Source: Gammaproteobacteria bacterium (GTDB lineage Bacteria > Pseudomonadota > Gammaproteobacteria > Pseudomonadales > IMCC2047). From it: a DNA stretch of 64,000 nt. A program made the position numbers and the translations under genes. Below the pieces are notes generated by a model. That model saw nothing but the letters and a program-made list of their open reading frames with translations. It did not search any database and was not told the origin of the DNA. The stretch lies in NCBI GenBank assembly GCA_021773395.1, contig JAJFKB010000015.1, positions 1 to 64,000 on the forward strand, given 5' to 3'. Positions 1-64,000 of the stretch are shown in pieces. How positions within the stretch are numbered: position 1 is the stretch's first letter; the number at the start of each line of letters is the position of its first letter.

Positions 1-414
1 AAGGTTGTGGTGATTCATGCCTTTCAGATGTTATGCCCGGGTTGCGTCCTGCATGGCATACCGCAGGCAAGCGCTATTCACGAGCTGTATCAGCAACAAG
101 ATGTCCAAGTCATCGGTTTGCATACCGTGTTTGAGCATCATAATGTAATGACACAGGATGCATTAACTGCATTTGTTCACGAATACAGCATTCGATTTCC
201 GATAGCGATTGATAGGCCCTCAGATACGGGGCCGATTCCACACACCATGGCAATTTATCAATTACAGGGCACACCAACGCTCCTTATATTGGATAAAAAT
301 GGTTACGTCAGACTGAATCATTTTGGTCGAATGAGTGATATGCAGGTAGGCAGCATTATTGGTCGTTTACTGGAAGAAAAAAATTCAGCAGGCTATTTTG
401 AAGAGCCGAATTAA
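1..414 (+). CDS. Redoxin / thioredoxin-fold protein, 5' end missing
   Basis: The gene is open from the first base of the window, so its N-terminus lies outside. The visible 138 residues form a TlpA/peroxiredoxin-like fold: a beta strand leading into the redox motif CPGC (preceded by LC), then the conserved cis-Pro region GTPTLLILDKNG, as in alkyl hydroperoxide reductase/thiol-disulfide oxidoreductases. It probably transfers electrons between thiols. Whether it carries a signal peptide cannot be seen. Stop is TAA at 412-414. A pair of REP-like repeats follows. Fold confident; substrate unknown. Confidence 0.75.
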   Translation, partial: KVVVIHAFQMLCPGCVLHGIPQASAIHELYQQQDVQVIGLHTVFEHHNVMTQDALTAFVHEYSIRFPIAIDRPSDTGPIPHTMAIYQLQGTPTLLILDKNGYVRLNHFGRMSDMQVGSIIGRLLEEKNSAGYFEEPN

Positions 415-429
415 ATACCAGGAGGCTTT

Positions 430-531
430 TAGTCATAAATCAAAGACCTGACCCTGGAGGCTTCTTGATCCTTCTCTTCTGTGACAAAATACTAATTAAT
501 GCGCTAGTAGTCATAAGTCAAGGACCTGACC
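430..531. repeat. Pair of REP-like direct repeats
   Basis: Two 24-base copies, 430-454 and 508-531, share the pattern TAGTCATAARTCAARGACC followed by TGACC and differ at two positions. They lie between two convergent genes. Read on the other strand they begin GGTCAGGTC, the kind of sequence that often surrounds REP-associated tyrosine (Y1) transposases in gammaproteobacteria. No transposase is present here. The repeat itself is seen directly; the REP interpretation is from memory of such families. Confidence 0.5.
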
Positions 532-538
532 TGATCGG

Positions 539-1120
539 CTACTTGTTGTGACGGGTTAATCTAAGACTAACCATGCCAAGAACCAATAGAGCCAATGGTG
601 TAGGCGCTGGAACAGGAGAGTCAGAGGTCGTCGCTATTAATTCAGCATAATCTATTGCCCAGCCATCACCAGTGTCGATGGAGCTAAAAGAAACTTGAGC
701 CAAACCATCCGCAAGGAGTGCTGCATCGAATGCAAATGTGAACAATTCGACCAGAACATGCCCAAAATCATCTTTCGGCATAGAGCCTACAAGTACACTA
801 TCCACGAATACACTATAAGGCCCAGCGATATCAGCAATACCTGCAGTACTGATAGATATCGAAGCAGTAGAATAAGAGCCTGCAGCGATGCTATGTGACC
901 ATGTAGGCGAACCACCAGAAGTCCAAGTGTCTGTCCAAGTAGGATCAGATGGCTCGCTGGTAACAGCACTATACCCACCGGGAACAGTGACACCTTCAGT
1001 ACAAATAGCATTTGTTCCAAAACAGTCCTTATCACCGTAAAGGTCTGTTATCACAGTGGCATTTACAGTGTTGGTAAAGGCCAGCGCTGCCAATAGTAAA
1101 AGTGAATATGTTTTTATCAT
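539..1120 (-). CDS. Secreted protein with PEP-CTERM-like (VPAP) sorting tail
   Basis: A 193-residue exported protein of unknown function. The N-terminus MIKTYSLLLLAALAF ending near VNA is a signal peptide. The C-terminus has the tripartite form of an exosortase signal: SPVPAPTPLA motif, hydrophobic stretch LLVLGMVSL, then basic RLTRHNK. The motif is VPAP rather than the usual VPEP. The middle is rich in Ser, Thr, Gly and Asp, as is usual for this class of surface proteins. Start chosen at 1120 because AGGA lies 8 bases upstream; an upstream ATG at 1141 lacks a ribosome site. Expected to be cleaved by an exosortase and delivered to the cell surface or matrix. Confidence 0.7.
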   Translation of the reverse strand: MIKTYSLLLLAALAFTNTVNATVITDLYGDKDCFGTNAICTEGVTVPGGYSAVTSEPSDPTWTDTWTSGGSPTWSHSIAAGSYSTASISISTAGIADIAGPYSVFVDSVLVGSMPKDDFGHVLVELFTFAFDAALLADGLAQVSFSSIDTGDGWAIDYAELIATTSDSPVPAPTPLALLVLGMVSLRLTRHNK

Positions 1121-1260
1121 CTTAGAAATCCTAGTTTTCAATAATGTACGGTTGTGTAGACAATCAAGAATACTATTGCAAATAAAATGCCATCTTAGTA
1201 ATAGCTTTATATATCAGCGGGTTTAAAGCCTCCTCTCCCAATTCAGTCTTCTGGACTGTA

Positions 1261-1290
1261 AAAAATTTGGACATATACTCTCCAAATTTC
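1261..1290 (-). terminator. Rho-independent terminator of the decayed hydrolase gene
   Basis: AAATTTGGA at 1264-1272 and TCCAAATTT at 1282-1290 form a perfect 9-bp stem with a 9-base loop. Read on the minus strand the stem runs into a T-run (bases 1266-1261). It lies about 35 bases beyond the stop codon of the hydrolase remnant at 1324, which is where its terminator would be. Confidence 0.55.
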
Positions 1291-1323
1291 GATTCAATCA
1301 TGATGGATGGAAGCTCCCGGACT

Positions 1324-1524
1324 TTAAACAGCTTTGAGCTGCAGGATAACTTCGCTATTTCTCATCAGTAAATGGTGAGGTACCGGTAAAACCATACGGT
1401 CGGACATGCCGTATACTTTTGTGCGTTCTACAGATACTGTTCCATCATCGGGGTTGGGTAGCATTTGTGACAGGATCGGATTTATGGTTGAACTACCTGC
1501 AATTATTCCGACTGGATAGGTTAC
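1324..1524 (-). pseudogene. C-terminal remnant of a lipase-like alpha/beta hydrolase
   Basis: The minus strand encodes about 66 residues ending in a normal stop at 1324-1326. The segment contains PVGIIAGSS, then NPDDGTVSVERTKV, then GMSDRMVLPVPHHLLM. This matches the end of PGAP1/lipase-type alpha/beta hydrolases, where the DG.VSV segment carries the catalytic Asp region and the LPV.H segment the catalytic His. In frame upstream there is a TAG at 1525-1527 and another stop near 1579, and the nucleophile-Ser half is absent, so this is a truncated remnant. There is no plausible start codon with a ribosome site. Family assignment is from motif memory. Confidence 0.6.
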
Positions 1525-1784
1525 CTATTGAAAGGGTTCATATATGACCCTGTAGGCTTTCTTGGCTTATAACTGTCAGAATATTTTACATGTTAGGTGG
1601 TTGAGCGCTCAGCGTCATTAAGAATTGTAGGTTAACTTGTTGATTATAAGTTAATAAATATAAACGGTATAAATCTTGCGTATGTTGCGCTGTGCTGTGC
1701 AGGTATATCTGAAATGGTGTTGGCAGCAAAGTACACACGCAATCTAGACTTTAAGAATATTAACAAATCATGGAGTTTTCCATA

Positions 1785-2564
1785 ATGAATAAGAAAATCC
1801 CCCTATTGGGAGCGGCCCTGGTGGCAGGGCTTATGCATACGAGTTTTGCATCAGCAGTCTTGTTTAATCAAAACGTAACACCTGATGTGATATTTGGTTC
1901 GGGTAATGCTAATGGTTCGTTTACCGTGGATCAAAATAATGGTGTGGAGTTAGGGTTGCGAGGCAAGTTGCGCCATAATGCGAGCGGGGCGCCCGAAAAC
2001 ACATTTAACAGCAATGGCGACGGCACTTATAGCTTTGCCGCTGGTGTTGCTCCGACGCAGTCATCTCCAACAGCAGTTTGGAGCTTTGAATGGTCAATTA
2101 ATTCAAACTATGATGGTTCAGGTTCTAATCTCGTTAATTTGGTTTATCAATTAGGGCTTGATATTGATCCGTCTCAAGGAACCAGCTTTACATCGTTCGA
2201 CCCGATTAATGTTAGTTTGGCGGATCATGCTATCGGGACTAACGTAACCGGAAATGGTGGTGGCGCGGTGGCCGCTAATCCAACTGAATACGGCACTTTT
2301 ATTTCAAATAACAACGTGGCACAGAATTCCTGGAAACCGCACTGGTTTTTTCCGCCCTCCTCCTTCGATCCAACAGTTGACGGCACCTACAACCTGTATC
2401 TTACCGCTTCAGATCAAGCCGGTAGTCAACTGGCCCGTACGGACATACAAATTATTGTAGGTGAGGGTGGGGCTTCAGTCCCTGAGCCTGCTACGCTTGC
2501 GCTGATTTGTCTTGGTTTGGCAGGTATTGGTTACAGTCGGCAGGGCAAGAAAAAAGCTATTTAA
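1785..2564 (+). CDS. PEP-CTERM surface protein
   Basis: A 259-residue secreted protein. The N-terminus MNKKIPLLGAALVAGLMH ending around SFASA is a signal peptide. The C-terminus is a textbook PEP-CTERM signal: SVPEPATLALICLGLAGIG followed by a basic tail ending KKKAI. The body is Asn/Gly/Ser-rich with no catalytic motif I recognise. Start chosen at 1785 because GGAG lies 9 bases upstream; the ATG at 1770 contains that ribosome site. A strong hairpin follows the stop. It should be a substrate of a PEP-CTERM exosortase; the exosortase in this window (29253-29756) looks like the XrtH type, which is associated with a different motif. Confidence 0.85.
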   Translation: MNKKIPLLGAALVAGLMHTSFASAVLFNQNVTPDVIFGSGNANGSFTVDQNNGVELGLRGKLRHNASGAPENTFNSNGDGTYSFAAGVAPTQSSPTAVWSFEWSINSNYDGSGSNLVNLVYQLGLDIDPSQGTSFTSFDPINVSLADHAIGTNVTGNGGGAVAANPTEYGTFISNNNVAQNSWKPHWFFPPSSFDPTVDGTYNLYLTASDQAGSQLARTDIQIIVGEGGASVPEPATLALICLGLAGIGYSRQGKKKAI

Positions 2565-2582
2565 ATTGCTGTTTGTTTTCAA

Positions 2583-2612
2583 CCAAGCACCCCGTTTCGG
2601 CGGGGTGCTTGG
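2583..2612 (+). terminator. Strong hairpin, probable terminator
   Basis: CCAAGCACCCCG and CGGGGTGCTTGG form a perfect 12-bp stem with a 6-base loop, 18 bases after the stop of the PEP-CTERM gene. No clear T-run follows, so it may act as a transcript-stabilising hairpin or as a terminator for either direction. Confidence 0.6.
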
Positions 2613-2782
2613 ATAGTAGTGTTGTCAGTTCAGGGCTGAATTCGCTCTAACTATATGTATGGCATAGCACGAAATTTCGTAACCAAATACCTAAAATTCG
2701 GAGTGCTTTGGTGGGATTTATAATTTCGTATCTGCGAAGCCAGCAGTGGTTAGTTTGAGAAATGTACAATACACTTTACGAA

Positions 2783-4123
2783 TCAAATCACTTTCAGCGG
2801 CTGGGCATCATCCAGTTCTGCCCACAGGTCATAATCGTCGGCGTCGGTGATCTCAACTGAGACGATTTCTCCAGGCGATAAGTGTGTGGCATCGTCAATA
2901 TACACCACGCCATCGATATCGGGTGCATCCGCATAGCTTCTGCCGATAGCGCCTTCTGTGCTTACTTCGTCAACCAGAACCTGCATGCCATAGCCGATTT
3001 TCTGCTCGAGCTTTTTGGCGCTAATCTGTTGCTGCTTCTCCATAAAGCGTTCCCAGCGCTCCTTTTTGACCGCTTCAGGAACGGCGTCATCCAGTGCGTT
3101 GGCGGGAGCGCCCTCTACCGGTGAGTATTCAAAACAACCGACGCGATCCAGTTGTGCTTCGTCGATCCAGTCAAGTAGTAGTTTAAAGTCAGCTTCAGTT
3201 TCACCGGGAAAGCCAACGATGAAAGTGCTACGAATGGCCAGATCAGGGCAGACATCGCGCCAGCCTTGAATCTGTTGCAGGGTGTTCTCGGCATTGCCCG
3301 GACGTTTCATGGCGCGTAACACAGATGGGCTGGCGTGTTGAAAGGGTATATCAAGATAGGGAAGAATTTTGCCTTCTGCCATGAGCGGAATAATCTGCTC
3401 AACATGCGGGTAGGGATATACATAGTGCAGTCTCACCCAGATACCCAGTTCGGCCAGCGCGTTACACAGGTCAGACATGCGGGTTTCATAGCGGTTGCCT
3501 CGCCACTCCTGTTGCTGGTACTTCAAGTCCAGCCCATAGGCGCTGGTGTCCTGTGAAATGATCAGCAATTCTTTTACCCCGGCGTTGGCGAGTCCTTCTG
3601 CTTCGCGCATTACCTCGTCGATGGGGCGGCTTACAAGATCACCGCGCATTGAGGGAATAATACAAAAACTGCAGCGGTGGTTGCAGCCCTCTGAAATTTT
3701 CAGATAGGCATAGTGTTTGGGGGTCAACTTGATGCCCTGCGGTGGCACCAGATCGGTAAAAGGGTCGTGAGACTGACTGTTGGGTGCATATTGGTGAACG
3801 GCGTTCACCACCTGCTCATACTGCTGTGGCCCGGATACGCTGAGTACCTGTGGGTGCATCTTCCTGATATTCGACTCGTCAACACCCATGCAGCCGGTGA
3901 CAATCACTTTGCCGTTTTCAGCAATGGCTTCACCGATCGTATCCAGAGATTCCTGTTTGGCGCTGTCGATGAAGCCACAGGTGTTCACGACCACAAGGTC
4001 GGCGTCCTCATAACTGGATACGAGGTCGTAATGCTCGGTGCGCAGTTGGGTCAGAATACGTTCGGAATCAACCAGTGCTTTTGGGCAGCCTAAGCTGACG
4101 AATCCTACTTTTGGGTTTGTCAT
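2783..4123 (-). CDS. rimO: Ribosomal protein S12 methylthiotransferase RimO
   Basis: A radical-SAM enzyme that adds a methylthio group to the conserved Asp of ribosomal protein S12. At 446 residues it has the normal family length. Seen in order: UPF0004 domain with [20 protein letters not shown] and TGCMG supplying the three Cys of the auxiliary [4Fe-4S] cluster; radical-SAM motif [11 protein letters not shown] near residue 150; C-terminal TRAM domain. The start [11 protein letters not shown] and the CPKALVDSE signature separate RimO from MiaB. It is alone on its strand, convergent to the PEP-CTERM gene. Confidence 0.95.
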
Positions 4124-4250
4124 TACTGTTCCTGATTAAAGATACAATCCGCCGGTCAGTGATTGCAGCTTGGTGGCGGGCTGCGTATTTTACATTAAAG
4201 GGATGTGTCAGAGCGACAGGAGAGCGACGCTATCTCCGCTGAGTTTTCGC

Positions 4251-4517
4251 TTAGGCTTTCGGTTTTTTCCCCTGGATATAGTAAGCGAAGGCAATAATCT
4301 CGGCAATCGACAGATACAGCGCTTCAGGGATGGACTCGCCCAGTTCCAGCGTCGCAAGCACATTGACCAGTTCTGAGTTTTCATAGAGCGGAATTCCATA
4401 CTCCCTCGCCAGTTCGATAATCTGTTCAGCCAGATCGTTTTGTCCGCTGGCACTGACAATGGGAGGCTTGTCACCGTCGTAGTAGAGTGCAACTGCTTTT
4501 TGTACCTCATCGCTCAT
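4251..4517 (-). CDS. Stand-alone FlhB C-terminal (export-switch) domain protein
   Basis: An 88-residue protein matching only the cytoplasmic end of FlhB/YscU, the substrate-specificity switch of flagellar and type III export. It begins just after where the NPTH autocleavage site would be (AVALYYDGDKPPIV) and keeps the ELAREYGIPLYEN and EIIAFAYYIQGKK segments. There are no membrane segments. Start set at 4517, where ATG overlaps the TGA of the fliK-like gene (ATGA), so the two are translationally coupled; a longer reading to 4583 would sit inside fliK. Small FlhB2-like proteins next to fliK are known in gammaproteobacteria, and their role is unclear. Confidence 0.8.
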   Translation of the reverse strand: MSDEVQKAVALYYDGDKPPIVSASGQNDLAEQIIELAREYGIPLYENSELVNVLATLELGESIPEALYLSIAEIIAFAYYIQGKKPKA

Positions 4518-5974
4518 GTCTTGATATCCACCAATTGCTGGTCCAGCCTGGATTTTTGCAGAGCAGGTTTGCCCCTTCTGCAATCCAGACTTTTTATGGC
4601 TATCCCTTTTTCCTCCAGTGAGTGCTCCAGATAGTTCAGCTCACTCTTTATCCGCTCCAGCGTTTGCGATTGTTCGCTCCAAAACGTTGCAGAAATACTA
4701 TTTTCTACAATTGTCAGGGTCGCAAAAAACTCTCCCAGATCCTCGAAATCAAATCCGAGAGTAATCTTCCACTGTCGCCCCTTTTTCTCATCCTGGCTCT
4801 GATCGCGGGTGGTTTCTTCATCTATCTGTATTTGAATGGGGCGAAACTGACCCTCACTGAACGCCGGGATTTCCACATACCAGCTATTTAGGAGCTGAGG
4901 TTCGGTCGAGGATTGCTTGCTGGCAATACTGGTAAACTGATTGTTCTGAATTTTGGCAATGCTGCTGGCGATTTGGCGAAGCAAAGTGCTGATCGCCAGG
5001 TCAAAGGTTTCTCTCGGTAAGCTACTTTGTTGGGGGGCTGGCTTGAATCCCGCCTGCTGCAGTAAACGGGTCATATGGGTGTTGAGTAGTAACTCCGGTA
5101 ATTCAAGTTTTTGTGTTGCTGTGGCCTGCTGCCCGGGGGTTGGGTTGCTGCCGGTTGTAGCGGCCTGCACAATACGGGCGATCAATTGCATTTCAGCAGA
5201 TGATAGATTGCTGGCAGGGGGAGTGGTCGACAGCGGTGCCAGGCTGGCAGCCAGCCTGACCAGCTGCCCCTTGAGGTCTTTGCCAATATTTGTTTCCAGC
5301 TGTTTTGCCAGTGCCGGATTGTTCTTCAGTAGCTGTTTGATTGGCAGTTCCGACTGTGATTTGCTTTGAGTCGTTTGCTGCCGGAGAGCGGTAAACTGCT
5401 CGACTATCTTCTGTAATTTGGCCTCAAAAAAACTGCCGTTATTTGTGATTGCCTGTTTCAATTGTGCCGGGTTTTGTAACTGCTCTCGCGTCGGCAATGA
5501 GGTCAGTAATTGCCGCAGTTGCATCTGAGCTTTGAGTAGAGGTTGGTTTTCCACTTGCCGATTTAGCTGCCCGATGATGGACTCCAGGGGCGCCAGTCGG
5601 TTGAGTAGGGTGCTGTGGTTTTGCTGCAAGGGGAGAGATTCTCTTAAACCCTTTTGTAACATGTCCTGAATAGTGGTTGCCGGACGTGTGAGAATCTGTA
5701 GCAGTTTTAAACTGGCATCGTTCATGACTTCCAGTTTGACTAGCTGCCCGGGTATAAGTGGTTGACGGCTTTCTGCGGTTATTTTTCTACCGTCACTGTT
5801 AATGATAATTTCGAAGAGAGACTGGGCGCTTTGTTGCAGGGGTTTTTGCGAGACTCGCTCGATAACGCCCTCGATAATTTGCCCGGTAGGAAAAAGGCGT
5901 GAGAGATCTGCGCGTCCTGCGACTTGGGGAAGCAGGCCCTGGATGTTGGTTTGCGCTGAGGGTTTTATCTCCAT
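4514..5974 (-). CDS. fliK: Flagellar hook-length control protein FliK-like
   Basis: 486 residues. The long N-terminal and middle part is Gln/Leu/Ser-rich and low in complexity (ruler-like). The C-terminal about 130 residues resemble the FliK globular domain, with LGFDFEDLGEFFATL and later IKSELNYLEHSLEEKGI, which contacts FlhB when export switches from hook to filament subunits. Coupled by an ATGA overlap to the FlhB-like domain gene, which supports a shared role. No other flagellar gene is in the window, so it may instead act in another export system. Divergent from ccmA. Confidence 0.75.
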   Translation of the reverse strand: MEIKPSAQTNIQGLLPQVAGRADLSRLFPTGQIIEGVIERVSQKPLQQSAQSLFEIIINSDGRKITAESRQPLIPGQLVKLEVMNDASLKLLQILTRPATTIQDMLQKGLRESLPLQQNHSTLLNRLAPLESIIGQLNRQVENQPLLKAQMQLRQLLTSLPTREQLQNPAQLKQAITNNGSFFEAKLQKIVEQFTALRQQTTQSKSQSELPIKQLLKNNPALAKQLETNIGKDLKGQLVRLAASLAPLSTTPPASNLSSAEMQLIARIVQAATTGSNPTPGQQATATQKLELPELLLNTHMTRLLQQAGFKPAPQQSSLPRETFDLAISTLLRQIASSIAKIQNNQFTSIASKQSSTEPQLLNSWYVEIPAFSEGQFRPIQIQIDEETTRDQSQDEKKGRQWKITLGFDFEDLGEFFATLTIVENSISATFWSEQSQTLERIKSELNYLEHSLEEKGIAIKSLDCRRGKPALQKSRLDQQLVDIKT

Positions 5975-6211
5975 TAGACGACTATATCACGTGATCCCAG
6001 ACGGTGCTTTCTATATAATGCGCGTTGTTTTGCCCGGTTTAAATCTGTGTTAATACAACGGGGTTCGGGTTAAGGGCCTTTTGCTATGTTAGCGGTAGAT
6101 AACACGAATACTTGAGTGGCATTAATCGATTGGCAGTTATTTTAATCTGTATTTTAAGTATGCAGATCACTGCAAAATCAGTAATCAACAGACGGCATTT
6201 CAGGAATAGCT

Positions 6212-6832
6212 TTGGCAGATCCACTTTTACAGGCAAACAGGCTTTTTTGCGAGCGCGAGCGCAGAGTGCTCTTCAGCGATCTTGATCTATTGCTCAATGC
6301 CGGTGAGGTGTTGCAGATAGAGGGTGCCAATGGCAGTGGCAAGACCACCCTGTTAAGGATTCTCATCGGTCTTTCTGACGCCTATGAAGGTGAAGTGCTC
6401 TGGCGCGGGCAGTGTATCAAGAGCCGGAGAGCGGAATATCAGATGAATATGCATTATCTGGGGCATGCCGCCGGTATCAAAGCAGCCCTGACGGCCGAGG
6501 AAAATCTGCGCTGGTACGCAGCGCTTTCAGGACAAAAAGTAGGCGACCGAGTATGGGATGTGCTGGCGAGTGTGGGGCTCAGAGGTTATGAGGATACGCC
6601 CTGTTATACGTTGTCAGCGGGTCAGCAAAGACGGGTTAACCTGGCGAGACTGTATATGTTGCCGAAGAAAATCTGGATCCTGGACGAACCCTTTACTGCC
6701 ATTGATAAATCAGGAGTGGCAGCGATCGAGAAATTGATGAGTGTTCAGGCTGAACAGGGTGGTGCGGTGATTGTGACCACGCATCAGGATTTGAGCTCGG
6801 TAACGAATGTACGCAAAGTGATGTTGGGCTAG
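6212..6832 (+). CDS. ccmA: Cytochrome c maturation ATPase CcmA
   Basis: ATP-binding subunit of the CcmABCD complex, which releases holo-CcmE from CcmC so that haem can pass to CcmF. 206 residues. Walker A GANGSGKT near residue 38, ABC signature LSAGQQRRVNLARL, Walker B IWILDEPFTAID and a switch His (TTHQD) are all present. The LSAGQ form and the short length are typical of CcmA. Start is TTG at 6212 with AGGA six bases upstream. First gene of the ccm operon; ccmB starts four bases after its stop. Confidence 0.95.
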   Translation: MADPLLQANRLFCERERRVLFSDLDLLLNAGEVLQIEGANGSGKTTLLRILIGLSDAYEGEVLWRGQCIKSRRAEYQMNMHYLGHAAGIKAALTAEENLRWYAALSGQKVGDRVWDVLASVGLRGYEDTPCYTLSAGQQRRVNLARLYMLPKKIWILDEPFTAIDKSGVAAIEKLMSVQAEQGGAVIVTTHQDLSSVTNVRKVMLG

Positions 6833-6836
6833 TTGA

Positions 6837-7544
6837 ATGACGCAAACCATATCTGCAAATCCTCAACCGAGCCTGCTGGCACTATTCAGAACAGTGTTAT
6901 CGCGAGATCTGGTGGTTGCCTTTCGGCATCCGAGTGACCTGGTGAATCCGCTGATTTTTTTTATGATCGTTGTCACGTTGTTTCCACTGGCGGTCAGCCC
7001 TGAAAAACAATTTCTATCGCAGGCGGCACCCGGGGTGCTCTGGGTGGCCGCGCTATTAGCGACTCTGTTGTCATTGGACATGTTATTCCAATCGGATTTC
7101 CAAGATGGCACGTTGGAGCAGTTGCTGCTTGCGCCGCAACCGCTTTATATTAGTATTCTAGCGAAAGTATGTGGCCACTGGCTGCTGAGTGGGCTGCCCT
7201 TAACGCTGATTTCTCCTCTGCTGGCTTTTATGTTGTTTCTACCGGCTGAAGCCTTGCCAGCGTTGGTTGTGACACTGCTTTTAGGTACGCCGGTATTGAG
7301 TTTTATCGGCGCGGTGGGCTCGGCTCTAACGGTTGGATTGAGAAAAAGTGGTTTACTGTTGTCACTATTGGTGTTGCCGCTGTATATTCCAGTGCTGATT
7401 TTTTCTGCTGGTGCCGTACAGGCAGCAACTATTGGATTGCCGATTGTTGGGCATCTGGCGCTACTGGGTGCAATGCTGGCGTTAGCACTGGTGCTGGCAC
7501 CGCTCGCTATTTCGGCAGGCTTACGTATTAGTTTGGGAAGTTAG
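6837..7544 (+). CDS. ccmB: Haem exporter / cytochrome c maturation protein CcmB
   Basis: Membrane subunit paired with CcmA. 235 residues with about six hydrophobic segments; the N-terminal RDLVVAFRHPSDLVNPL region and the FQSDFQDGTLEQLLLAP motif are typical of CcmB. The second gene of the operon, followed 10 bases later by ccmC. Confidence 0.95.
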   Translation: MTQTISANPQPSLLALFRTVLSRDLVVAFRHPSDLVNPLIFFMIVVTLFPLAVSPEKQFLSQAAPGVLWVAALLATLLSLDMLFQSDFQDGTLEQLLLAPQPLYISILAKVCGHWLLSGLPLTLISPLLAFMLFLPAEALPALVVTLLLGTPVLSFIGAVGSALTVGLRKSGLLLSLLVLPLYIPVLIFSAGAVQAATIGLPIVGHLALLGAMLALALVLAPLAISAGLRISLGS

Positions 7545-7554
7545 ATAAAATATT

Positions 7555-8292
7555 ATGTGGACTTGGTTTCATCGATTAGGCTCGCCACGATGGTTTTATG
7601 AGATTAGTGGGCGCTGGCTGCCATGGCTTGCCGTCGCCGCAACTCTGCTCATTGTGGTCGGGACAACCTGGGCTTTGCTGTTTGCGCCTCAGGACTATCA
7701 GCAGGGTAATAGTTTTCGCATTATCTATATTCATGTGCCGGCTGCGTTCCTCGCGCAATCCTGTTATATGATTATGGCAGTTGCAGGCGCAGTTGGATTG
7801 ATTTGGAAAATGAAGTTAGCCGATATGGCGGCTAAAAGTTGTGCCTCGATCGGAGCTTCCTTTACTCTCCTGGCATTGATCACGGGTGCGGTATGGGGGA
7901 AACCCACCTGGGGTACCTGGTGGGTGTGGGATGCGCGTCTTACCTCTATGTTGATTCTGTTTTTTTTGTATCTCGGTGTTGTGGCTCTGCATTCAGCTAT
8001 TACTGACAGAGATCAAGCGGCCAAGGCGAGTGCCGTGCTAGCTTTGGTGGGGTTGGTGAATATACCCATTATCAAGTATTCGGTAGAGTGGTGGAATACA
8101 TTACATCAACCTGCGACCTTTACGGTTACGGAAAAACCGGCTATGCCGGCAGAGATGTGGGTGCCGTTATTGATTATGGTGTTGGGTTTTTACTGTTTTT
8201 TTGCGGTGGCGCTAATTATGCGAACACGGTTTGAAATTTTGGTGCGTGAGTGGCGTACTCGTTGGGTTACGGAGTTGTTAAACAAACAATGA
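7555..8292 (+). CDS. ccmC: Haem handling protein CcmC
   Basis: Inner-membrane protein that loads haem onto CcmE. 245 residues, six membrane segments. The tryptophan-rich haem-binding signature [13 protein letters not shown] lies near residue 120, with flanking His residues in YIHVPAAF and in [10 protein letters not shown]. Its TGA overlaps the ATG of ccmD (ATGA). Confidence 0.97.
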
Positions 8293-8477
8293 GCTTTTCA
8301 AGTTTTACTGAATTTGTCCAGATGGGCGGGCATGGCCTTTACGTCTGGATCTCTTACGCTACAGCGTTATTGGTAGTGGTTTTTAATATTGTAAGACCGT
8401 TACAGATGCGTCGGCAGTTTTTTGTAGAGCAGGCCAGGCAGAGACGAAGGGAGGCGCAAAATGCATCCCATTCGTAA
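8289..8477 (+). CDS. ccmD: Haem exporter small subunit CcmD
   Basis: 62 residues: one membrane segment ([18 protein letters not shown]) followed by a strongly basic tail ([18 protein letters not shown]), the standard CcmD layout. It keeps CcmE bound to CcmABC. Start chosen at 8289, giving the ATGA overlap with ccmC. Its end overlaps the start of ccmE by 17 bases. Confidence 0.92.
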
Positions 8478-8910
8478 ACAGAGATTAAAAATCGTACTCT
8501 TTATCGTAGCCGGTTTTGGGCTTGCAATTGGTTTGGCGCTTTTTGCGCTGCAGGAAAACATCAACCTTTTCTATTCACCTACCCAGATTGTGAAGGGTGA
8601 AGCACCACAGAGCACGCTGATCCGGGCTGGTGGTATGGTGGTTGAGGGCAGTGTTAAACGTGATCCCCAGAGCCTCAAAGTCGCTTTTCAAATAACAGAT
8701 TATGCTGAAACGGTTGATGTCGAATACGACGGTATTTTGCCGGATTTGTTTCGAGAGGGGCAGGGTATCGTGGCGCAGGGCAGACTGGGCGCTGGGAACA
8801 GGCTCGCAGCTTCGGAGGTGTTAGCAAAGCACGACGAAAACTATATGCCACCTGAGGTGACGGATGCGCTGGAGCAGGCCGGATATGGTAAAGATCACTA
8901 TTCGAAATAG
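8461..8910 (+). CDS. ccmE: Periplasmic haem chaperone CcmE
   Basis: 149 residues. An N-terminal membrane anchor (about residues 10-30) is followed by the OB-fold periplasmic domain. The covalent haem attachment motif HDENY is present with His at residue 124 and Tyr at 128, in [12 protein letters not shown]. It carries haem from CcmC to CcmF. The next gene, six bases on, is a di-haem peroxidase rather than the usual ccmF. Confidence 0.97.
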
Positions 8911-8916
8911 CCTGTA

Positions 8917-10053
8917 ATGCGATTCTTTGTTTGTTTAGCGATCATCTGCTGCGGGTTAGTTTGGGCAGAAACGGAGGCAGTATTGGGGCTGCCGCCGCTG
9001 GAAATCCCGCTTCTCAACCCGCAAAGCAGTGAGAAGGTAGCACTAGGCAAGCGTTTGTTTCATGATAAACGCTTTAGCGCCAACTCCAAGGTTAGCTGCG
9101 CAACCTGCCACGATTCTGCGAAAGCCTTTACTGATCACGCGCCTGTTTCTGAGGGGATTGGGCAGCTCAAGGGTGCTCGAAACGCTCCCAGCGTAATTAA
9201 TGCGGCTTTTGCCAAGACCCAGTTTTGGGATGGTCGTGCTGCAGATCTGGAAGCACAGTCAATACAGCCTATGCTCAATCCTCTTGAAATGGGGATGAAT
9301 GATGAGCAGGCGGTGCTTGCGGTTATTCTTAAAGACAGCAGTTATCCGCAGCAATTTGCCGAGGTCTTTGATATCGAACCGGCAAACATTGACATTGAAC
9401 ATGTCGCCAAGGCGCTGGCCAGTTACGAGCGGACCTTGATATCAGGCAACTCACCCTTTGACCGTTACTATTTTGAAAATGATCAGCAAGCGATCAGTCA
9501 GTCGGCAAAGCGAGGCTTGTCTGTATTCTTTAACAGTGCGGCCTGTGCATCCTGTCATACACTTGATTCTGGATTCGCACTCTTTACTGACGATGAGTTT
9601 CATAATATTGGTGTGGGTTACCATAGAATTGCTGTGGTGCTGGAGAAGTTAGCCTATCAACAGAAAACCGAGCTGTCCCTCGCAAATATTCAGGCGTTAA
9701 GCGGTGATAATGCCCCTGAGTTAGGACGTTTTCTGGTATCACAACGCTTGCTGGATCTGGGGGCCTTTAAGACACCCACCCTGAGAAATATCGAAAAGAC
9801 ACCGCCGTATATGCACGATGGGAGCCTGCAAACCCTGGAAGAAGTGGTGGATTACTACAATACAGGTGGCGCAATGGACGGTATTCGGCCAGAAAATCGG
9901 TTTATTGATCCGCGTATTCGTCCGCTGCATCTAACTGATCAGCAAAAGAGTGATTTGGTTGCCTTTATGCGTAGCCTTACCAGCCCACAATACGACAAAG
10001 TAGATACAGTACAGGCAGTGAGGGGCGATAAAGAAAACCCGGAGTTGAACTAA
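8917..10053 (+). CDS. Di-haem cytochrome c peroxidase (MauG/CCP family) inside the ccm operon
   Basis: 378 residues with a signal peptide (first 18 residues, ending VWA). Two c-type haem motifs are seen: CATCH with His 65 and CASCH with His 214. The stretch PPYMHDGSLQTLEEVV is the conserved region near the low-potential haem in bacterial CCP. The family reduces hydrogen peroxide with electrons from small cytochromes, or carries out MauG-like oxidations. It begins six bases after ccmE and ends 88 bases before ccmF, so it is probably co-transcribed. Its own maturation needs the flanking Ccm proteins. Confidence 0.92.
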   Translation: MRFFVCLAIICCGLVWAETEAVLGLPPLEIPLLNPQSSEKVALGKRLFHDKRFSANSKVSCATCHDSAKAFTDHAPVSEGIGQLKGARNAPSVINAAFAKTQFWDGRAADLEAQSIQPMLNPLEMGMNDEQAVLAVILKDSSYPQQFAEVFDIEPANIDIEHVAKALASYERTLISGNSPFDRYYFENDQQAISQSAKRGLSVFFNSAACASCHTLDSGFALFTDDEFHNIGVGYHRIAVVLEKLAYQQKTELSLANIQALSGDNAPELGRFLVSQRLLDLGAFKTPTLRNIEKTPPYMHDGSLQTLEEVVDYYNTGGAMDGIRPENRFIDPRIRPLHLTDQQKSDLVAFMRSLTSPQYDKVDTVQAVRGDKENPELN

Positions 10054-10140
10054 ATCGGATGACCGCATTCCTAATGTTCCTCTAATATGTTAAAAAGATT
10101 GGCTGTTTGCTGATCTTGAATGAGTTGGAAAGAGACGAGT

Positions 10141-12123
10141 ATGTTCCCTGAATTAGGACAATTATCACTTATTCTGGCGCTTTGTATGGCGCTTCCTTTG
10201 GCCGTTATCCCGATGCTGGGTGCAGCGAGAGGAAACCCGTTATGGATGGCGTATGCGCGCCCTCTGGTGTGGGGGCAGTTTGCCTTTCTTTTGACCAGTT
10301 TTGCCTGCCTGTCCTATGCCTTTCTAAGTGACGATTTTTCGGTGGCCTATGTGGCCCAGAATTCAAACAGCCAGATGCCGTCACAGTATAAATTTAGTGC
10401 GGTTTGGGGAGCTCATGAGGGGTCGCTATTGCTATGGGCACTGATTCTCAGCGGCTGGACATTCGCTGTGAGCCTGTTCAGCCGCAATTTGCCTGATGAA
10501 CTGGTGGCTCGTGTACTCTCGGTAATGGGAATGATCAGCATTGGTTTCCTGCTTTTTTTATTACTAACCTCTAATCCATTCTTGCGCTTACTGCCTAATT
10601 CACCAGTGGATGGCTCAGACCTGAATCCATTGCTTCAGGATATCGGATTAATACTGCATCCACCGTTGCTGTATATGGGCTATGTTGGCTTTTCTGTTGC
10701 CTTCGCTTTTGCAATTGCTGCGTTGCTAGGAGGTCGCCTGGACGCGGGCTGGGCGCGCTGGTCCAGACCCTGGACTAATGTAGCCTGGGTTTTTCTCACC
10801 ATTGGAATTGTTCTGGGTAGTTATTGGGCTTACTACGAACTTGGCTGGGGAGGCTGGTGGTTCTGGGATCCGGTTGAGAACGCATCATTTATGCCATGGT
10901 TGGTGGGCACGGCGCTGATTCATTCATTAGCGGTTACCGATAAGAGGGGTGTCTTTAAAAGTTGGACCGTGTTACTTGCGATCTTTGCGTTTTCGTTAAG
11001 TTTACTTGGTACATTTTTAGTGCGTTCCGGGGTATTAACCTCCGTCCATGCCTTTGCTACGGATCCGGCGCGCGGCTTGTTTATTTTGGTATTTTTATTG
11101 CTGGTCATTGGTGGTTCGCTGACGCTATATGCTGTCAAGGCGCCAGCGGTAGCGAGTAAGCCAGCTTTTGGCCTATGGTCGAGGGAAGTGCTGCTATTAA
11201 TTAATAACCTGATTCTCATTGTTGCGACGGTCACTATACTGCTGGGTACTCTGTATCCACTGATAATTGATGCGCTGGGGGGGGGAAGGATTTCAGTAGG
11301 CCCCCCTTACTTCAACGCCGTATTTATCCCCTTAATGTGTCTGTTGTTCGCTTTCATGGGATTTGCGCCGAATTCCAGATGGAAACGTTCATCGACAAAA
11401 CCGTTGGTCAATAAACTGGTTGTGGCACTGCTTGCCAGCCTGTTAGTTGCTTCCATCTTTCCATTAATTTACGGCGGTGAGGTTAATCTAGCCGCGACGC
11501 TGGCGGTGGCATTGAGCCTGTGGATCACCATAACCTGTTTTCAGGATATGCTGTATAAGGTTGGTCGCACAGGCTTGGGCGGATTATCGCGCAGCTATAT
11601 GGGAATGCAATTGGGTCATCTGGGTATTGCTGTGTGTATTATTGGTGTTGCTTTTACGTCTATCTACAGTGAGCAAAGAGATGTGCGGATGCTTCCGGGT
11701 GATTCTTTGGAATTGGGCGGCTATCGTTTTCAATTCAACGGTGTTAAACAGGTAAAAGGTCCGAATTTTGTTGCTCAGGAAGGACAAATTGCAATTTTTC
11801 ATGATGGCCAGCAGCGATACCTGCTGCAGCCTCAAAAGCGGATTTACAATGCGCGGCGCCAATCGATGACTGAGGCGGCGATTGAAACCGGGTTTTCCCG
11901 AGATCTTTATGTGGCACTGGGAGAACCGCTCGGAGAGGGCGCGTGGGCGGTGCGAGTGCATTATAAGGCGTTCGTGATCTGGATCTGGCTGGGCGGCTTG
12001 GTGATGTCAATGGGCGGACTGTTAGCACTAACTGACAAGCGGTACAGGCTTAAAAAATCAGTCACTCAAAGAAGTCTTAAGACGGCTGCGCTAGAAGATT
12101 CAGCAACAGAGGCCAAGGCGTGA
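10141..12123 (+). CDS. ccmF: Cytochrome c haem lyase subunit CcmF
   Basis: Large multi-pass membrane protein (660 residues) that attaches haem to apocytochromes with CcmH/I. The WWD signature GWGGWWFWDPVENASF lies near residue 235, and a conserved His is in GAHEGSLLLW. Start set at the ATG at 10141, giving MFPELGQLSLILAL, the usual CcmF beginning; an in-frame ATG at 10120 adds seven atypical residues. Its stop overlaps the GTG of ccmG by four bases. Confidence 0.96.
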   Translation: MFPELGQLSLILALCMALPLAVIPMLGAARGNPLWMAYARPLVWGQFAFLLTSFACLSYAFLSDDFSVAYVAQNSNSQMPSQYKFSAVWGAHEGSLLLWALILSGWTFAVSLFSRNLPDELVARVLSVMGMISIGFLLFLLLTSNPFLRLLPNSPVDGSDLNPLLQDIGLILHPPLLYMGYVGFSVAFAFAIAALLGGRLDAGWARWSRPWTNVAWVFLTIGIVLGSYWAYYELGWGGWWFWDPVENASFMPWLVGTALIHSLAVTDKRGVFKSWTVLLAIFAFSLSLLGTFLVRSGVLTSVHAFATDPARGLFILVFLLLVIGGSLTLYAVKAPAVASKPAFGLWSREVLLLINNLILIVATVTILLGTLYPLIIDALGGGRISVGPPYFNAVFIPLMCLLFAFMGFAPNSRWKRSSTKPLVNKLVVALLASLLVASIFPLIYGGEVNLAATLAVALSLWITITCFQDMLYKVGRTGLGGLSRSYMGMQLGHLGIAVCIIGVAFTSIYSEQRDVRMLPGDSLELGGYRFQFNGVKQVKGPNFVAQEGQIAIFHDGQQRYLLQPQKRIYNARRQSMTEAAIETGFSRDLYVALGEPLGEGAWAVRVHYKAFVIWIWLGGLVMSMGGLLALTDKRYRLKKSVTQRSLKTAALEDSATEAKA

Positions 12124-12671
12124 AACGCATTAAACTTTTTGCCCCGCTGGCTATATTTGTGGCACTCGGATTATTGCTGTTCAAGGGGTTGAGTTTGGAT
12201 CCCAATGAGATGCCATCTGCATTGATAGATAAACCTTTGCCGGAGTTTCGCCTGCCCTACTTGCAGCAGCCACAGAAAATGGTGAGCCGTGCAGATTTGG
12301 TGGGTGAGGTCGCATTGGTTAATGTTTGGGCAACCTGGTGTCCCTCCTGTATGGCAGAACATCCCCATCTTATGCAAATCGCCGAGCAGGAAGGAATACC
12401 TATCATCGGTGTTGATTACAAAGATGAACGCCAGGCGGCATTAAACTGGCTTGCTAAATGGGGTGACCCCTATCGGCTGAATATCTTTGATGAAAAAGGG
12501 CGCTTAGGCATAGATCTTGGAGTGTTTGGTGCGCCGGAAACTTACCTGATCGATCATCGTGGGGTGATTCGTTATAAGCATATTGGCGTAGTGGATGATC
12601 GTGTGTGGAATGAACTTCTTAAACCTCTGGTAGTAAAGCTGCGGAGAGAGGTGTCGAAGACTGATGGCTAG
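12120..12671 (+). CDS. ccmG: Thiol:disulfide interchange protein CcmG/DsbE
   Basis: Membrane-anchored periplasmic thioredoxin that reduces apocytochrome thiols before haem attachment. 183 residues; N-terminal anchor at about 5-25; active site WATWCPSC with Cys 74 and Cys 77; cis-Pro segment GAPETYLIDHRG with the acidic signature of DsbE. Starts with GTG at 12120, overlapping the ccmF stop. Overlaps ccmH by eight bases. Confidence 0.96.
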   Translation: MKRIKLFAPLAIFVALGLLLFKGLSLDPNEMPSALIDKPLPEFRLPYLQQPQKMVSRADLVGEVALVNVWATWCPSCMAEHPHLMQIAEQEGIPIIGVDYKDERQAALNWLAKWGDPYRLNIFDEKGRLGIDLGVFGAPETYLIDHRGVIRYKHIGVVDDRVWNELLKPLVVKLRREVSKTDG

Positions 12672-13164
12672 CGCGCTGATGAATACCCAACGTATCGGCC
12701 TGCTGCTGGCCCTTTGGCTATTGTTTTCACCTTTGCAGGCTGCCATTGATACCTACGAGTTTAAAGATGAAAGCACTCGGCAGCGTTTCTACCAGTTAAA
12801 CCAGGAGCTGCGCTGCCCGAAGTGCCAGAACCAGAATCTGGCGGATTCTAACGCGCCAATTGCGACTGATCTTAGGGGTGAGGTTTACCGTCTGCTGTCG
12901 GAAGGTAATTCTGATAGGGAGATTAAGAGTTATCTGGTTGACCGGTATGGTGAGTATGTACTCTATAAGCCTGAGTGGTCAAAACAGACCTGGTTGCTAT
13001 GGCTGGCGCCGGTTATTTTACTAGTTTGTGCAGTTATCGCGCTGTTGGTTATAGCCAGGCGACGAACGAGCAGGGCGGAGCTGGTTGCTGACAACCCGCT
13101 TAGTGAGCAGGAGCAGAAAAAAATTGATCAGTTGCTCAAACAAGATTTGAATAAGGACAGTTAA
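12664..13164 (+). CDS. ccmH: Cytochrome c maturation protein CcmH
   Basis: 166 residues: signal peptide (about 1-27), periplasmic three-helix domain with the redox motif RCPKCQNQNLADSNAP (Cys 51 and Cys 54), and a C-terminal membrane segment near 118-138. This is the short CcmH form, with the TPR part encoded separately as ccmI. It resolves the disulfide of apocytochromes with CcmG. ccmI follows after one base. Confidence 0.95.
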   Translation: MASALMNTQRIGLLLALWLLFSPLQAAIDTYEFKDESTRQRFYQLNQELRCPKCQNQNLADSNAPIATDLRGEVYRLLSEGNSDREIKSYLVDRYGEYVLYKPEWSKQTWLLWLAPVILLVCAVIALLVIARRRTSRAELVADNPLSEQEQKKIDQLLKQDLNKDS

Positions 13165-13165
13165 G

Positions 13166-14440
13166 ATGTCGCAATTTTGGTTTTTCGCCTCACTTATGTT
13201 GATTGCGGCTATCGGATTTATCTGGTTGCCCATTATCAGATATCGCCGGCAATTTGACCGGCAAAAAACCAGACAGGCGGTATCTGCCAAAGATATTAAC
13301 CTTCAGGCCTATCGTTCTCGTCTGCAGGAACTGGAAGCTGACTTGGACCAGGATCGGGTTGAGCAGATCGAATATGACGCATTGAAATTGGAGCTTGAGC
13401 GCAGTTTGCTGGGCGATACGGATGAGGGTCAGGTAGAAAGCGTCAGTGTTACAAAATTATCCAGTCCGGGCGGTATTAGTTTGGTCGTGGGGCTGGCACT
13501 GAGCATCATGACGCTAGTGGGGGCAGGTGCGCTTTATTGGCAACTCGGCAGCGGTCCGATGTTGCTGCAAATGGAAAAGCACCAGGCGTTGTTGGAGCAG
13601 ATGACCACGATGACACCCGAGCAGCGTCTGGCAATGCTGCGAGATCAGGCGGAGGCGGAACCGCAAAGAACGGAGATCTGGTATGCGTTAGCTCAAGGCT
13701 ATTTACAAACTAAAAAATTTAAAGACGCACAACAAGCCTACGACCGGGTATTGTTGTTAGTGGGAGAAGACTCTCAGGTTCTGGCGGAGTATGCGCAGGC
13801 GCTGTTTTTTGTTAATGAAAATCGAATGGATGATTCGGTGAGAAGCCTGGTTGATAGGGTGCTGGCAGTTGATCCGGCAAATGATACAGCGCTGGGCTTG
13901 CTCGGTATTGATGCCTTTGATCGAGAACAGTACGCGGATGCGATTAGTTACTGGCAGCAAATCATCGACACCATGGAGCCGGGGGAAGATGCAGGGGCGA
14001 TAATCGCCGGTGTTGAACGCGCTAAAGTGTTGTTGGCGGAGCAGGCAGGAGGCGGTAACGTTTTATCCCAAGTCCCGGGCCAGCAGAGCCAGGCATCATT
14101 GATGATAAAGGTGAGTTTAAGCGAGGAACTTAAGAAGCAAGCATTGCCGCAGCAGACAGTTTTTGTGTATGCGCGGGCGATTGGAGGACCGCTCATGCCA
14201 CTGGCTGCGGTCAAGCTACAGGTGCAGGATCTGCCTGCGGAGGTGGTCTTGAATGATCAGATGGCCATGAGCCCCCAAGCGCGCATGTCACAGTTTGATC
14301 AGGTTCAGGTAGTGGCGCGTATTTCCAAGTCTCAGTCGGCCACAGCCAGGGCCGGTGATATGCAGGGACAGTCTGCCCCGATAAATCTGACTGATGCGGC
14401 TGCAAGTATTAATATACTGATTGATAACATAGTAGAATAG
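13166..14440 (+). CDS. ccmI: Apocytochrome chaperone CcmI
   Basis: 424 residues. Two membrane segments (about 4-23 and 108-130) flank a Lys/Glu-rich cytoplasmic loop with coiled-coil character. The periplasmic part has TPR-like repeats (EIWYALAQGYLQTKKF and SQVLAEYAQALFF) that bind the C-terminal helix of apocytochromes, then a C-terminal beta-rich domain. It ends the ccm operon, 44 bases before smc. Confidence 0.9.
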   Translation: MSQFWFFASLMLIAAIGFIWLPIIRYRRQFDRQKTRQAVSAKDINLQAYRSRLQELEADLDQDRVEQIEYDALKLELERSLLGDTDEGQVESVSVTKLSSPGGISLVVGLALSIMTLVGAGALYWQLGSGPMLLQMEKHQALLEQMTTMTPEQRLAMLRDQAEAEPQRTEIWYALAQGYLQTKKFKDAQQAYDRVLLLVGEDSQVLAEYAQALFFVNENRMDDSVRSLVDRVLAVDPANDTALGLLGIDAFDREQYADAISYWQQIIDTMEPGEDAGAIIAGVERAKVLLAEQAGGGNVLSQVPGQQSQASLMIKVSLSEELKKQALPQQTVFVYARAIGGPLMPLAAVKLQVQDLPAEVVLNDQMAMSPQARMSQFDQVQVVARISKSQSATARAGDMQGQSAPINLTDAAASINILIDNIVE

Positions 14441-14484
14441 CGCATTATTTAAAGCGCAGTGTCAGGCATGGAGAGAAAAAACAG

Positions 14485-17400
14485 ATGCGTTTAAAAAGCA
14501 TTAAGCTCGCCGGGTTCAAATCATTTGTCGATCCCACCACTGTCCAATTTCCCAGTAATCTCAGCGCCGTTGTCGGCCCGAATGGATGTGGGAAATCCAA
14601 TATTATTGACGCCGTGCGCTGGGTGATGGGAGAAAGTTCGGCCAAGACATTGCGTGGCGAATCCATGACTGACGTAATCTTTAGCGGATCTAACGCCAGA
14701 ATGCCGGTCGGCCAGGCATCCGTAGAGCTGATTTTTGATAACAGTGATGGCAGCGTGAAGGGAGAGTATGGCAATTACAATGAAATATCGGTCAGGCGAA
14801 CAGTAACCCGCGAACTGCAATCCATCTACGCACTAAACGGCAGCAAATGCAGACGTCGTGATATACAGGATATATTTTTGGGTACCGGACTCGGGCCACG
14901 CAGTTATTCCATTATTGAGCAGGGTATGATTTCCCGCTTCGTTGAGGCCAAGCCCGACGAGTTACGCGTCTATATTGAGGAAGCGGCTGGTATTTCCAAA
15001 TACAAGGAGCGTCGCAGAGAGACCGAAAACCGGATGCGTCATACTCGGGAAAACCTGGAACGTCTGAGTGATATACGAGAAGAGTTAGCACGACAATTAC
15101 ATCATTTGCAACGTCAGGCAAAGGCGGCAGAACAATACTCAGAGCTGAAAAAGCAGGACCGCTTACTTAAAGCAGAGCATCAGGCGATCAAATGGCGTGA
15201 ACTGGCGTCGCTGAATGCCCAGCAGGAGAAAGAAAAAGCAGAGCTCGAAGTTCAGCTTGAGGCGGTGCAGGCGGAACACAGTGGCATAGAAACTGAGGTT
15301 GAAAAACAGCGTCAGCAACATATCGAACTGAATGATAATTATCAGGAAATTCAAAGTGCTTTCTATCAGGTAGGAACGGAAATTGCCCGGCACGAGCAAA
15401 ATATCCAGCACCAGATGGAACGCACGGTACAGTTGCAGGAGGATCTAAAGCAGACTGAGGGTACTCTGCAGGAAGTGGATAAGCACCTTGAGCTGGATCA
15501 GCAGAAAAAAACCCAGTTGCAGGTCGAGCTGGAAGCGTTACAACCGGAGTTGCAGCAACTGCTGAATGTAGAAACGGGTAGTAGCGATGAACTGGAGATT
15601 GCTGAGGCATCCATGCAGGAGTGGCAGCAGCGATGGGACGAATTCAACCAGTCAGCTTCAGAGTCCAGACAGGGCGCAGAAGTAGAGCAGTCGCGAATCC
15701 AGCATATGGAACAGCATATTGGCAAGTTGCAGGAGCGTACTGCTCGCTTAGAGCAGGAGAAAAAGAGTTTCGGGGAAACTCAAACTGATACTGAAACACT
15801 GGAGTTGCAGGAAAAGCTGGAAATACTCGATGACAATGCTGAGCAGCAGAAGAGTCGTGTGTCAGAGTTGGTAGAAATCATTGATCGGCAGCGAGAGCAG
15901 AACACCCGGTTTAGCAGTGATTTAAGTCAGGCACAACGGACTATGCAGGATATGCAGGGAAGACACTCATCGCTGAAGGCTCTGCAGCAAGCCGCGTTGG
16001 GGCAGAAGGATGCGCCAGTCATGCAGTGGCTGGAGCAACAGCAGTGGCACAAGCAACCTCGTCTGGCTCAAAATATAAGAGTTGAAAAGGGTTGGGAAAA
16101 GGCACTTGAAGTGGTGTTGGGACACCATCTCCAGGCGGTCGGCATCGATGATTGTGGTGGTTTGGAGGAACGCCTTGGGCGATTGCACAAAGGGGGTATA
16201 ACGCTGTTTGAAAAAGCGGTCTCGCAGACGGCGCAAGCAGCAGACGATACACTGCTTCACAAGATTACGAGTGAATGGGATATCAGTTCGCTGATTTCAG
16301 GTGTTTATGTAAGAGAAACCTTTGAACAGGCGATGGCGTTGAGACCGCAACTGGCAGCGCATGAGTCCGTGGTCTGTAAAGAGGGGATCTGGGCGGGACC
16401 CAAATGGATCAGAGTGACTCGCGATAGCGATGAGCAGAGCAGCCTTTTGCAAAGAGAGAGTGAGCTCCAGCAGCTGGATCAACAGATGGCATTGCTGGAG
16501 GAAAAAATTGAGATCCTGGAAGTGGATCTCGATTCTGGAATGTTGTCTCTGCGCAATTCGGAACAGGCGCGGGAAACGGCACAGAGTGAGTTGAATGCTG
16601 TGTTAAAGCAGCATGCTGAACTAGCATCGCAATTAAGTGCGAGGCAGGCGCGTATTGAGCAATTGAATATGCGGCGCGAGCGCATTTTCAAAGATTTGCG
16701 TGAGAGTGAAGAACAGTTGCAGCAGGAAAAGGAAAAGCTGAGTGCTGCACGGGAGATCTGGCAAGAGTGTCTGATAAGAATGGAAAAGGATTCGGGCCAT
16801 CGCGAAGAGCTATTGAATCAGCGTGACAGCAATCGCAATAAACTCGATCAAGCGCGGCAACAGGCGAGACACCATAGAGATCAGGTTCACCACCTGGAAT
16901 TGCGTAAGCAATCAATCAGCACGCAATTGGAAGCATTGCAGCAAAGCATGTCGCGATTAAAGGAGCAGGTGGCTGGGTTAACGGAAAGGAAAGATCACAT
17001 TCAGGATTCGCTTGAAACCTCACAAAGTCCGGTCGAAGAGTTGAAGCAGACGCTGGATGTTGAGTTGGAGAAACGTCTGGTTTTAGAGGGTAACCTGGGG
17101 GAGGCCAGAAAACAGGTAGAAGCGGTTGAGTTTAAACTCGAACAACTGGAACAGAATCGCCTTAAGAGTGACCGTAAAGCAGAAGGTGTGCGAGGACTGT
17201 TGGAACAATCCAAATTGCAGTGGCAGACGCTAAAAGTTCAGCGAGAGACTATAGAAGGGCAGCTTAATGAGGCGAATCAAAACCTCGAGCAGCTGTTAGA
17301 GCAGTTACCTGAACAGGCTGCGGACCAGGAGTGGCAGGAGCAACGGGAGAAGGTTCAGAACCGCATTCAGCGTTTGGGACCGATCAATCTGGCAGCAATT

Positions 17401-17988
17401 GATGAGTACAAAACCCAGTCGGAACGGAAGGTTTATCTGGATGCACAGAATGATGACCTTACCGAGGCGCTAACAACTCTGGAAAATGCCATTCGTAAGA
17501 TCGACCGGGAAACCAGAACCCGGTTCAAGGAAACCTTTGACAAGGTCAACAAGGGGTTGCAGGAAATTTTCCCCAAAGTGTTCGGCGGTGGTCATGCGTC
17601 TCTGGAACTGACCGGTGAAGATATGCTCAATACCGGTGTTACCATCATGGCCCGGCCACCCGGCAAACGTAACAGCACGATTCACCTGCTCTCCGGGGGT
17701 GAAAAAGCACTGGTTGCCATCTCAATGGTATTTGCCATTTTCCAGCTTAACCCTGCTCCCTTTTGTATGCTGGATGAGGTTGATGCACCACTTGATGACG
17801 CAAACGTGGGACGATACTGCGAAATTGTTAAGGAGATGTCAGAGAAAGTGCAGTTTATCTTTATTACACATAATAAAGTTACTATGGAAATGGCAAATCA
17901 TATGATGGGTGTGACCATGTATGAGCCGGGCGTATCACGGCTGGTGACTGTAGATATCGAAGAAGCCGCGGCGCTGGCAGCAATTTAG
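14485..17988 (+). CDS. smc: Chromosome segregation ATPase SMC
   Basis: 1167 residues, normal SMC length. Head: Walker A GPNGCGKSN at residues 30-38. Two long Gln/Glu-rich coiled coils flank a hinge at about 510-640. The C-terminal head has the ABC signature LSGGEKALVAISM near 1067 and Walker B CMLDEVDAPLDD near 1092. It condenses and segregates the chromosome together with ScpA/ScpB, which are not in the window. Followed by zipA and ligA, an order also found in Pseudomonas. Confidence 0.97.
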   Translation: MRLKSIKLAGFKSFVDPTTVQFPSNLSAVVGPNGCGKSNIIDAVRWVMGESSAKTLRGESMTDVIFSGSNARMPVGQASVELIFDNSDGSVKGEYGNYNEISVRRTVTRELQSIYALNGSKCRRRDIQDIFLGTGLGPRSYSIIEQGMISRFVEAKPDELRVYIEEAAGISKYKERRRETENRMRHTRENLERLSDIREELARQLHHLQRQAKAAEQYSELKKQDRLLKAEHQAIKWRELASLNAQQEKEKAELEVQLEAVQAEHSGIETEVEKQRQQHIELNDNYQEIQSAFYQVGTEIARHEQNIQHQMERTVQLQEDLKQTEGTLQEVDKHLELDQQKKTQLQVELEALQPELQQLLNVETGSSDELEIAEASMQEWQQRWDEFNQSASESRQGAEVEQSRIQHMEQHIGKLQERTARLEQEKKSFGETQTDTETLELQEKLEILDDNAEQQKSRVSELVEIIDRQREQNTRFSSDLSQAQRTMQDMQGRHSSLKALQQAALGQKDAPVMQWLEQQQWHKQPRLAQNIRVEKGWEKALEVVLGHHLQAVGIDDCGGLEERLGRLHKGGITLFEKAVSQTAQAADDTLLHKITSEWDISSLISGVYVRETFEQAMALRPQLAAHESVVCKEGIWAGPKWIRVTRDSDEQSSLLQRESELQQLDQQMALLEEKIEILEVDLDSGMLSLRNSEQARETAQSELNAVLKQHAELASQLSARQARIEQLNMRRERIFKDLRESEEQLQQEKEKLSAAREIWQECLIRMEKDSGHREELLNQRDSNRNKLDQARQQARHHRDQVHHLELRKQSISTQLEALQQSMSRLKEQVAGLTERKDHIQDSLETSQSPVEELKQTLDVELEKRLVLEGNLGEARKQVEAVEFKLEQLEQNRLKSDRKAEGVRGLLEQSKLQWQTLKVQRETIEGQLNEANQNLEQLLEQLPEQAADQEWQEQREKVQNRIQRLGPINLAAIDEYKTQSERKVYLDAQNDDLTEALTTLENAIRKIDRETRTRFKETFDKVNKGLQEIFPKVFGGGHASLELTGEDMLNTGVTIMARPPGKRNSTIHLLSGGEKALVAISMVFAIFQLNPAPFCMLDEVDAPLDDANVGRYCEIVKEMSEKVQFIFITHNKVTMEMANHMMGVTMYEPGVSRLVTVDIEEAAALAAI

Positions 17989-18108
17989 TAAATGGGCGTA
18001 GTTCTGCCAGGCAAGATTGGTTAGAATTAGATTAATTTGTTGTATAACGGCCTGAACGATAATTCTATCCTGTAGTTGTTACGGGAATACACGAGATAGT
18101 GGACACTA

Positions 18109-18963
18109 ATGGACTTTTCTTTACGTGAGTGGTTAATCATTTTAGGCGTCATCGTGATAGTTGGCGTATTGGTTGATGGCTATCGCAGAATGCGCCGTGG
18201 AAGACGTAACTCAATCAAGCTGGCTATTGATAAGAAGCTTTGTTCCAGATTTAAAGACAGGGTGGATTACTTTAATGGCGAATTGCCTAGTGGTGGCGCC
18301 AGGGTGGTGGGTCGTGCACCAGATGACGCCCCAGAGGATGCTGTGTCCGGTTTGGAAGAGGGTGATGAGATTGTGCCCGAGTCTCTTTACGCAGAGGATG
18401 ATCTGGGGGCCGAAGATCTTACGCAAGAGGAATTGGCCGATGAGGAGCAGGATGACCTTGACTTGGCGATGGATAGTGTCGTTGAGGAGGAAGTGCCCAG
18501 TTCCGAGCAATCTGAAGTGATACCTGCGAAAGTAGAGGAAGTGATCGTCATTAATGTTTTTGCCAAGCAGGAGGAGGGGCTTAACGGTGCGGAAGTTATG
18601 CACATAATCCTGGCCTGCGGCATGCGCTTTGGCGAGATGGATATATTTCATCGTAATGAAAGTGAGGATGGTAGTGGATTGTTGCAATTTAGCATGGCCA
18701 ACGCGGTAAAACCGGGTACTTTTGATTTAGATGAAATGAACAGTTTTTGTACGCCGGGCGTCAGCTTCTTTCTGAGCCTGCCTGGCCCTAAAGACAGTAT
18801 GAAAGCTTTTGACTGTATGCTGGAAACGGCGAAGTGTCTGGTTAATAATCTGGATGCAGAACTTCACGATGAGCAGCATAGTGTGATGACCAACCAGACA
18901 ATTGCGCACGCACGACAAAAAATACGTGATTTCGAGCGCAGACAATTGTCTTTGCTCGGTTAA
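18109..18963 (+). CDS. zipA: Cell division protein ZipA
   Basis: 284 residues. A single N-terminal membrane anchor (WLIILGVIVIVGVLVDGY) is followed by a basic patch (RRMRRGRR), a linker, and the C-terminal ZipA domain from about residue 140, which binds the FtsZ tail and links the Z ring to the membrane. The linker here is strongly acidic (many Glu/Asp between about 80 and 140) rather than Pro/Gln-rich as in E. coli. Flanked by smc and ligA. Confidence 0.9.
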   Translation: MDFSLREWLIILGVIVIVGVLVDGYRRMRRGRRNSIKLAIDKKLCSRFKDRVDYFNGELPSGGARVVGRAPDDAPEDAVSGLEEGDEIVPESLYAEDDLGAEDLTQEELADEEQDDLDLAMDSVVEEEVPSSEQSEVIPAKVEEVIVINVFAKQEEGLNGAEVMHIILACGMRFGEMDIFHRNESEDGSGLLQFSMANAVKPGTFDLDEMNSFCTPGVSFFLSLPGPKDSMKAFDCMLETAKCLVNNLDAELHDEQHSVMTNQTIAHARQKIRDFERRQLSLLG

Positions 18964-21033
<2,070 letters not shown>

Positions 21034-21123
21034 CAAAAAAATCGATAATAAGCCCGGATTCTATGGCTAGTCGGCAAGTCTTTGCTAGAATGAGGGTAAT
21101 TCAGGGAAAAATCAAGATTTTAT

Positions 21124-21768
21124 ATGACGTATCAATCAGGAACGAATCAACCTTCTGACCCCATAGAAAAGATGGAACACGCCAAGTATGGGCAGTCACG
21201 TCGTACCAAGACACGCACGCGAAAAATTATAGTTTTATCGGCGGTGCTGGCGCTTGCATTGCTAGTACTCATAGTACAGTTGATCTATAGCGTGGCAACC
21301 ATCTCTACGTTAAATGACAAAAATCGTAAGCTTGAGATAGCATTAATAGAAGCAAAAACCACTATCCAGACACTGACGCCTGAGCTGGAGCGTACTAAGA
21401 ATGATCTTGAAAAACTGGTGCAAAGTCGTTTCCCTAATTTGCAGGAGTTAGTCACGAATCAGGTAATGGACGTGGACAATGAATACATACGCACGGTGGT
21501 TTTTACTGTAATCAAGCAGGGTAACAGGCAGCTCTATAAATACCTTCTGGTTGTAGAGAATGATACGACTTCAAAAATCAAACCTAGTTTTAGAGTGCTT
21601 CTCTTTGATCAATATGGAGTGCATGTGGCGACCGATGAGTTTCATGATGCCCAGGTGTTGCGGCCGGGGGAAAGTCGTGATTACGCTTCTGATATTGATT
21701 TCTTCTTCGATACCAAACCAAAACATTTTTATATAGACGATATAACCGCCCAAACGGCCGCTGAGTAA
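21124..21768 (+). CDS. Single-pass membrane protein with coiled coil, function unknown
   Basis: 214 residues, family not recognised. Seen: a basic cytoplasmic N-terminus (SRRTKTRTRK), one membrane segment at about residues 37-59, a heptad-like coiled coil at about 60-105 (TLNDKNRKLEIALIEAKTT), and a periplasmic domain with beta-rich stretches (YLLVVENDTTSKIKPSFRV) that resembles an Ig-like fold seen in some conserved membrane proteins. It lies alone between ligA and a receiver-domain protein. No enzyme motif. Confidence 0.65.
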   Translation: MTYQSGTNQPSDPIEKMEHAKYGQSRRTKTRTRKIIVLSAVLALALLVLIVQLIYSVATISTLNDKNRKLEIALIEAKTTIQTLTPELERTKNDLEKLVQSRFPNLQELVTNQVMDVDNEYIRTVVFTVIKQGNRQLYKYLLVVENDTTSKIKPSFRVLLFDQYGVHVATDEFHDAQVLRPGESRDYASDIDFFFDTKPKHFYIDDITAQTAAE

Positions 21769-21945
21769 TTGAACATTTATTAACGGCTTGCCAGTATAAA
21801 AATACGCTCAATTTTTGCTGATTTTACTATTCTGTCCTATAACTATTAGGTGCAATCGATTCTCCTGTAGCTTTATTCACGTCAGGACTAAAGCATTACC
21901 CGTGCCTCGGCTGAAAAATAGTAGTTTGGGGATGGGTTAGGAACG

Positions 21946-21957
21946 CAGCGTACGCTG
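21946..21957. promoter_or_regulatory. 12-bp perfect palindrome upstream of the receiver protein
   Basis: CAGCGTACGCTG is fully self-complementary and lies about 50 bases before the start at 22009, in a 240-base gap otherwise without recognisable signals. It could be an operator, but no regulator is known. Confidence 0.25.
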
Positions 21958-22008
21958 TGGCAGTGAGAAAGAAAGGAAGCTTCTTTAGGGTCTGATATAG
22001 GAATGATT

Positions 22009-23182
22009 ATGCTGAATAGAGCGTTGTTGGTTGATGATTCGAAATCTGCGAGATTTGCGTTGAGAAAGCTGCTTGAAAGGAATGGTATGCAGGTCGATGT
22101 TGCAGAAAATGCTGAGCAGGCGCTGGGATACCTCGATTCAAATCATCCGGATGTTATTTTCATGGACCATTTCATGCCCGGAATGGACGGTTTTGAGGCT
22201 GCACGTGCAATAAAGGGGCGCCCGGATCGATCCGCAATTCCCATCATTATGTGTACCTCCAAGGAAGACGATGACTACGGACAGCAGGCGCGTGCTAACG
22301 GTGCCTACGATATATTAACAAAACCCGCGACGCCATCGGCGTTAAACGAGGTGCTGGGCAATTTGCAACAGGTGTTATCCTCTAGTGCTTCCGACCAAGG
22401 CGCACCGGCTAAAGAACCGTCGATGCAAGAACAACCTGCTATCGAAACAGTGCCAACGCTAACGGAAACATTGAAAATCGAAAATGTCGAGCGGCAGGTT
22501 CGAGAACTTGCTGCTCAGCGAGTCAGCGAATTATTTAAAGAAAAAATACCTGAATTCAGAGAAGCGGTGCTGGTCAATTTTGATAAGATCGCCAAAACCA
22601 TGCTGCAAGGTTATATGGAGCAGGCCCTTGCCGAAGCCCAGAAAGAGTTTCGGCCACTTATCGAGAACACTGCCCGAGAAATTTCGCGTAAAGTCAGTCA
22701 AGATGAAGTTAGCAGTCAGCTGGCTGGCAGGTTTCAGCAATTGCAGGAGCAGGTAAACAAGGATGTGAATGAGCAACTATCTGAAATATATTCCAATATT
22801 GGTGAGTTAAAGTCCAATCAGCCCATGCGCCAAGTTGCTCCGGAACTGATGGAGGATATCTTGCAGCGCGCTCGTGATGCTGCTATCGAAGAGGCCAACG
22901 AGTCTTTACTCCAAGTATCCGAGGTGGCGCAGAATACAGCAAAACAGACTTCAGAAGAGGTTTCGCGAAATATAGCGGCAGAACTGGATAGACAGCTCGA
23001 TGACAAGTTTACCAGGTTGGCCGATTCAGCACTGCAGAAGGCGCGTCAGGAAGCGGCTGAAGTGGCCTGGAAGAAAACTCAGGAGTTGAGCCTGGATACT
23101 CAAGCGAGCATTAAAAAGCTTTATGTGATGGCCGGCGTTTCGTTGCTTTCCGGGATTGCAGCCTTGGTAGGCGTGGCTTATC

Positions 23183-23193
<11 letters not shown>
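22009..23193 (+). CDS. Receiver-domain protein with C-terminal membrane anchor
   Basis: 394 residues. Residues 1-120 are a CheY-like receiver domain: acidic pocket VDDSKSAR, phospho-acceptor Asp 53 in [13 protein letters not shown], Thr in [10 protein letters not shown] and Lys in LTKPATP. A long helical, Glu/Gln-rich region follows (about 140-370), then one hydrophobic C-terminal segment ([20 protein letters not shown]). No DNA-binding or enzymatic output domain is seen. Start set at 22009, six bases after AGGA; an ATG at 22003 touches that site. The tail-anchored layout is unusual. Its end overlaps the convergent DUF2069 gene by 11 bases. Confidence 0.85.
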
Positions 23194-24512
<1,319 letters not shown>

Positions 24513-24622
24513 AGCTATCTATTGCCTATTGGGTAAAATAGTTTTCCTGGGATCGTTAAACGATAACACTGAATTTCCAGAGACCTATCGACGTTTGGCA
24601 TTGGATTTTAAACATATTTCAC

Positions 24623-25084
24623 ATGATTGCGAAATTTAAACGAGTATTATTTGCATTATTTTTTGTCGTGCTTACTGGGTGTGACAGTGCAGACTTTGTC
24701 GACGCGCAGGGTAAAGATATCTATTGGGAAGATTTTCGTGGCCGCTGGCTGGTCATTAATTACTGGGCGGAATGGTGTAAACCCTGTCTAGAGGAGATCC
24801 CGGAACTCAACAGTCTCTATCTGGCGCATAAGGACAAGGATGCATATGTGTTGGGTATCAATTTTGATCCTCTGGAACCTGCAGAATTAAACAAACAGAT
24901 TGATGCGCTGAATGTGCAGTTTCCTGTTTTACAAAGTGACCGGGATGGCAAACTCATGTACCTGCACCCGGAGGTTTTGCCAACGACCTATATTTTTAAC
25001 CACAAGGGCGAGCTGCGCCATAAACTGGTAGGGCCGCAAACCCGGGTTAGTATTGAGGCGCTGCTGCGAAAAGGGGAGGGTTGA
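24623..25084 (+). CDS. TlpA-like thioredoxin-fold lipoprotein
   Basis: 153 residues. A lipoprotein signal peptide ends at the lipobox VLTGC. The thioredoxin-fold domain has the active site WAEWCKPC and the cis-Pro segment LPTTYIFNHKG. It should reduce or exchange disulfides in the periplasm. Divergent from arsC across 110 bases. The acylphosphatase gene starts three bases after it. Confidence 0.88.
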   Translation: MIAKFKRVLFALFFVVLTGCDSADFVDAQGKDIYWEDFRGRWLVINYWAEWCKPCLEEIPELNSLYLAHKDKDAYVLGINFDPLEPAELNKQIDALNVQFPVLQSDRDGKLMYLHPEVLPTTYIFNHKGELRHKLVGPQTRVSIEALLRKGEG

Positions 25085-25087
25085 TCT

Positions 25088-25360
25088 ATGGCTCTGATCT
25101 GTGTGCAGGCTTTTGTTTCCGGTCGCGTCCAGAGAGTCTGGTATCGTGAATCGACGAAACGCCAGGCTCTGGCGAGCGGCGTTACCGGCTGGGCTAAAAA
25201 CCTGCCGGATGGTCGTGTTGAAGTGCTCCTTTGCGGTGAACAAGAAGCAGTGAACCAGGTGCTTGCCTGGTTGTATGAAGGGCCATCCAATGCACAGGTG
25301 AAGGGGGTCGAGACTCAAGTGCTGGAATGGCAGGCGGTGAGCGGCTTTACCACGGGTTAA
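25088..25360 (+). CDS. acyP: Acylphosphatase
   Basis: 90 residues, the normal size. It hydrolyses acyl phosphates. Catalytic Arg is in GRVQRVWYRE and catalytic Asn in GWAKNLPDGRVEV. The usual Gly after VQ is Arg here (VQRVWYR). Three bases downstream of the TlpA-like gene, so probably co-transcribed. Confidence 0.93.
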   Translation: MALICVQAFVSGRVQRVWYRESTKRQALASGVTGWAKNLPDGRVEVLLCGEQEAVNQVLAWLYEGPSNAQVKGVETQVLEWQAVSGFTTG

Positions 25361-25393
25361 GCCGTGCGCCTGTCACTAAGTTGCGTTAGGCTG

Positions 25394-25780
25394 TTAAAAA
25401 ATTTGCCATAGCAACCATCCACTGCTGACCAGGTATACAGCAAAGGTACCCAGCATAGATATTGGTCGGGTTAGGGCGTGCGGGCTTACCTGCAACGTTA
25501 TATAGTGCATGAGACGAGAAACCAGCAAGGTCAGCCCCAGACTATGGGTAAAGGCGACAGACGCGCCATTTGCTTCCGTCAAAGCAATCAAGGCAAGTGC
25601 CAACGGTACAGTTTCTACAAAATTTGCATGGGCACGCATTCTCCTTAGTAATAGCTGGTTACCCCCATCCAGGAAGGAGATGCCTGTGCGCTTACGAACC
25701 AGGCCTACGCGAAAAGTGAACACCACAAAGAGTAAGGCAAAAGCAACAATATAAAGGGTGCTTACGGGCAGAATGGACAT
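25394..25780 (-). CDS. MAPEG family membrane protein
   Basis: 128 residues with four membrane helices. The motif RRMRAHANFVETVPLAL and the ending of the hydrophobic helix pattern match the bacterial MAPEG family (membrane-associated, glutathione-related). Substrate unknown. Convergent with acyP and divergent from the HxlR regulator. Confidence 0.85.
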   Translation of the reverse strand: MSILPVSTLYIVAFALLFVVFTFRVGLVRKRTGISFLDGGNQLLLRRMRAHANFVETVPLALALIALTEANGASVAFTHSLGLTLLVSRLMHYITLQVSPHALTRPISMLGTFAVYLVSSGWLLWQIF

Positions 25781-25869
25781 CAGGTCTCCAATTTAGAAAA
25801 TGCATACTAATTATGTGCCAGCCATTTTAATACTTTACTTGTGTATTGCAAGTGAAACATAATAAGCCA

Positions 25870-26316
25870 ATGACTGAACCGATTCGAAGATCACCCTGCC
25901 CAATTAATTTTGCATTGGAGTTGTTTGGTGATAAGTGGACCCTGCTCATTATTCGTGACCTGATTTTTATGCGAAAAAAAGGTTATGGCGAATTTATGGA
26001 ATCTCCCGAAGGTATTTCCACCAATATCCTGGCAGATCGTCTCAGGCAGCTGGTTGATAATGGACTGATCGAGAAATATCCTGATCACAACGATAAGAAA
26101 AAGTTTGTTTATCTGCTCACCGAGAAAGGTGAAGCGCTGGTACCGGTATTGGTGGAGATTATTCGTTGGGGGGTTCAGTATGATACGCAGGCTAAGAATG
26201 CAATTCCAATTGAAGTAAGCGCGCGCCTGAAAAGCGATGCCATGGGTTTTATTGAGGAGACACGAAAGTCTGTCAGAAAAGAGCGCAAGCAGTATCTAAA
26301 GTGGTTGGCAAGTTGA
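25870..26316 (+). CDS. HxlR family transcriptional regulator
   Basis: 148 residues. A winged helix-turn-helix of the HxlR type: SPCPINFALELFGDKWTLLIIRDL at the start (Cys conserved in this family and often redox-active), ISTNILADRLRQLVDNGLI as recognition region, and the wing YLLTEKGEALVPVL. It probably controls a neighbour such as the MAPEG or GST gene in response to electrophiles or redox stress. Start set at ATG 25870; a TTG at 25846 would add eight residues. No clear ribosome site for either. Confidence 0.88.
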   Translation: MTEPIRRSPCPINFALELFGDKWTLLIIRDLIFMRKKGYGEFMESPEGISTNILADRLRQLVDNGLIEKYPDHNDKKKFVYLLTEKGEALVPVLVEIIRWGVQYDTQAKNAIPIEVSARLKSDAMGFIEETRKSVRKERKQYLKWLAS

Positions 26317-26387
26317 TCAGATGCTGTCTTGGATGATTGCGATTTAAATAGGCGTCTAATAAGCAGATACAAACAGAGGATTGATCG

Positions 26388-27023
26388 ATGAAAATATATG
26401 GCTTTGCCACATACAACGTGACCAAAGTGTTGCTGACAGCTGAAGAACTGGGTCTACAATATGAGTATATTCCACTTAATCCTTTAGAGGGGGAGCAAAA
26501 AACAGAGGAGCATCTGCGGCGCCACCCGTTAGGACAGGTGCCGGTATTGGAGCACGAGGGTGAGTGTTATATTGAAAGTGCGGCTATTTGTCGCTATCTG
26601 GCAAGAATCAGCGGTTCTCGACTTTACCAGGGCGATGCCAGGCAGAAAGCAAAAATAGATAGGTGGGTGGATTTTAGCACCTTGCATATGGGACGTTGGC
26701 TAGCCACTTACTTTTTTCAGGAAATCGTGAACAGCAAGTTTTTTGGTAACGAGATTGATCAGCAGGCGCTGGCAGAGGCAGGAGAATACCTTCAACAGCA
26801 ATTCCCCGTGCTTGATGCTGTGCTGGCAGGCAATGAATTTATGGCCGGTGGTGGAATCAGTATTGCCGACCTGATCGGGTTTTCCTATGTACAAATTCAT
26901 GAGGTGACCAGCGTCGATATCAGTGCATATGAACACCTCTCACGATGGTATTCGCAGATCAGGGAAAGGCCTTCATTTTCTGCTGCTATGAGTCATTTTC
27001 CTAATCACCAGATCCTGCATTGA
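26388..27023 (+). CDS. Glutathione S-transferase family protein
   Basis: 211 residues. N-terminal thioredoxin-like domain (residues 1-78) with the glutathione-binding segment GQVPVLEHEGECYIESAAICRYLAR, then an all-helical C-terminal domain with the N-capping motif ISIADLIGFSYV. It conjugates glutathione to electrophiles or acts as an isomerase; substrate not predictable. Start follows an AGAGGA-type ribosome site. Next to the HxlR regulator, on the same strand. Confidence 0.9.
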   Translation: MKIYGFATYNVTKVLLTAEELGLQYEYIPLNPLEGEQKTEEHLRRHPLGQVPVLEHEGECYIESAAICRYLARISGSRLYQGDARQKAKIDRWVDFSTLHMGRWLATYFFQEIVNSKFFGNEIDQQALAEAGEYLQQQFPVLDAVLAGNEFMAGGGISIADLIGFSYVQIHEVTSVDISAYEHLSRWYSQIRERPSFSAAMSHFPNHQILH

Positions 27024-27080
27024 GGGTTGAATCGAATTGAATTGAAGGGTGAATTGACTCTAGGGTTGAATTGAATCACA
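27024..27080 (+). repeat. Cluster of short GGGTTGAAT-type repeats
   Basis: Directly after the GST stop, three units beginning at 27024, 27047 and 27063 share GGGT(T)GAAT, with extra GAATTGA units between them. It is an imperfect short tandem array. No function is evident. Confidence 0.4.
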
Positions 27081-27224
27081 TGACTTGATCTTTTGTTCCT
27101 TAGGGGGATACATTAACACTAATAGGCTAGCTCAGAGTAGACGGTATTTACTTAGCTGATTTTAATAATGGCCGAAGAGATTTTTAATCTGCTGTCTGTG
27201 CATACAGACGAATGGAGATATTAA

Positions 27225-27683
27225 ATGAAAAGACTACTAATTATTGTTGTTTTTGCATCACTGGCGGTTTTATCTGGCTGTGACACTAGCCCAAAGTCTC
27301 CGAGAGGGTTCAGTTTGCCAGAGGGTGATCCTAAGGTCGGCCAAGCAGTCTTTGTTGAATTACAATGTAATGCCTGCCATCAGATTCCCGGAGTAGAGCA
27401 GCTTCAGAGTGCGGTGGGTGAACCGCAGATTTCTGTAAAGCTGGGTGGGAAAGTAAGTAAAATCAAGACCTATGGCGAGCTGGTCACTTCTGTGATTAAC
27501 CCCTCGCATCGCTTGGTTAAAGGCTATCCTGCCGATAAAATACAGAGCGACGGCGAATCAAAAATGCGTAACTATAACGATATGATGACTGTTCGTCAGC
27601 TCATTGACCTGGTTGCATTTCTACAATCAAAATATGATCTGCTTATCTACGACCCGACCCGATACCGTTCCTACAAGCTTTAG
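27225..27683 (+). CDS. Cytochrome c lipoprotein
   Basis: 152 residues. A lipoprotein signal ends at the lipobox VLSGC. One haem motif CNACH lies in VELQCNACHQIPG, and the likely axial Met is in ESKMRNYNDMMTVRQ, followed by LIDLVAFLQSKYDL, a C-terminal helix common in small electron-carrying cytochromes. It is probably a membrane-tethered mono-haem electron carrier in the periplasm and a client of the Ccm system. Alone on its strand. Confidence 0.9.
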   Translation: MKRLLIIVVFASLAVLSGCDTSPKSPRGFSLPEGDPKVGQAVFVELQCNACHQIPGVEQLQSAVGEPQISVKLGGKVSKIKTYGELVTSVINPSHRLVKGYPADKIQSDGESKMRNYNDMMTVRQLIDLVAFLQSKYDLLIYDPTRYRSYKL

Positions 27684-27722
27684 TCGGGATCTGATCGGGC
27701 CGGATGCTGGAAACCCGGCGGT

Positions 27723-28112
27723 TTAGCGGGGTTGCATCACGATCGGGTTTTCTTTGCGGTCGAAAATCACATAGCTGCTAAGCTCTTGACCGCTCGTTAA
27801 ATCGTTCGCCATTTTGTTTAAATGGGGCTCGGCATCATCGGTCGTCGGAGGGGCGTTAACAGTCCCGCTTAGGCCTGCTATCAGCATAATGTCCCAATCG
27901 GTTGAAATGTTATCAGCCTCCTCAACCAGCGCTTTAAAAGAGACGATATCTTCTGGTAATTTATCCACGCACATCAGTGGTGTGATAGTGCCGGTTTGGT
28001 GTTTCTTCTTTTTCTTCTTTTTAGATTCAGTTTTAGCAAAAAGGAAGAGTAATCGCTGCTGCTCCTTTTGCTCCTGTGCGGCTTTGATTAAATCTGCGAG
28101 GGTGGCGATCAT
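27723..28112 (-). CDS. Small conserved protein with a lysine run, function unknown
   Basis: 129 residues. It resembles a small family in Pseudomonas-like bacteria with the pattern QRLLFLFAKTE, then ITPLMCVDKLPEDI, then DWDIMLIAGLSG and YVIFDRKENP at the end. I recall that such proteins are sometimes labelled ribonucleotide reductase subunit alpha in databases; nothing here supports that reaction. Near residue 32 there is a run of seven Lys (SKKKKKKKH), seen in DNA as a T/C-rich tract around 28003-28024. Cytoplasmic, no membrane segment. Confidence 0.65.
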   Translation of the reverse strand: MIATLADLIKAAQEQKEQQRLLFLFAKTESKKKKKKKHQTGTITPLMCVDKLPEDIVSFKALVEEADNISTDWDIMLIAGLSGTVNAPPTTDDAEPHLNKMANDLTSGQELSSYVIFDRKENPIVMQPR

Positions 28113-28267
28113 AGGGTATAACCTGTAAAAAAACGAATAGTAGATTAAAGAGATTTCAGGGGATGCACTTTAACCTGTTGTGGCGACGTTGTCTTGATTT
28201 GAATCAATCTGTTGTTAGCCTTGCTGGCAGAGCGTATTAAATTGAAGTGAGTATGTTGGTTGGTTGT

Positions 28268-28654
28268 ATGAAATACAAAATAGTTTTTAGTGGGATGATC
28301 GTTCTGGGATGCCTTTTAGCCAGTTTGTCGATGGCACAGGACTCAGAGTTTAGGGCGGGCAGCTCGGCTTATCTCTGTTTGAAAAGAACCCTGCACCCAA
28401 CCTGGCCGGAGGTGTTTGCTGTTCAGGTTGAGGTGATAGCAGTACTGGAAAAGAGGTATAAAGTTCGGGTGGTGAATGAGTTTCCCATGCCGGGACGCAC
28501 CAACGAGAAGGAGGTCCCGGTCAAAGGGGATGTGATGAAAATATCCAAGAACCGGGTGTATACCGGGGAGCAGGCAGGAGTTGAGCCCGGAGACCGATTC
28601 CAGAGTAAGGCAGTTTGTAGTGCGTTAATGAAAGAAACAGGTAATGGCCCTTAA
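28268..28654 (+). CDS. Small exported protein, function unknown
   Basis: 128 residues. The N-terminus MKYKIVFSGMIVLGCLLAS ending SMA is a signal peptide. The mature part has two Cys (YLCLKR and KAVCSALM) that may pair, and a beta-strand-rich centre (KRYKVRVVNEF). No family recognised. Start chosen at 28268 to begin the signal peptide; in-frame GTG 28247 and ATG 28253 are alternatives. Its stop directly abuts the stop of the convergent gene at 28655. Confidence 0.55.
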   Translation: MKYKIVFSGMIVLGCLLASLSMAQDSEFRAGSSAYLCLKRTLHPTWPEVFAVQVEVIAVLEKRYKVRVVNEFPMPGRTNEKEVPVKGDVMKISKNRVYTGEQAGVEPGDRFQSKAVCSALMKETGNGP

Positions 28655-29275
28655 TCAGGATTGTGATTTCACTTTTTGCAGGTTTGGTGCCAGCAGATTC
28701 AAAAACTGGCGGTTTAAACCACCCCATAACAATATCGGTACGAGCGGCGGTAGAATCAGGTAACCCAGTTGATAACTGAGTGCCAGTGTTTCGCGAACCA
28801 ACCGACTGAGGCCGAGTTCGGCCGCTACGCCATTACCCAGCTTAAATGACAGCGTTACCAAGGCTTCGGTGACCACTCCCCAGCATTGAAAGGGAATCAA
28901 GGCGACAATTCCGATCAGCAGCCAGCCGATTCTTAGCTTGATCTTGTTGGCGACGGCCAGGGTCATCGCAGCATACAGCGGTGTTCCATAGCAGTATTTG
29001 AGTGCTTCTATGCTGAAGGTGATCAGACCAACCGGCTGGCCAGGCAGGTAATTGGCTAGTAGTGAGCTTTTATATGGAGTGACCAGTTCGTAGGAGATAC
29101 CCTGTTGTTCAATGGCGCTGACGGCATAGGGGAAAAATTCAAGCAAAAATAGTTCGCTTAACCAACGCACTGGCACGAGTAGCGTTTCGGCAAGGAAGTA
29201 CCAGGCTACAAAGCAAACAGGAGCCCAGAGCAGTACCCGCAGCAAAAAGCCGCTAAGTGGTGAGCGGGGCTTCAT
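28655..29275 (-). CDS. Exosortase H-associated membrane protein
   Basis: 206 residues with about five hydrophobic segments. It begins 23 bases inside the end of the exosortase gene and is therefore coupled to it. The segment PVGLITFSIEALKYCYGTPLYAA and its position match the membrane protein regularly encoded beside exosortase H. It probably forms part of the sorting complex. Identification rests mostly on gene context and general pattern. Confidence 0.7.
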   Translation of the reverse strand: MKPRSPLSGFLLRVLLWAPVCFVAWYFLAETLLVPVRWLSELFLLEFFPYAVSAIEQQGISYELVTPYKSSLLANYLPGQPVGLITFSIEALKYCYGTPLYAAMTLAVANKIKLRIGWLLIGIVALIPFQCWGVVTEALVTLSFKLGNGVAAELGLSRLVRETLALSYQLGYLILPPLVPILLWGGLNRQFLNLLAPNLQKVKSQS

Positions 29276-29756
29276 CGCTTATCTCCGGGTCAGGCAACCA
29301 GCGCAGCCAGAGCACAAAGACCACCAGTGCATCCAGTATAATCAGTGCTTGCCACAGGTAGAGGTGTGCCCAATCAAACCAGGCCCGGTTCCACTGCAAC
29401 AGATAGAAAAGACTAATCAGACGAACCAGGTTGACAGATTGAATGGCAAAAAAGCCATAGACAAAGCCTTTTAGCTTGTAGACAAATTCGGTGGGTACGG
29501 AGATGATTCCGGCAACCAGAATGATAATCGCTTCGATGCCATTACAGCCGGGCTGAATCGATACCGCCAGTCCGCTCTGGGCGTCCCTAATGACAATACC
29601 ATTGGCAATTACTGAGCTGTCAAAGAGCTGCATGAGGGTTGCCGACAGGTAGGCAAGCATTGCGGTAAAGGGTTGCACAAAATGCAATTGCACAGGATTG
29701 AGCAGTTCAAGTGCAAACAATGTCATTAGTACAAGGAGAAAGAGCCAGATTCGCAT
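29253..29756 (-). CDS. xrtH: Exosortase H (XrtH)
   Basis: 167 residues, the short archaeal/XrtH type of exosortase. This membrane transpeptidase-like enzyme cleaves C-terminal sorting signals. The predicted triad is visible: Cys 71 in SIQPGCNGIEA, Arg 112 in SVNLVRLISLFYLL and His 131 in WAHLYLWQ. Membrane helices surround the triad. XrtH is generally associated with IPTL-CTERM substrates, whereas the two sorting-signal proteins near the window start carry VPEP/VPAP motifs. Co-transcribed with its membrane partner. Confidence 0.85.
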   Translation of the reverse strand: MRIWLFLLVLMTLFALELLNPVQLHFVQPFTAMLAYLSATLMQLFDSSVIANGIVIRDAQSGLAVSIQPGCNGIEAIIILVAGIISVPTEFVYKLKGFVYGFFAIQSVNLVRLISLFYLLQWNRAWFDWAHLYLWQALIILDALVVFVLWLRWLPDPEISDEAPLTT

Positions 29757-29937
29757 GGCGCTATTCTAGTCCAGAAGCATTGAGAAAGTGAAGGAGAGCT
29801 TTGCACCTTTCAGGATATCACTTGCAAAATCAGGCATTAGTTTTTACAGTCGCTTGCTGTTGGCAGATCAAAATCCTTTTCAAGTAATAGTTCTGCCTTG
29901 ATTGGATACTACTTTTTACAGGCCGGGATATACCCTC

Positions 29938-30687
29938 ATGACGGGTACAAATAAAAACTCTTTGGGGTTGCTAAGAGAGCGGGCTGGGCAATTTCTGGCA
30001 CGCAGGAAGAAGCGCTCATTGCTGCGGCTGTTGGATGGTCAGGGGCTGGAAATTGGCGCGCTTCACTTGCCTGTGGTGGCGCCTCACCTGGATATTCAGT
30101 ATGTCGATCGCATGACTCGGGCCGGGTTGCGTGACCAGTATCCTGAGCTGGCCAATCTACCCATCGTTGAACCCGATGTTATTGATGATGGCGAACAATT
30201 AGTCACTATTTCAGATAGTTCTCAGGATTTTGTGATTGCCAGCCATCTCATCGAACATATCCCCAACCCCATTCAAGGATTGCTGGCCTGGCAGCGAGTG
30301 TTAAAACCTAATGGCAGGTTGTTTTTAGCTGTGCCGGACCGACGCTTTACCTTTGATCGAGATCGAGCCTTGACGGAGATAGATCATTTGCTGCTGGATT
30401 ACCAGAATCCCAGTCGGGAACGCGATTTTATGGCCTTCGAAGAATTCGCGCTAAAGGTGAGCTGTCGCGAGTTCAAACTTAGACCGGAATCCGAATATCT
30501 TGAATTGGCAAAGGAACTTTTCGAGCAGAATTACAGCATCCATTATCACGTCTGGGAGGACCATAGTTTTATGGGATTCATCAGTTGGCTTGAACAGCAC
30601 TTTGATGGCTGGAAGATGCAATGTATCGCACAAATGCCTACCCGAGGTGGTGAATTTGCTTTAGTACTGGAAAAGCCCGCGTGTTAA
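29938..30687 (+). CDS. Class I SAM-dependent methyltransferase
   Basis: 249 residues. The glycine-rich SAM loop is GLEIGALHLPV; a later motif is DFVIASHLIEHIPNPIQGL and the post-II strand is PNGRLFLAVPDRRFTFD. This form (LEIGALH, VPDRR) is common in methyltransferases of glycan and lipopolysaccharide gene sets, but no such genes adjoin it. Start set at ATG 29938, nine bases after GGGA; a TTG at 29902 would extend it. Convergent with the zinc-ribbon gene, overlapping by four bases. Confidence 0.75.
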   Translation: MTGTNKNSLGLLRERAGQFLARRKKRSLLRLLDGQGLEIGALHLPVVAPHLDIQYVDRMTRAGLRDQYPELANLPIVEPDVIDDGEQLVTISDSSQDFVIASHLIEHIPNPIQGLLAWQRVLKPNGRLFLAVPDRRFTFDRDRALTEIDHLLLDYQNPSRERDFMAFEEFALKVSCREFKLRPESEYLELAKELFEQNYSIHYHVWEDHSFMGFISWLEQHFDGWKMQCIAQMPTRGGEFALVLEKPAC

Positions 30688-30941
30688 TTGAATCCGCAGC
30701 CTCCCGATGAACATCCGCCACCTGTGGCACAGGGCGGCAAATCCGGTTGACCTAGCGTTGAACTTTTTACCACCTGTCCGCCATTGGCAAGACGCTCTAC
30801 AGGCGCATCTGCCGGGGTGTTGCCAACCTCAATTCCTGCGAGCTGACAAAGTTCGCTCCAGGTCGTCATTTTGTCGCGCATGGAGTGCTTCACTTCTATC
30901 ACTTGTCCATTGGCAGCGCATCGGTAATCGTAGGTTGGCAT
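30684..30941 (-). CDS. FmdB-type zinc-ribbon family protein
   Basis: 85 residues beginning MPTYDYRCAANGQ, the standard FmdB opening, with a Cys-rich end (CATGGGCSSGGCG). The usual CxxC pair at the N-terminus is reduced to one Cys, a variant found in many proteobacteria. Function unknown. Start set at 30941, nine codons inside a longer frame, because MPTYDYRC is the family start. Confidence 0.75.
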   Translation of the reverse strand: MPTYDYRCAANGQVIEVKHSMRDKMTTWSELCQLAGIEVGNTPADAPVERLANGGQVVKSSTLGQPDLPPCATGGGCSSGGCGFN

Positions 30942-31014
30942 CATTGGCTCCAGAATCAGGTGGTCCAATTATAAGGTTGGGCTAATGAAGGGACAAGCCT
31001 TGTTTCGCTGAGGT

Positions 31015-31566
31015 TTATCTGTTCCTGGAAGCGCGCCATATATCAGGTTCTATCACCAGACTTTGTTCTGAGTCGTTCACTGTCACCTGCTGGTCTTCGA
31101 TACAGAAATGAAGCTCCATGGTTCGTTTTGCCATACCTGCCAGGATATCGGTAATTTCCTTGTGCAGGTTGTAGATACTCAAATTATCGAACCGATCCAG
31201 CTTGTGTAATATAGCGCTCCACCAAATGTTCGCTGCTCCTCCACCATAGGTATACAGAATAACCTGCCTTGCGCGCTGACAGGCTTTGCGAATGCGTTTT
31301 TCATCAGGTAATCCGAGTTCAATCCAGAGAAGCGTTTCGCCCACGAGATTTTTTTTCCAGATCTCGGGTTCGTTTTCTGCACTCAGTCCCTTGGTGAAAT
31401 GAAGATCTTCGTGGGCGTTGAGTGCAAAAGCCAATATCCTGATCATCATTCTTTCATCGGTTTCTGAAGGGTGGCGAGCGATGGTTAAATTGTGGGCAGC
31501 GTAATACGAACGATCCATGTCGGCAATATGAATATCAGCTTTAAAAACAGTAGCTTTTTGTGCCAT
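31015..31566 (-). CDS. yaeQ: YaeQ family protein
   Basis: 183 residues, matching YaeQ in length and sequence: KATVFKADIHIADMDRSYY at the start, HPSETDERMMIRILAFALN, and ELGLPDEKRIRKAC with AYGGG-like TYGGGAANIWW. The fold is PD-(D/E)XK nuclease-like; in E. coli YaeQ has been linked to transcription antitermination, but its role is uncertain. Divergent from rapA. Confidence 0.92.
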   Translation of the reverse strand: MAQKATVFKADIHIADMDRSYYAAHNLTIARHPSETDERMMIRILAFALNAHEDLHFTKGLSAENEPEIWKKNLVGETLLWIELGLPDEKRIRKACQRARQVILYTYGGGAANIWWSAILHKLDRFDNLSIYNLHKEITDILAGMAKRTMELHFCIEDQQVTVNDSEQSLVIEPDIWRASRNR

Positions 31567-31681
31567 AAATACGCGCTCTGTGGCAATAATGAGTGATTCT
31601 GTGGTCAGTTTAACTTATCATCCGCGCCTTCATGTTGCAGAGCAAATCTGTTTAACCCCTATATTTAATCAAGAGGACGTC

Positions 31682-34552
31682 GTGTCAGTTCCAATTTTTA
31701 TTCCTGGACAGCGCTGGATTAGCGATACAGAGATTAACCTCGGGCTGGGTATTGTCGTCGAACAGACAGGCCGTCAAGTCGATTTCAGTTTTCCCGCAGC
31801 AGGGGAACGACGTACCTATGCAATAAAAAATGCACCGGTAAGCCGTGTTACCTATGAGGTGGGTGATGAGCTGACCAGCTCTGATGAATGGACCATGCAG
31901 GTGCAGCATGTACAATTAACTGATGGATGCCTGATTTATAGAGGAGTAGACGGTGCGGGCAATAAACGAGAGCTGCATGAGCTGGAGCTGAGCGCGTTTG
32001 TACGTTTTAACACGCCTCAGGCCAGATTGTTTGCCGGGCAAATTGAACACAATAAACACTTTGAACTGCATTGTGAGACGTTGGCCCACAAAGCTAAACA
32101 GCAGCGTTCCAGCGTCATGGGATTGCTAGGTGCCCGGGTTCAGTTGTTACCACATCAGCTATATATTGCGCAGCAAGTTGCCGATCGCTATGCCCCTCGG
32201 GTGCTGCTGGCCGATGAGGTCGGTTTGGGTAAAACCATAGAGGCGGGCATGATCCTGCATAAGCAGTTGAACAATGGTCGTGCCCAGCGCGTTCTGATTT
32301 TAGTTCCCGAGAATCTGCTGCATCAGTGGCTGGTGGAAATGCTGCGGCGCTTTAATTTGCATTTCACCATTCTCGATGAAGACCGCTGCAGCGCTTTTGA
32401 TGACCAGACAAACCCCTTCGATAGCGCTCAACTAATCCTGTCTCCCCTGAATTTTTATGCGGCGAACAGGGATATTCAAAGCTTAGCGACTGCCTGCGAT
32501 TGGGATCTGCTGGTGGTGGATGAGGCGCATCATCTGGGTTGGAATGAGCATCAGGTCAGTGAGGAATATGCCTGTGTCGAGCGACTGGCACAGATTTCAA
32601 AAGGACTATTGCTATTAACGGCAACACCCGAGCAACTGGGGTTGGAAAGTCATTTTGCGCGTCTACGTCTGTTGGATCCAGACCGTTACTATGATCTGGA
32701 AAAGTTTCGCGCGGAAGAGACTGAGTATCAACAGATCAATGAAGTCGTTAAAGATCTATTGGCCTGGCATTCTGGAGCATTGCAACAGCAACAGGAAGAG
32801 CGCACTGACGATATGCCGCTTGACGACCTAATCGCGCGCTTGCAGCATTATCTTGGTGCGGAGGCTTTGCAAGCATTGCATGCCGTCGCTGATCATCGCT
32901 CCGCCGGCCAGGTGGTGGACACCCTGATCGCAACATTATTGGATCAACACGGAACTGGCCGAGTGTTGTTTCGAAATACCAGGGACAGCATCAAAGGATT
33001 TCCTGAGCGGCAGTTAATTCGACATCCATTGGGCGAGCTGCCCTTGTCAGCGCAGGACTGCGCCGAACAGGCGATAGAAAGCCTGCTGTGTCCGGAAGGG
33101 CTGATGGGGGAAGACTGGCTCAAGATAGACGCTCGTGTTCACTGGTTAATGGCTTGGCTAAAAGAAAATCGATCTGAAAAGCTGGTTGTTATCTGTGCTC
33201 TGGCCGAAACGGCAATCGATCTCGATCAACACCTGCGAAAATCAGGTTTTGCATCGGCTGCATTCCACGAAGGTCTCGATTTGGTTGCCAGAGATCGCGC
33301 CGCAGCACATTTTGCTGATATGGATGAAGGTGCACAGCTACTGGTTTGTTCCGAGATTGGCAGTGAAGGACGAAATTTTCAATTCGCCCATAATCTGGTG
33401 CTATTTGATTTGCCGTTGAACCCGGATCTTCTGGAGCAGCGAATTGGTCGATTGGACCGAATCGGCCAGAAACATAGGGTTAAAATTCATGTGCCCTATT
33501 ATGAGTCGAGCGCACAGGCAAGGCTTCTGGATTGGTACGATACAGGAATCAATAGTATTGAAAGAAATTCGGATGCCGGTTCGGCCATATTTGAGTGGTT
33601 GGGTGATGCCCTGATCAATTGGTTAGTGATCGGTCACGATTCGAGCATATTGGACGATACGCGAGAATTGGCACGGCAATATAGGTTGCGGCTGGAGAAC
33701 GGTAGAGATCGTTTGCTGGAGATGAATTCCTGTCACCCAGAGCGTGCAGCCAGTCTGTTAAAGGAAATTGAGGCACATCAGGAAGAGCGAGTACTGTCCG
33801 AATACATGGAGCGGTTGTTTGATCAGTTTGGTGTGGACCAGGAAAAACACAGTGATTTCAGTTCAGTGGTTTATCCGGGCGATCACATGCGTTGCAGTCA
33901 CTTTCCCGGTCTACCCGAGGGAGGCGTAACCATAACCTGCGATCGTAACTTGGCACTGGCAAGAGAGGATATCCAGTTTTTAAGCTGGGAGCATCCGATG
34001 GTGACGGGTGCGATGGATATGGTATTGCAGGAAGATTTTGGTAATAACGCCGTATGTACACTCAAACTGCCGCCCCTGCAACCGGGTACGTTACTGCTCG
34101 AGACGCTGTTTGTGATGCGTTGCCAGGCACCGCAAGAGCTGCAGCTTTTTAGATACTTGCCATTGACCACTGTGCGACGGGTATCGGATAGTCAGGGTAA
34201 AGATTTAACCCATGTATTGACGCAAGAGCGATTAGATCAAAGAGTAAAGCCGATAAAAAGGAATGTTGGCCGTGAGCTGGTCAAGCGCGCACAGGAACAG
34301 ATAGAGACATTGATGAAGCATTCGCAACAGAGCATTTCGCAGCAGCACTCACAGATTATCGAAGAGGCGCGAACCAGGATGTTAACGTTGCAGAATGCCG
34401 AATTGCAGCGTCTGCAGCGGCTCTCCTTAGTCAATCGGAATATCCGCAAGCAGGAAATTGAGCAGATTAAATTTGAAACCGAAGCACTTGAACACTATTT
34501 GAACAAAGCGCAGCTTATTCCAGATGCTTTGCGCGTTATTCTTGTGGTCTAA
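31682..34552 (+). CDS. rapA: RNA polymerase-associated helicase RapA
   Basis: Swi2/Snf2 ATPase that recycles stalled RNA polymerase. 956 residues from this start, close to the 968 of E. coli RapA. Order: Tudor-like N-terminus (GQRWISDTEINLGLGIV), Walker A DEVGLGKTIEAGM near residue 180, DEAH box VVDEAHHLGW, helicase C-terminal motifs EIGSEGRNFQF and QRIGRLDRIGQ, then the RapA C-terminal domain. Start placed at GTG 31682 because AGAGGA lies just upstream, because family members begin shortly before GQRWISDTE, and because it leaves 115 bases to yaeQ; a GTG at 31580 would add 34 unconserved residues. Confidence 0.93.
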   Translation: MSVPIFIPGQRWISDTEINLGLGIVVEQTGRQVDFSFPAAGERRTYAIKNAPVSRVTYEVGDELTSSDEWTMQVQHVQLTDGCLIYRGVDGAGNKRELHELELSAFVRFNTPQARLFAGQIEHNKHFELHCETLAHKAKQQRSSVMGLLGARVQLLPHQLYIAQQVADRYAPRVLLADEVGLGKTIEAGMILHKQLNNGRAQRVLILVPENLLHQWLVEMLRRFNLHFTILDEDRCSAFDDQTNPFDSAQLILSPLNFYAANRDIQSLATACDWDLLVVDEAHHLGWNEHQVSEEYACVERLAQISKGLLLLTATPEQLGLESHFARLRLLDPDRYYDLEKFRAEETEYQQINEVVKDLLAWHSGALQQQQEERTDDMPLDDLIARLQHYLGAEALQALHAVADHRSAGQVVDTLIATLLDQHGTGRVLFRNTRDSIKGFPERQLIRHPLGELPLSAQDCAEQAIESLLCPEGLMGEDWLKIDARVHWLMAWLKENRSEKLVVICALAETAIDLDQHLRKSGFASAAFHEGLDLVARDRAAAHFADMDEGAQLLVCSEIGSEGRNFQFAHNLVLFDLPLNPDLLEQRIGRLDRIGQKHRVKIHVPYYESSAQARLLDWYDTGINSIERNSDAGSAIFEWLGDALINWLVIGHDSSILDDTRELARQYRLRLENGRDRLLEMNSCHPERAASLLKEIEAHQEERVLSEYMERLFDQFGVDQEKHSDFSSVVYPGDHMRCSHFPGLPEGGVTITCDRNLALAREDIQFLSWEHPMVTGAMDMVLQEDFGNNAVCTLKLPPLQPGTLLLETLFVMRCQAPQELQLFRYLPLTTVRRVSDSQGKDLTHVLTQERLDQRVKPIKRNVGRELVKRAQEQIETLMKHSQQSISQQHSQIIEEARTRMLTLQNAELQRLQRLSLVNRNIRKQEIEQIKFETEALEHYLNKAQLIPDALRVILVV

Positions 34553-34612
34553 TGTATCTATATAAATTCGCTCGCCTGCTTCATGAGCCAGTAGTTAGAC
34601 GGTAGAGGTCCT

Positions 34613-34897
34613 ATGTTTATTTTTTCGGTCAGCGCCAAAGCACGTAAAGCGATGGAAGGGATCGCCATTGGCCAGGAAGTCCCCTTTATTGTCTACATTA
34701 ACTTCAAAGATCCCATGGGCGCGGAGAAACTCTGTCAGCTATATCTGCTGCGCGCAGGATTCAATGAGATTGAGATCGGTAAGCGTAAAACGGTATCTGA
34801 AAGTCTGCTGAAAGATCAACGTGTGGTGAATGCCGACAAAGCGTTAAAGGAAGCATTGGAAAAAGGTTACGCTGTTCAGCTATTCGATATGCATTAA
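34613..34897 (+). CDS. Small conserved cytoplasmic protein, function unknown
   Basis: 94 residues, no family recognised. It is charged, with alternating strands and helices (PFIVYINFKDPMGAEKLCQLY, then EIEIGKRKTV), no signal or membrane segment. Sixty bases after rapA on the same strand, and followed by a hairpin. The start has an AGAGG-type site upstream. Confidence 0.6.
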   Translation: MFIFSVSAKARKAMEGIAIGQEVPFIVYINFKDPMGAEKLCQLYLLRAGFNEIEIGKRKTVSESLLKDQRVVNADKALKEALEKGYAVQLFDMH

Positions 34898-34900
34898 TAC

Positions 34901-34934
34901 CAGCTCAAGCGAACAGACGTTCTGGAGCTGTTTT
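34901..34934 (+). terminator. Probable rho-independent terminator
   Basis: CAGCTC and GAGCTG form an outer stem and GAAC/GTTC an inner stem around AGAC, followed by TTTT. It begins four bases after the stop of the small gene and ends the rapA direction. Confidence 0.45.
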
Positions 34935-35165
34935 GCGCCTCACAAAATCACCTGATTTTATATTTCATAAGCGAATCATATAGTCAGCGTTTAGTCTAAT
35001 AATTTGTACTATACTGATTACTACAGAATGCTCATATTGACCAAGGGATCTAGCTGGGCGGGCTTACCCGTCATTCTAACCAATATAACCGGGTATTCTC
35101 GGATTCTAAATCTAAAGAAATTGGTATAACGGTGCAAATAAAGGTATTTGTTGAGTACCTGATCA

Positions 35166-38100
35166 ATGAACAAACTATCAGATTATAGGCTCGTCAGAGC
35201 CTATATGGGCAATCCAGGAAAGCGCATCAACGGCTTGTTGATGAGTTTGCTATTGGGTGCAGCACTTATCGCAAGTGCTGAAGAACCTGTCAGAATAGTT
35301 CGAGTCGGCATTTACAATAGTCCCCCCGCAATTTTTATTAATGATGATAACGACCCTGATGGTTTCTGGCCACATTTGCTTGATCATATTGCTACCAAGG
35401 AAAACTGGCAGTTGCAGTGGGTAGAGTGTGAGTGGGCGCGATGCATGAGTCTGCTGGAAGAGAATAAAATTGACGTAATGCCGGATACTGTCATTAACCC
35501 GGAAAGACAAAATCGTTTTGATTTTTCAAACGAAACAGTCATAGTCAGCTGGTCGAGAGTTTATGCTCATCCCCAAGCAGACATTCAGACAATTCTGGAT
35601 CTGGAAGGTAAGCGGGTGGCTGTATTGGCAGAAAGCGCAAATTATAAAGGGCAGGGTGGTATAGCCGAATTGGCAGAAAGCTTTGCTTTGGATATTGAAT
35701 TTGTGGAGTTGCCAACCGATTTGTCAGTACTTGCCAGCGTTGAAAAAGGGGCGGTCGCTGCCGCTGTAGTGAATAGGGACTTGGGTTTCCTTTTCGAGCG
35801 TGACCTGAAGGTGCAGAGAACACCCATTATATTGCAGCCTGTGGATCTCAGGTTTGCCTTGACTAAAGGCACAGAACTTAGCGGCTATTTGATCGATATT
35901 CTTGATTGGGAATTACAGCAACTCAAGTCACGGTCCGACTCCATCTATTATCAGTTATTGGAGGAGAAATTGTTACAAAAGTCGGTAGAAGCACCGGGGC
36001 TGCCCGACTGGCTTTATTGGATTTTGGCTGTGGTATTTATTATTTTTCTGCTATTACTGGCCGGCAGTTTCGTGATGCGGCTGCGTATCCGCCAAAGGAC
36101 CAAAGAGTTAAAAATGGAGGTCCGCTCGAGAAGACATTCTGAAGGTAAATTACAAGAGAGTGAACAAAGGCTGCAATCGATCATAGATAACGCGCCATCA
36201 ATGGTATTTGTCAAAGACAATCAGGGAAAATATCTGTTAGTTAACAGCTCTTTTGAAAAAATGCTCAATCGTGAAGCCAGTCAAATTATGGGTAAAACAG
36301 ACTTTGATTTTTTTCCGGCAGAGCTGGCACAAAAATTTAGTGGTGAAGACAAACAGGTAATAGAGAAAAACGTTATTCTCGAAATCGAAGAACGGTTGCC
36401 TGAATATACCGGTATTGATCACTGCGCAACCACCAAGTTTCCTTTGTACGAGCAAGGTGTGGCATATGCCGTTTGTGGTATTTCGACTGATATTTCAGAT
36501 CGTAAGAAAGCTGAGTCATTGCAGCTAAGTCAGCAGAAAGTATTGGAACAGATTTCACGGGGCGATCAATCATTAGAACAGATACTGCACACTATTATTG
36601 AATTGACTGAAAGTCATACACCGGATATTTATGGTTCCATTTTATTATTAAAGGGAAGTCAGCTACGCCACGGCGCAGCGCCCAGCCTGCCTGCCGACTA
36701 CGTCGAGTTGATTGATGGTCTGGAAATCGGGCCAGAAGTAGGTTCCTGCGGTACAGCGGCATATCTGGGAGAGCGAGTTATCGTTGAAGATGTGCTGTTG
36801 GATTCTAAATGGCAGAATTATCGGGACCTCGCCAAGCGGCATGGTTTTCGAGCTTGCTGGTCTGAGCCGATAGTGGATAGGCATGATAACGTACTAGGCA
36901 CCTTTGCCGTCTATCGCGCTGAGCCAGGAACGCCGGATAAAAACGAAATTAAGATGAGTGAAGCGATGGTGCATGTCGCAAGTATCGCAATTGAACAGGA
37001 GAGAACCAAAGCGCAGCTGGCCAGTGCGTCAGAGGAGTGGGTTCAGGCTCTGGACCATTTTGAGGATGCTGTCTATCTCACGGATATGAACCGCAATCTG
37101 ATTGCGGCTAATAAGGCATTTTATAACAGAATCGGATCAAAACCCCAAGGGAGTGTCGGAAGACCGGTGTTTGAGCTTATCCATAAGGATGATGAGCAGC
37201 ATGATCGTACCAGTTGCCCTTCCTGTCAGTTACAGGATCAGCATCGTGAAGGCAGTGTCATTATGGAGGCGAAGGATCCTAATAATCTGGAATCCTTTCC
37301 CATTGAAATACGTGTGAAATTGATTAAAACGGATTTTGAGGAACCAACTGGCATGCTGATCAGCGTGCGTGATTTAACCAAAGATCGAATGCTAGAGCAG
37401 AAACTGCGTTTATCGGCCAGTGTGTTTGAGAATACCAGTGAGGGTGTGATTATCAGCGATAAGCAGGGCACCGTTGTCGAGGTCAATCGCGCATTTACCG
37501 AGATACTGGGCTACGAACGTGATGAAGCGATAGGTCAGAATCCCCGCATGTGGAAGTCGGATCGCCATGGTGAGTCTTTCTATCGGGATTTTTGGAACTC
37601 GTTAATGACTGTCGGGCGTTGGCGCGGTGAAATATGGAATCGGCGCAAGGATGGATCGGTTTTCCCGGAATGGTTGTCGATCAGTCAGGTGGTTGATTCA
37701 GAGGGCGAATTAACCCACTTTATCGGTGTGTTTACGGATATCAGTAATTTAAAGGAATCTCAGGAGCAGTTGGATCATCTGGCTCATCATGATGCGCTGA
37801 CTGATCTGCCTAACCGTTTGCTATATGTCGAACGCTTAACGCAGGCGATCAAGCATGCCGAGCGTCAGAACAAACAGCTGGCGATTGTTTTCATCGACCT
37901 GGATCGTTTCAAGAATATTAACGACAGTCTGGGGCACCCCGCTGGTGATCAGTTGCTTTGTCTGGTCGCAGAGAGACTAGAGGATGTGGTGCGTGAGGAT
38001 GATACGGTAGCCCGAATCAGCGGTGATGAGTTTGTGTTGTTGCTGGAAGACATTGGTAGTTCCAATAATGCGGCACATGTTGCGCAAAAAGTGATGCGTA

Positions 38101-39092
38101 TCTTTGATAGTAGCTTTCAGTTAGAGGGTCGTGAAGTACAGACCAGTGCCAGTCTGGGTATAAGCCTGTATCCGCAGGATGGTGATGATGCCGCTACTCT
38201 GCTGCGCAATGCCGATGCCGCCATGTACCGGGCCAAGGACGAGGGACGGAACAATTATGAGTTTTATACAGAGGAGCTGACGCGCAATGCATTTGAAAGG
38301 GTGTTGCTGGAGAACAGTCTCCGCCAGGCGCTAGACCATGAGCAGTTCCTGCTGTATTACCAACCTCAGGTTAATATATTTACCGGGGAAATTATTGGCG
38401 CGGAGGTGCTGATACGCTGGCAGCATCCGGATCAGGGCATGGTTTCACCGGCGAAGTTTATTCCTATTGCCGAAGAGTGTGGATTGATTTTGGCGATCGG
38501 TGAGTGGGTGTTACGTGCCGCCTGTGAGCAGGGAAAACGTTGGCTTGATCAGGGTATTAATTTTGGCCAGTTGGCCGTTAATGTGTCAGGTGTGCAGATA
38601 AAAGATAGTGGGCTGGTTGACCGGGTAACTAAAATTATTGAAGAGACCGAGTTTCCTGCTTCCTGCCTGGAACTGGAGATTACTGAGGGTTTCATTATGC
38701 AGCAAACCCAGTTTGCCATTGCCCAGCTGGAAGCATTACGAAATCTGGGCTTGACACTGGCTATCGATGATTTTGGTACGGGCTACTCTTCTTTGAGTTA
38801 CCTGAAGCGGTTGCCGATACAGAAACTTAAAATTGACCAGTCCTTTATTCGTGATATTCCTGACGACCTTAACGATATGGCCATTTCCAATGCAGTGATT
38901 GCCCTGGGCGATAGTCTGAGTCTGGAGGTTATTGCCGAAGGTGTCGAAACCAAGGAGCAGGCCGACTTTTTGAAAAAGGCCGGTTGTAGTCAGGCTCAGG
39001 GTTTTCTCTATAGCCGACCGGTACCTGCGGAGGAGTTTGCACAATTGCTCAAGGAAATGAAAAAAGATGGTGTGGTTACATTGACTCCCTAG
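35166..39092 (+). CDS. Multi-sensor c-di-GMP protein: periplasmic SBP, PAS, GAF, PAS, PAS, GGDEF, EAL
   Basis: 1308 residues. N-terminal signal (to about 38), periplasmic solute-binding type 3 domain (about 42-270, NSPPAIFINDDNDPDGFWP), membrane helix near 282-306, PAS (about 328-450), GAF (455-608), two further PAS (about 622-740 and 745-868), GGDEF (870-1035) with the motif written SGDEF near 951, and EAL (1048-1298) with AEVLIRW, IDDFGTGYSS and LKIDQSFI. Both catalytic domains look intact: it could make and degrade c-di-GMP in response to a periplasmic small molecule. The start is uncertain (35166 or 35205). Stop overlaps the convergent gene's stop within CTAG. Confidence 0.92.
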   Translation: MNKLSDYRLVRAYMGNPGKRINGLLMSLLLGAALIASAEEPVRIVRVGIYNSPPAIFINDDNDPDGFWPHLLDHIATKENWQLQWVECEWARCMSLLEENKIDVMPDTVINPERQNRFDFSNETVIVSWSRVYAHPQADIQTILDLEGKRVAVLAESANYKGQGGIAELAESFALDIEFVELPTDLSVLASVEKGAVAAAVVNRDLGFLFERDLKVQRTPIILQPVDLRFALTKGTELSGYLIDILDWELQQLKSRSDSIYYQLLEEKLLQKSVEAPGLPDWLYWILAVVFIIFLLLLAGSFVMRLRIRQRTKELKMEVRSRRHSEGKLQESEQRLQSIIDNAPSMVFVKDNQGKYLLVNSSFEKMLNREASQIMGKTDFDFFPAELAQKFSGEDKQVIEKNVILEIEERLPEYTGIDHCATTKFPLYEQGVAYAVCGISTDISDRKKAESLQLSQQKVLEQISRGDQSLEQILHTIIELTESHTPDIYGSILLLKGSQLRHGAAPSLPADYVELIDGLEIGPEVGSCGTAAYLGERVIVEDVLLDSKWQNYRDLAKRHGFRACWSEPIVDRHDNVLGTFAVYRAEPGTPDKNEIKMSEAMVHVASIAIEQERTKAQLASASEEWVQALDHFEDAVYLTDMNRNLIAANKAFYNRIGSKPQGSVGRPVFELIHKDDEQHDRTSCPSCQLQDQHREGSVIMEAKDPNNLESFPIEIRVKLIKTDFEEPTGMLISVRDLTKDRMLEQKLRLSASVFENTSEGVIISDKQGTVVEVNRAFTEILGYERDEAIGQNPRMWKSDRHGESFYRDFWNSLMTVGRWRGEIWNRRKDGSVFPEWLSISQVVDSEGELTHFIGVFTDISNLKESQEQLDHLAHHDALTDLPNRLLYVERLTQAIKHAERQNKQLAIVFIDLDRFKNINDSLGHPAGDQLLCLVAERLEDVVREDDTVARISGDEFVLLLEDIGSSNNAAHVAQKVMRIFDSSFQLEGREVQTSASLGISLYPQDGDDAATLLRNADAAMYRAKDEGRNNYEFYTEELTRNAFERVLLENSLRQALDHEQFLLYYQPQVNIFTGEIIGAEVLIRWQHPDQGMVSPAKFIPIAEECGLILAIGEWVLRAACEQGKRWLDQGINFGQLAVNVSGVQIKDSGLVDRVTKIIEETEFPASCLELEITEGFIMQQTQFAIAQLEALRNLGLTLAIDDFGTGYSSLSYLKRLPIQKLKIDQSFIRDIPDDLNDMAISNAVIALGDSLSLEVIAEGVETKEQADFLKKAGCSQAQGFLYSRPVPAEEFAQLLKEMKKDGVVTLTP

Positions 39093-41254
39093 CCATTTTC
39101 CCTTGCTTCAACGAAGGTCATCTCTTTAATCGGTAGTTTACGTATTCTAGTCCCGCTGAGTTTGAATAGCGCATTGCAAACCGCAGCGGCCGCCGGCGGT
39201 GTGCCGGGTTCACCAACGCCACCAATCTCTGCGTCGCTTTCCAAAATGGCGACCTCGATCTCAGGCATCAAATTGGCAGGGAGGATCGGGTAGTCGTGGA
39301 AGTTGCTCTGCACGGCTTTTCCTTCCTTAAAAGTAACTTCTTCCAATAATAACTGTGACAGACCTGTGGAAATGCCGCTTTGCATCTGTGCTTCAATGGT
39401 ATCTGGATTAACTACCTTGCCACAGTCAATGCTACACCAGATTTTGTGTATTTTGGGTTGTTCCCGCTCGATAGAAACTTTTGCAACCTGAGCCACGATA
39501 GAACCGAAAGATTCATGGAGTGCGATGCCATAGGCGTAACGCATTGCATCCGTTTCAATAACTCCGGCCTGATAACTTGCAAGCTGCGTGGCAGTCTGCA
39601 GAACCTTTAAATATCTGGGCGATGAGTTAAGCAGCTCACTTCTGAATACTAATGGTTCTACGCCAGCTGAATAGGCCATTTCGTCTATAAAACTTTCCGT
39701 AATAAAACCATTGAAGGAGTGGCCGACGGAGCGCCAAAAGCCAATGGGAATCTGATGAGTATGTTTTATCCAATCAACCCGCTTATTAGCGATAGCATAG
39801 GGTTGATGGATAGCACCTTCTACTACTGAGTTATCTGCCTGGCCGGGTTTGAGTGGAAAGAGCCGGCCAGCCGGTCCTTCCCCTGTGAGACTTATATGCC
39901 AAGCCGTAATATGTTTACTTTTATCCAGTGCTGCCCTGTGTTTAACCACGGTCATGGGCCGGAAAAAATCCTGTTGTAGATCCTCTTCGCGGCTCCAGAT
40001 CACCTTGACCGGTTGCCCGATCTTCTTTGCCAAAACCAGTGCCTGCTCGGCGTAGTCCTGATAAAAACGTCGGCCAAAGCCTCCACCCAGGTAAGGTGTA
40101 TGAACAGTTATTTTATCCAGGGGTAAACCGGTAATTTTTGCAGCCAGTTGCGCAAAAAAATCAACACCCTGGTTTGGCGCCCATAGTTCACACTGGCTGC
40201 TGGTAACGTGGGCAGTACAATTCATCGGCTCCATGGTGGTGTGGGCCAGGAACGGGACTTCATAAGTGGCCTCGATCTTGTCAGCGGCTTTTTCAAAAGC
40301 ATTTTCAATATCGCCCTGATCCTCTGCGGTTAGACCGGGTTCATCGGCCCTTGCTCTCATTTCCCTGGCCAAGCCTTCGGAGGAAAAACTTCTGTTGTCA
40401 CTTTTTGCGTAAGACACGGGTAAATTATCCAGTGCCAGTTTGGCGTGCCAATAGCTATCGGCAACCACCGCAACACCCTGGGGAATTCTTTCCACTGCAA
40501 TAACACCACGCATGGATTGAACTGCATCCGCATCCACGCTACTGATAGTCTCGCCATAAACAGGGTTTCTTTTTACCGCAGCATAGAGCATTCCCGGGAC
40601 TTTTACGTCGATGCCAAACTCCGCTGTACCATCTGTTTTTGCCAGCGTATCTTTTCGTTTGACCGGTTTGCCGATATAACGAAAATCTGATTCTATTTTT
40701 AGCGGAGGTGATTCAGGAACGGGCAGTGTGGCGGCTATTTCAGCCAGTTGGCCATAGCTCAGCTTGCGCCCTGAGATTTTGTGGCGTACCTGCCCATTAT
40801 CGGTATCCAGCTCGGCCAACGGCACGTCGAGTGCCTGAGCCCCTGCCTGTAACAGCATCGCTCGGGCAGCAGACCCTACTGTTCGCATCAGCTCATAGCT
40901 TGAGCGAACACTGCGACTGCCTCCAGTATAGCGCTGGGTACCGCCGAACATTGTTTTATACTGATCCCCATGGGGTGCCTGTGTGACTTCGATACTGTCC
41001 AGATCGATATCCATCTCCTCTGCAACCAGCATCGGTATCGAGGTGTAAGTTCCCTGACCCATTTCAATGAAAGGGTTATAAAAGGTTACTTTTCCCTCTG
41101 GGTTCAGATTAAGAAACGCAGTGAGTGCGGAAGCTGGCGAGTTTTGGGATGCAAGTGCTTTGCGTGAGCTTAGGGGTAACAGAAATGCAAGCGTTAGCCC
41201 GCTTGCACTGCCTGCCAGGAACTGACGCCGTGAAAGGTTTTTTATCTGATTCAT
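39089..41254 (-). CDS. Molybdenum hydroxylase large subunit (IorB/xanthine dehydrogenase-like)
   Basis: 721 residues. A twin-arginine signal ([13 protein letters not shown]) sends it folded to the periplasm. It binds the molybdopterin cofactor: repeated aldehyde-oxidase segments, [16 protein letters not shown], and the region of the catalytic Glu in [15 protein letters not shown]. This isoquinoline 1-oxidoreductase beta type works with a small 2Fe-2S subunit, encoded just upstream with a four-base overlap, and usually passes electrons to a cytochrome. Substrate cannot be told (N-heterocycle or aldehyde). No maturation gene (XdhC) or cytochrome subunit adjoins. Confidence 0.92.
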
Positions 41255-41715
41255 ACAGCCCCCGCTTTAGTATCGACCAGCGAGCGGATGGCCTGTTTGA
41301 TTCGAACATAGCTGCCACAACGACACAGGTTGGTCATGGCCTGTTCGATATCCCTGTCATTGGGTGAAGGGTTACGCGCCAGCAATGCCGCCGCTGACAT
41401 GATCTGACCTGACTGACAGTATCCGCATTGCGGTACATCAATTTTACACCAGGCCTCCTGGACCGGATGTGCCACGCCATGTTTTGATAGGCCTTCGATG
41501 GTGGTGATTTTTTTCCCAACAGCAGCACTCACCGGTAAAGTGCACGATCGTACGGCAATACCATCGATATGGAGGGTGCAGGCGCCACATTGTGAAATAC
41601 CACAGCCGAATTTGGTCCCGGTCAGCCCAAAAGAATCTCTGATTACCCAGAGTAATGGTGTGTCCGGCTCGATATCAACCTCATGTTCAGTGTCATTTAT
41701 ATGCAGTTTAATCAT
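41251..41715 (-). CDS. 2Fe-2S subunit of molybdenum hydroxylase (IorA-like)
   Basis: 154 residues. Plant-type [2Fe-2S] site in [18 protein letters not shown] with the fourth Cys in RSCTLPV; second [2Fe-2S] site formed by [11 protein letters not shown] and [11 protein letters not shown]. It relays electrons out of the Mo centre of the large subunit. Start set at 41715, with AGGTGG five bases upstream; an upstream codon at 41724 lies before that site. Confidence 0.94.
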
Positions 41716-41845
41716 ACCGACCACCTATGATTGAGAATATATAATTCGCATACCCGGAAATTTTTACTGCTTGATCGTGAGATACGCAGATTTTTTATCG
41801 AGCAGAGATAGCTATGACCTGATCCGAGTCAATCCGTTCACAGAA

Positions 41846-42244
41846 TTAATCCACGTAGTTGTAGACCAGATAGCGGGCCACCAGAGGTTTCAGGATCTCT
41901 TTTTTAACGCGGTTGTGGATTGGGTGATTCTGATAGGTGGCCAGAGCCTGTTGATCCTTCAGGACAATGGTCAGAGCCACATCAAAAGAGTCATCGACCA
42001 CATTTCGATCACTTGGGAAGGTTCTGCCTGCGCTGATGGCCACCACACCCGGAATTTCCTTGAGCGACTTCGTGCCGTCGATGAGTGCCTGTTGGCCATC
42101 TGTTGACCCAGGATCTTTTAACCAGGCGATCACCACATGGTAGATGTAACCTTTTTCAGATGATGATCCTGTCAGGTTGCTGCATCCCAGAGAAAACAGC
42201 GTTAAACAGATGATAAAAAGAGCTTTGAGGTGGTTTTTTTTCAT
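41846..42244 (-). CDS. Dabb-domain lipoprotein
   Basis: 132 residues. Lipoprotein signal with lipobox FSLGC, then a dimeric alpha/beta barrel (Dabb, stress-response A/B barrel) domain: YHVVIAWLKDPGS at the start and the conserved DVALTIVLKDQQALATYQNHPIH. Role unknown; soluble relatives occur as stress proteins or cyclases. It starts five bases after the FMN reductase gene, so the two form an operon. Confidence 0.83.
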   Translation of the reverse strand: MKKNHLKALFIICLTLFSLGCSNLTGSSSEKGYIYHVVIAWLKDPGSTDGQQALIDGTKSLKEIPGVVAISAGRTFPSDRNVVDDSFDVALTIVLKDQQALATYQNHPIHNRVKKEILKPLVARYLVYNYVD

Positions 42245-42248
42245 GTGG

Positions 42249-42824
42249 CTAGTCCATCAATTTATTCAAAGTTTGGAAAAGGGTTGTTCCCAGATTAAGG
42301 ACGGCTTGCTGTTGGTTTTTATCGCGCAAGGTGCCGTTCTGAGAAAAGGCGGATGCGGCGGCGGGTATCGCCTGTTGCCCAGGTAACACGTTGATTGCCA
42401 GGTTATTGAGTAACATCCTTAGAAATACCAGACCACGCAAGCCACCCAGACTTCCGGGGGAGGTAGCCATGATAACGGCAACTTTACCACGGTAGGCGAG
42501 TAGCGGTTGTTCTTCCTCAGTTTCTGAACGCGATGCCCAATCCAGAGCGTTTTTCAGTAACGGGCTGAAGGCGCTGTTGTATTCAGGTGACGAGATAAGG
42601 AAGCCGTCACTCTCTACCAACAGCTGCTTGAAAGCGCGCGCTTCATCAGGCAGTCCCTGAGTTCGCTCCAGATCCTGATTAAATATAGGCATTGGGTAAT
42701 CTGCCAGACTGATCAGTTTCACCTCAGCACCCGCTTGCTCGGCACCGGTTGCGGCGATGGCTACCAGTCTCTGGTTAAAGGACTGGCTGCGTGCACTTCC
42801 AGAAAAAGCGAGTATTCTTGGCAT
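42249..42824 (-). CDS. NADPH-dependent FMN reductase family protein
   Basis: 191 residues, flavodoxin-like. FMN-binding loop AFSGSARSQSFNQRL at the N-terminus and the segment SPEYNSAFSPLLKNALDW are hallmarks of the NADPH-dependent FMN/azo/chromate reductase family. It reduces flavin, quinone or other electron acceptors. Upstream partner of the Dabb lipoprotein gene. Confidence 0.9.
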   Translation of the reverse strand: MPRILAFSGSARSQSFNQRLVAIAATGAEQAGAEVKLISLADYPMPIFNQDLERTQGLPDEARAFKQLLVESDGFLISSPEYNSAFSPLLKNALDWASRSETEEEQPLLAYRGKVAVIMATSPGSLGGLRGLVFLRMLLNNLAINVLPGQQAIPAAASAFSQNGTLRDKNQQQAVLNLGTTLFQTLNKLMD

Positions 42825-42858
42825 AACAATACGCTCCCTTTGTGATCATTTCACGCCT

Positions 42859-43308
42859 CTACTTCTGATTTTGAGTCAGGATTCGATCAAGCGCGTTGGC
42901 GAATGACTGTCGGTCGTTTTTACCAAAAGGTGGCGGTCCACCGCTGGCTTGACCTACGCTGCGCATCTCCTCCATAAAATTACGCATGGCCAGCCGTTGG
43001 CGGATATTTTCGGGGGTATAGAGGGTGCCTCGCGGGTTGAGAGCCAACCCCTTTTGTTCGATCACTTCCGCTGCCAGTGGAATATCCGCAGTAATGACCA
43101 GATCACCACATTCTATATGCTGCACAATGTAATTGTCGGCCACATCAAACCCTGATCCAACTTGTATGGATTTGATATTTGTAAAAGAAGGGATATTGAG
43201 AGACTGGTTGGCCACCAGAGTCAGATTGACGCCGGTGCGCTGGGCGGCACGGTATAAAATCTCTTTAACCGCTGCCGGACAGGCATCTGCATCAACCCAG
43301 ATCTGCAT
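42859..43308 (-). CDS. yaiI: YaiI/YqxD family (DUF188) protein
   Basis: 149 residues, full family length. The N-terminal [15 protein letters not shown] with conserved Asp residues suggests a PIN-like metal-binding site; [18 protein letters not shown] and [12 protein letters not shown] are the other conserved blocks. Predicted nuclease-like fold, function not established. Confidence 0.92.
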
Positions 43309-43334
43309 AGTTAATAGCTACGAATTAAGCTGAG

Positions 43335-43721
43335 CTAGGGGAGTTGGATATTTCCACCAGGGCCACCCATTCCACCTGTACCAGGCAAAACAATGGAGGA
43401 GGCTTGCTCACGGCGCATCTCCTCCAGTTCTTTCATAGTCTGTTCAATACCCAATTTGGCGGCTTCACCAAATTGCTGAGCCGCATCTCCGATACTAGTG
43501 GCATCGATGTCAAAGCTGATCGGTAATGCGCCGGCAGGCGTCATGATTTGCGTTTGTCCCGAATAGATTACCTCTCGCTGACTGTCGTCCGAGCCGTCTG
43601 CAGTGACGGGAATCATCACTCTAATAGTGCCAATTTTACGGTCGGTGTAGACCTCTTCCCGATAGAGTTCATCGGTGGCCATTTCTATATCAGGCAGTCC
43701 TGAATTGCTATCATGTGACAT
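43335..43721 (-). CDS. Conserved cytoplasmic protein, function unknown
   Basis: 128 residues, no signal or membrane segment. The middle (REVIYSGQTQIMTPAGALPISFDIDA) is beta-rich; the following EQTMKELEEMRREQ is helical; the end is Gly/Pro-rich. Start set at 43721 because GAGG lies five bases upstream; an ATG at 43739 is an alternative. No family named. Confidence 0.6.
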   Translation of the reverse strand: MSHDSNSGLPDIEMATDELYREEVYTDRKIGTIRVMIPVTADGSDDSQREVIYSGQTQIMTPAGALPISFDIDATSIGDAAQQFGEAAKLGIEQTMKELEEMRREQASSIVLPGTGGMGGPGGNIQLP

Positions 43722-43789
43722 AAAAACCTCAGTGCTCAATATTCAATTTCTGGCAACACTACCTAAAAAAAGCAGTGATGACAATGGTG

Positions 43790-45577
43790 TTACCTTTTCG
43801 CGGAACCCTCGGTCTTACGCTTTTTTGCCGGTGATTTCCTGATTGCTTTTGCGGGTGCGGGTTTGCCGCCTTCCTGCACTCGACTCATTTCCAGCTTTTT
43901 ATTACGGACCCAGACTTTCCTTAGGTGTTTAAGAACCTCCTTAGGCATGCCTGTAGGCAGTTCTATGGTGCTATAATTCTCTTTGATCTCAATACGTCCA
44001 AAATACTGACTGTCTATTCCTGCCTCATTGGCAATTGCACCTACGATATCACCTGGTGTTACCTGATTGGTTTCACCCACTTCCACGCGGAACGTCTCCA
44101 GTTCTGTTTCAGAGCTTTCCTGAGTGCGCTTGCGTGGTTTTCGGGAGCCTTCGGAATCGCGCCGGGGTTTCCCGTCATCTTTCCTTGTTTCGTTTCTGGT
44201 ATTGTCGGCTTTACGACTGGGTCGATCCTTTTTGCTGAATTTTTCATGTTCCTGAGGTTCAGCACGTAACGGACGATCCTGCTGCAGCAGATAAGCAAGG
44301 GTTGCCGCCAGTGATTCAGGTGATTCATCCAGTTCGTTGCACAGGTCGATAACCAATGAGTCGAAGAACCCCTTGGGCGTTACGGCACGGGCTTCTGATA
44401 TACGTTGCTTGAATCGTTGCACGCGTTGTGTGGTGATGTCCTGGGAGGTTGGTAATTCCAGTCGAGCAATGCGCTGCCCGGTAGTTTTTTCAATGCTTCC
44501 GAGCAGTCGCTGTTCGCGGGGTGTGACGAATAAAATAGCGTTTCCGGTGCGTCCTGCGCGTCCAGTACGGCCAATCCGGTGAATATAGGCTTCGCTGTCA
44601 TAGGGTATATCATAATTGACTACGTGACTGATGCGCTCGACATCGAGTCCCCGAGCTGCAACATCCGTAGCAACCAGGATATCTATGGCGCCCTTTTTTA
44701 AATCCCGAATAGTCTTTTCGCGCTGACTTTGGCTCATGTCGCCATTGATCGCTGCGCAACTGTATCCTCTCGCGGAAATTTTTTCCGCGAGTTCTGTGGT
44801 CGTTTCGCGGGTGCGTACAAAGATAATCGCAGCTTCAATCGCCTCGAATTCCAATAAGCGGGTCAGTGCATCCAGCTTTTGACGTTGGTTGACCATCCAG
44901 TAACGCTGATTAATCGTATCAACGGTCACTGCCTGGCCCTGAATATGTATATGTTCAGGATTTTTTAGAAATCGGTTTGCCACTTTTCGGATTGGGGCGG
45001 GCAGTGTTGCTGAAAAGAGTGCTGTTTGCTGAGTGCCAGAGGTATGAGAAAGGATAGTCTCGACATCATCGATAAAACCCATACGCAGCATTTCGTCAGC
45101 TTCATCCAGTACCAGCATTTTCAAATCAGATAAATCGAGGCTTTTGCGACGCAGGTGATCCAGTAGTCGCCCAGGTGTTCCAACGACTACTTGCACGCCC
45201 CTGCTGAGCTGGCGCAGTTGCCCGCGCATGTCCTGTCCACCATACAAAGGGAGAACGTGGAAGCCTTTCATGTGGCGGGCGTAGGACTGCAAGGCTTCTG
45301 CAACCTGAATAGCCAGTTCTCTTGTCGGTGTTAGGACTAACGCTTGTGGTATATTTTTTTTGCTGTCGATTTTTGCCAGAATAGGTAGGGCAAAAGCTGC
45401 TGTTTTCCCTGTTCCAGTTTGTGCCTGACCGATAATATCGCCACCTTTCATCAAAGGTGGAATGCTCGCTGCCTGGATTGGCGAAGGTGTTTCATAGCCT
45501 ACGCTATGTAGTGCTTTCAGCAGAGTGTTAGGTAATCCCAGCTCTTCAAAGGAACAGGGGGCTTTTTCATCAATCAT
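43790..45577 (-). CDS. deaD: DEAD-box RNA helicase DeaD/CsdA
   Basis: 595 residues. ATP-dependent RNA helicase that helps ribosome assembly and mRNA turnover, especially in the cold. Q motif (SFEELGLPNTLLKALHSVGY), Walker A AQTGTGKT, DEAD box VLDEADEML, SAT motif, and HRIGRTGRAGR are all seen. A Lys/Arg-rich linker (about residues 430-480) leads to a DbpA-like RNA-binding domain (VTPGDIVGAIANEAGID) and a basic tail. A 475-base gap lies upstream, in keeping with the long leader known for cold-shock helicases. Confidence 0.95.
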   Translation of the reverse strand: MIDEKAPCSFEELGLPNTLLKALHSVGYETPSPIQAASIPPLMKGGDIIGQAQTGTGKTAAFALPILAKIDSKKNIPQALVLTPTRELAIQVAEALQSYARHMKGFHVLPLYGGQDMRGQLRQLSRGVQVVVGTPGRLLDHLRRKSLDLSDLKMLVLDEADEMLRMGFIDDVETILSHTSGTQQTALFSATLPAPIRKVANRFLKNPEHIHIQGQAVTVDTINQRYWMVNQRQKLDALTRLLEFEAIEAAIIFVRTRETTTELAEKISARGYSCAAINGDMSQSQREKTIRDLKKGAIDILVATDVAARGLDVERISHVVNYDIPYDSEAYIHRIGRTGRAGRTGNAILFVTPREQRLLGSIEKTTGQRIARLELPTSQDITTQRVQRFKQRISEARAVTPKGFFDSLVIDLCNELDESPESLAATLAYLLQQDRPLRAEPQEHEKFSKKDRPSRKADNTRNETRKDDGKPRRDSEGSRKPRKRTQESSETELETFRVEVGETNQVTPGDIVGAIANEAGIDSQYFGRIEIKENYSTIELPTGMPKEVLKHLRKVWVRNKKLEMSRVQEGGKPAPAKAIRKSPAKKRKTEGSAKR

Positions 45578-46052
45578 TGGATGCGCCTGGTTGGCGCTAC
45601 GAAGCTGGTCGGTACAGGCAAGTAGCGGAGTTACAAAAAAGGGATGCTATTCTACCCTAAAAATAAGGGTTGCGCAGCGATTTATTTTAGCCCTATTAAG
45701 CGGGGGAGCGAGGGTAGGGCATAACTGGATCACGCGCTATAAAATGGACTATTTAACGATCTATTTCACTAATAGTGTTTGCAGTTCCAGGCAGTAATTG
45801 AAATCATTTACCCGGTTTGGTGTTGCACAATCCCAGGTTAAAGCGGTAGCACCATTGGTGGGGTTAATCACTCTTAAGCGAGGAGAGCCATGCGTTCAGC
45901 AGGCATCCTATAATCGTTCCTTAGTTTAATATTTAACGCAAACGACAAACATTCGCTTTAAATAAATCAACAATATTCTCTCGCAATCTGGATTTGGCTA
46001 TGTTTAGTTTGAACTTAACGATCCCGGAGTAGCGGTTAGCTGATTTTATATC
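45578..46052. other. Divergent intergenic region between deaD and dinB
   Basis: 475 bases without a gene. A TAGAAT (minus strand, 45654-45649) about 75 bases before the deaD start could be its -10 box, but I see no good -35. A seven-codon frame at 45890-45913 follows a strong GAGGAGAG site but is too short to call. No LexA-type box was seen before dinB. The rest is featureless to me. Confidence 0.4.
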
Positions 46053-47123
46053 ATGCATCAAAGGAAAATTATTCATTGTGACTGTGATTGTTTCTATGCA
46101 GCGGTAGAAATGCGTGACGATCCCTCGCTGAAGACACTAGCCGTTGCGGTGGGTGGTTCTCCGGATAAGCGAGGCGTGATTGCAACTTGTAATTATCAGG
46201 CTAGAGAGCAGGGAGTGCGATCTGCAATGCCTTCAGCCTATGCCCGACGCATCTGCCCCGGATTGGTTATTCTGCCTCCGGATTTTGAAAAGTATCGATT
46301 GGCATCGCGAATGGTCAAGGAGATTTTTTTCAGGTTTACTGATCTGGTAGAACCTTTATCGCTGGACGAAGCTTATCTGGATGTTTCGGATTCAGATAAA
46401 TGCCAGGGCAGTGCGACCTTGATGGCGCGAGATATCAGGGCCATGGTAAAGCGGGAAGTGGGCATATCCCTTTCTACAGGGATTGCGCCGAATAAATTTC
46501 TCGCTAAGGTCGCCAGTGACTGGAATAAACCGGATGGTGAGATGGTTATTCTACCAGATCAGGTTGAAGAATTTGTGCGTGATCTGCCGGTTGCCAAAAT
46601 TTTTGGCGTTGGGAAAGTGACTGCTCAGAAGCTCCAGGTTCAGGGCGTTGAGCGTTGCATTGATTTGCAGGCCCTCTCCGCCTTTGAGTTGACCAGAAAA
46701 TTTGGTCGTTTTGGCGCGAGTCTATATGAGTTGTGCCGTGGTATAGATCAGCGCGAAGTAAAGCCAAGCCAACGCCGCAAATCATTGAGTGTAGAGACGA
46801 CCTATTCCGATGATTTACCCGATTTGGATACCTGTCTGAAGCAGCTTTCTGAGCTGTTGATTAAGTTAAGGTCGCGGCTGCGTCGCGTGGATGATCAGTA
46901 TCTGATTACCAAACTCTACGTCAAAATAAAGTTTAATGATTTCCAGGCGACCACGGTTGAATGCCTGGGAGCCAGGGTAGAGAAGTCTGAGTACCAGGAT
47001 TTGATAACAACGGCTTTTGCCAGAGGTAATAAGCCGGTGCGATTGCTTGGAGTAGGCGTGCGTTTTATCGACCTGTCAGAAAGAATGCATGTAGAGCAAC
47101 TGGAGTTATTTGATAGAAAATAG
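46053..47123 (+). CDS. dinB: DNA polymerase IV (DinB)
   Basis: 356 residues, Y-family translesion polymerase of normal length. Catalytic residues are in HCDCDCFYAAVE and in LSLDEAYLDVS; the steric and fingers segment GVIATCNYQAREQGVRSAM is present. The little-finger domain follows and the C-terminus ends VEQLELFDRK, a beta-clamp-binding motif (QLELF). It copies past damaged bases. No clear ribosome site. Confidence 0.96.
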   Translation: MHQRKIIHCDCDCFYAAVEMRDDPSLKTLAVAVGGSPDKRGVIATCNYQAREQGVRSAMPSAYARRICPGLVILPPDFEKYRLASRMVKEIFFRFTDLVEPLSLDEAYLDVSDSDKCQGSATLMARDIRAMVKREVGISLSTGIAPNKFLAKVASDWNKPDGEMVILPDQVEEFVRDLPVAKIFGVGKVTAQKLQVQGVERCIDLQALSAFELTRKFGRFGASLYELCRGIDQREVKPSQRRKSLSVETTYSDDLPDLDTCLKQLSELLIKLRSRLRRVDDQYLITKLYVKIKFNDFQATTVECLGARVEKSEYQDLITTAFARGNKPVRLLGVGVRFIDLSERMHVEQLELFDRK

Positions 47124-47137
47124 CGTGATTGTGGTTA

Positions 47138-47313
47138 GGGAACCTCTGAATAATTCCCTGATCCCTCTGTAAGTCCCGCAGGGTGAGTTCTGAAAGCTTC
47201 ATCTGCGGCGTTAGAAACTTAGCTAAGGCAATGAGCATTAGCGGCAGTTCCTGCCTTGCAGCTATAGCTTTCAGGTTTTCGCAGAGGCATTAAGGAATTA
47301 TTCAGAGGTTTCC
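47138..47313. mobile_element. MITE-like element with 20-bp terminal inverted repeats
   Basis: Ends at 47138-47157 and 47294-47313 are inverted repeats of GGRAACCTCTGAATAATTCC with one mismatch (17 bases perfect). The 176-bp element has no coding capacity. Inside, CTGAAAGCT and AGCTTTCAG are also inverted and CTCTG/CAGAG recur, so the RNA could fold extensively. Such ends resemble IS5/IS1182-type non-autonomous elements. I could not identify a clear target duplication (flanks TTA and TGG). Confidence 0.6.
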
Positions 47314-47449
47314 TGGATCAGGTGCAAGCGAGTGCTTGTATTCGCCTAAAGCATTGGTAGAATCACATTACTGAACTGGTTGCATAGTCGTATCTGTGCC
47401 GGTGCATTGATAGCCAAGAGTGGCAGAGTGTGACGATACAATAAAAATA

Positions 47450-49573
47450 ATGGTTCCAAACATGGTCGAGTGGATTCAGCGTTGGCGTTACCGTATAGAA
47501 AAGGGTAGTCCGCACCTTATTCTGCTGGTAGGACTGTTACTTTTTATTATCTTTGTCTCTGTAGTGGGTGGCTTCCTGGTGCATATTTCCGGCGTCGGGG
47601 GGGCTTTGCCGGAATCTATGTGGTGGGTGTTTCTGCGTATCAGTGATCCTGGCTATCTGGGAGATGATAGCACCGTCACCAGTGCATTTTTTGGTACTGT
47701 CTTTACCGTGATTGGAATGGTGGTCTTTATGGCCGGGCTGGTGGGAATATTGACCAGTTTAATCATGAGTAGCCTTAAAAAACTGCATGAAGGACGCTCA
47801 GCAGTAGTGTTTCGCAATCATGTGGTCGTTATTGGCTGGAATAATGAAATTTTCACCCTGATCAGTGAATTACTGACGGCTTGGGACGATACGGGTATTG
47901 CTATGCTGGCAGCCGAGCCCAAAGAAGTCGCTGAAGATGAGATTGAGCGGCGCGTCTATTCGCAGATCGGTCGAGCACATGACCGAAAGTTCAAGAACAA
48001 CCTTAAAACTCGAGTGGTCTATCGCAATGGCAGTTCTCTGGCGTTAAGAGATCTGGAGCGCGTCGGTGTACATAAGGCTCGTTATGTGATTATTCTCGCG
48101 GGAGAGCAGGAACGGGGGACGACCACTGATGTGCAGCAAATTCGAATTCTGCATGCCATCAATCAGCTGCGCAGTCATCATGATAACGTTGGAGATTTTA
48201 CCGTCATTGCTGAGTTGACCATGCAGCGACTGCGGGCACATGCCTTTTATGCTTTGAATATGAATCCGCTGGCTGATACCTGGGTGCGTTTAGGCGAGCA
48301 ACAAAAATTAGCACGAGGCGAGGAGAGTTTTTTACCACGCACAACACAGCAGCCCAATGATCAGGATATAACCGTGATCAATGGTGATCAGATTGTAAGT
48401 AGAGCTATAGTGCAGTGCGCCATTCAGCCTTGCTTGAGCAAAGTTTATAACGAGTTGCTTTCTTTTACAGGTAAGGAGCTCTTTTTATGGCGCCCCAATG
48501 ACGACTGGCAGCCGGTTTTTAAACAGGCGGCGACACTACCACCGGAACAGGTACCCTTGTTCCTTAATGCTCACCTGGACAAGGGTATGATTGTCGGTAT
48601 TCGTGACTCGGGTGCAGATTTCGGTGAGCTGTTTTTTAGGCCAAATGACTGGGTGGAAAATCTGCAGGGAAACGATCTGATTGTATTGGCTGACAAACAG
48701 GAATGGCAGAATCCCAGTCCCCAGCTAAGGAAGGAAATTAACATTGAACCGCGAGCTACGAACGGGGTTGCAGATTACATTGCGGAGTCATCGCAACCCT
48801 CAGAGCACGGTATTCTGATACTGGGATTTAACCGCAGATTAGGCGTGGTGTTAGAGCAACTTTCAGAATATTGTGAGCAGTATCCGGATACGCAGATGCG
48901 GTTGACTATGGTCGCGCCGCAGATCCCTGATGAATTTTATAAATTGGCTGAACAGTGGCCGGTAGTTGCCGATGCTCAGGAAAAGGGCAGGCTGATCAGT
49001 GCAGATTTTACGGACTGGAACGTGTTGGGGCCGGTGATTCGAAACTCCCCTCGCCGTAAGTCTATTATTCTGCTAACGGATGACTGTGCTCTGTCACTTT
49101 CGGACGGTTCGGTTGATGCCAGGGTGACACTGGCATTAGTAATGCTGAGAGCCTATCGCGGAGATGCAGCCTGGCAGAAGCATTTTGATGAATCGAATAT
49201 TGTCGCGGAAATTCTGGATCCACAAAATAAGTCGGTTATAGAGCGTGAGCAGCTGGCTAACGATATCATCGTGGGCAACGAATATGTGAGTCGATTTATA
49301 GCTCAGGTGACCAGTGATTTTCGTTTGGAAGAGCTGTTCCGCGAGCTGCTCGATTACGGCGACTATGAGCTATATGTAAAGCCGATCGAAAACTATCAAG
49401 TAAGTAAAAATGATCAATTCAGCGAAGTGACGAAACAGGCGGCAGCACAGGGAGAAATAGCGATCGGCTATCTGTTTTCCGAGCCGCAGGCAGGTGTTAA
49501 GATGGCATTGGCTCCCGATCTGATGCAACAGATGGATAACGCGGAACGTATCATCGTGATTGCAGAGAGCTAG
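47450..49573 (+). CDS. CASTOR/POLLUX-type ion channel protein
   Basis: About 707 residues. An N-terminal membrane helix (LILLVGLLLFIIFVSVVGGFLV), a pore-like segment WWVFLRISDPGYLGDD, a second helix (VFTVIGMVVFMAGLVGILTS), then two long cytoplasmic RCK/TrkA-N-like regions (first starts NHVVVIGWNNEIFTLISELL; second starts GILILGFNRRLGVVLEQL). The SDPG pore in place of GYG is typical of CASTOR/POLLUX proteins, which in plants are nuclear cation channels. Ion and ligand here are unknown. Starts GTG 47420, ATG 47450 and ATG 47462 all lack a good ribosome site. The MITE-like element lies upstream. Confidence 0.85.
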   Translation: MVPNMVEWIQRWRYRIEKGSPHLILLVGLLLFIIFVSVVGGFLVHISGVGGALPESMWWVFLRISDPGYLGDDSTVTSAFFGTVFTVIGMVVFMAGLVGILTSLIMSSLKKLHEGRSAVVFRNHVVVIGWNNEIFTLISELLTAWDDTGIAMLAAEPKEVAEDEIERRVYSQIGRAHDRKFKNNLKTRVVYRNGSSLALRDLERVGVHKARYVIILAGEQERGTTTDVQQIRILHAINQLRSHHDNVGDFTVIAELTMQRLRAHAFYALNMNPLADTWVRLGEQQKLARGEESFLPRTTQQPNDQDITVINGDQIVSRAIVQCAIQPCLSKVYNELLSFTGKELFLWRPNDDWQPVFKQAATLPPEQVPLFLNAHLDKGMIVGIRDSGADFGELFFRPNDWVENLQGNDLIVLADKQEWQNPSPQLRKEINIEPRATNGVADYIAESSQPSEHGILILGFNRRLGVVLEQLSEYCEQYPDTQMRLTMVAPQIPDEFYKLAEQWPVVADAQEKGRLISADFTDWNVLGPVIRNSPRRKSIILLTDDCALSLSDGSVDARVTLALVMLRAYRGDAAWQKHFDESNIVAEILDPQNKSVIEREQLANDIIVGNEYVSRFIAQVTSDFRLEELFRELLDYGDYELYVKPIENYQVSKNDQFSEVTKQAAAQGEIAIGYLFSEPQAGVKMALAPDLMQQMDNAERIIVIAES

Positions 49574-49604
49574 CGGATAAAATTCCCCCCATGAGCGCTT
49601 TAGT

Positions 49605-50348
49605 ATGATTGCAAACAGGACTTTCAAGCAACGGCTTAAATGCCTGGTGGAGCGGGATGATACACCAGCAGGGCGGCGCTTTGAGTTCTTTATTATGGGG
49701 CTTATCTTTTGCTCACTGGTGGCCTTTTCAATTGAAACATTACCCAACCTGTCTGGGCTCGGTCTTGAGCTACTTAACTATTTTGAAATTATTGTAATCG
49801 CGGTATTTACGCTGGAGTATCTGGCAAGAATTTATGTCGCTGACCGACGCTTGAAGTTCATCTTCAGTTTCTTTGGGATGATTGATTTATTGGCAATTAT
49901 TCCCTTTTATTTGACTTTGGGAATGGACTTGAGGTCGGTTCGAACCTTACGCCTCTTCCGACTGGTGTTACTGGTTAAACTGGTCCGCTATTCGGAATCT
50001 CTGGAGCGCTTTCGTCGTGCCTTTGTTATTGCCAAGGAAGATTTGGCATTGTTTTTCGCCGGTGCAATCGTGCTTCTATATCTGTCAGCGATAGGCATCT
50101 ATCTATTTGAAAATAACGCACAACCGGAGGTGTTTTCCTCAGTGTTCCATAGCCTTTGGTGGGCTTTGTCGACACTAACTACAGTGGGGTATGGCGATGT
50201 TTATCCCATCACTGTGGGCGGGAAAATATTTACTTTTTTTGTGCTTATGCTGGGGCTGGGTATTGTTGCCGTGCCAACGGGTTTAATTTCCTCCGCTCTG
50301 GTTAAAGCCAGACAGGAAGACAGAGAACGGCAGGCTGAAACTGATTGA
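49605..50348 (+). CDS. Voltage-gated potassium channel
   Basis: 247 residues with six membrane segments. The S4 voltage sensor carries Arg at about 110, 113, 116 and 119 plus Lys/Arg beyond (RSVRTLRLFRLVLLVK), and the selectivity filter TTVGYGD lies at 192-198. This is the prokaryotic Kv layout without a cyclic-nucleotide-binding domain. It lets K+ cross the inner membrane on depolarisation. It begins 31 bases after the CASTOR/POLLUX-like gene. Confidence 0.93.
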   Translation: MIANRTFKQRLKCLVERDDTPAGRRFEFFIMGLIFCSLVAFSIETLPNLSGLGLELLNYFEIIVIAVFTLEYLARIYVADRRLKFIFSFFGMIDLLAIIPFYLTLGMDLRSVRTLRLFRLVLLVKLVRYSESLERFRRAFVIAKEDLALFFAGAIVLLYLSAIGIYLFENNAQPEVFSSVFHSLWWALSTLTTVGYGDVYPITVGGKIFTFFVLMLGLGIVAVPTGLISSALVKARQEDRERQAETD

Positions 50349-50387
50349 TAGTATCAGTCATAACTCTTTTTAAGCAAGGGGTGAAAA

Positions 50388-50975
50388 TTGGATAACGAAC
50401 AGGATACAAACAGAGTAAATGAACCCTTTGCCTCGGTTGAGCCACACGAAAGCATTGATGTGGTGCTGCAAACAATTCAGGAAAGTCAGGTGCAGTTCAG
50501 CACGATGGCCGATGAAAAGGCCAACATCATGATTACCGTCTGTTCTATTTTGCTAACGCTAGCGGTGGGCAAACTGGAGGAGAGGGTGCTGGTAATGCCG
50601 ATCGTTGTATTCTGTGTTTTCGTCGCGCCGGCACTGATATTTGCTATTCTGACGGTGATCCCCTCATCCGGGAACTCTAAAGTTAAACCAAAAGATATCA
50701 TTAAACGTCGTAGCGCCTTTAATCCTTTTTTCTTTATGCATTTCTCCTTGTTACCGATTGATATGTTTGAGGAGGAATTTGAAAAAGCGATTGGCAGCAC
50801 GAAGAATCTGTATCGTAATGTGGCTCGAGACATTTATAATCAGGGCGTGGTATTAAGAGTTAAGAAGTACCGCTATTTACGTTGGAGTTATTTGGCACTG
50901 CTATGCGGTGTGATCTTGAGCTTGGCTGTTTTCCTGATTCAGCTGGTGCTTGGCCAGGTGGCCTGGGCGTCCTGA
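50388..50975 (+). CDS. Pycsar-effector-like membrane protein (DUF5706)
   Basis: 195 residues. A helical N-terminus (ESIDVVLQTIQESQVQFST) leads to the ADEKANIMITVCSILLTLA segment, which I recognise from the DUF5706/PycTM family (AD.KAN pattern before the first helix). Two more hydrophobic stretches (VLVMPIVVFCVFVAPALIFAIL; YLALLCGVILSLAVFLIQLV) follow. PycTM effectors open or disrupt the membrane on binding cyclic pyrimidine nucleotides during phage infection. No adjacent PycC cyclase is present. Start is TTG 50388 with AAGGGGTG upstream. Forty bases after the K+ channel. Confidence 0.65.
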   Translation: MDNEQDTNRVNEPFASVEPHESIDVVLQTIQESQVQFSTMADEKANIMITVCSILLTLAVGKLEERVLVMPIVVFCVFVAPALIFAILTVIPSSGNSKVKPKDIIKRRSAFNPFFFMHFSLLPIDMFEEEFEKAIGSTKNLYRNVARDIYNQGVVLRVKKYRYLRWSYLALLCGVILSLAVFLIQLVLGQVAWAS

Positions 50976-51084
50976 GTTTTGGGGAACAGGTAATTAATAA
51001 AACTAAATTAAGAACGGTTAGGGGAAGATGATGGAGCTATTTGCGAGTAAGGATTTACGTAATGTGATGCGAAGAGGTATTAAT

Positions 51085-51633
51085 ATGCACAGACAGATAA
51101 AAGGGTGGATGGTGGGGATGCTTGCTTGTTCGCTGCTCGCCGTCGGTGCCTGCTCGACACTACCAACCGCAGATGGTGATGCACCTCAGAGTAAAGGGGC
51201 CTCAAAGTCATCGGGCAGTCCGAAAGCCATGGTTAGGGACGGGTTTGATGCGTATGGCAATCGTAAATATGAAGAGGCAATAACACTTTTTAAAAACACA
51301 CAAAAGAATGCCAGCAAAGGCTCCAGCGCTTATGATAAAGCATTGGTTGGCGAAATTCTGATTCGCTTAAGTGCCGACAGAAGATGGCGGAATTTGGATC
51401 GTGCGGAGCAGATTTTAGCGGAATTAAGGTCAGGCAGTTCAAAAAGAGCGAGCGGAGCTGATGAGAGCCAACTTTTAATGAACGCCCTTAATAATCTGGT
51501 AATTGCGGAAAAAGATAATGCTGAGTTGCGCAGGAAATTAGACGCTTCCTACGCTCAGTTATCCAGGTTGGAGAAGGAAAAGGTAAATCTCAACAATGCA
51601 TTGAATAAACTACGCAGTTTAACGCTCGACTAG
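51085..51633 (+). CDS. TPR-like lipoprotein
   Basis: 182 residues. Lipoprotein signal ending at the lipobox AVGACS, a Ser/Lys-rich linker, then a TPR-like helical region (MVRDGFDAYGNRKYEEAITLFKN and the DKALVGEILIRL helix) and a C-terminal coiled coil (KDNAELRRKLDASYAQLSRL). Start set at 51085, seven bases after AGAGG; an ATG at 51028 would put 19 non-signal residues in front. It may scaffold a periplasmic or outer-membrane complex. Last gene of the plus-strand channel cluster. Confidence 0.7.
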   Translation: MHRQIKGWMVGMLACSLLAVGACSTLPTADGDAPQSKGASKSSGSPKAMVRDGFDAYGNRKYEEAITLFKNTQKNASKGSSAYDKALVGEILIRLSADRRWRNLDRAEQILAELRSGSSKRASGADESQLLMNALNNLVIAEKDNAELRRKLDASYAQLSRLEKEKVNLNNALNKLRSLTLD

Positions 51634-51941
51634 CACAGAAACATAGCAGGAGCCATTTTTATCGGGGTGAATTCGAACATATTTTGGTTTGAAAAAGACT
51701 CGTTTGACAGTCAGCCTTGGTCTATTTAATGCCTGGAACACCCGGAAGAAGCCAGATGTTGGTTTCTTCCAGGGAGGCAATTATGTTTCGATGTTACCAA
51801 CCCTGCCTGATTACTCTGGAAGTTTGAGGCGTCAACAAAGTTAACTGGATAGAAAAAAGAGGATAATATTTACACTTAAAACAATGGGAAAGATCATATG
51901 GCCAGGTTTTTTTGAGCGGTAGTCCGGGTTCTTTTTACGGA
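51634..51941. other. Intergenic region with hairpin and a possible mini-ORF
   Basis: 308 bases between convergent genes. GGAAGAAGCCA and TGGTTTCTTCC (51744-51770) form a stem with one mismatch. Right after it, an ATG at 51783 follows GGAGG at six bases and opens a 14-codon frame to 51827. Nothing else is seen. The hairpin may end the TPR-lipoprotein transcript, but no T-run follows. Confidence 0.4.
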
Positions 51942-53213
51942 TCATTTAGAAAAGCTTGCGATATCTTTTACAATCGCGAAGTCCTCTTCCAGAATCATCG
52001 CTTTCTCAGAACGCTTTAATGCCAGTCTGGAGTGATATTTTGCCGCGTTGCTTAATGCTTTATCGTCAATTAGAGCCAGCGAACGCAAGGCCTTCTGTAA
52101 GCGCACCGATACTTCAATCGAGTCAGCGCCATCGCGTGCAATCGCTGTAAACGCATCATCGAACATATCTCGCACAGAAATCTCCGGTATCTCAACCCGA
52201 TCATACTCAGGTGTTGTAGAGTCCTCCCTGTTGCTTGGTGCACTCCACATAACAAACAATCGGACGAGTGTTCCGATCACATTAATTGCTGTACCTTGAT
52301 CATTTACTGCTGGTGATAAAGCGCGACTTGCAATTTCAGACAAAACAACCAGGCCGAACCTGGGGTCTTCGTCAAAAAGACGATCGTGTCCGATTATGAA
52401 CGATTGAACTATCCTTTCACACTCCGTTGTGGTTTGTTGATGGGGTTGACCGATTAAATACGCTAGCGGCCGCCCCGGTGTAACAAAAGTTCCTGGTAAT
52501 GCAGAGATCATCAGCTTTGCTTGAACTTTTTCGACACATGCCTGAAGCCCCCCAATGTCGATATTTTGCACATAACCTATGACCTCTGAAAATATTGGTA
52601 TTCCATCTGATGTCTGGGAGCTTACAGGAATGCTGTGCACCGACAGAGTATCTCTTTTTCGTTTTAATGCTTCTTCAGTAGCGTGTTCAACTTTCTTTAT
52701 GGTTTCTCCGAGACGCCCCAGGCGTGCAATGCTATCTACCCATCGTACGAAAGTAAGTATTACCAGGGCAAAAACAATGATGGTAAGAATGAATATAGTA
52801 AAGTGCCCGGCCACCTCAAAATAATTATTATTTACTGCCGTTAGAGCGACAATGCTAAAAATGAAAGCGCCAATAAAAGTCGAAAGTGCATTCTGCGATA
52901 CATCATCGGCAACGACTAATGGAAATGAACGTGGTGTTGCTGAATTACTGGTAGAGGCGTAGGCCGAGACCATGGAGGTGACCGCAAGTGTAGCAATGAC
53001 CAGCATGCTGGAGGCCATAACTGAAAGTAGACTTTCTACTGATTCAACGGTGATGGTGGGCAGAATCTGTGCTACCTGTGTGCTATCTGCGATCCCGGCA
53101 GCCAGGACTGTGCTGACCGACATTATACAAACGACTAATGGTCTCACCCAAAGGCGTTCCCGTAGCCTTTTAATAAAAAACCAAAACCGGTCAGCTGAGA
53201 GGAGTGGGTGCAT
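51942..53213 (-). CDS. DUF2254 membrane protein
   Basis: 423 residues. Four membrane helices lie in the first 175 residues (VRPLVVCIMSVSTVLAAG, VMASSMLVIATLAVTSMVS, FIGAFIFSIVALTAV, HFTIFILTIIVFALVILTF). Soluble part includes IPIFSEVIGYVQNIDIGGL and LSEIASRALSPAVNDQGTA, the family's most conserved block. DUF2254 has no settled function; its architecture is channel-like. Convergent with the plus-strand channel cluster. Confidence 0.85.
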   Translation of the reverse strand: MHPLLSADRFWFFIKRLRERLWVRPLVVCIMSVSTVLAAGIADSTQVAQILPTITVESVESLLSVMASSMLVIATLAVTSMVSAYASTSNSATPRSFPLVVADDVSQNALSTFIGAFIFSIVALTAVNNNYFEVAGHFTIFILTIIVFALVILTFVRWVDSIARLGRLGETIKKVEHATEEALKRKRDTLSVHSIPVSSQTSDGIPIFSEVIGYVQNIDIGGLQACVEKVQAKLMISALPGTFVTPGRPLAYLIGQPHQQTTTECERIVQSFIIGHDRLFDEDPRFGLVVLSEIASRALSPAVNDQGTAINVIGTLVRLFVMWSAPSNREDSTTPEYDRVEIPEISVRDMFDDAFTAIARDGADSIEVSVRLQKALRSLALIDDKALSNAAKYHSRLALKRSEKAMILEEDFAIVKDIASFSK

Positions 53214-53299
53214 CTGTAACTCCTTATATAGAAGAAACCTCTAACTTAAATAAAGCTAGAGAAGCTTAGTTATTTTTTAATAACCTCATAATACCAAGG

Positions 53300-55564
53300 C
53301 TAATCCGGTATGTTATGCTCTTCAAAAAATCTTGTTAGCTGGTCGGCCAAGTAGTCCTCGTTTGCTTCGGAATTGACCAGTAGCAGAGGCGTTTCTTTGT
53401 TGGCATCGGAGCGTTTCGCTCCTTCCATAAATAGTGCTACGCCATTCGGATCAGAATGTTCACCGATGAGAATGAGCTTGATTTCATCTTCCTTGATGAG
53501 CAGCTCTGCTTTATCAAGGTCGGCGGTTCTGATAATGTCCCATTCACTTTCGGTGAGCGCTTCTTTAATGGCTTCGCCCAGCGCCGAAGCGTCTTCTGTG
53601 ACAAGTAGCAGTTTTCCAGCACTGCGCTCGGGTAGGAAGCTCTTAACCGTTTTGGTTAGCTTTTCTTTATCTATCGGCTTGATCAGATAATCAGACGCGC
53701 CCAGTGACAAGCCTAATTCTCGCTCGCTTAGCATGGATTGCATGATGACTGGAATAGCGGAAGTATCCGGATCTTGTTTTAGCTGTTCCAGTACCTGCCA
53801 GCCATCCATTTCTGGCATCAGTACATCGAGCACAATAATTTCAGGATTATATTCTTTGGCTAACTCGATTCCCTTTTTACCGGACTCAGCGGTGATGACC
53901 GAATAGTTTTTCTTGCTCAGAATGCGTTTTGCCAGCTCACGGGAGGTCGCGTCATCGTCGATTACCAGAATGCATGCGCTGCCTTTGGATATTGTTTCTG
54001 TCTGCCCAGACAGTTGCTGGCCCTCCTTGCTATCCGATTGTGCCAGGGACTGGTTGGGACAGGTAAATGTGAAGCAGGTGCCGGCGCCCGGTGTGCTTTT
54101 GACAGTAATGTCGCCATGCATTAATAGTGCAAATTTCTTGCAGATGGACAACCCCAGTCCTGTGCCGCCAAACTGTCGTGTGGTAGAGGAGTCAGCCTGG
54201 GTGAACTCATCAAAAATTCTGCCCAGTTGTTCCTCCGTCATGCCGATCCCGTTATCAATCACCGACAGGTTGAGCGTATCCTCGCTTTCAGTTTGCGTTC
54301 TTGCCAGGGTGATTTCAATCACTCCATCACTGGTGAATTTGCAGGCATTGCTTAGCAGGTTGAGTAATATTTGGCGGAACTTGGTTACGTCTGTATTAAA
54401 TTCCGCATTTTCCGCTTCGAAATTGAATTTGATCTGGTTGTTTTGTTTCTCCGCAAGCGGATGCACGGTATGCAATACTTCCTCTACGCTGCTTTTCAGG
54501 TTGATTCTCTCAAAATAGAGGGTCATTTTTCCCGATTCAATTTTGGAGATATCCAGTACATCGTTGATGAGAGACAGTAGATGCTTGCCTGCTTCGAGGA
54601 TTTTGGCTAAATCCGGCTGCAAATCCTGTACTTCGATATCGTCATCTTCTTCAATCTCTTCCATCAGCATTTCACTATAGCCAATAATCGCATTCATCGG
54701 TGTTCTAAGCTCATGGCTCATGTTGGCTAAAAAGCTACTTTTCGCCAGATTGGCCTCATCAGCACGCTGTTTTTCCTCCTCCACTTTTTTCATGGTGCTT
54801 TGCAGCGTTGCTGCCATCCCGTTAAACGCCTCCGCCAATCCACCGAGTTCATCGTTGCTGAATTTTGGTATCTGATACTCCAAATGGCCATGGCTCCATT
54901 TGTCCGTTCCCTCAAGTAAAGCGGACAGGGCGCGTTTTGTGTAATGAAACAGGTGGTAGGCCAGTGCGATGGTAAAAATCAACGAGCTGAGGAATACGAT
55001 CAGGGTCACTCGGTTGGTCAGTGATTCTACTTTGTCTATTTCGGTATTCAGTGCCTGTGATTTATCCGTTAATAATTCCGTGTCTGACTTGAGCGCGTCC
55101 ACAGCCACATTGAAATCTGAACGGTAACTGCGAATGGGTTTGTGCTCTTCGGTGGCTGTTTTTTCTTTGCCGATAACAATAGCTTCTTGCCAGCGGTTGA
55201 GTAAATGCTCGGACTCTTTTGTGCCTTGCATTTTCTTCAGTAAATCAGGATCGACTCTTTGTGAGATTTTAACCAGCCGGGCTTTTTGCCGAGTTATGCT
55301 CTCCAATAGGTCAGCACGCTCCTGATCGGTCAATGTGGACTGATTTCGAGTTTCAGCCAAGGCTTCAATGACCAACAGTTTTTTGTGTATCTTTCTAAGT
55401 TGCTGTATGTGAGAGTTGATCATAAATTGAGAGCGAGTAACCGATTGAAGCTGTACAACTATCTCTTTTCGCACCCCGTTGGACCAGGAGAAAACCAGAA
55501 TCGAACAAAGAAAGAAAAGCAGTATGATGATGAGTGAAAAGGCTATCCGCTTACTTAGGCTCAT
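53300..55564 (-). CDS. Hybrid sensor histidine kinase with intact and degenerate receiver
   Basis: 754 residues. Membrane helices at about 8-28 and 186-207 enclose a helical periplasmic sensor; HAMP about 208-262; HisKA with His 284 (NMSHELRTPMNAIIGYSE); HATPase about 395-505 (N box around Asn 406, DNGIGM, GGTGLGLSI). Receiver one (about 531-645) has Asp 580 in IIVLDVLMPEMDGW. A second receiver-like domain (651-754) lacks the phospho-acceptor: the strand LILIGEHSDP has no Asp at that place and no conserved Lys. Last gene of an operon with the single-domain regulator (30 bases upstream). Confidence 0.93.
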   Translation of the reverse strand: MSLSKRIAFSLIIILLFFLCSILVFSWSNGVRKEIVVQLQSVTRSQFMINSHIQQLRKIHKKLLVIEALAETRNQSTLTDQERADLLESITRQKARLVKISQRVDPDLLKKMQGTKESEHLLNRWQEAIVIGKEKTATEEHKPIRSYRSDFNVAVDALKSDTELLTDKSQALNTEIDKVESLTNRVTLIVFLSSLIFTIALAYHLFHYTKRALSALLEGTDKWSHGHLEYQIPKFSNDELGGLAEAFNGMAATLQSTMKKVEEEKQRADEANLAKSSFLANMSHELRTPMNAIIGYSEMLMEEIEEDDDIEVQDLQPDLAKILEAGKHLLSLINDVLDISKIESGKMTLYFERINLKSSVEEVLHTVHPLAEKQNNQIKFNFEAENAEFNTDVTKFRQILLNLLSNACKFTSDGVIEITLARTQTESEDTLNLSVIDNGIGMTEEQLGRIFDEFTQADSSTTRQFGGTGLGLSICKKFALLMHGDITVKSTPGAGTCFTFTCPNQSLAQSDSKEGQQLSGQTETISKGSACILVIDDDATSRELAKRILSKKNYSVITAESGKKGIELAKEYNPEIIVLDVLMPEMDGWQVLEQLKQDPDTSAIPVIMQSMLSERELGLSLGASDYLIKPIDKEKLTKTVKSFLPERSAGKLLLVTEDASALGEAIKEALTESEWDIIRTADLDKAELLIKEDEIKLILIGEHSDPNGVALFMEGAKRSDANKETPLLLVNSEANEDYLADQLTRFFEEHNIPD

Positions 55565-55594
55565 TATTATTATCCTGGGTAAGAGTCGTTATTA

Positions 55595-55960
55595 TTAATT
55601 GTTGAGTAGGATATCTATCTTCATTAGCAGGCGCTTTAAATCAATGGGCTTGGTGTCATAGTCATCGCAACCGGCTTCCAGCGCCTTGGCGCGATCCGAT
55701 TCCATGGCGTGTGCTGTAAGCGCAATGATTTTGATAGATTGCGTAGCGACGTTACCCTTAAGTTCCCTGGCAGCCGTCCAGCCATCCTTTACCGGCAGGC
55801 TCATGTCCAATAGTATGATGTCGGGGTTCCATGAGGATGCCTTATCGATACCTTCCTGTCCGTCCACCGCCAGCTCCACCTCAAAGCCTTTGCGTTGTAA
55901 TCTGCGGCTGAGCATGTCTCTATTCATTTCGTTATCTTCTACCACTAAAACTCTAGGCAT
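55595..55960 (-). CDS. Single-domain response regulator
   Basis: 121 residues, CheY-like only: acidic pocket VVEDNEMNRDML, Asp 52 in ILLDMSLPVKDGW, Thr in ALTAHAM and Lys in DTKPID. No output domain. Its start overlaps the end of the cyclase gene by eight bases, and the kinase follows 30 bases later, so it likely shuttles phosphate between the hybrid kinase and the receiver-cyclase. Confidence 0.93.
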   Translation of the reverse strand: MPRVLVVEDNEMNRDMLSRRLQRKGFEVELAVDGQEGIDKASSWNPDIILLDMSLPVKDGWTAARELKGNVATQSIKIIALTAHAMESDRAKALEAGCDDYDTKPIDLKRLLMKIDILLNN

Positions 55961-57944
55961 TGACTTTCCCTCTTAGATCATTCTGATTCGGCGTGTGAGT
56001 GAGTGATTGAATATGCTTGCGAATAGGCTCCGGGCACGAAGTTATGCTGGCTATATAGTTATAATGCTGCTTCAATCTGGGCCCTTTCGCCGTAATTTTT
56101 GCGTAAATCTGTTCGTTTCCCCATGCAGTATTATCGCTATGAGAAATACTGAGGTTGGTGAAGCGCTGTAATGGTTCGGAACACCTGAGATGCAGGCTCT
56201 GTTGCGATACCGCTGTAATTAAAGCGGATAAGGCATCTTTATCGATAGCTTTGCCGGATAGTTCGGCTAATGAAACTGGTAATCCCGGATCAATAGGCAA
56301 CATGCTCTCAGCAGTTTCTTCGAGCGTTATGCAGTAAGGTTCTGCCAAGCCCAGAATATCATGAATCTTGATGGGATCCTTGACACCCTTGGCGCTGACT
56401 TCAGCGGTTTCTCCCAGAACAACCTCAGCACCACAGTCTTGAATTGTGTATTCTGATGCCAGTATCTGGCCGCCGATGGTAAAGGACTCTATACGGGAAG
56501 TCAGATTTACATGATGTCCCACTATGCCATATTTAGAACGGTCAATAGACCCAATATTTCCAACAACAACCTCTCCAGTATTCAGGCCAATGCCCATTTG
56601 GATGGGCGGCAATCCCATTTGCTGGTTTTTAGCATTGACGGTCTTCATGGCGCGTTGCATTTCGATCGCGCATAGCAGAGCGCGATCAGCATCATCTTCA
56701 CGTTTTATCGGCGCGCCGAAAATAGCAAGTATTGCATCTCCCAGAAACTCGTCAATGGTTCCTCCATGCTTGAGTAGTAAAGGGGTCATGACGCCAAAAT
56801 AATTATTCAATAAGGTAACACAGTCTACCGGATCCAGCGATTGGCTGAGTGCTGTGAAACCGCGAATATCGGTCATCATCACAGTGACTTTCTGTTTTCC
56901 ACCACCCAGCTGAAGGCCATCATCATCTTCGAGAATGGTTTTTACGATATCGTCGGAGAGGTAACGGCCAAATACCTTGCGGATGAAAGCGTAACTTTTT
57001 TCCAGCTCCCCCTGATATTCTTTTTCCTTGTCATGCCAGGCTTTTCGCTCCAGACAGGCTGTCACACGGGCTTTCAGCAGCATCGGGTTTACCGGCTTGA
57101 TCAGGATATCGAACGCACCGACTTCAATACAGCGAGCCGCGCCTTCCTTGTCCTGCAGCCCCGTGACAACGATCACGGGGATCGCGCGCAGTTTTTCATC
57201 TTTACGCATTACCTGCAGCACTTCAAAGCCATTCATGTCGCTCATTAATAAGTCGAGTAACACCAGATCAGGGCTCTGTTCTGCCATCATTTCCAGTGCC
57301 TGTCTGCCCGAAGACGCGGTTCTTGTTTGGTGTCCTTGCTTGCGTAGTTGGTGCGATAAAAGGTTTAGATTACTCTCATTGTCATCAACGATAAGCAGAT
57401 TTCCGCTAATGGACTCTTTCGCTTCGCTGTTGTCGCGTTCAAAACTATCAAATACCGCACTTAAATCGCTGGTAAGACTCTTGCTCGATTGGCTGGGTGT
57501 CGAGTCGGTTGTGGAGAAAACTTGATCCAACTGCAGTAAAATCCGATTTGACTCAGCGATAGTCTGTTCGAGGTAGGTAATGCCCTCTACGTCATTCGGC
57601 GCGACTTCGGTTAAATCTTCCAGGAGCATTTCGGAATAACCTGCGACAACGCCAATAGCATTGCGCAAATCATGGACAAAGATAGCTCGTTGCTCATCCC
57701 GAGTGGCTTGAGACGGGTAGTTCATTTCGCCTTCAAGCATTGCATTGACCAGGTTACGTGTGTCGTAGGATGCCTGTTCAATACGCATTAAATCGTCGAG
57801 ACAGTCAAAGTCTTTACGGTCAGCTAAATGTTCCTTGAGTAATTCAGTATGGCCTGCGATGGACAATATTGGCGCTAACAACTCTTGTCTTAGGACATCA
57901 ACTCGGGCGTTTTCAATACGGTTATTTTCAGGTAAATCGGTCAT
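55953..57944 (-). CDS. Receiver-coupled class III nucleotidyl cyclase with HisKA-like N-terminus
   Basis: 663 residues. Residues 85-145 look like a kinase dimerisation helix pair with His 91 (HDLRNAIGVVAGYSEMLLE), but no ATPase domain follows. Receiver about 182-300 with Asp 231 (LVLLDLLMSDMNGF). Class III cyclase about 352-535: metal-binding Asp 359 (MMTDIRGFTALS) and Asp 403 (EFLGDAILAIFGAP), transition-state Asn 480 and Arg 484 (HVNLTSRIES). The position that selects adenine (Lys) holds Glu 399, and the partner position (KYGIVG) holds Gly, so ATP cannot be assumed. The last 120 residues are unassigned. First gene of the three-gene operon. Confidence 0.9.
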   Translation of the reverse strand: MTDLPENNRIENARVDVLRQELLAPILSIAGHTELLKEHLADRKDFDCLDDLMRIEQASYDTRNLVNAMLEGEMNYPSQATRDEQRAIFVHDLRNAIGVVAGYSEMLLEDLTEVAPNDVEGITYLEQTIAESNRILLQLDQVFSTTDSTPSQSSKSLTSDLSAVFDSFERDNSEAKESISGNLLIVDDNESNLNLLSHQLRKQGHQTRTASSGRQALEMMAEQSPDLVLLDLLMSDMNGFEVLQVMRKDEKLRAIPVIVVTGLQDKEGAARCIEVGAFDILIKPVNPMLLKARVTACLERKAWHDKEKEYQGELEKSYAFIRKVFGRYLSDDIVKTILEDDDGLQLGGGKQKVTVMMTDIRGFTALSQSLDPVDCVTLLNNYFGVMTPLLLKHGGTIDEFLGDAILAIFGAPIKREDDADRALLCAIEMQRAMKTVNAKNQQMGLPPIQMGIGLNTGEVVVGNIGSIDRSKYGIVGHHVNLTSRIESFTIGGQILASEYTIQDCGAEVVLGETAEVSAKGVKDPIKIHDILGLAEPYCITLEETAESMLPIDPGLPVSLAELSGKAIDKDALSALITAVSQQSLHLRCSEPLQRFTNLSISHSDNTAWGNEQIYAKITAKGPRLKQHYNYIASITSCPEPIRKHIQSLTHTPNQNDLRGKVNA

Positions 57945-57986
57945 GTTAATTCTATGGGTTGAATTCCTTCAAACCGTCCAATTGAG

Positions 57987-58313
57987 TTAGATAAAATAGC
58001 AGTATGCTAACTTGCAAATTAGATGTAGTGCCTGATCCTGGTGGAAGTTAATCCAGTTTTCACATTTGCTGAAATCAATAATGCTGTGTAGCAGGGTTTC
58101 GATGGCTCCCAATACAGCGCTACCGGTAACCAGATAGACCGCACCGCCGTGGATCAGGGCATGTGCCAGTAGCCAGTAATACCAGGGGGGAAAGCCCTTG
58201 CCGCTGGTATTGTGAATGTCCGCATGGCGACTTTTAGCGATCGCCATGACCTGCCTTTGCAAGGCGAAGTCAGATAGGGCGTGGCCCACGATGAGTTGAA
58301 ATAGTAAAGCCAT
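57987..58313 (-). CDS. DUF3307 membrane protein
   Basis: 108 residues with about three hydrophobic stretches. LIVGHALSDFALQ at the start and the LLAHALIHGGAVYLV and HSIIDFSKCENW segments, rich in His/Asp, match DUF3307. Function unknown. Its upstream region holds a tandem 12-bp repeat. It precedes the cyclase operon by about 40 bases on the same strand, so it may be its first gene. Confidence 0.75.
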   Translation of the reverse strand: MALLFQLIVGHALSDFALQRQVMAIAKSRHADIHNTSGKGFPPWYYWLLAHALIHGGAVYLVTGSAVLGAIETLLHSIIDFSKCENWINFHQDQALHLICKLAYCYFI

Positions 58314-58388
58314 TCACAATCTCCTGAGTGGCCGGTGGGAAGTGCCACTCTTGAGGTGTTGGTTGTCCGCGTGACTTGCTATAACAGT

Positions 58389-58423
58389 AGTATAACGAAA
58401 GTCGGAACGAAAGTCGGTATACT
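58389..58423. promoter_or_regulatory. Tandem 12-bp repeats flanked by inverted hexamers
   Basis: AACGAAAGTCGG occurs twice in tandem without a gap (58394-58405, 58406-58417), framed by AGTATA and TATACT. On the minus strand TATACT could be a -10 box for the DUF3307 gene about 75 bases on. Two binding sites for one regulator is a natural reading, unproven. Confidence 0.4.
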
Positions 58424-58569
58424 GTATTCTTATTCTATAACCGCGCATCATATTTCCTGTTCCGTTGGGGAATGAAGCGTAAGGATAAGGGTATTTTACA
58501 TACTAGAGCGACAGAAGCATACCAGCTTGGAATTCAGCGTGTAAATTACACCGATGGGCGGAGGGAGAA

Positions 58570-59724
58570 TTAGTTGGTAGTGTCAATCAGTTCCGATAAT
58601 GGTTTTGGGTGACTTATGCCAAAGCTCTGGCAATAGTCGACGCCAATCTCCTGTATTTTCTCTTGAATGGCACTGTTCTCAACAAACTCCGCGATGGTCT
58701 TTTTACCCATTACATGAGCGATTTCGTTAATGGATTTAACTAGCGCAAAATCTGTAGGATTCGTCAATATATCCTGAACAAACAAGCCATCAATTTTCAA
58801 ATGGTCGACGGGAAGGTTTTTAAGGTAGGCAAATGAAGATAATCCACTGCCAAAATCTTCCAGCGAGAAACTGCAGCCGAGCGTTTTAAAGGTGTTAACG
58901 AATGATCGCGCACTGCCGATATTGACGATGGCTGCTGTTTCGGTGATTTCAAAACAAATTTTGTGGGTGGGTAATTCGCTTTGACGCAGCTCTTCCATTA
59001 GAAAAGAAGAGAATCCGGTATCGCAAAGTGACAGCCCGGAAAGGTTGATTGAGCACATTTTCAGTTGTTCCAGGTGGCTCACATTTTGTTGCAGCATTTT
59101 GCAAGTCCTGGAAATGACCCGGCGATCGATTTCACAAGATAAACGATATCGCTCGGCGGCGGGCAGAAAGATCCCTGGTGCGATGAGATTTCCTTTTTCA
59201 TCGAGCATTCTAAGCAGTATTTCATAGTGCAGTCCGCCACTACTGCTACGGGTGTCAGTTTCGACAATGGGTTGATAGTAGAGTTGGAACAGGTCTTGTT
59301 CCAATGCTTTTGGTAATCTTGATGCCCACTGTATTTTACCGTGACGTCTAGTGAACTCTTCGTCTAGTTGGCTGTATACATGAAGCTTGTTGCCACCCTG
59401 TTCCTTTGCCATATAGCACGCGGTATCTGCAGCACTTAATATTTCTGTTACGTTTTGGCATTCCTTGTACACCTCAACGAGCCCCGTGCTCACTCCAATA
59501 CGGAAATTACGTTCCTCCCACTCAAAAGTGAAATTGGAGATGGCGGTTATCAGATCATTAGCAATTCGCTTGGCTTTATCCAATGAGCAGTGTTCAATCA
59601 ATAGACCGAACTCATCGCCGCCAAGCCTTGCAAGCGTATCTCGTGTTCTTATATGAGCTCGCAGCAAGTGGCCGAGTTCGCGCATTAGCTGGTCACCGGC
59701 TACATGGCCGCTGGTATCATTAAT
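58570..59724 (-). pseudogene. 5'-truncated GGDEF-EAL protein gene
   Basis: The EAL domain (about the last 250 residues) is complete: EILLR, INLSGLSL, EITETAAI, LEDFGSGLSSFAYL and LKIDGLFV. Before it only the second half of a GGDEF domain remains: INDTSGHVAGDQL then RLGGDEFGLL. In frame before INDTSGH comes a TAA at 59725-59727, so the first half of GGDEF and any sensor are lost. The first usable ATG is at 59685, giving 371 residues with only a weak ribosome site. The EAL metal motif reads LEDFG rather than LDDFG. A shortened phosphodiesterase could still be made, but cyclase activity cannot. Confidence 0.75.
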
Positions 59725-60023
59725 TTATTAACGTTATAGAACAGCTTCCATCCAATACATAAGTCTGCTAATACCTCAAACGACCCTTGCAAATGGCTAT
59801 CGATACCGATAAAACGATTGTTGCGGACGTCCAGCTTGGGCTTCACTTAGATTCTGACTGGTTGTTGCAATAGACCCTGCTAGCCAGCCATTTCTATCTG
59901 CAATAGGCTGGTTTTAAGGCCAATGTTTTAAGGAAAAACCGTTAAAGCCGTTTTGCTTTGCTGTTTTTATTGCCATAATGCGCGAACATTAATTCCATTA
60001 TCGGCTAGCCGAAAAATTTATTC
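59725..60023. other. Breakpoint region upstream of the truncated gene
   Basis: Divergent region of about 300 bases. On the minus strand a 48-codon GTG frame (59846-59700) crosses the breakpoint in a different frame from GGDEF; its sequence (start KPKLDVRNNRFIGIDSH) matches nothing I know. It may be foreign DNA joined to the GGDEF remnant. A palindrome lies at 60001-60012. Confidence 0.4.
60001..60012. promoter_or_regulatory. 12-bp palindrome just before the ABC transporter start
   Basis: TCGGCTAGCCGA is fully self-complementary and ends 11 bases before the ATG at 60024, where the ribosome site should be. No Shine-Dalgarno sequence is visible. It could be an operator or a hairpin affecting translation. 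Confidence 0.35.
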
Positions 60024-60908
60024 ATGCCTCCTGTATTAGAAGTCCGTAATCTTAGAAAAGAGTTTAAAGACCTGGTTGCTGTGAACGGCATCTCTTTCAA
60101 AATAGAGCAGGGCATTTGCTTTGGTTTGTTAGGGCCTAACGGCGCCGGGAAAACTACCACAATAGAAATGATCGAAGGAATAACCGAGCCGACCAGCGGC
60201 GAAATCATTTACCGGGGGAAGCCTCGTGACAAAAATTTTAAGCTGCAAGCGGGTATTCAATTTCAATCTACGTCGGTGATGGAACGATTATCTTCAGCTG
60301 AAATTCTAGAGTTGTTTCATAGTCTCTACCCGAAAACCATACCCATGCAGGAGTTGATCAAACTCTGTGACCTGGAACCCCTGTTAGCGATGCGTGCCGA
60401 TAAACTCTCGGGGGGACAGAAGCAAAGGCTGATGTTTGCGCTGTCATTGGTGAATGACCCGGAGATTGTGTTTTTGGATGAACCGACGACTGGACTGGAT
60501 CCTCAATCAAGAAGAAATCTGTGGAAGCTGGTAGAGCGTATTAAAGGGCAAGGAAAGAATGTCGTGCTAACCACGCATTATATGGATGAGGCGGAAATTC
60601 TTTGTGACTACCTGGTGATTATTGATCAGGGGAAAATTATTGCTGAAGGCCCACCGAAGGAGTTAATACGGCAGCATTTCGACTATTTCTATGTGTGCAT
60701 AGATAAGCATGACTTTCATCCGGCCAGCGGTGATTTTGAAGAACCCATTATCGAGGGTTCGGAGCAGGTTGAGATCCAAAGCCGATCCGTGGAGGCGACC
60801 TTGCAGCATTTGATTAAAAACGGTGTGCAGCTGAATTCTCTGCGAGTACGTAATCCTACTCTGGAAGATCTTTTTCTGAAACTGACAGGACATAGTTTGC
60901 GTGAATAA
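60024..60908 (+). CDS. ABC-2 type transporter ATP-binding protein
   Basis: 294 residues. Walker A GPNGAGKTTT, Q loop GIQFQSTSVM, signature LSGGQKQRLMFALSL, Walker B IVFLDEPTTGLDP, switch His in LTTHYMDEAEIL. The C-terminal extension (about 220-294) is of the DrrA/CcmA-like drug-exporter subgroup. It drives the permease encoded next, with which it overlaps by eight bases. Substrate unknown. Confidence 0.93.
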   Translation: MPPVLEVRNLRKEFKDLVAVNGISFKIEQGICFGLLGPNGAGKTTTIEMIEGITEPTSGEIIYRGKPRDKNFKLQAGIQFQSTSVMERLSSAEILELFHSLYPKTIPMQELIKLCDLEPLLAMRADKLSGGQKQRLMFALSLVNDPEIVFLDEPTTGLDPQSRRNLWKLVERIKGQGKNVVLTTHYMDEAEILCDYLVIIDQGKIIAEGPPKELIRQHFDYFYVCIDKHDFHPASGDFEEPIIEGSEQVEIQSRSVEATLQHLIKNGVQLNSLRVRNPTLEDLFLKLTGHSLRE

Positions 60909-61944
60909 AGCCAGTACAAATTTTTTTCAGGTGGTATGGGCTTTATCCGTAGCACGTACTAAGGAATTTTATCGTGATCGTACTACCATGGTGTGGGCTT
61001 TGGTCTTTCCCATGTGTGTCATTGCGGCAATTAGTATCTCGTTTTCCGATGATCATCAGGAAATTTTTAAAATAGGTGTTTATCAACAGCAGCCACCGCT
61101 GATACTGAATTCGTCAATCCAGCAATTGCTGGCCGAACCCTTTGTGGTGGCCATAGACTATCAGGATTTTGAAAAGGCACTGGACAGGATTCGTCACCAT
61201 CAACTGGATATGCTGATCTCAGCAAAAGAACAGAGCAAATACTGGGTGAATGACACCTCGTTGAAAGGAAGGGCACTTGAAAGGTTACTACTATCGGCTG
61301 GTGCCAGTGAATTCCATCGGGAGAGTGTTAGTGGGCGGCAAATTCGCTATGTTGACTGGGTGATTCCGGGTGTGCTTGGCATGAACGTTATGTTTGGTGC
61401 TTTATTTGGCATCGGCTTTGTTATCGTGCGCTACCGTAAAAACGGTGTGCTGAAACGACTACAGGCAACGCCTATCACACCACTGCATTTTCTTACAGCA
61501 CAAGTGTTTTCGCGAATGTTGGTGTTGCTGATTGTTGCCATACTGGTTTATTTGGGATGTAATTATTTTTTAAATTTTCTGATGCTTGGCAATTACTTTA
61601 CGCTGATTCTGGTAGCTGTTTTAGGTATTTTTTCAATCATTTCACTGGCACTGATTGTAGCCAGTAGAATTGCCAGCGAAGAGCTAGCCAACGGGCTGCT
61701 TAATTTCATATCTTTTCCTATGATGCTGCTATCAGAAGTCTGGTTTTCCCTGGATGAAGCTCCAGACTGGTTAGTCAGTATTTCGAATCTGTTGCCTCTC
61801 ACGCATATGGTCAAGGCGGCGCGCGAAATTATGATTAACGGCGCAGGTATCGGCGCGATCAGTCATCATTTGTGGATTTTGGCGGGTATGAGCGTGGTGT
61901 TCCTGGGTATAGCGGCAATTTTTTTCAGGTGGAATGAAAAGTAG
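60901..61944 (+). CDS. ABC-2 type transporter permease
   Basis: 347 residues. One membrane helix near the N-terminus (TMVWALVFPMCVIAAISIS), a periplasmic domain of about 120 residues, then five more helices (IPGVLGMNVMFGALFGIGF onward), the ABC-2 permease layout. RYRKNGVLKRLQATPITP is the conserved coupling region. Starts with GTG at 60901 inside the ATPase gene, so the two are translationally coupled. Confidence 0.92.
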   Translation: MNKASTNFFQVVWALSVARTKEFYRDRTTMVWALVFPMCVIAAISISFSDDHQEIFKIGVYQQQPPLILNSSIQQLLAEPFVVAIDYQDFEKALDRIRHHQLDMLISAKEQSKYWVNDTSLKGRALERLLLSAGASEFHRESVSGRQIRYVDWVIPGVLGMNVMFGALFGIGFVIVRYRKNGVLKRLQATPITPLHFLTAQVFSRMLVLLIVAILVYLGCNYFLNFLMLGNYFTLILVAVLGIFSIISLALIVASRIASEELANGLLNFISFPMMLLSEVWFSLDEAPDWLVSISNLLPLTHMVKAAREIMINGAGIGAISHHLWILAGMSVVFLGIAAIFFRWNEK

Positions 61945-61956
61945 CGGGGTAAACCA

Positions 61957-62589
61957 ATGGAAGCGAAGTTTTGGCACGAACGGTGGTCTGAAAAGGAGAT
62001 CGGCTTTCACCAGGCGGAAATAAATAGGTATCTGCGAGACTATTGGGGCAGATTAAATGTCGCGCAGGGAGAGACTGTACTGGTTCCTCTGTGTGGTAAG
62101 TCACAGGATATGGTCTGGTTGGCGCAACAGGGATATTCTGTGATCGGTGTCGAGTTGAGTGAAATCGCAGCACAGGAGTTTTTCGAGGAGTTAGGCATTG
62201 ACGCGGATGTCGAGCAAAGAGGTGCTTTCAAATGTTATTCTGCGCATGATATTGAAATATGGGTGGGTGATTTTTTTGCTTTAAAAACGGCGGATCTGGA
62301 GGCTGTGGTGGCCGTCTATGATCGTGCGTCACTGGTTGCTTTGCCACCGGAGATGCGGCGCCGTTACGTGGCTTTGTTAGAACGCATATTGCCGGCAGGA
62401 ATAAAAACCCTACTGGTGACCTTCGAATATGAATCTGGTGCCGCTGAAGGGCCACCCTTTTCAATACCGCAAACGGCAGTGACTGAACTGTTTTCGCCGC
62501 ACGCCAATATTGAACTATTGGACAGCCAGGATTTCGATCTGCGTGGTGTGGCCGCGACTGAGCACGCATTTTTCCTGACCTATCGGTAA
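61957..62589 (+). CDS. tpm: Thiopurine S-methyltransferase
   Basis: 210 residues. Starts FWHERWSEKEIGFHQ, then the SAM-binding segments LVPLCGKSQDMVWLAQQGY and VIGVELSEIAAQEF, all typical of bacterial TPMT. Bacterial enzymes methylate thiopurines and also selenium or tellurium oxyanions. Twelve bases after the ABC permease, so possibly in the same transcript. Confidence 0.95.
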   Translation: MEAKFWHERWSEKEIGFHQAEINRYLRDYWGRLNVAQGETVLVPLCGKSQDMVWLAQQGYSVIGVELSEIAAQEFFEELGIDADVEQRGAFKCYSAHDIEIWVGDFFALKTADLEAVVAVYDRASLVALPPEMRRRYVALLERILPAGIKTLLVTFEYESGAAEGPPFSIPQTAVTELFSPHANIELLDSQDFDLRGVAATEHAFFLTYR

Positions 62590-62612
62590 TGATCAGGTAA
62601 GTACATTATTGT

Positions 62613-62656
62613 AAGCCGAATGCAGATTCCGGCTCTCTCCTTCGGGATGACAGGGG
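62613..62656. repeat. Short REP-like intergenic sequence
   Basis: Between tpm and the next gene. On the minus strand it contains TGTCATCCCGAAGGAGAG followed by a CGGAATCTGC segment, a form that recurs in intergenic repeats of many proteobacteria. Only one copy is present in this window, so this is a guess from resemblance. Confidence 0.3.
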
Positions 62657-62690
62657 TTATATGTCGCCCATAATCATTGATTGTATTTAG

Positions 62691-63977
62691 ATGCATTTGT
62701 ATAGGCGATATTGGGCGTTTTATTGGCCGTTAGCATTAACAGCCTGTATTCTGCTGTTTGGCATGCAGATTTTTAATGCCGTGCTGGCTCGTTATCCTGA
62801 CGCCGAAAGAGAGCTGGCTGTTTTCGCTTACGCGACCAGTATCATCCAGTTTCTGGAAGTAGCCACTGCTTTTATGCCTCAGATGGTGATGGTATATGGA
62901 CGCAGCGCTACGGCGAGATACAGGGTGTTGCGCTTTTGTATGCTGGCTGGACTGCTATTCTCCGGCTTTGCACTGTTTTTGGGTGGAACCTCCCTGGGCA
63001 GATCCTGGATTACTGCGGTCTATCAAGTTGAGGGTGAGTTGCTTGATGATATCTCCCTTTACCTGCTATGCCTTTTCCCGACCATACTGTTGAGAAGCTG
63101 TTTTCACTATTTTGCCGGTTTGCTCACGCAGAATGATCGGACACGCTGGGTTTCTGCGAGTGCCTTCATTGGTGTCGCTCTGGGAGTAATTTTCTGTCTT
63201 TATGGCTATTACTCGGGCTGGGAGGCGATACCGACACTGGTATCAGCACAGTTGAGTGCATCGCTGGGCATGCTTTTTTGTGCCGCACTGGCATATCGCT
63301 GCTACTATAAAGCGGAACTGGAGACAGGGTTTGAGGAACCTTCTTACAGCGACCTGTTTCGTTATTTTTGGCCTGTTAGCCTAACGGGCATGTCCTTTGG
63401 TTTGGGGCGTCCTTTAATCTATGCTTTTGTCAGTCGCACGCCCGATGCACTATTAACCATAGCGGCTCTGCGCGTGGGACTGGATTTCTTTATGATTTCC
63501 CAGATGGCGCTAAATCAGTTTCGTAGTCTGATTCCTTCTTTGGGGCTGGATAACCTAAGGGAAAAACAACGGTTTATCGCCTATGTGACGACAGCCTTTA
63601 CGCTGCTCATGGCGATCGTGATTTTTAGTCCGCTTGATCAGCTGGTGTTGCGGCAGTTGCTGGGGTTAAATGAGGTGCTTTATATCCAGGTGAAACAGAC
63701 ACTGGTGGTAGTGGTGGCAACGCCTGTAATACTGGCAGTTCGCAATTACTTTCATGGGATATTGCTAGTGCACAAGCGGACCAAGGGTATTGCCTTGGGT
63801 AGTGCCTGCCGCATTTTGACGATATTTGGTTGCTGTTGGCTGTTTTTGATGGCGGGCGTGTTAAACGGCTGGACGGCTCCACTATCCATGGTGCTGGCAT
63901 TCTTCGTGGAAACGGCGGTGGTTTATTTTATGGCCCGTAAATTAAATAGTCCCTTAATGAATCATTCAGGCAGTTAA
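62691..63977 (+). CDS. ANKH-like (MOP superfamily) multi-pass membrane protein
   Basis: 428 residues, about 10-12 hydrophobic segments and no signal peptide beyond the first helix. It looks like a two-lobed MATE/MOP-type transporter. Several stretches resemble my memory of vertebrate ANKH (progressive ankylosis protein): YWPLALT near residue 10, the helix FAYATSIIQFLE, the second-lobe start FRYFWPVSLTGMSFG followed by RPLIYAFVSR, and the later VRNYFHGILLVHKRTKGIA with ALGSACRILTI. ANKH exports small organic anions. The link is inference from sight comparison; a general flippase-like transporter is the alternative. Confidence 0.55.
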   Translation: MHLYRRYWAFYWPLALTACILLFGMQIFNAVLARYPDAERELAVFAYATSIIQFLEVATAFMPQMVMVYGRSATARYRVLRFCMLAGLLFSGFALFLGGTSLGRSWITAVYQVEGELLDDISLYLLCLFPTILLRSCFHYFAGLLTQNDRTRWVSASAFIGVALGVIFCLYGYYSGWEAIPTLVSAQLSASLGMLFCAALAYRCYYKAELETGFEEPSYSDLFRYFWPVSLTGMSFGLGRPLIYAFVSRTPDALLTIAALRVGLDFFMISQMALNQFRSLIPSLGLDNLREKQRFIAYVTTAFTLLMAIVIFSPLDQLVLRQLLGLNEVLYIQVKQTLVVVVATPVILAVRNYFHGILLVHKRTKGIALGSACRILTIFGCCWLFLMAGVLNGWTAPLSMVLAFFVETAVVYFMARKLNSPLMNHSGS

Positions 63978-64000
63978 TGATTATTCTTTGCTGCCCTTGG

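Follow-up and report, generated by a model that had tools for sequence, protein, structure and literature searches.

In the Pycsar anti-phage system, a nucleotide cyclase, PycC, is paired with a membrane effector, PycTM. According to the sections of the published account on the two proteins, EaPycC is CTP-specific and carries F100, R142 and Q144, and activated PycTM disrupts membrane integrity (PMC11224242). Panoptes (OptS/OptE) likewise places a two-transmembrane effector under nucleotide control; the effector there, OptE, carries a beta-barrel sensor domain and has mCpol as its partner (PMC12657218), whereas the locus described here combines a PycTM with a class III cyclase. The Synechocystis guanylyl cyclase Cya2 uses a Glu–Gly pair for base recognition, as given in the relevant passage of PMC4215837, and is described with a CHASE2 sensor (PMC5995499, in its account of the protein). 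In Xanthomonas, the XC_0250/XC_0249 cyclic GMP pathway likewise links a gammaproteobacterial guanylate cyclase gene to a cyclic-nucleotide receptor gene; within the portion of PMC3770947 that describes them, XC_0250 has TPRs and no REC domain, and the receptor of the pathway is a cNMP-GGDEF protein.

The locus lies in a 64,000-nt stretch, hereafter the window, of a gammaproteobacterial genome (G000; 3.8 Mb, 98.89% complete). As the first-pass annotation had read it, four genes follow one another on the plus strand; the gaps between them are 31, 39 and then 52 or 109 bases, the last set by the choice of lipoprotein start. The first gene (47420..49573 from a GTG, or 47450..49573 from an ATG) encodes a CASTOR/POLLUX-like protein in which both the Castor_Poll_mid domain (PF06241; 8.3e-13, 48.7 bits against a cut-off of 26.7) and an RCK-type domain (Slo-like_RCK, PF22614; 4e-8, 33.4 bits against 24) score above their Pfam cut-offs. 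It shares these domain types and an acidic residue in the filter-like stretch with the plant CASTOR/POLLUX channels, as far as PMC6697748 sets out their features, but is bacterial and a putative channel known from sequence; its filter-like stretch reads S-D-P-G and TVGYG is missing. Plasmid collections held six CASTOR records, the best at 28.5% identity. The second gene (49605..50348) encodes a voltage-gated K+ channel of the Kv type, with an Ion_trans domain (PF00520, 4.1e-37), a PF07885 match (2.4e-16), the filter motif TTVGYGD and a visible S4-like arginine repeat. Domains and motif thus bear out the original call of two ion channels. The fourth gene, which starts at 51028 or, more probably, at 51085 and ends at 51633, had been called a TPR lipoprotein. 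Its lipobox cysteine is invariant across 16 chosen relatives, drawn from both orders considered below; the TPR call found little support, with no significant family in Pfam, PADLOC or NCBIfam (BamD-like at best, 0.0039).

The third gene (50388..50975, plus strand, TTG start) encodes a 195-residue membrane protein that was proposed to belong to DUF5706, and a profile search places it in this PycTM family (PF18967; E = 3.4e-19, 69.7 bits against a curated cut-off of 27.2), with PADLOC in agreement (7.7e-13). Its predicted model is all-helical (mean pLDDT 82). No solved relative was found, no cyclic-nucleotide-binding domain was recognised in it, and the open-licence literature yielded no paper on DUF5706. 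Of 57 genomes searched with the window's PycTM as protein query, only its own gave a match; across the class, 23 of 369 genomes carry a family member. Promoter and terminator signals of the cluster lay at about the levels of shuffled sequence, a scan that speaks neither for nor against co-transcription of the PycTM gene with both channels, which we consider probable.

To the right of the cluster, a second set of genes runs on the minus strand. Between the lipoprotein and a kinase lies a DUF2254 membrane protein (51942..53213; PF10011, 2.8e-91). The kinase itself is a hybrid histidine kinase with HAMP, HisKA, HATPase and REC domains by Pfam (53300..55564), and is followed by a single-domain response regulator (55595..55960, also by Pfam), a protein that joins HisKA-like and REC domains to a class III cyclase, predicted to be a guanylate cyclase (55953..57944), and a DUF3307 membrane protein (57987..58313). 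Orthologs of window genes at 51–58 kb are present in locus L051 of a Lysobacterales MAG (G609), at identities of 30% for the lipoprotein, 46% for the hybrid kinase, 72% for the regulator, 53% for the HisKA-REC-cyclase and 65% for DUF3307, which adjoins the cyclase in L051 and L135–L138. The related block loci showed no relative of DUF2254 or of either channel.

The core of this block is conserved. In the order of G609, 14 of 200 genomes gave cyclase matches at E 1e-60; kinase and cyclase occur together in 13 of these loci and the regulator joins them in 12 (L147 has no proper block), while the lipoprotein was called in nine. The window's order gave cyclase matches in 52 of 255 genomes, the window's included, and in 20 loci sampled from the 51 others the cyclase is accompanied by the regulator in all and by the kinase in 19. 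Across related blocks, the lipoprotein gene is usually convergent with the kinase gene. Because it is found with the block in relatives and one cysteine is common to all 16 lipoproteins compared, the lipoprotein is part of the right-hand cyclase block, and the four-gene cluster is a seam between two units. Among the titles listed by a search of open-licence papers on cGMP in two-component signalling, none dealt with such a block.

The cyclase is the only match in its genome to PF00211, a profile that misses divergent cyclases: it missed the PycCs near PycTM in G039, G515 and G607, which a custom cyclase profile and PADLOC recovered. With the custom profile, this cyclase was the only one found in the window. 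Among solved structures, its catalytic domain comes closest to Cya2 (PDB 2w01, 1.3e-64), which ranks behind a chimera that itself contains Cya2, by the construct's description in PMC5995499. Like Cya2, the window domain has Glu and Gly where the base is recognised, two metal aspartates and an Asn–Arg pair, but the Tyr of the Cya2 NLTYR motif is replaced by Ser, and HisKA-like and REC domains stand where Cya2 has CHASE2. All 34 block cyclases retain this Glu, with Gly or Ala at the second site. At the positions of EaPycC F100, R142 and Q144, the window cyclase has M, E and L, in contrast to a control PycC (L077), which has F, R and M. Judged by its residues, the product is most likely cGMP; Y50, D94 and R97 of BcPycC lie outside the alignment, which leaves some room for a uridylate type. 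REC also distinguishes this cyclase from XC_0250, and kinship between the Xanthomonas pathway and the block is not established.

In many relatives, cyclic-nucleotide-binding neighbours flank the block. The 14 loci from the order of G609 comprise four with a POPDC-like gene, six with a cNMP-patatin gene, one with a PycTM (L051) and three in which none was seen, two of them on short contigs. The POPDC-like gene, within 1 kb of the cyclase, encodes a membrane protein of 235 residues that contains a cNMP domain and matches POPDC; the cNMP-patatin genes lie 4–7 kb from the cyclase, beside transporter genes. In the window's order, a CRP-type regulator is divergent from the cyclase in 10 of 20 loci, and none of these receptors was found in the other 10 (L194–L202, L204). 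Among the sequences displayed, the cassette arginine is kept in nine of nine CRPs and six of six patatins and in none of four POPDC-like proteins, whose nucleotide binding is therefore unsure. A search for the POPDC-like protein gave no hit in G000 or G609; of 14 genomes, four matched at 68–100% and five only weakly. A PycTM was present in one of 13 block genomes searched (G609); G645, the genome of L147, stands outside that set and carries its PycTM on a contig other than that of L147. The PycTM of L051 occupies the position of the POPDC-like gene, and that of the window lies beyond the lipoprotein, on the side taken by the patatin in L140 and L142.

The PycTM of L051 is also the nearest relative of the window's (54% identity). 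Its gene lies 147 bases beyond DUF3307 and 1.8 kb from the orthologous cyclase, inside the same block, and the two PycTMs pair in a tree at 100/99. In the window's genome, the one PycTM found and the one PF00211 cyclase found are 5.0 kb apart, whereas the chance expectation of a PycTM and a cyclase within 10 kb is 0.005 for G000 and 0.013 for G609. Across 30 PycTM genomes, five have a PF00211 cyclase within 10 kb (G000, G609, G366, G487 and G452), against an expectation of 0.64 given the number of cyclases and the size of each genome, contig ends ignored. The G366 and G487 cyclases carry Lys, an adenylate-type residue, and a guanylate-type block lies near a PycTM in G000 and G609 only. The first-pass annotation had noted that no PycC adjoins the PycTM, which agrees with the position and residues of the sole cyclase found in the window; it had not linked that cyclase to the PycTM. 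Trees of both the cyclase and the kinase, rooted at midpoint, place the window as sister to L051 and L135–L138 (100/98 and 99/98, respectively) and not with its own order. The simplest reading of both trees is a transfer of the block, perhaps with the PycTM.

We tentatively favour a reading in which PycTM is, in this lineage, the membrane receptor of the block's nucleotide, probably cGMP, and is co-directional with two channels. We infer that the hybrid kinase in the membrane, for which the lipoprotein is probably an envelope partner, would phosphorylate both the small regulator and the cyclase's REC domain, and that the phosphorylated REC-cyclase would produce a cyclic nucleotide, most likely cGMP. 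Binding of this nucleotide may drive PycTM assembly and a change in membrane permeability; together with the CASTOR-like cation channel and the Kv channel, PycTM would then bring about a controlled ion flux or a change in membrane potential. The expected output would not be phage-triggered suicide. In favour of a receptor role stand the closeness of PycTM and cyclase in two genomes, the Glu–Gly pair of the cyclase, the cyclic-nucleotide-binding proteins beside related blocks, and the absence of the POPDC-like protein from G000 and G609 and of PycTM from the 12 other block genomes searched. Counting against a receptor role, the link between PycTM and the block is seen in two genomes only and on opposite sides of the block, and the window's PycTM is on the other strand from the cyclase, four genes away. 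Further points against it are the missing cyclic-nucleotide-binding domain in PycTM, the 10 of 20 blocks in the window's order and three of 14 in the other that show no such neighbour, the unsure binding by the POPDC-like proteins and the distance of the patatins.

Nearly as likely, and thus a serious rival, is that PycTM is an orphan that arrived together with, or settled next to, a block gained by horizontal transfer, and is insensitive to that block's nucleotide. The family is found in 87 of 388 genomes of the order of G609, and in 20 PycTM loci read there (L214–L233) neither BLAST nor the profile found a cyclase within roughly 6 kb, some of these stretches ending at contig ends. The custom profile adds L078, L079 and L080 to the loci with a cyclase near PycTM, and by profile only seven of 52 PycTM loci have one, four of them clear Pycsar pairs. 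A single transfer, of the kind both block trees point to, might have brought in block and PycTM jointly with no functional tie between them. PycTMs of the Pycsar loci L077–L080 score 45–49 bits against PF18967 and the window's PycTM 70, which suggests that it is nearer a mostly orphan branch than the genuine Pycsar pairs, a distance that rests on scores since the PycTM tree left those proteins out. This likeness raised our estimate of hitch-hiking and slightly lowered those of the receptor and Pycsar readings. Hitch-hiking fits poorly with the PycTM–cyclase distances in G000 and G609, which are improbable by chance, and with the different block sides on which the two PycTMs lie, since a linkage found on both sides has survived rearrangement.

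That the locus is a Pycsar anti-phage system in which the REC-cyclase serves as PycC is improbable. The locus has a PycTM-family effector, recognised by both Pfam and PADLOC, and a class III cyclase nearby with a PADLOC PycC match (1.5e-21). However, in the four control loci (L077–L080, of which L080 additionally carries a PycTIR gene) PycC lies within 1 kb of PycTM and matches the PADLOC model at 7e-147 or better, whereas the window's cyclase is 5 kb off on the opposite strand, combines a two-component architecture with residues of the guanylate type, and lacks the F, R and Q of EaPycC. The window's PycTM scores 47 bits with PADLOC PDLC02364 against 101 for a Pycsar control, and it found no match in phage and plasmid collections. 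A defence-island setting, suggested at first, is unsupported by the flanking genes tested at 31–46 and 58–64 kb, which encode RapA, a GGDEF-EAL sensor, molybdopterin oxidoreductase subunits, an FMN reductase, DeaD, DinB, an ABC exporter, TPMT and an ANKH-like protein; in these regions PADLOC gave generic helicase or ATPase matches, or the methyltransferase. We give equally little credence to the four genes as a dedicated ion-flux module independent of the cyclase block. Short gaps, a single strand and two channels beside a membrane protein speak for it, yet a CASTOR relative was found in none of 52 PycTM loci (eight named relatives from GTDB contigs plus 24 and 20 others, in overlapping samples), and a Kv or PycTM relative in none of 14 CASTOR loci, the window's own aside (15 of 245 genomes of its order, the window's included, score above the CASTOR cut-off). 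Kv-like genes near PycTM were weak matches, within 3 kb in L224 and L073 and in other arrangements; the L073 match (7e-4) was not recovered by tblastn at 1e-4. Many of these loci end early at contig ends, and the ORF caller prefers the longest frames and masks short genes that lie under antisense ones; tblastn, used as a check, recovered one such gene, the CRP of L208. As far as tested, the four-gene order is particular to the window's genome, and the lipoprotein has another home in the cyclase block. The nucleotide-gated ion-flux module of the first-pass annotation was right in its link to a nucleotide and is unsupported as a conserved module of four genes; the neighbourhood that is conserved is a different one, the cyclase block.

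The receptor reading has a wider form, which we hold possible though doubtful: that some PycTMs are cGMP membrane receptors in two-component signalling and not pyrimidine-triggered suicide effectors, able to stand in for POPDC-like, patatin-type or CRP-type receptors, and these for them, next to a single conserved block with a HisKA-REC guanylate cyclase; in this locus both channels would act with them. If true, the block would be a gammaproteobacterial cyclic-nucleotide system whose receptor has been exchanged among a membrane protein, a phospholipase and a transcription factor. With a single PycTM and a single PF00211 cyclase found in its genome, the window is a simple place to test this. 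If a PycTM were indeed tied to a guanylate-type cyclase, it would mean that the family can change its ligand and leave defence, and the locus hints that a protein family from virus defence may also serve ordinary signalling.

Membrane proteins of the PycTM family (PF18967) look commonly to be orphans, since a cyclase was detected near PycTM at none of the 20 loci L214–L233, all drawn from the order of the genome that holds the nearest relative of the window PycTM (50388..50975, plus strand). In this order, PycTM is present in 87 of 388 genomes. Four loci from the same order carry relatives of the window's REC-cyclase (L140, L144, L145 and L146), and here a cNMP-patatin phospholipase adjoins genes for HlyD, a permease of the FtsX type and a GAF-domain ABC ATPase, the whole set lying beside the REC-cyclase and kinase genes.

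Within the window, the interval between dinB and the CASTOR/POLLUX-like channel gene holds a MITE-like element of 178 bases (47137–47314). Its terminal inverted repeats span 33 bases and are 88% complementary, and no further copy of its ends was found in the window. The GGDEF-EAL gene on the minus strand (58570–59685) may be truncated as listed, because its GGDEF match starts at profile position 60 of 161.

PycTM also occurs in proteins of ~550 aa (L060, L063, L074 and L075), N-terminal to a DUF3616 or phytase-like stretch, an architecture not known to us for this family. At the clear Pycsar locus L080 (5000–10500), the cyclase PycC is accompanied by a PycTM-like gene and, on the other strand, a PycTIR gene; this single locus may therefore house both types of effector.
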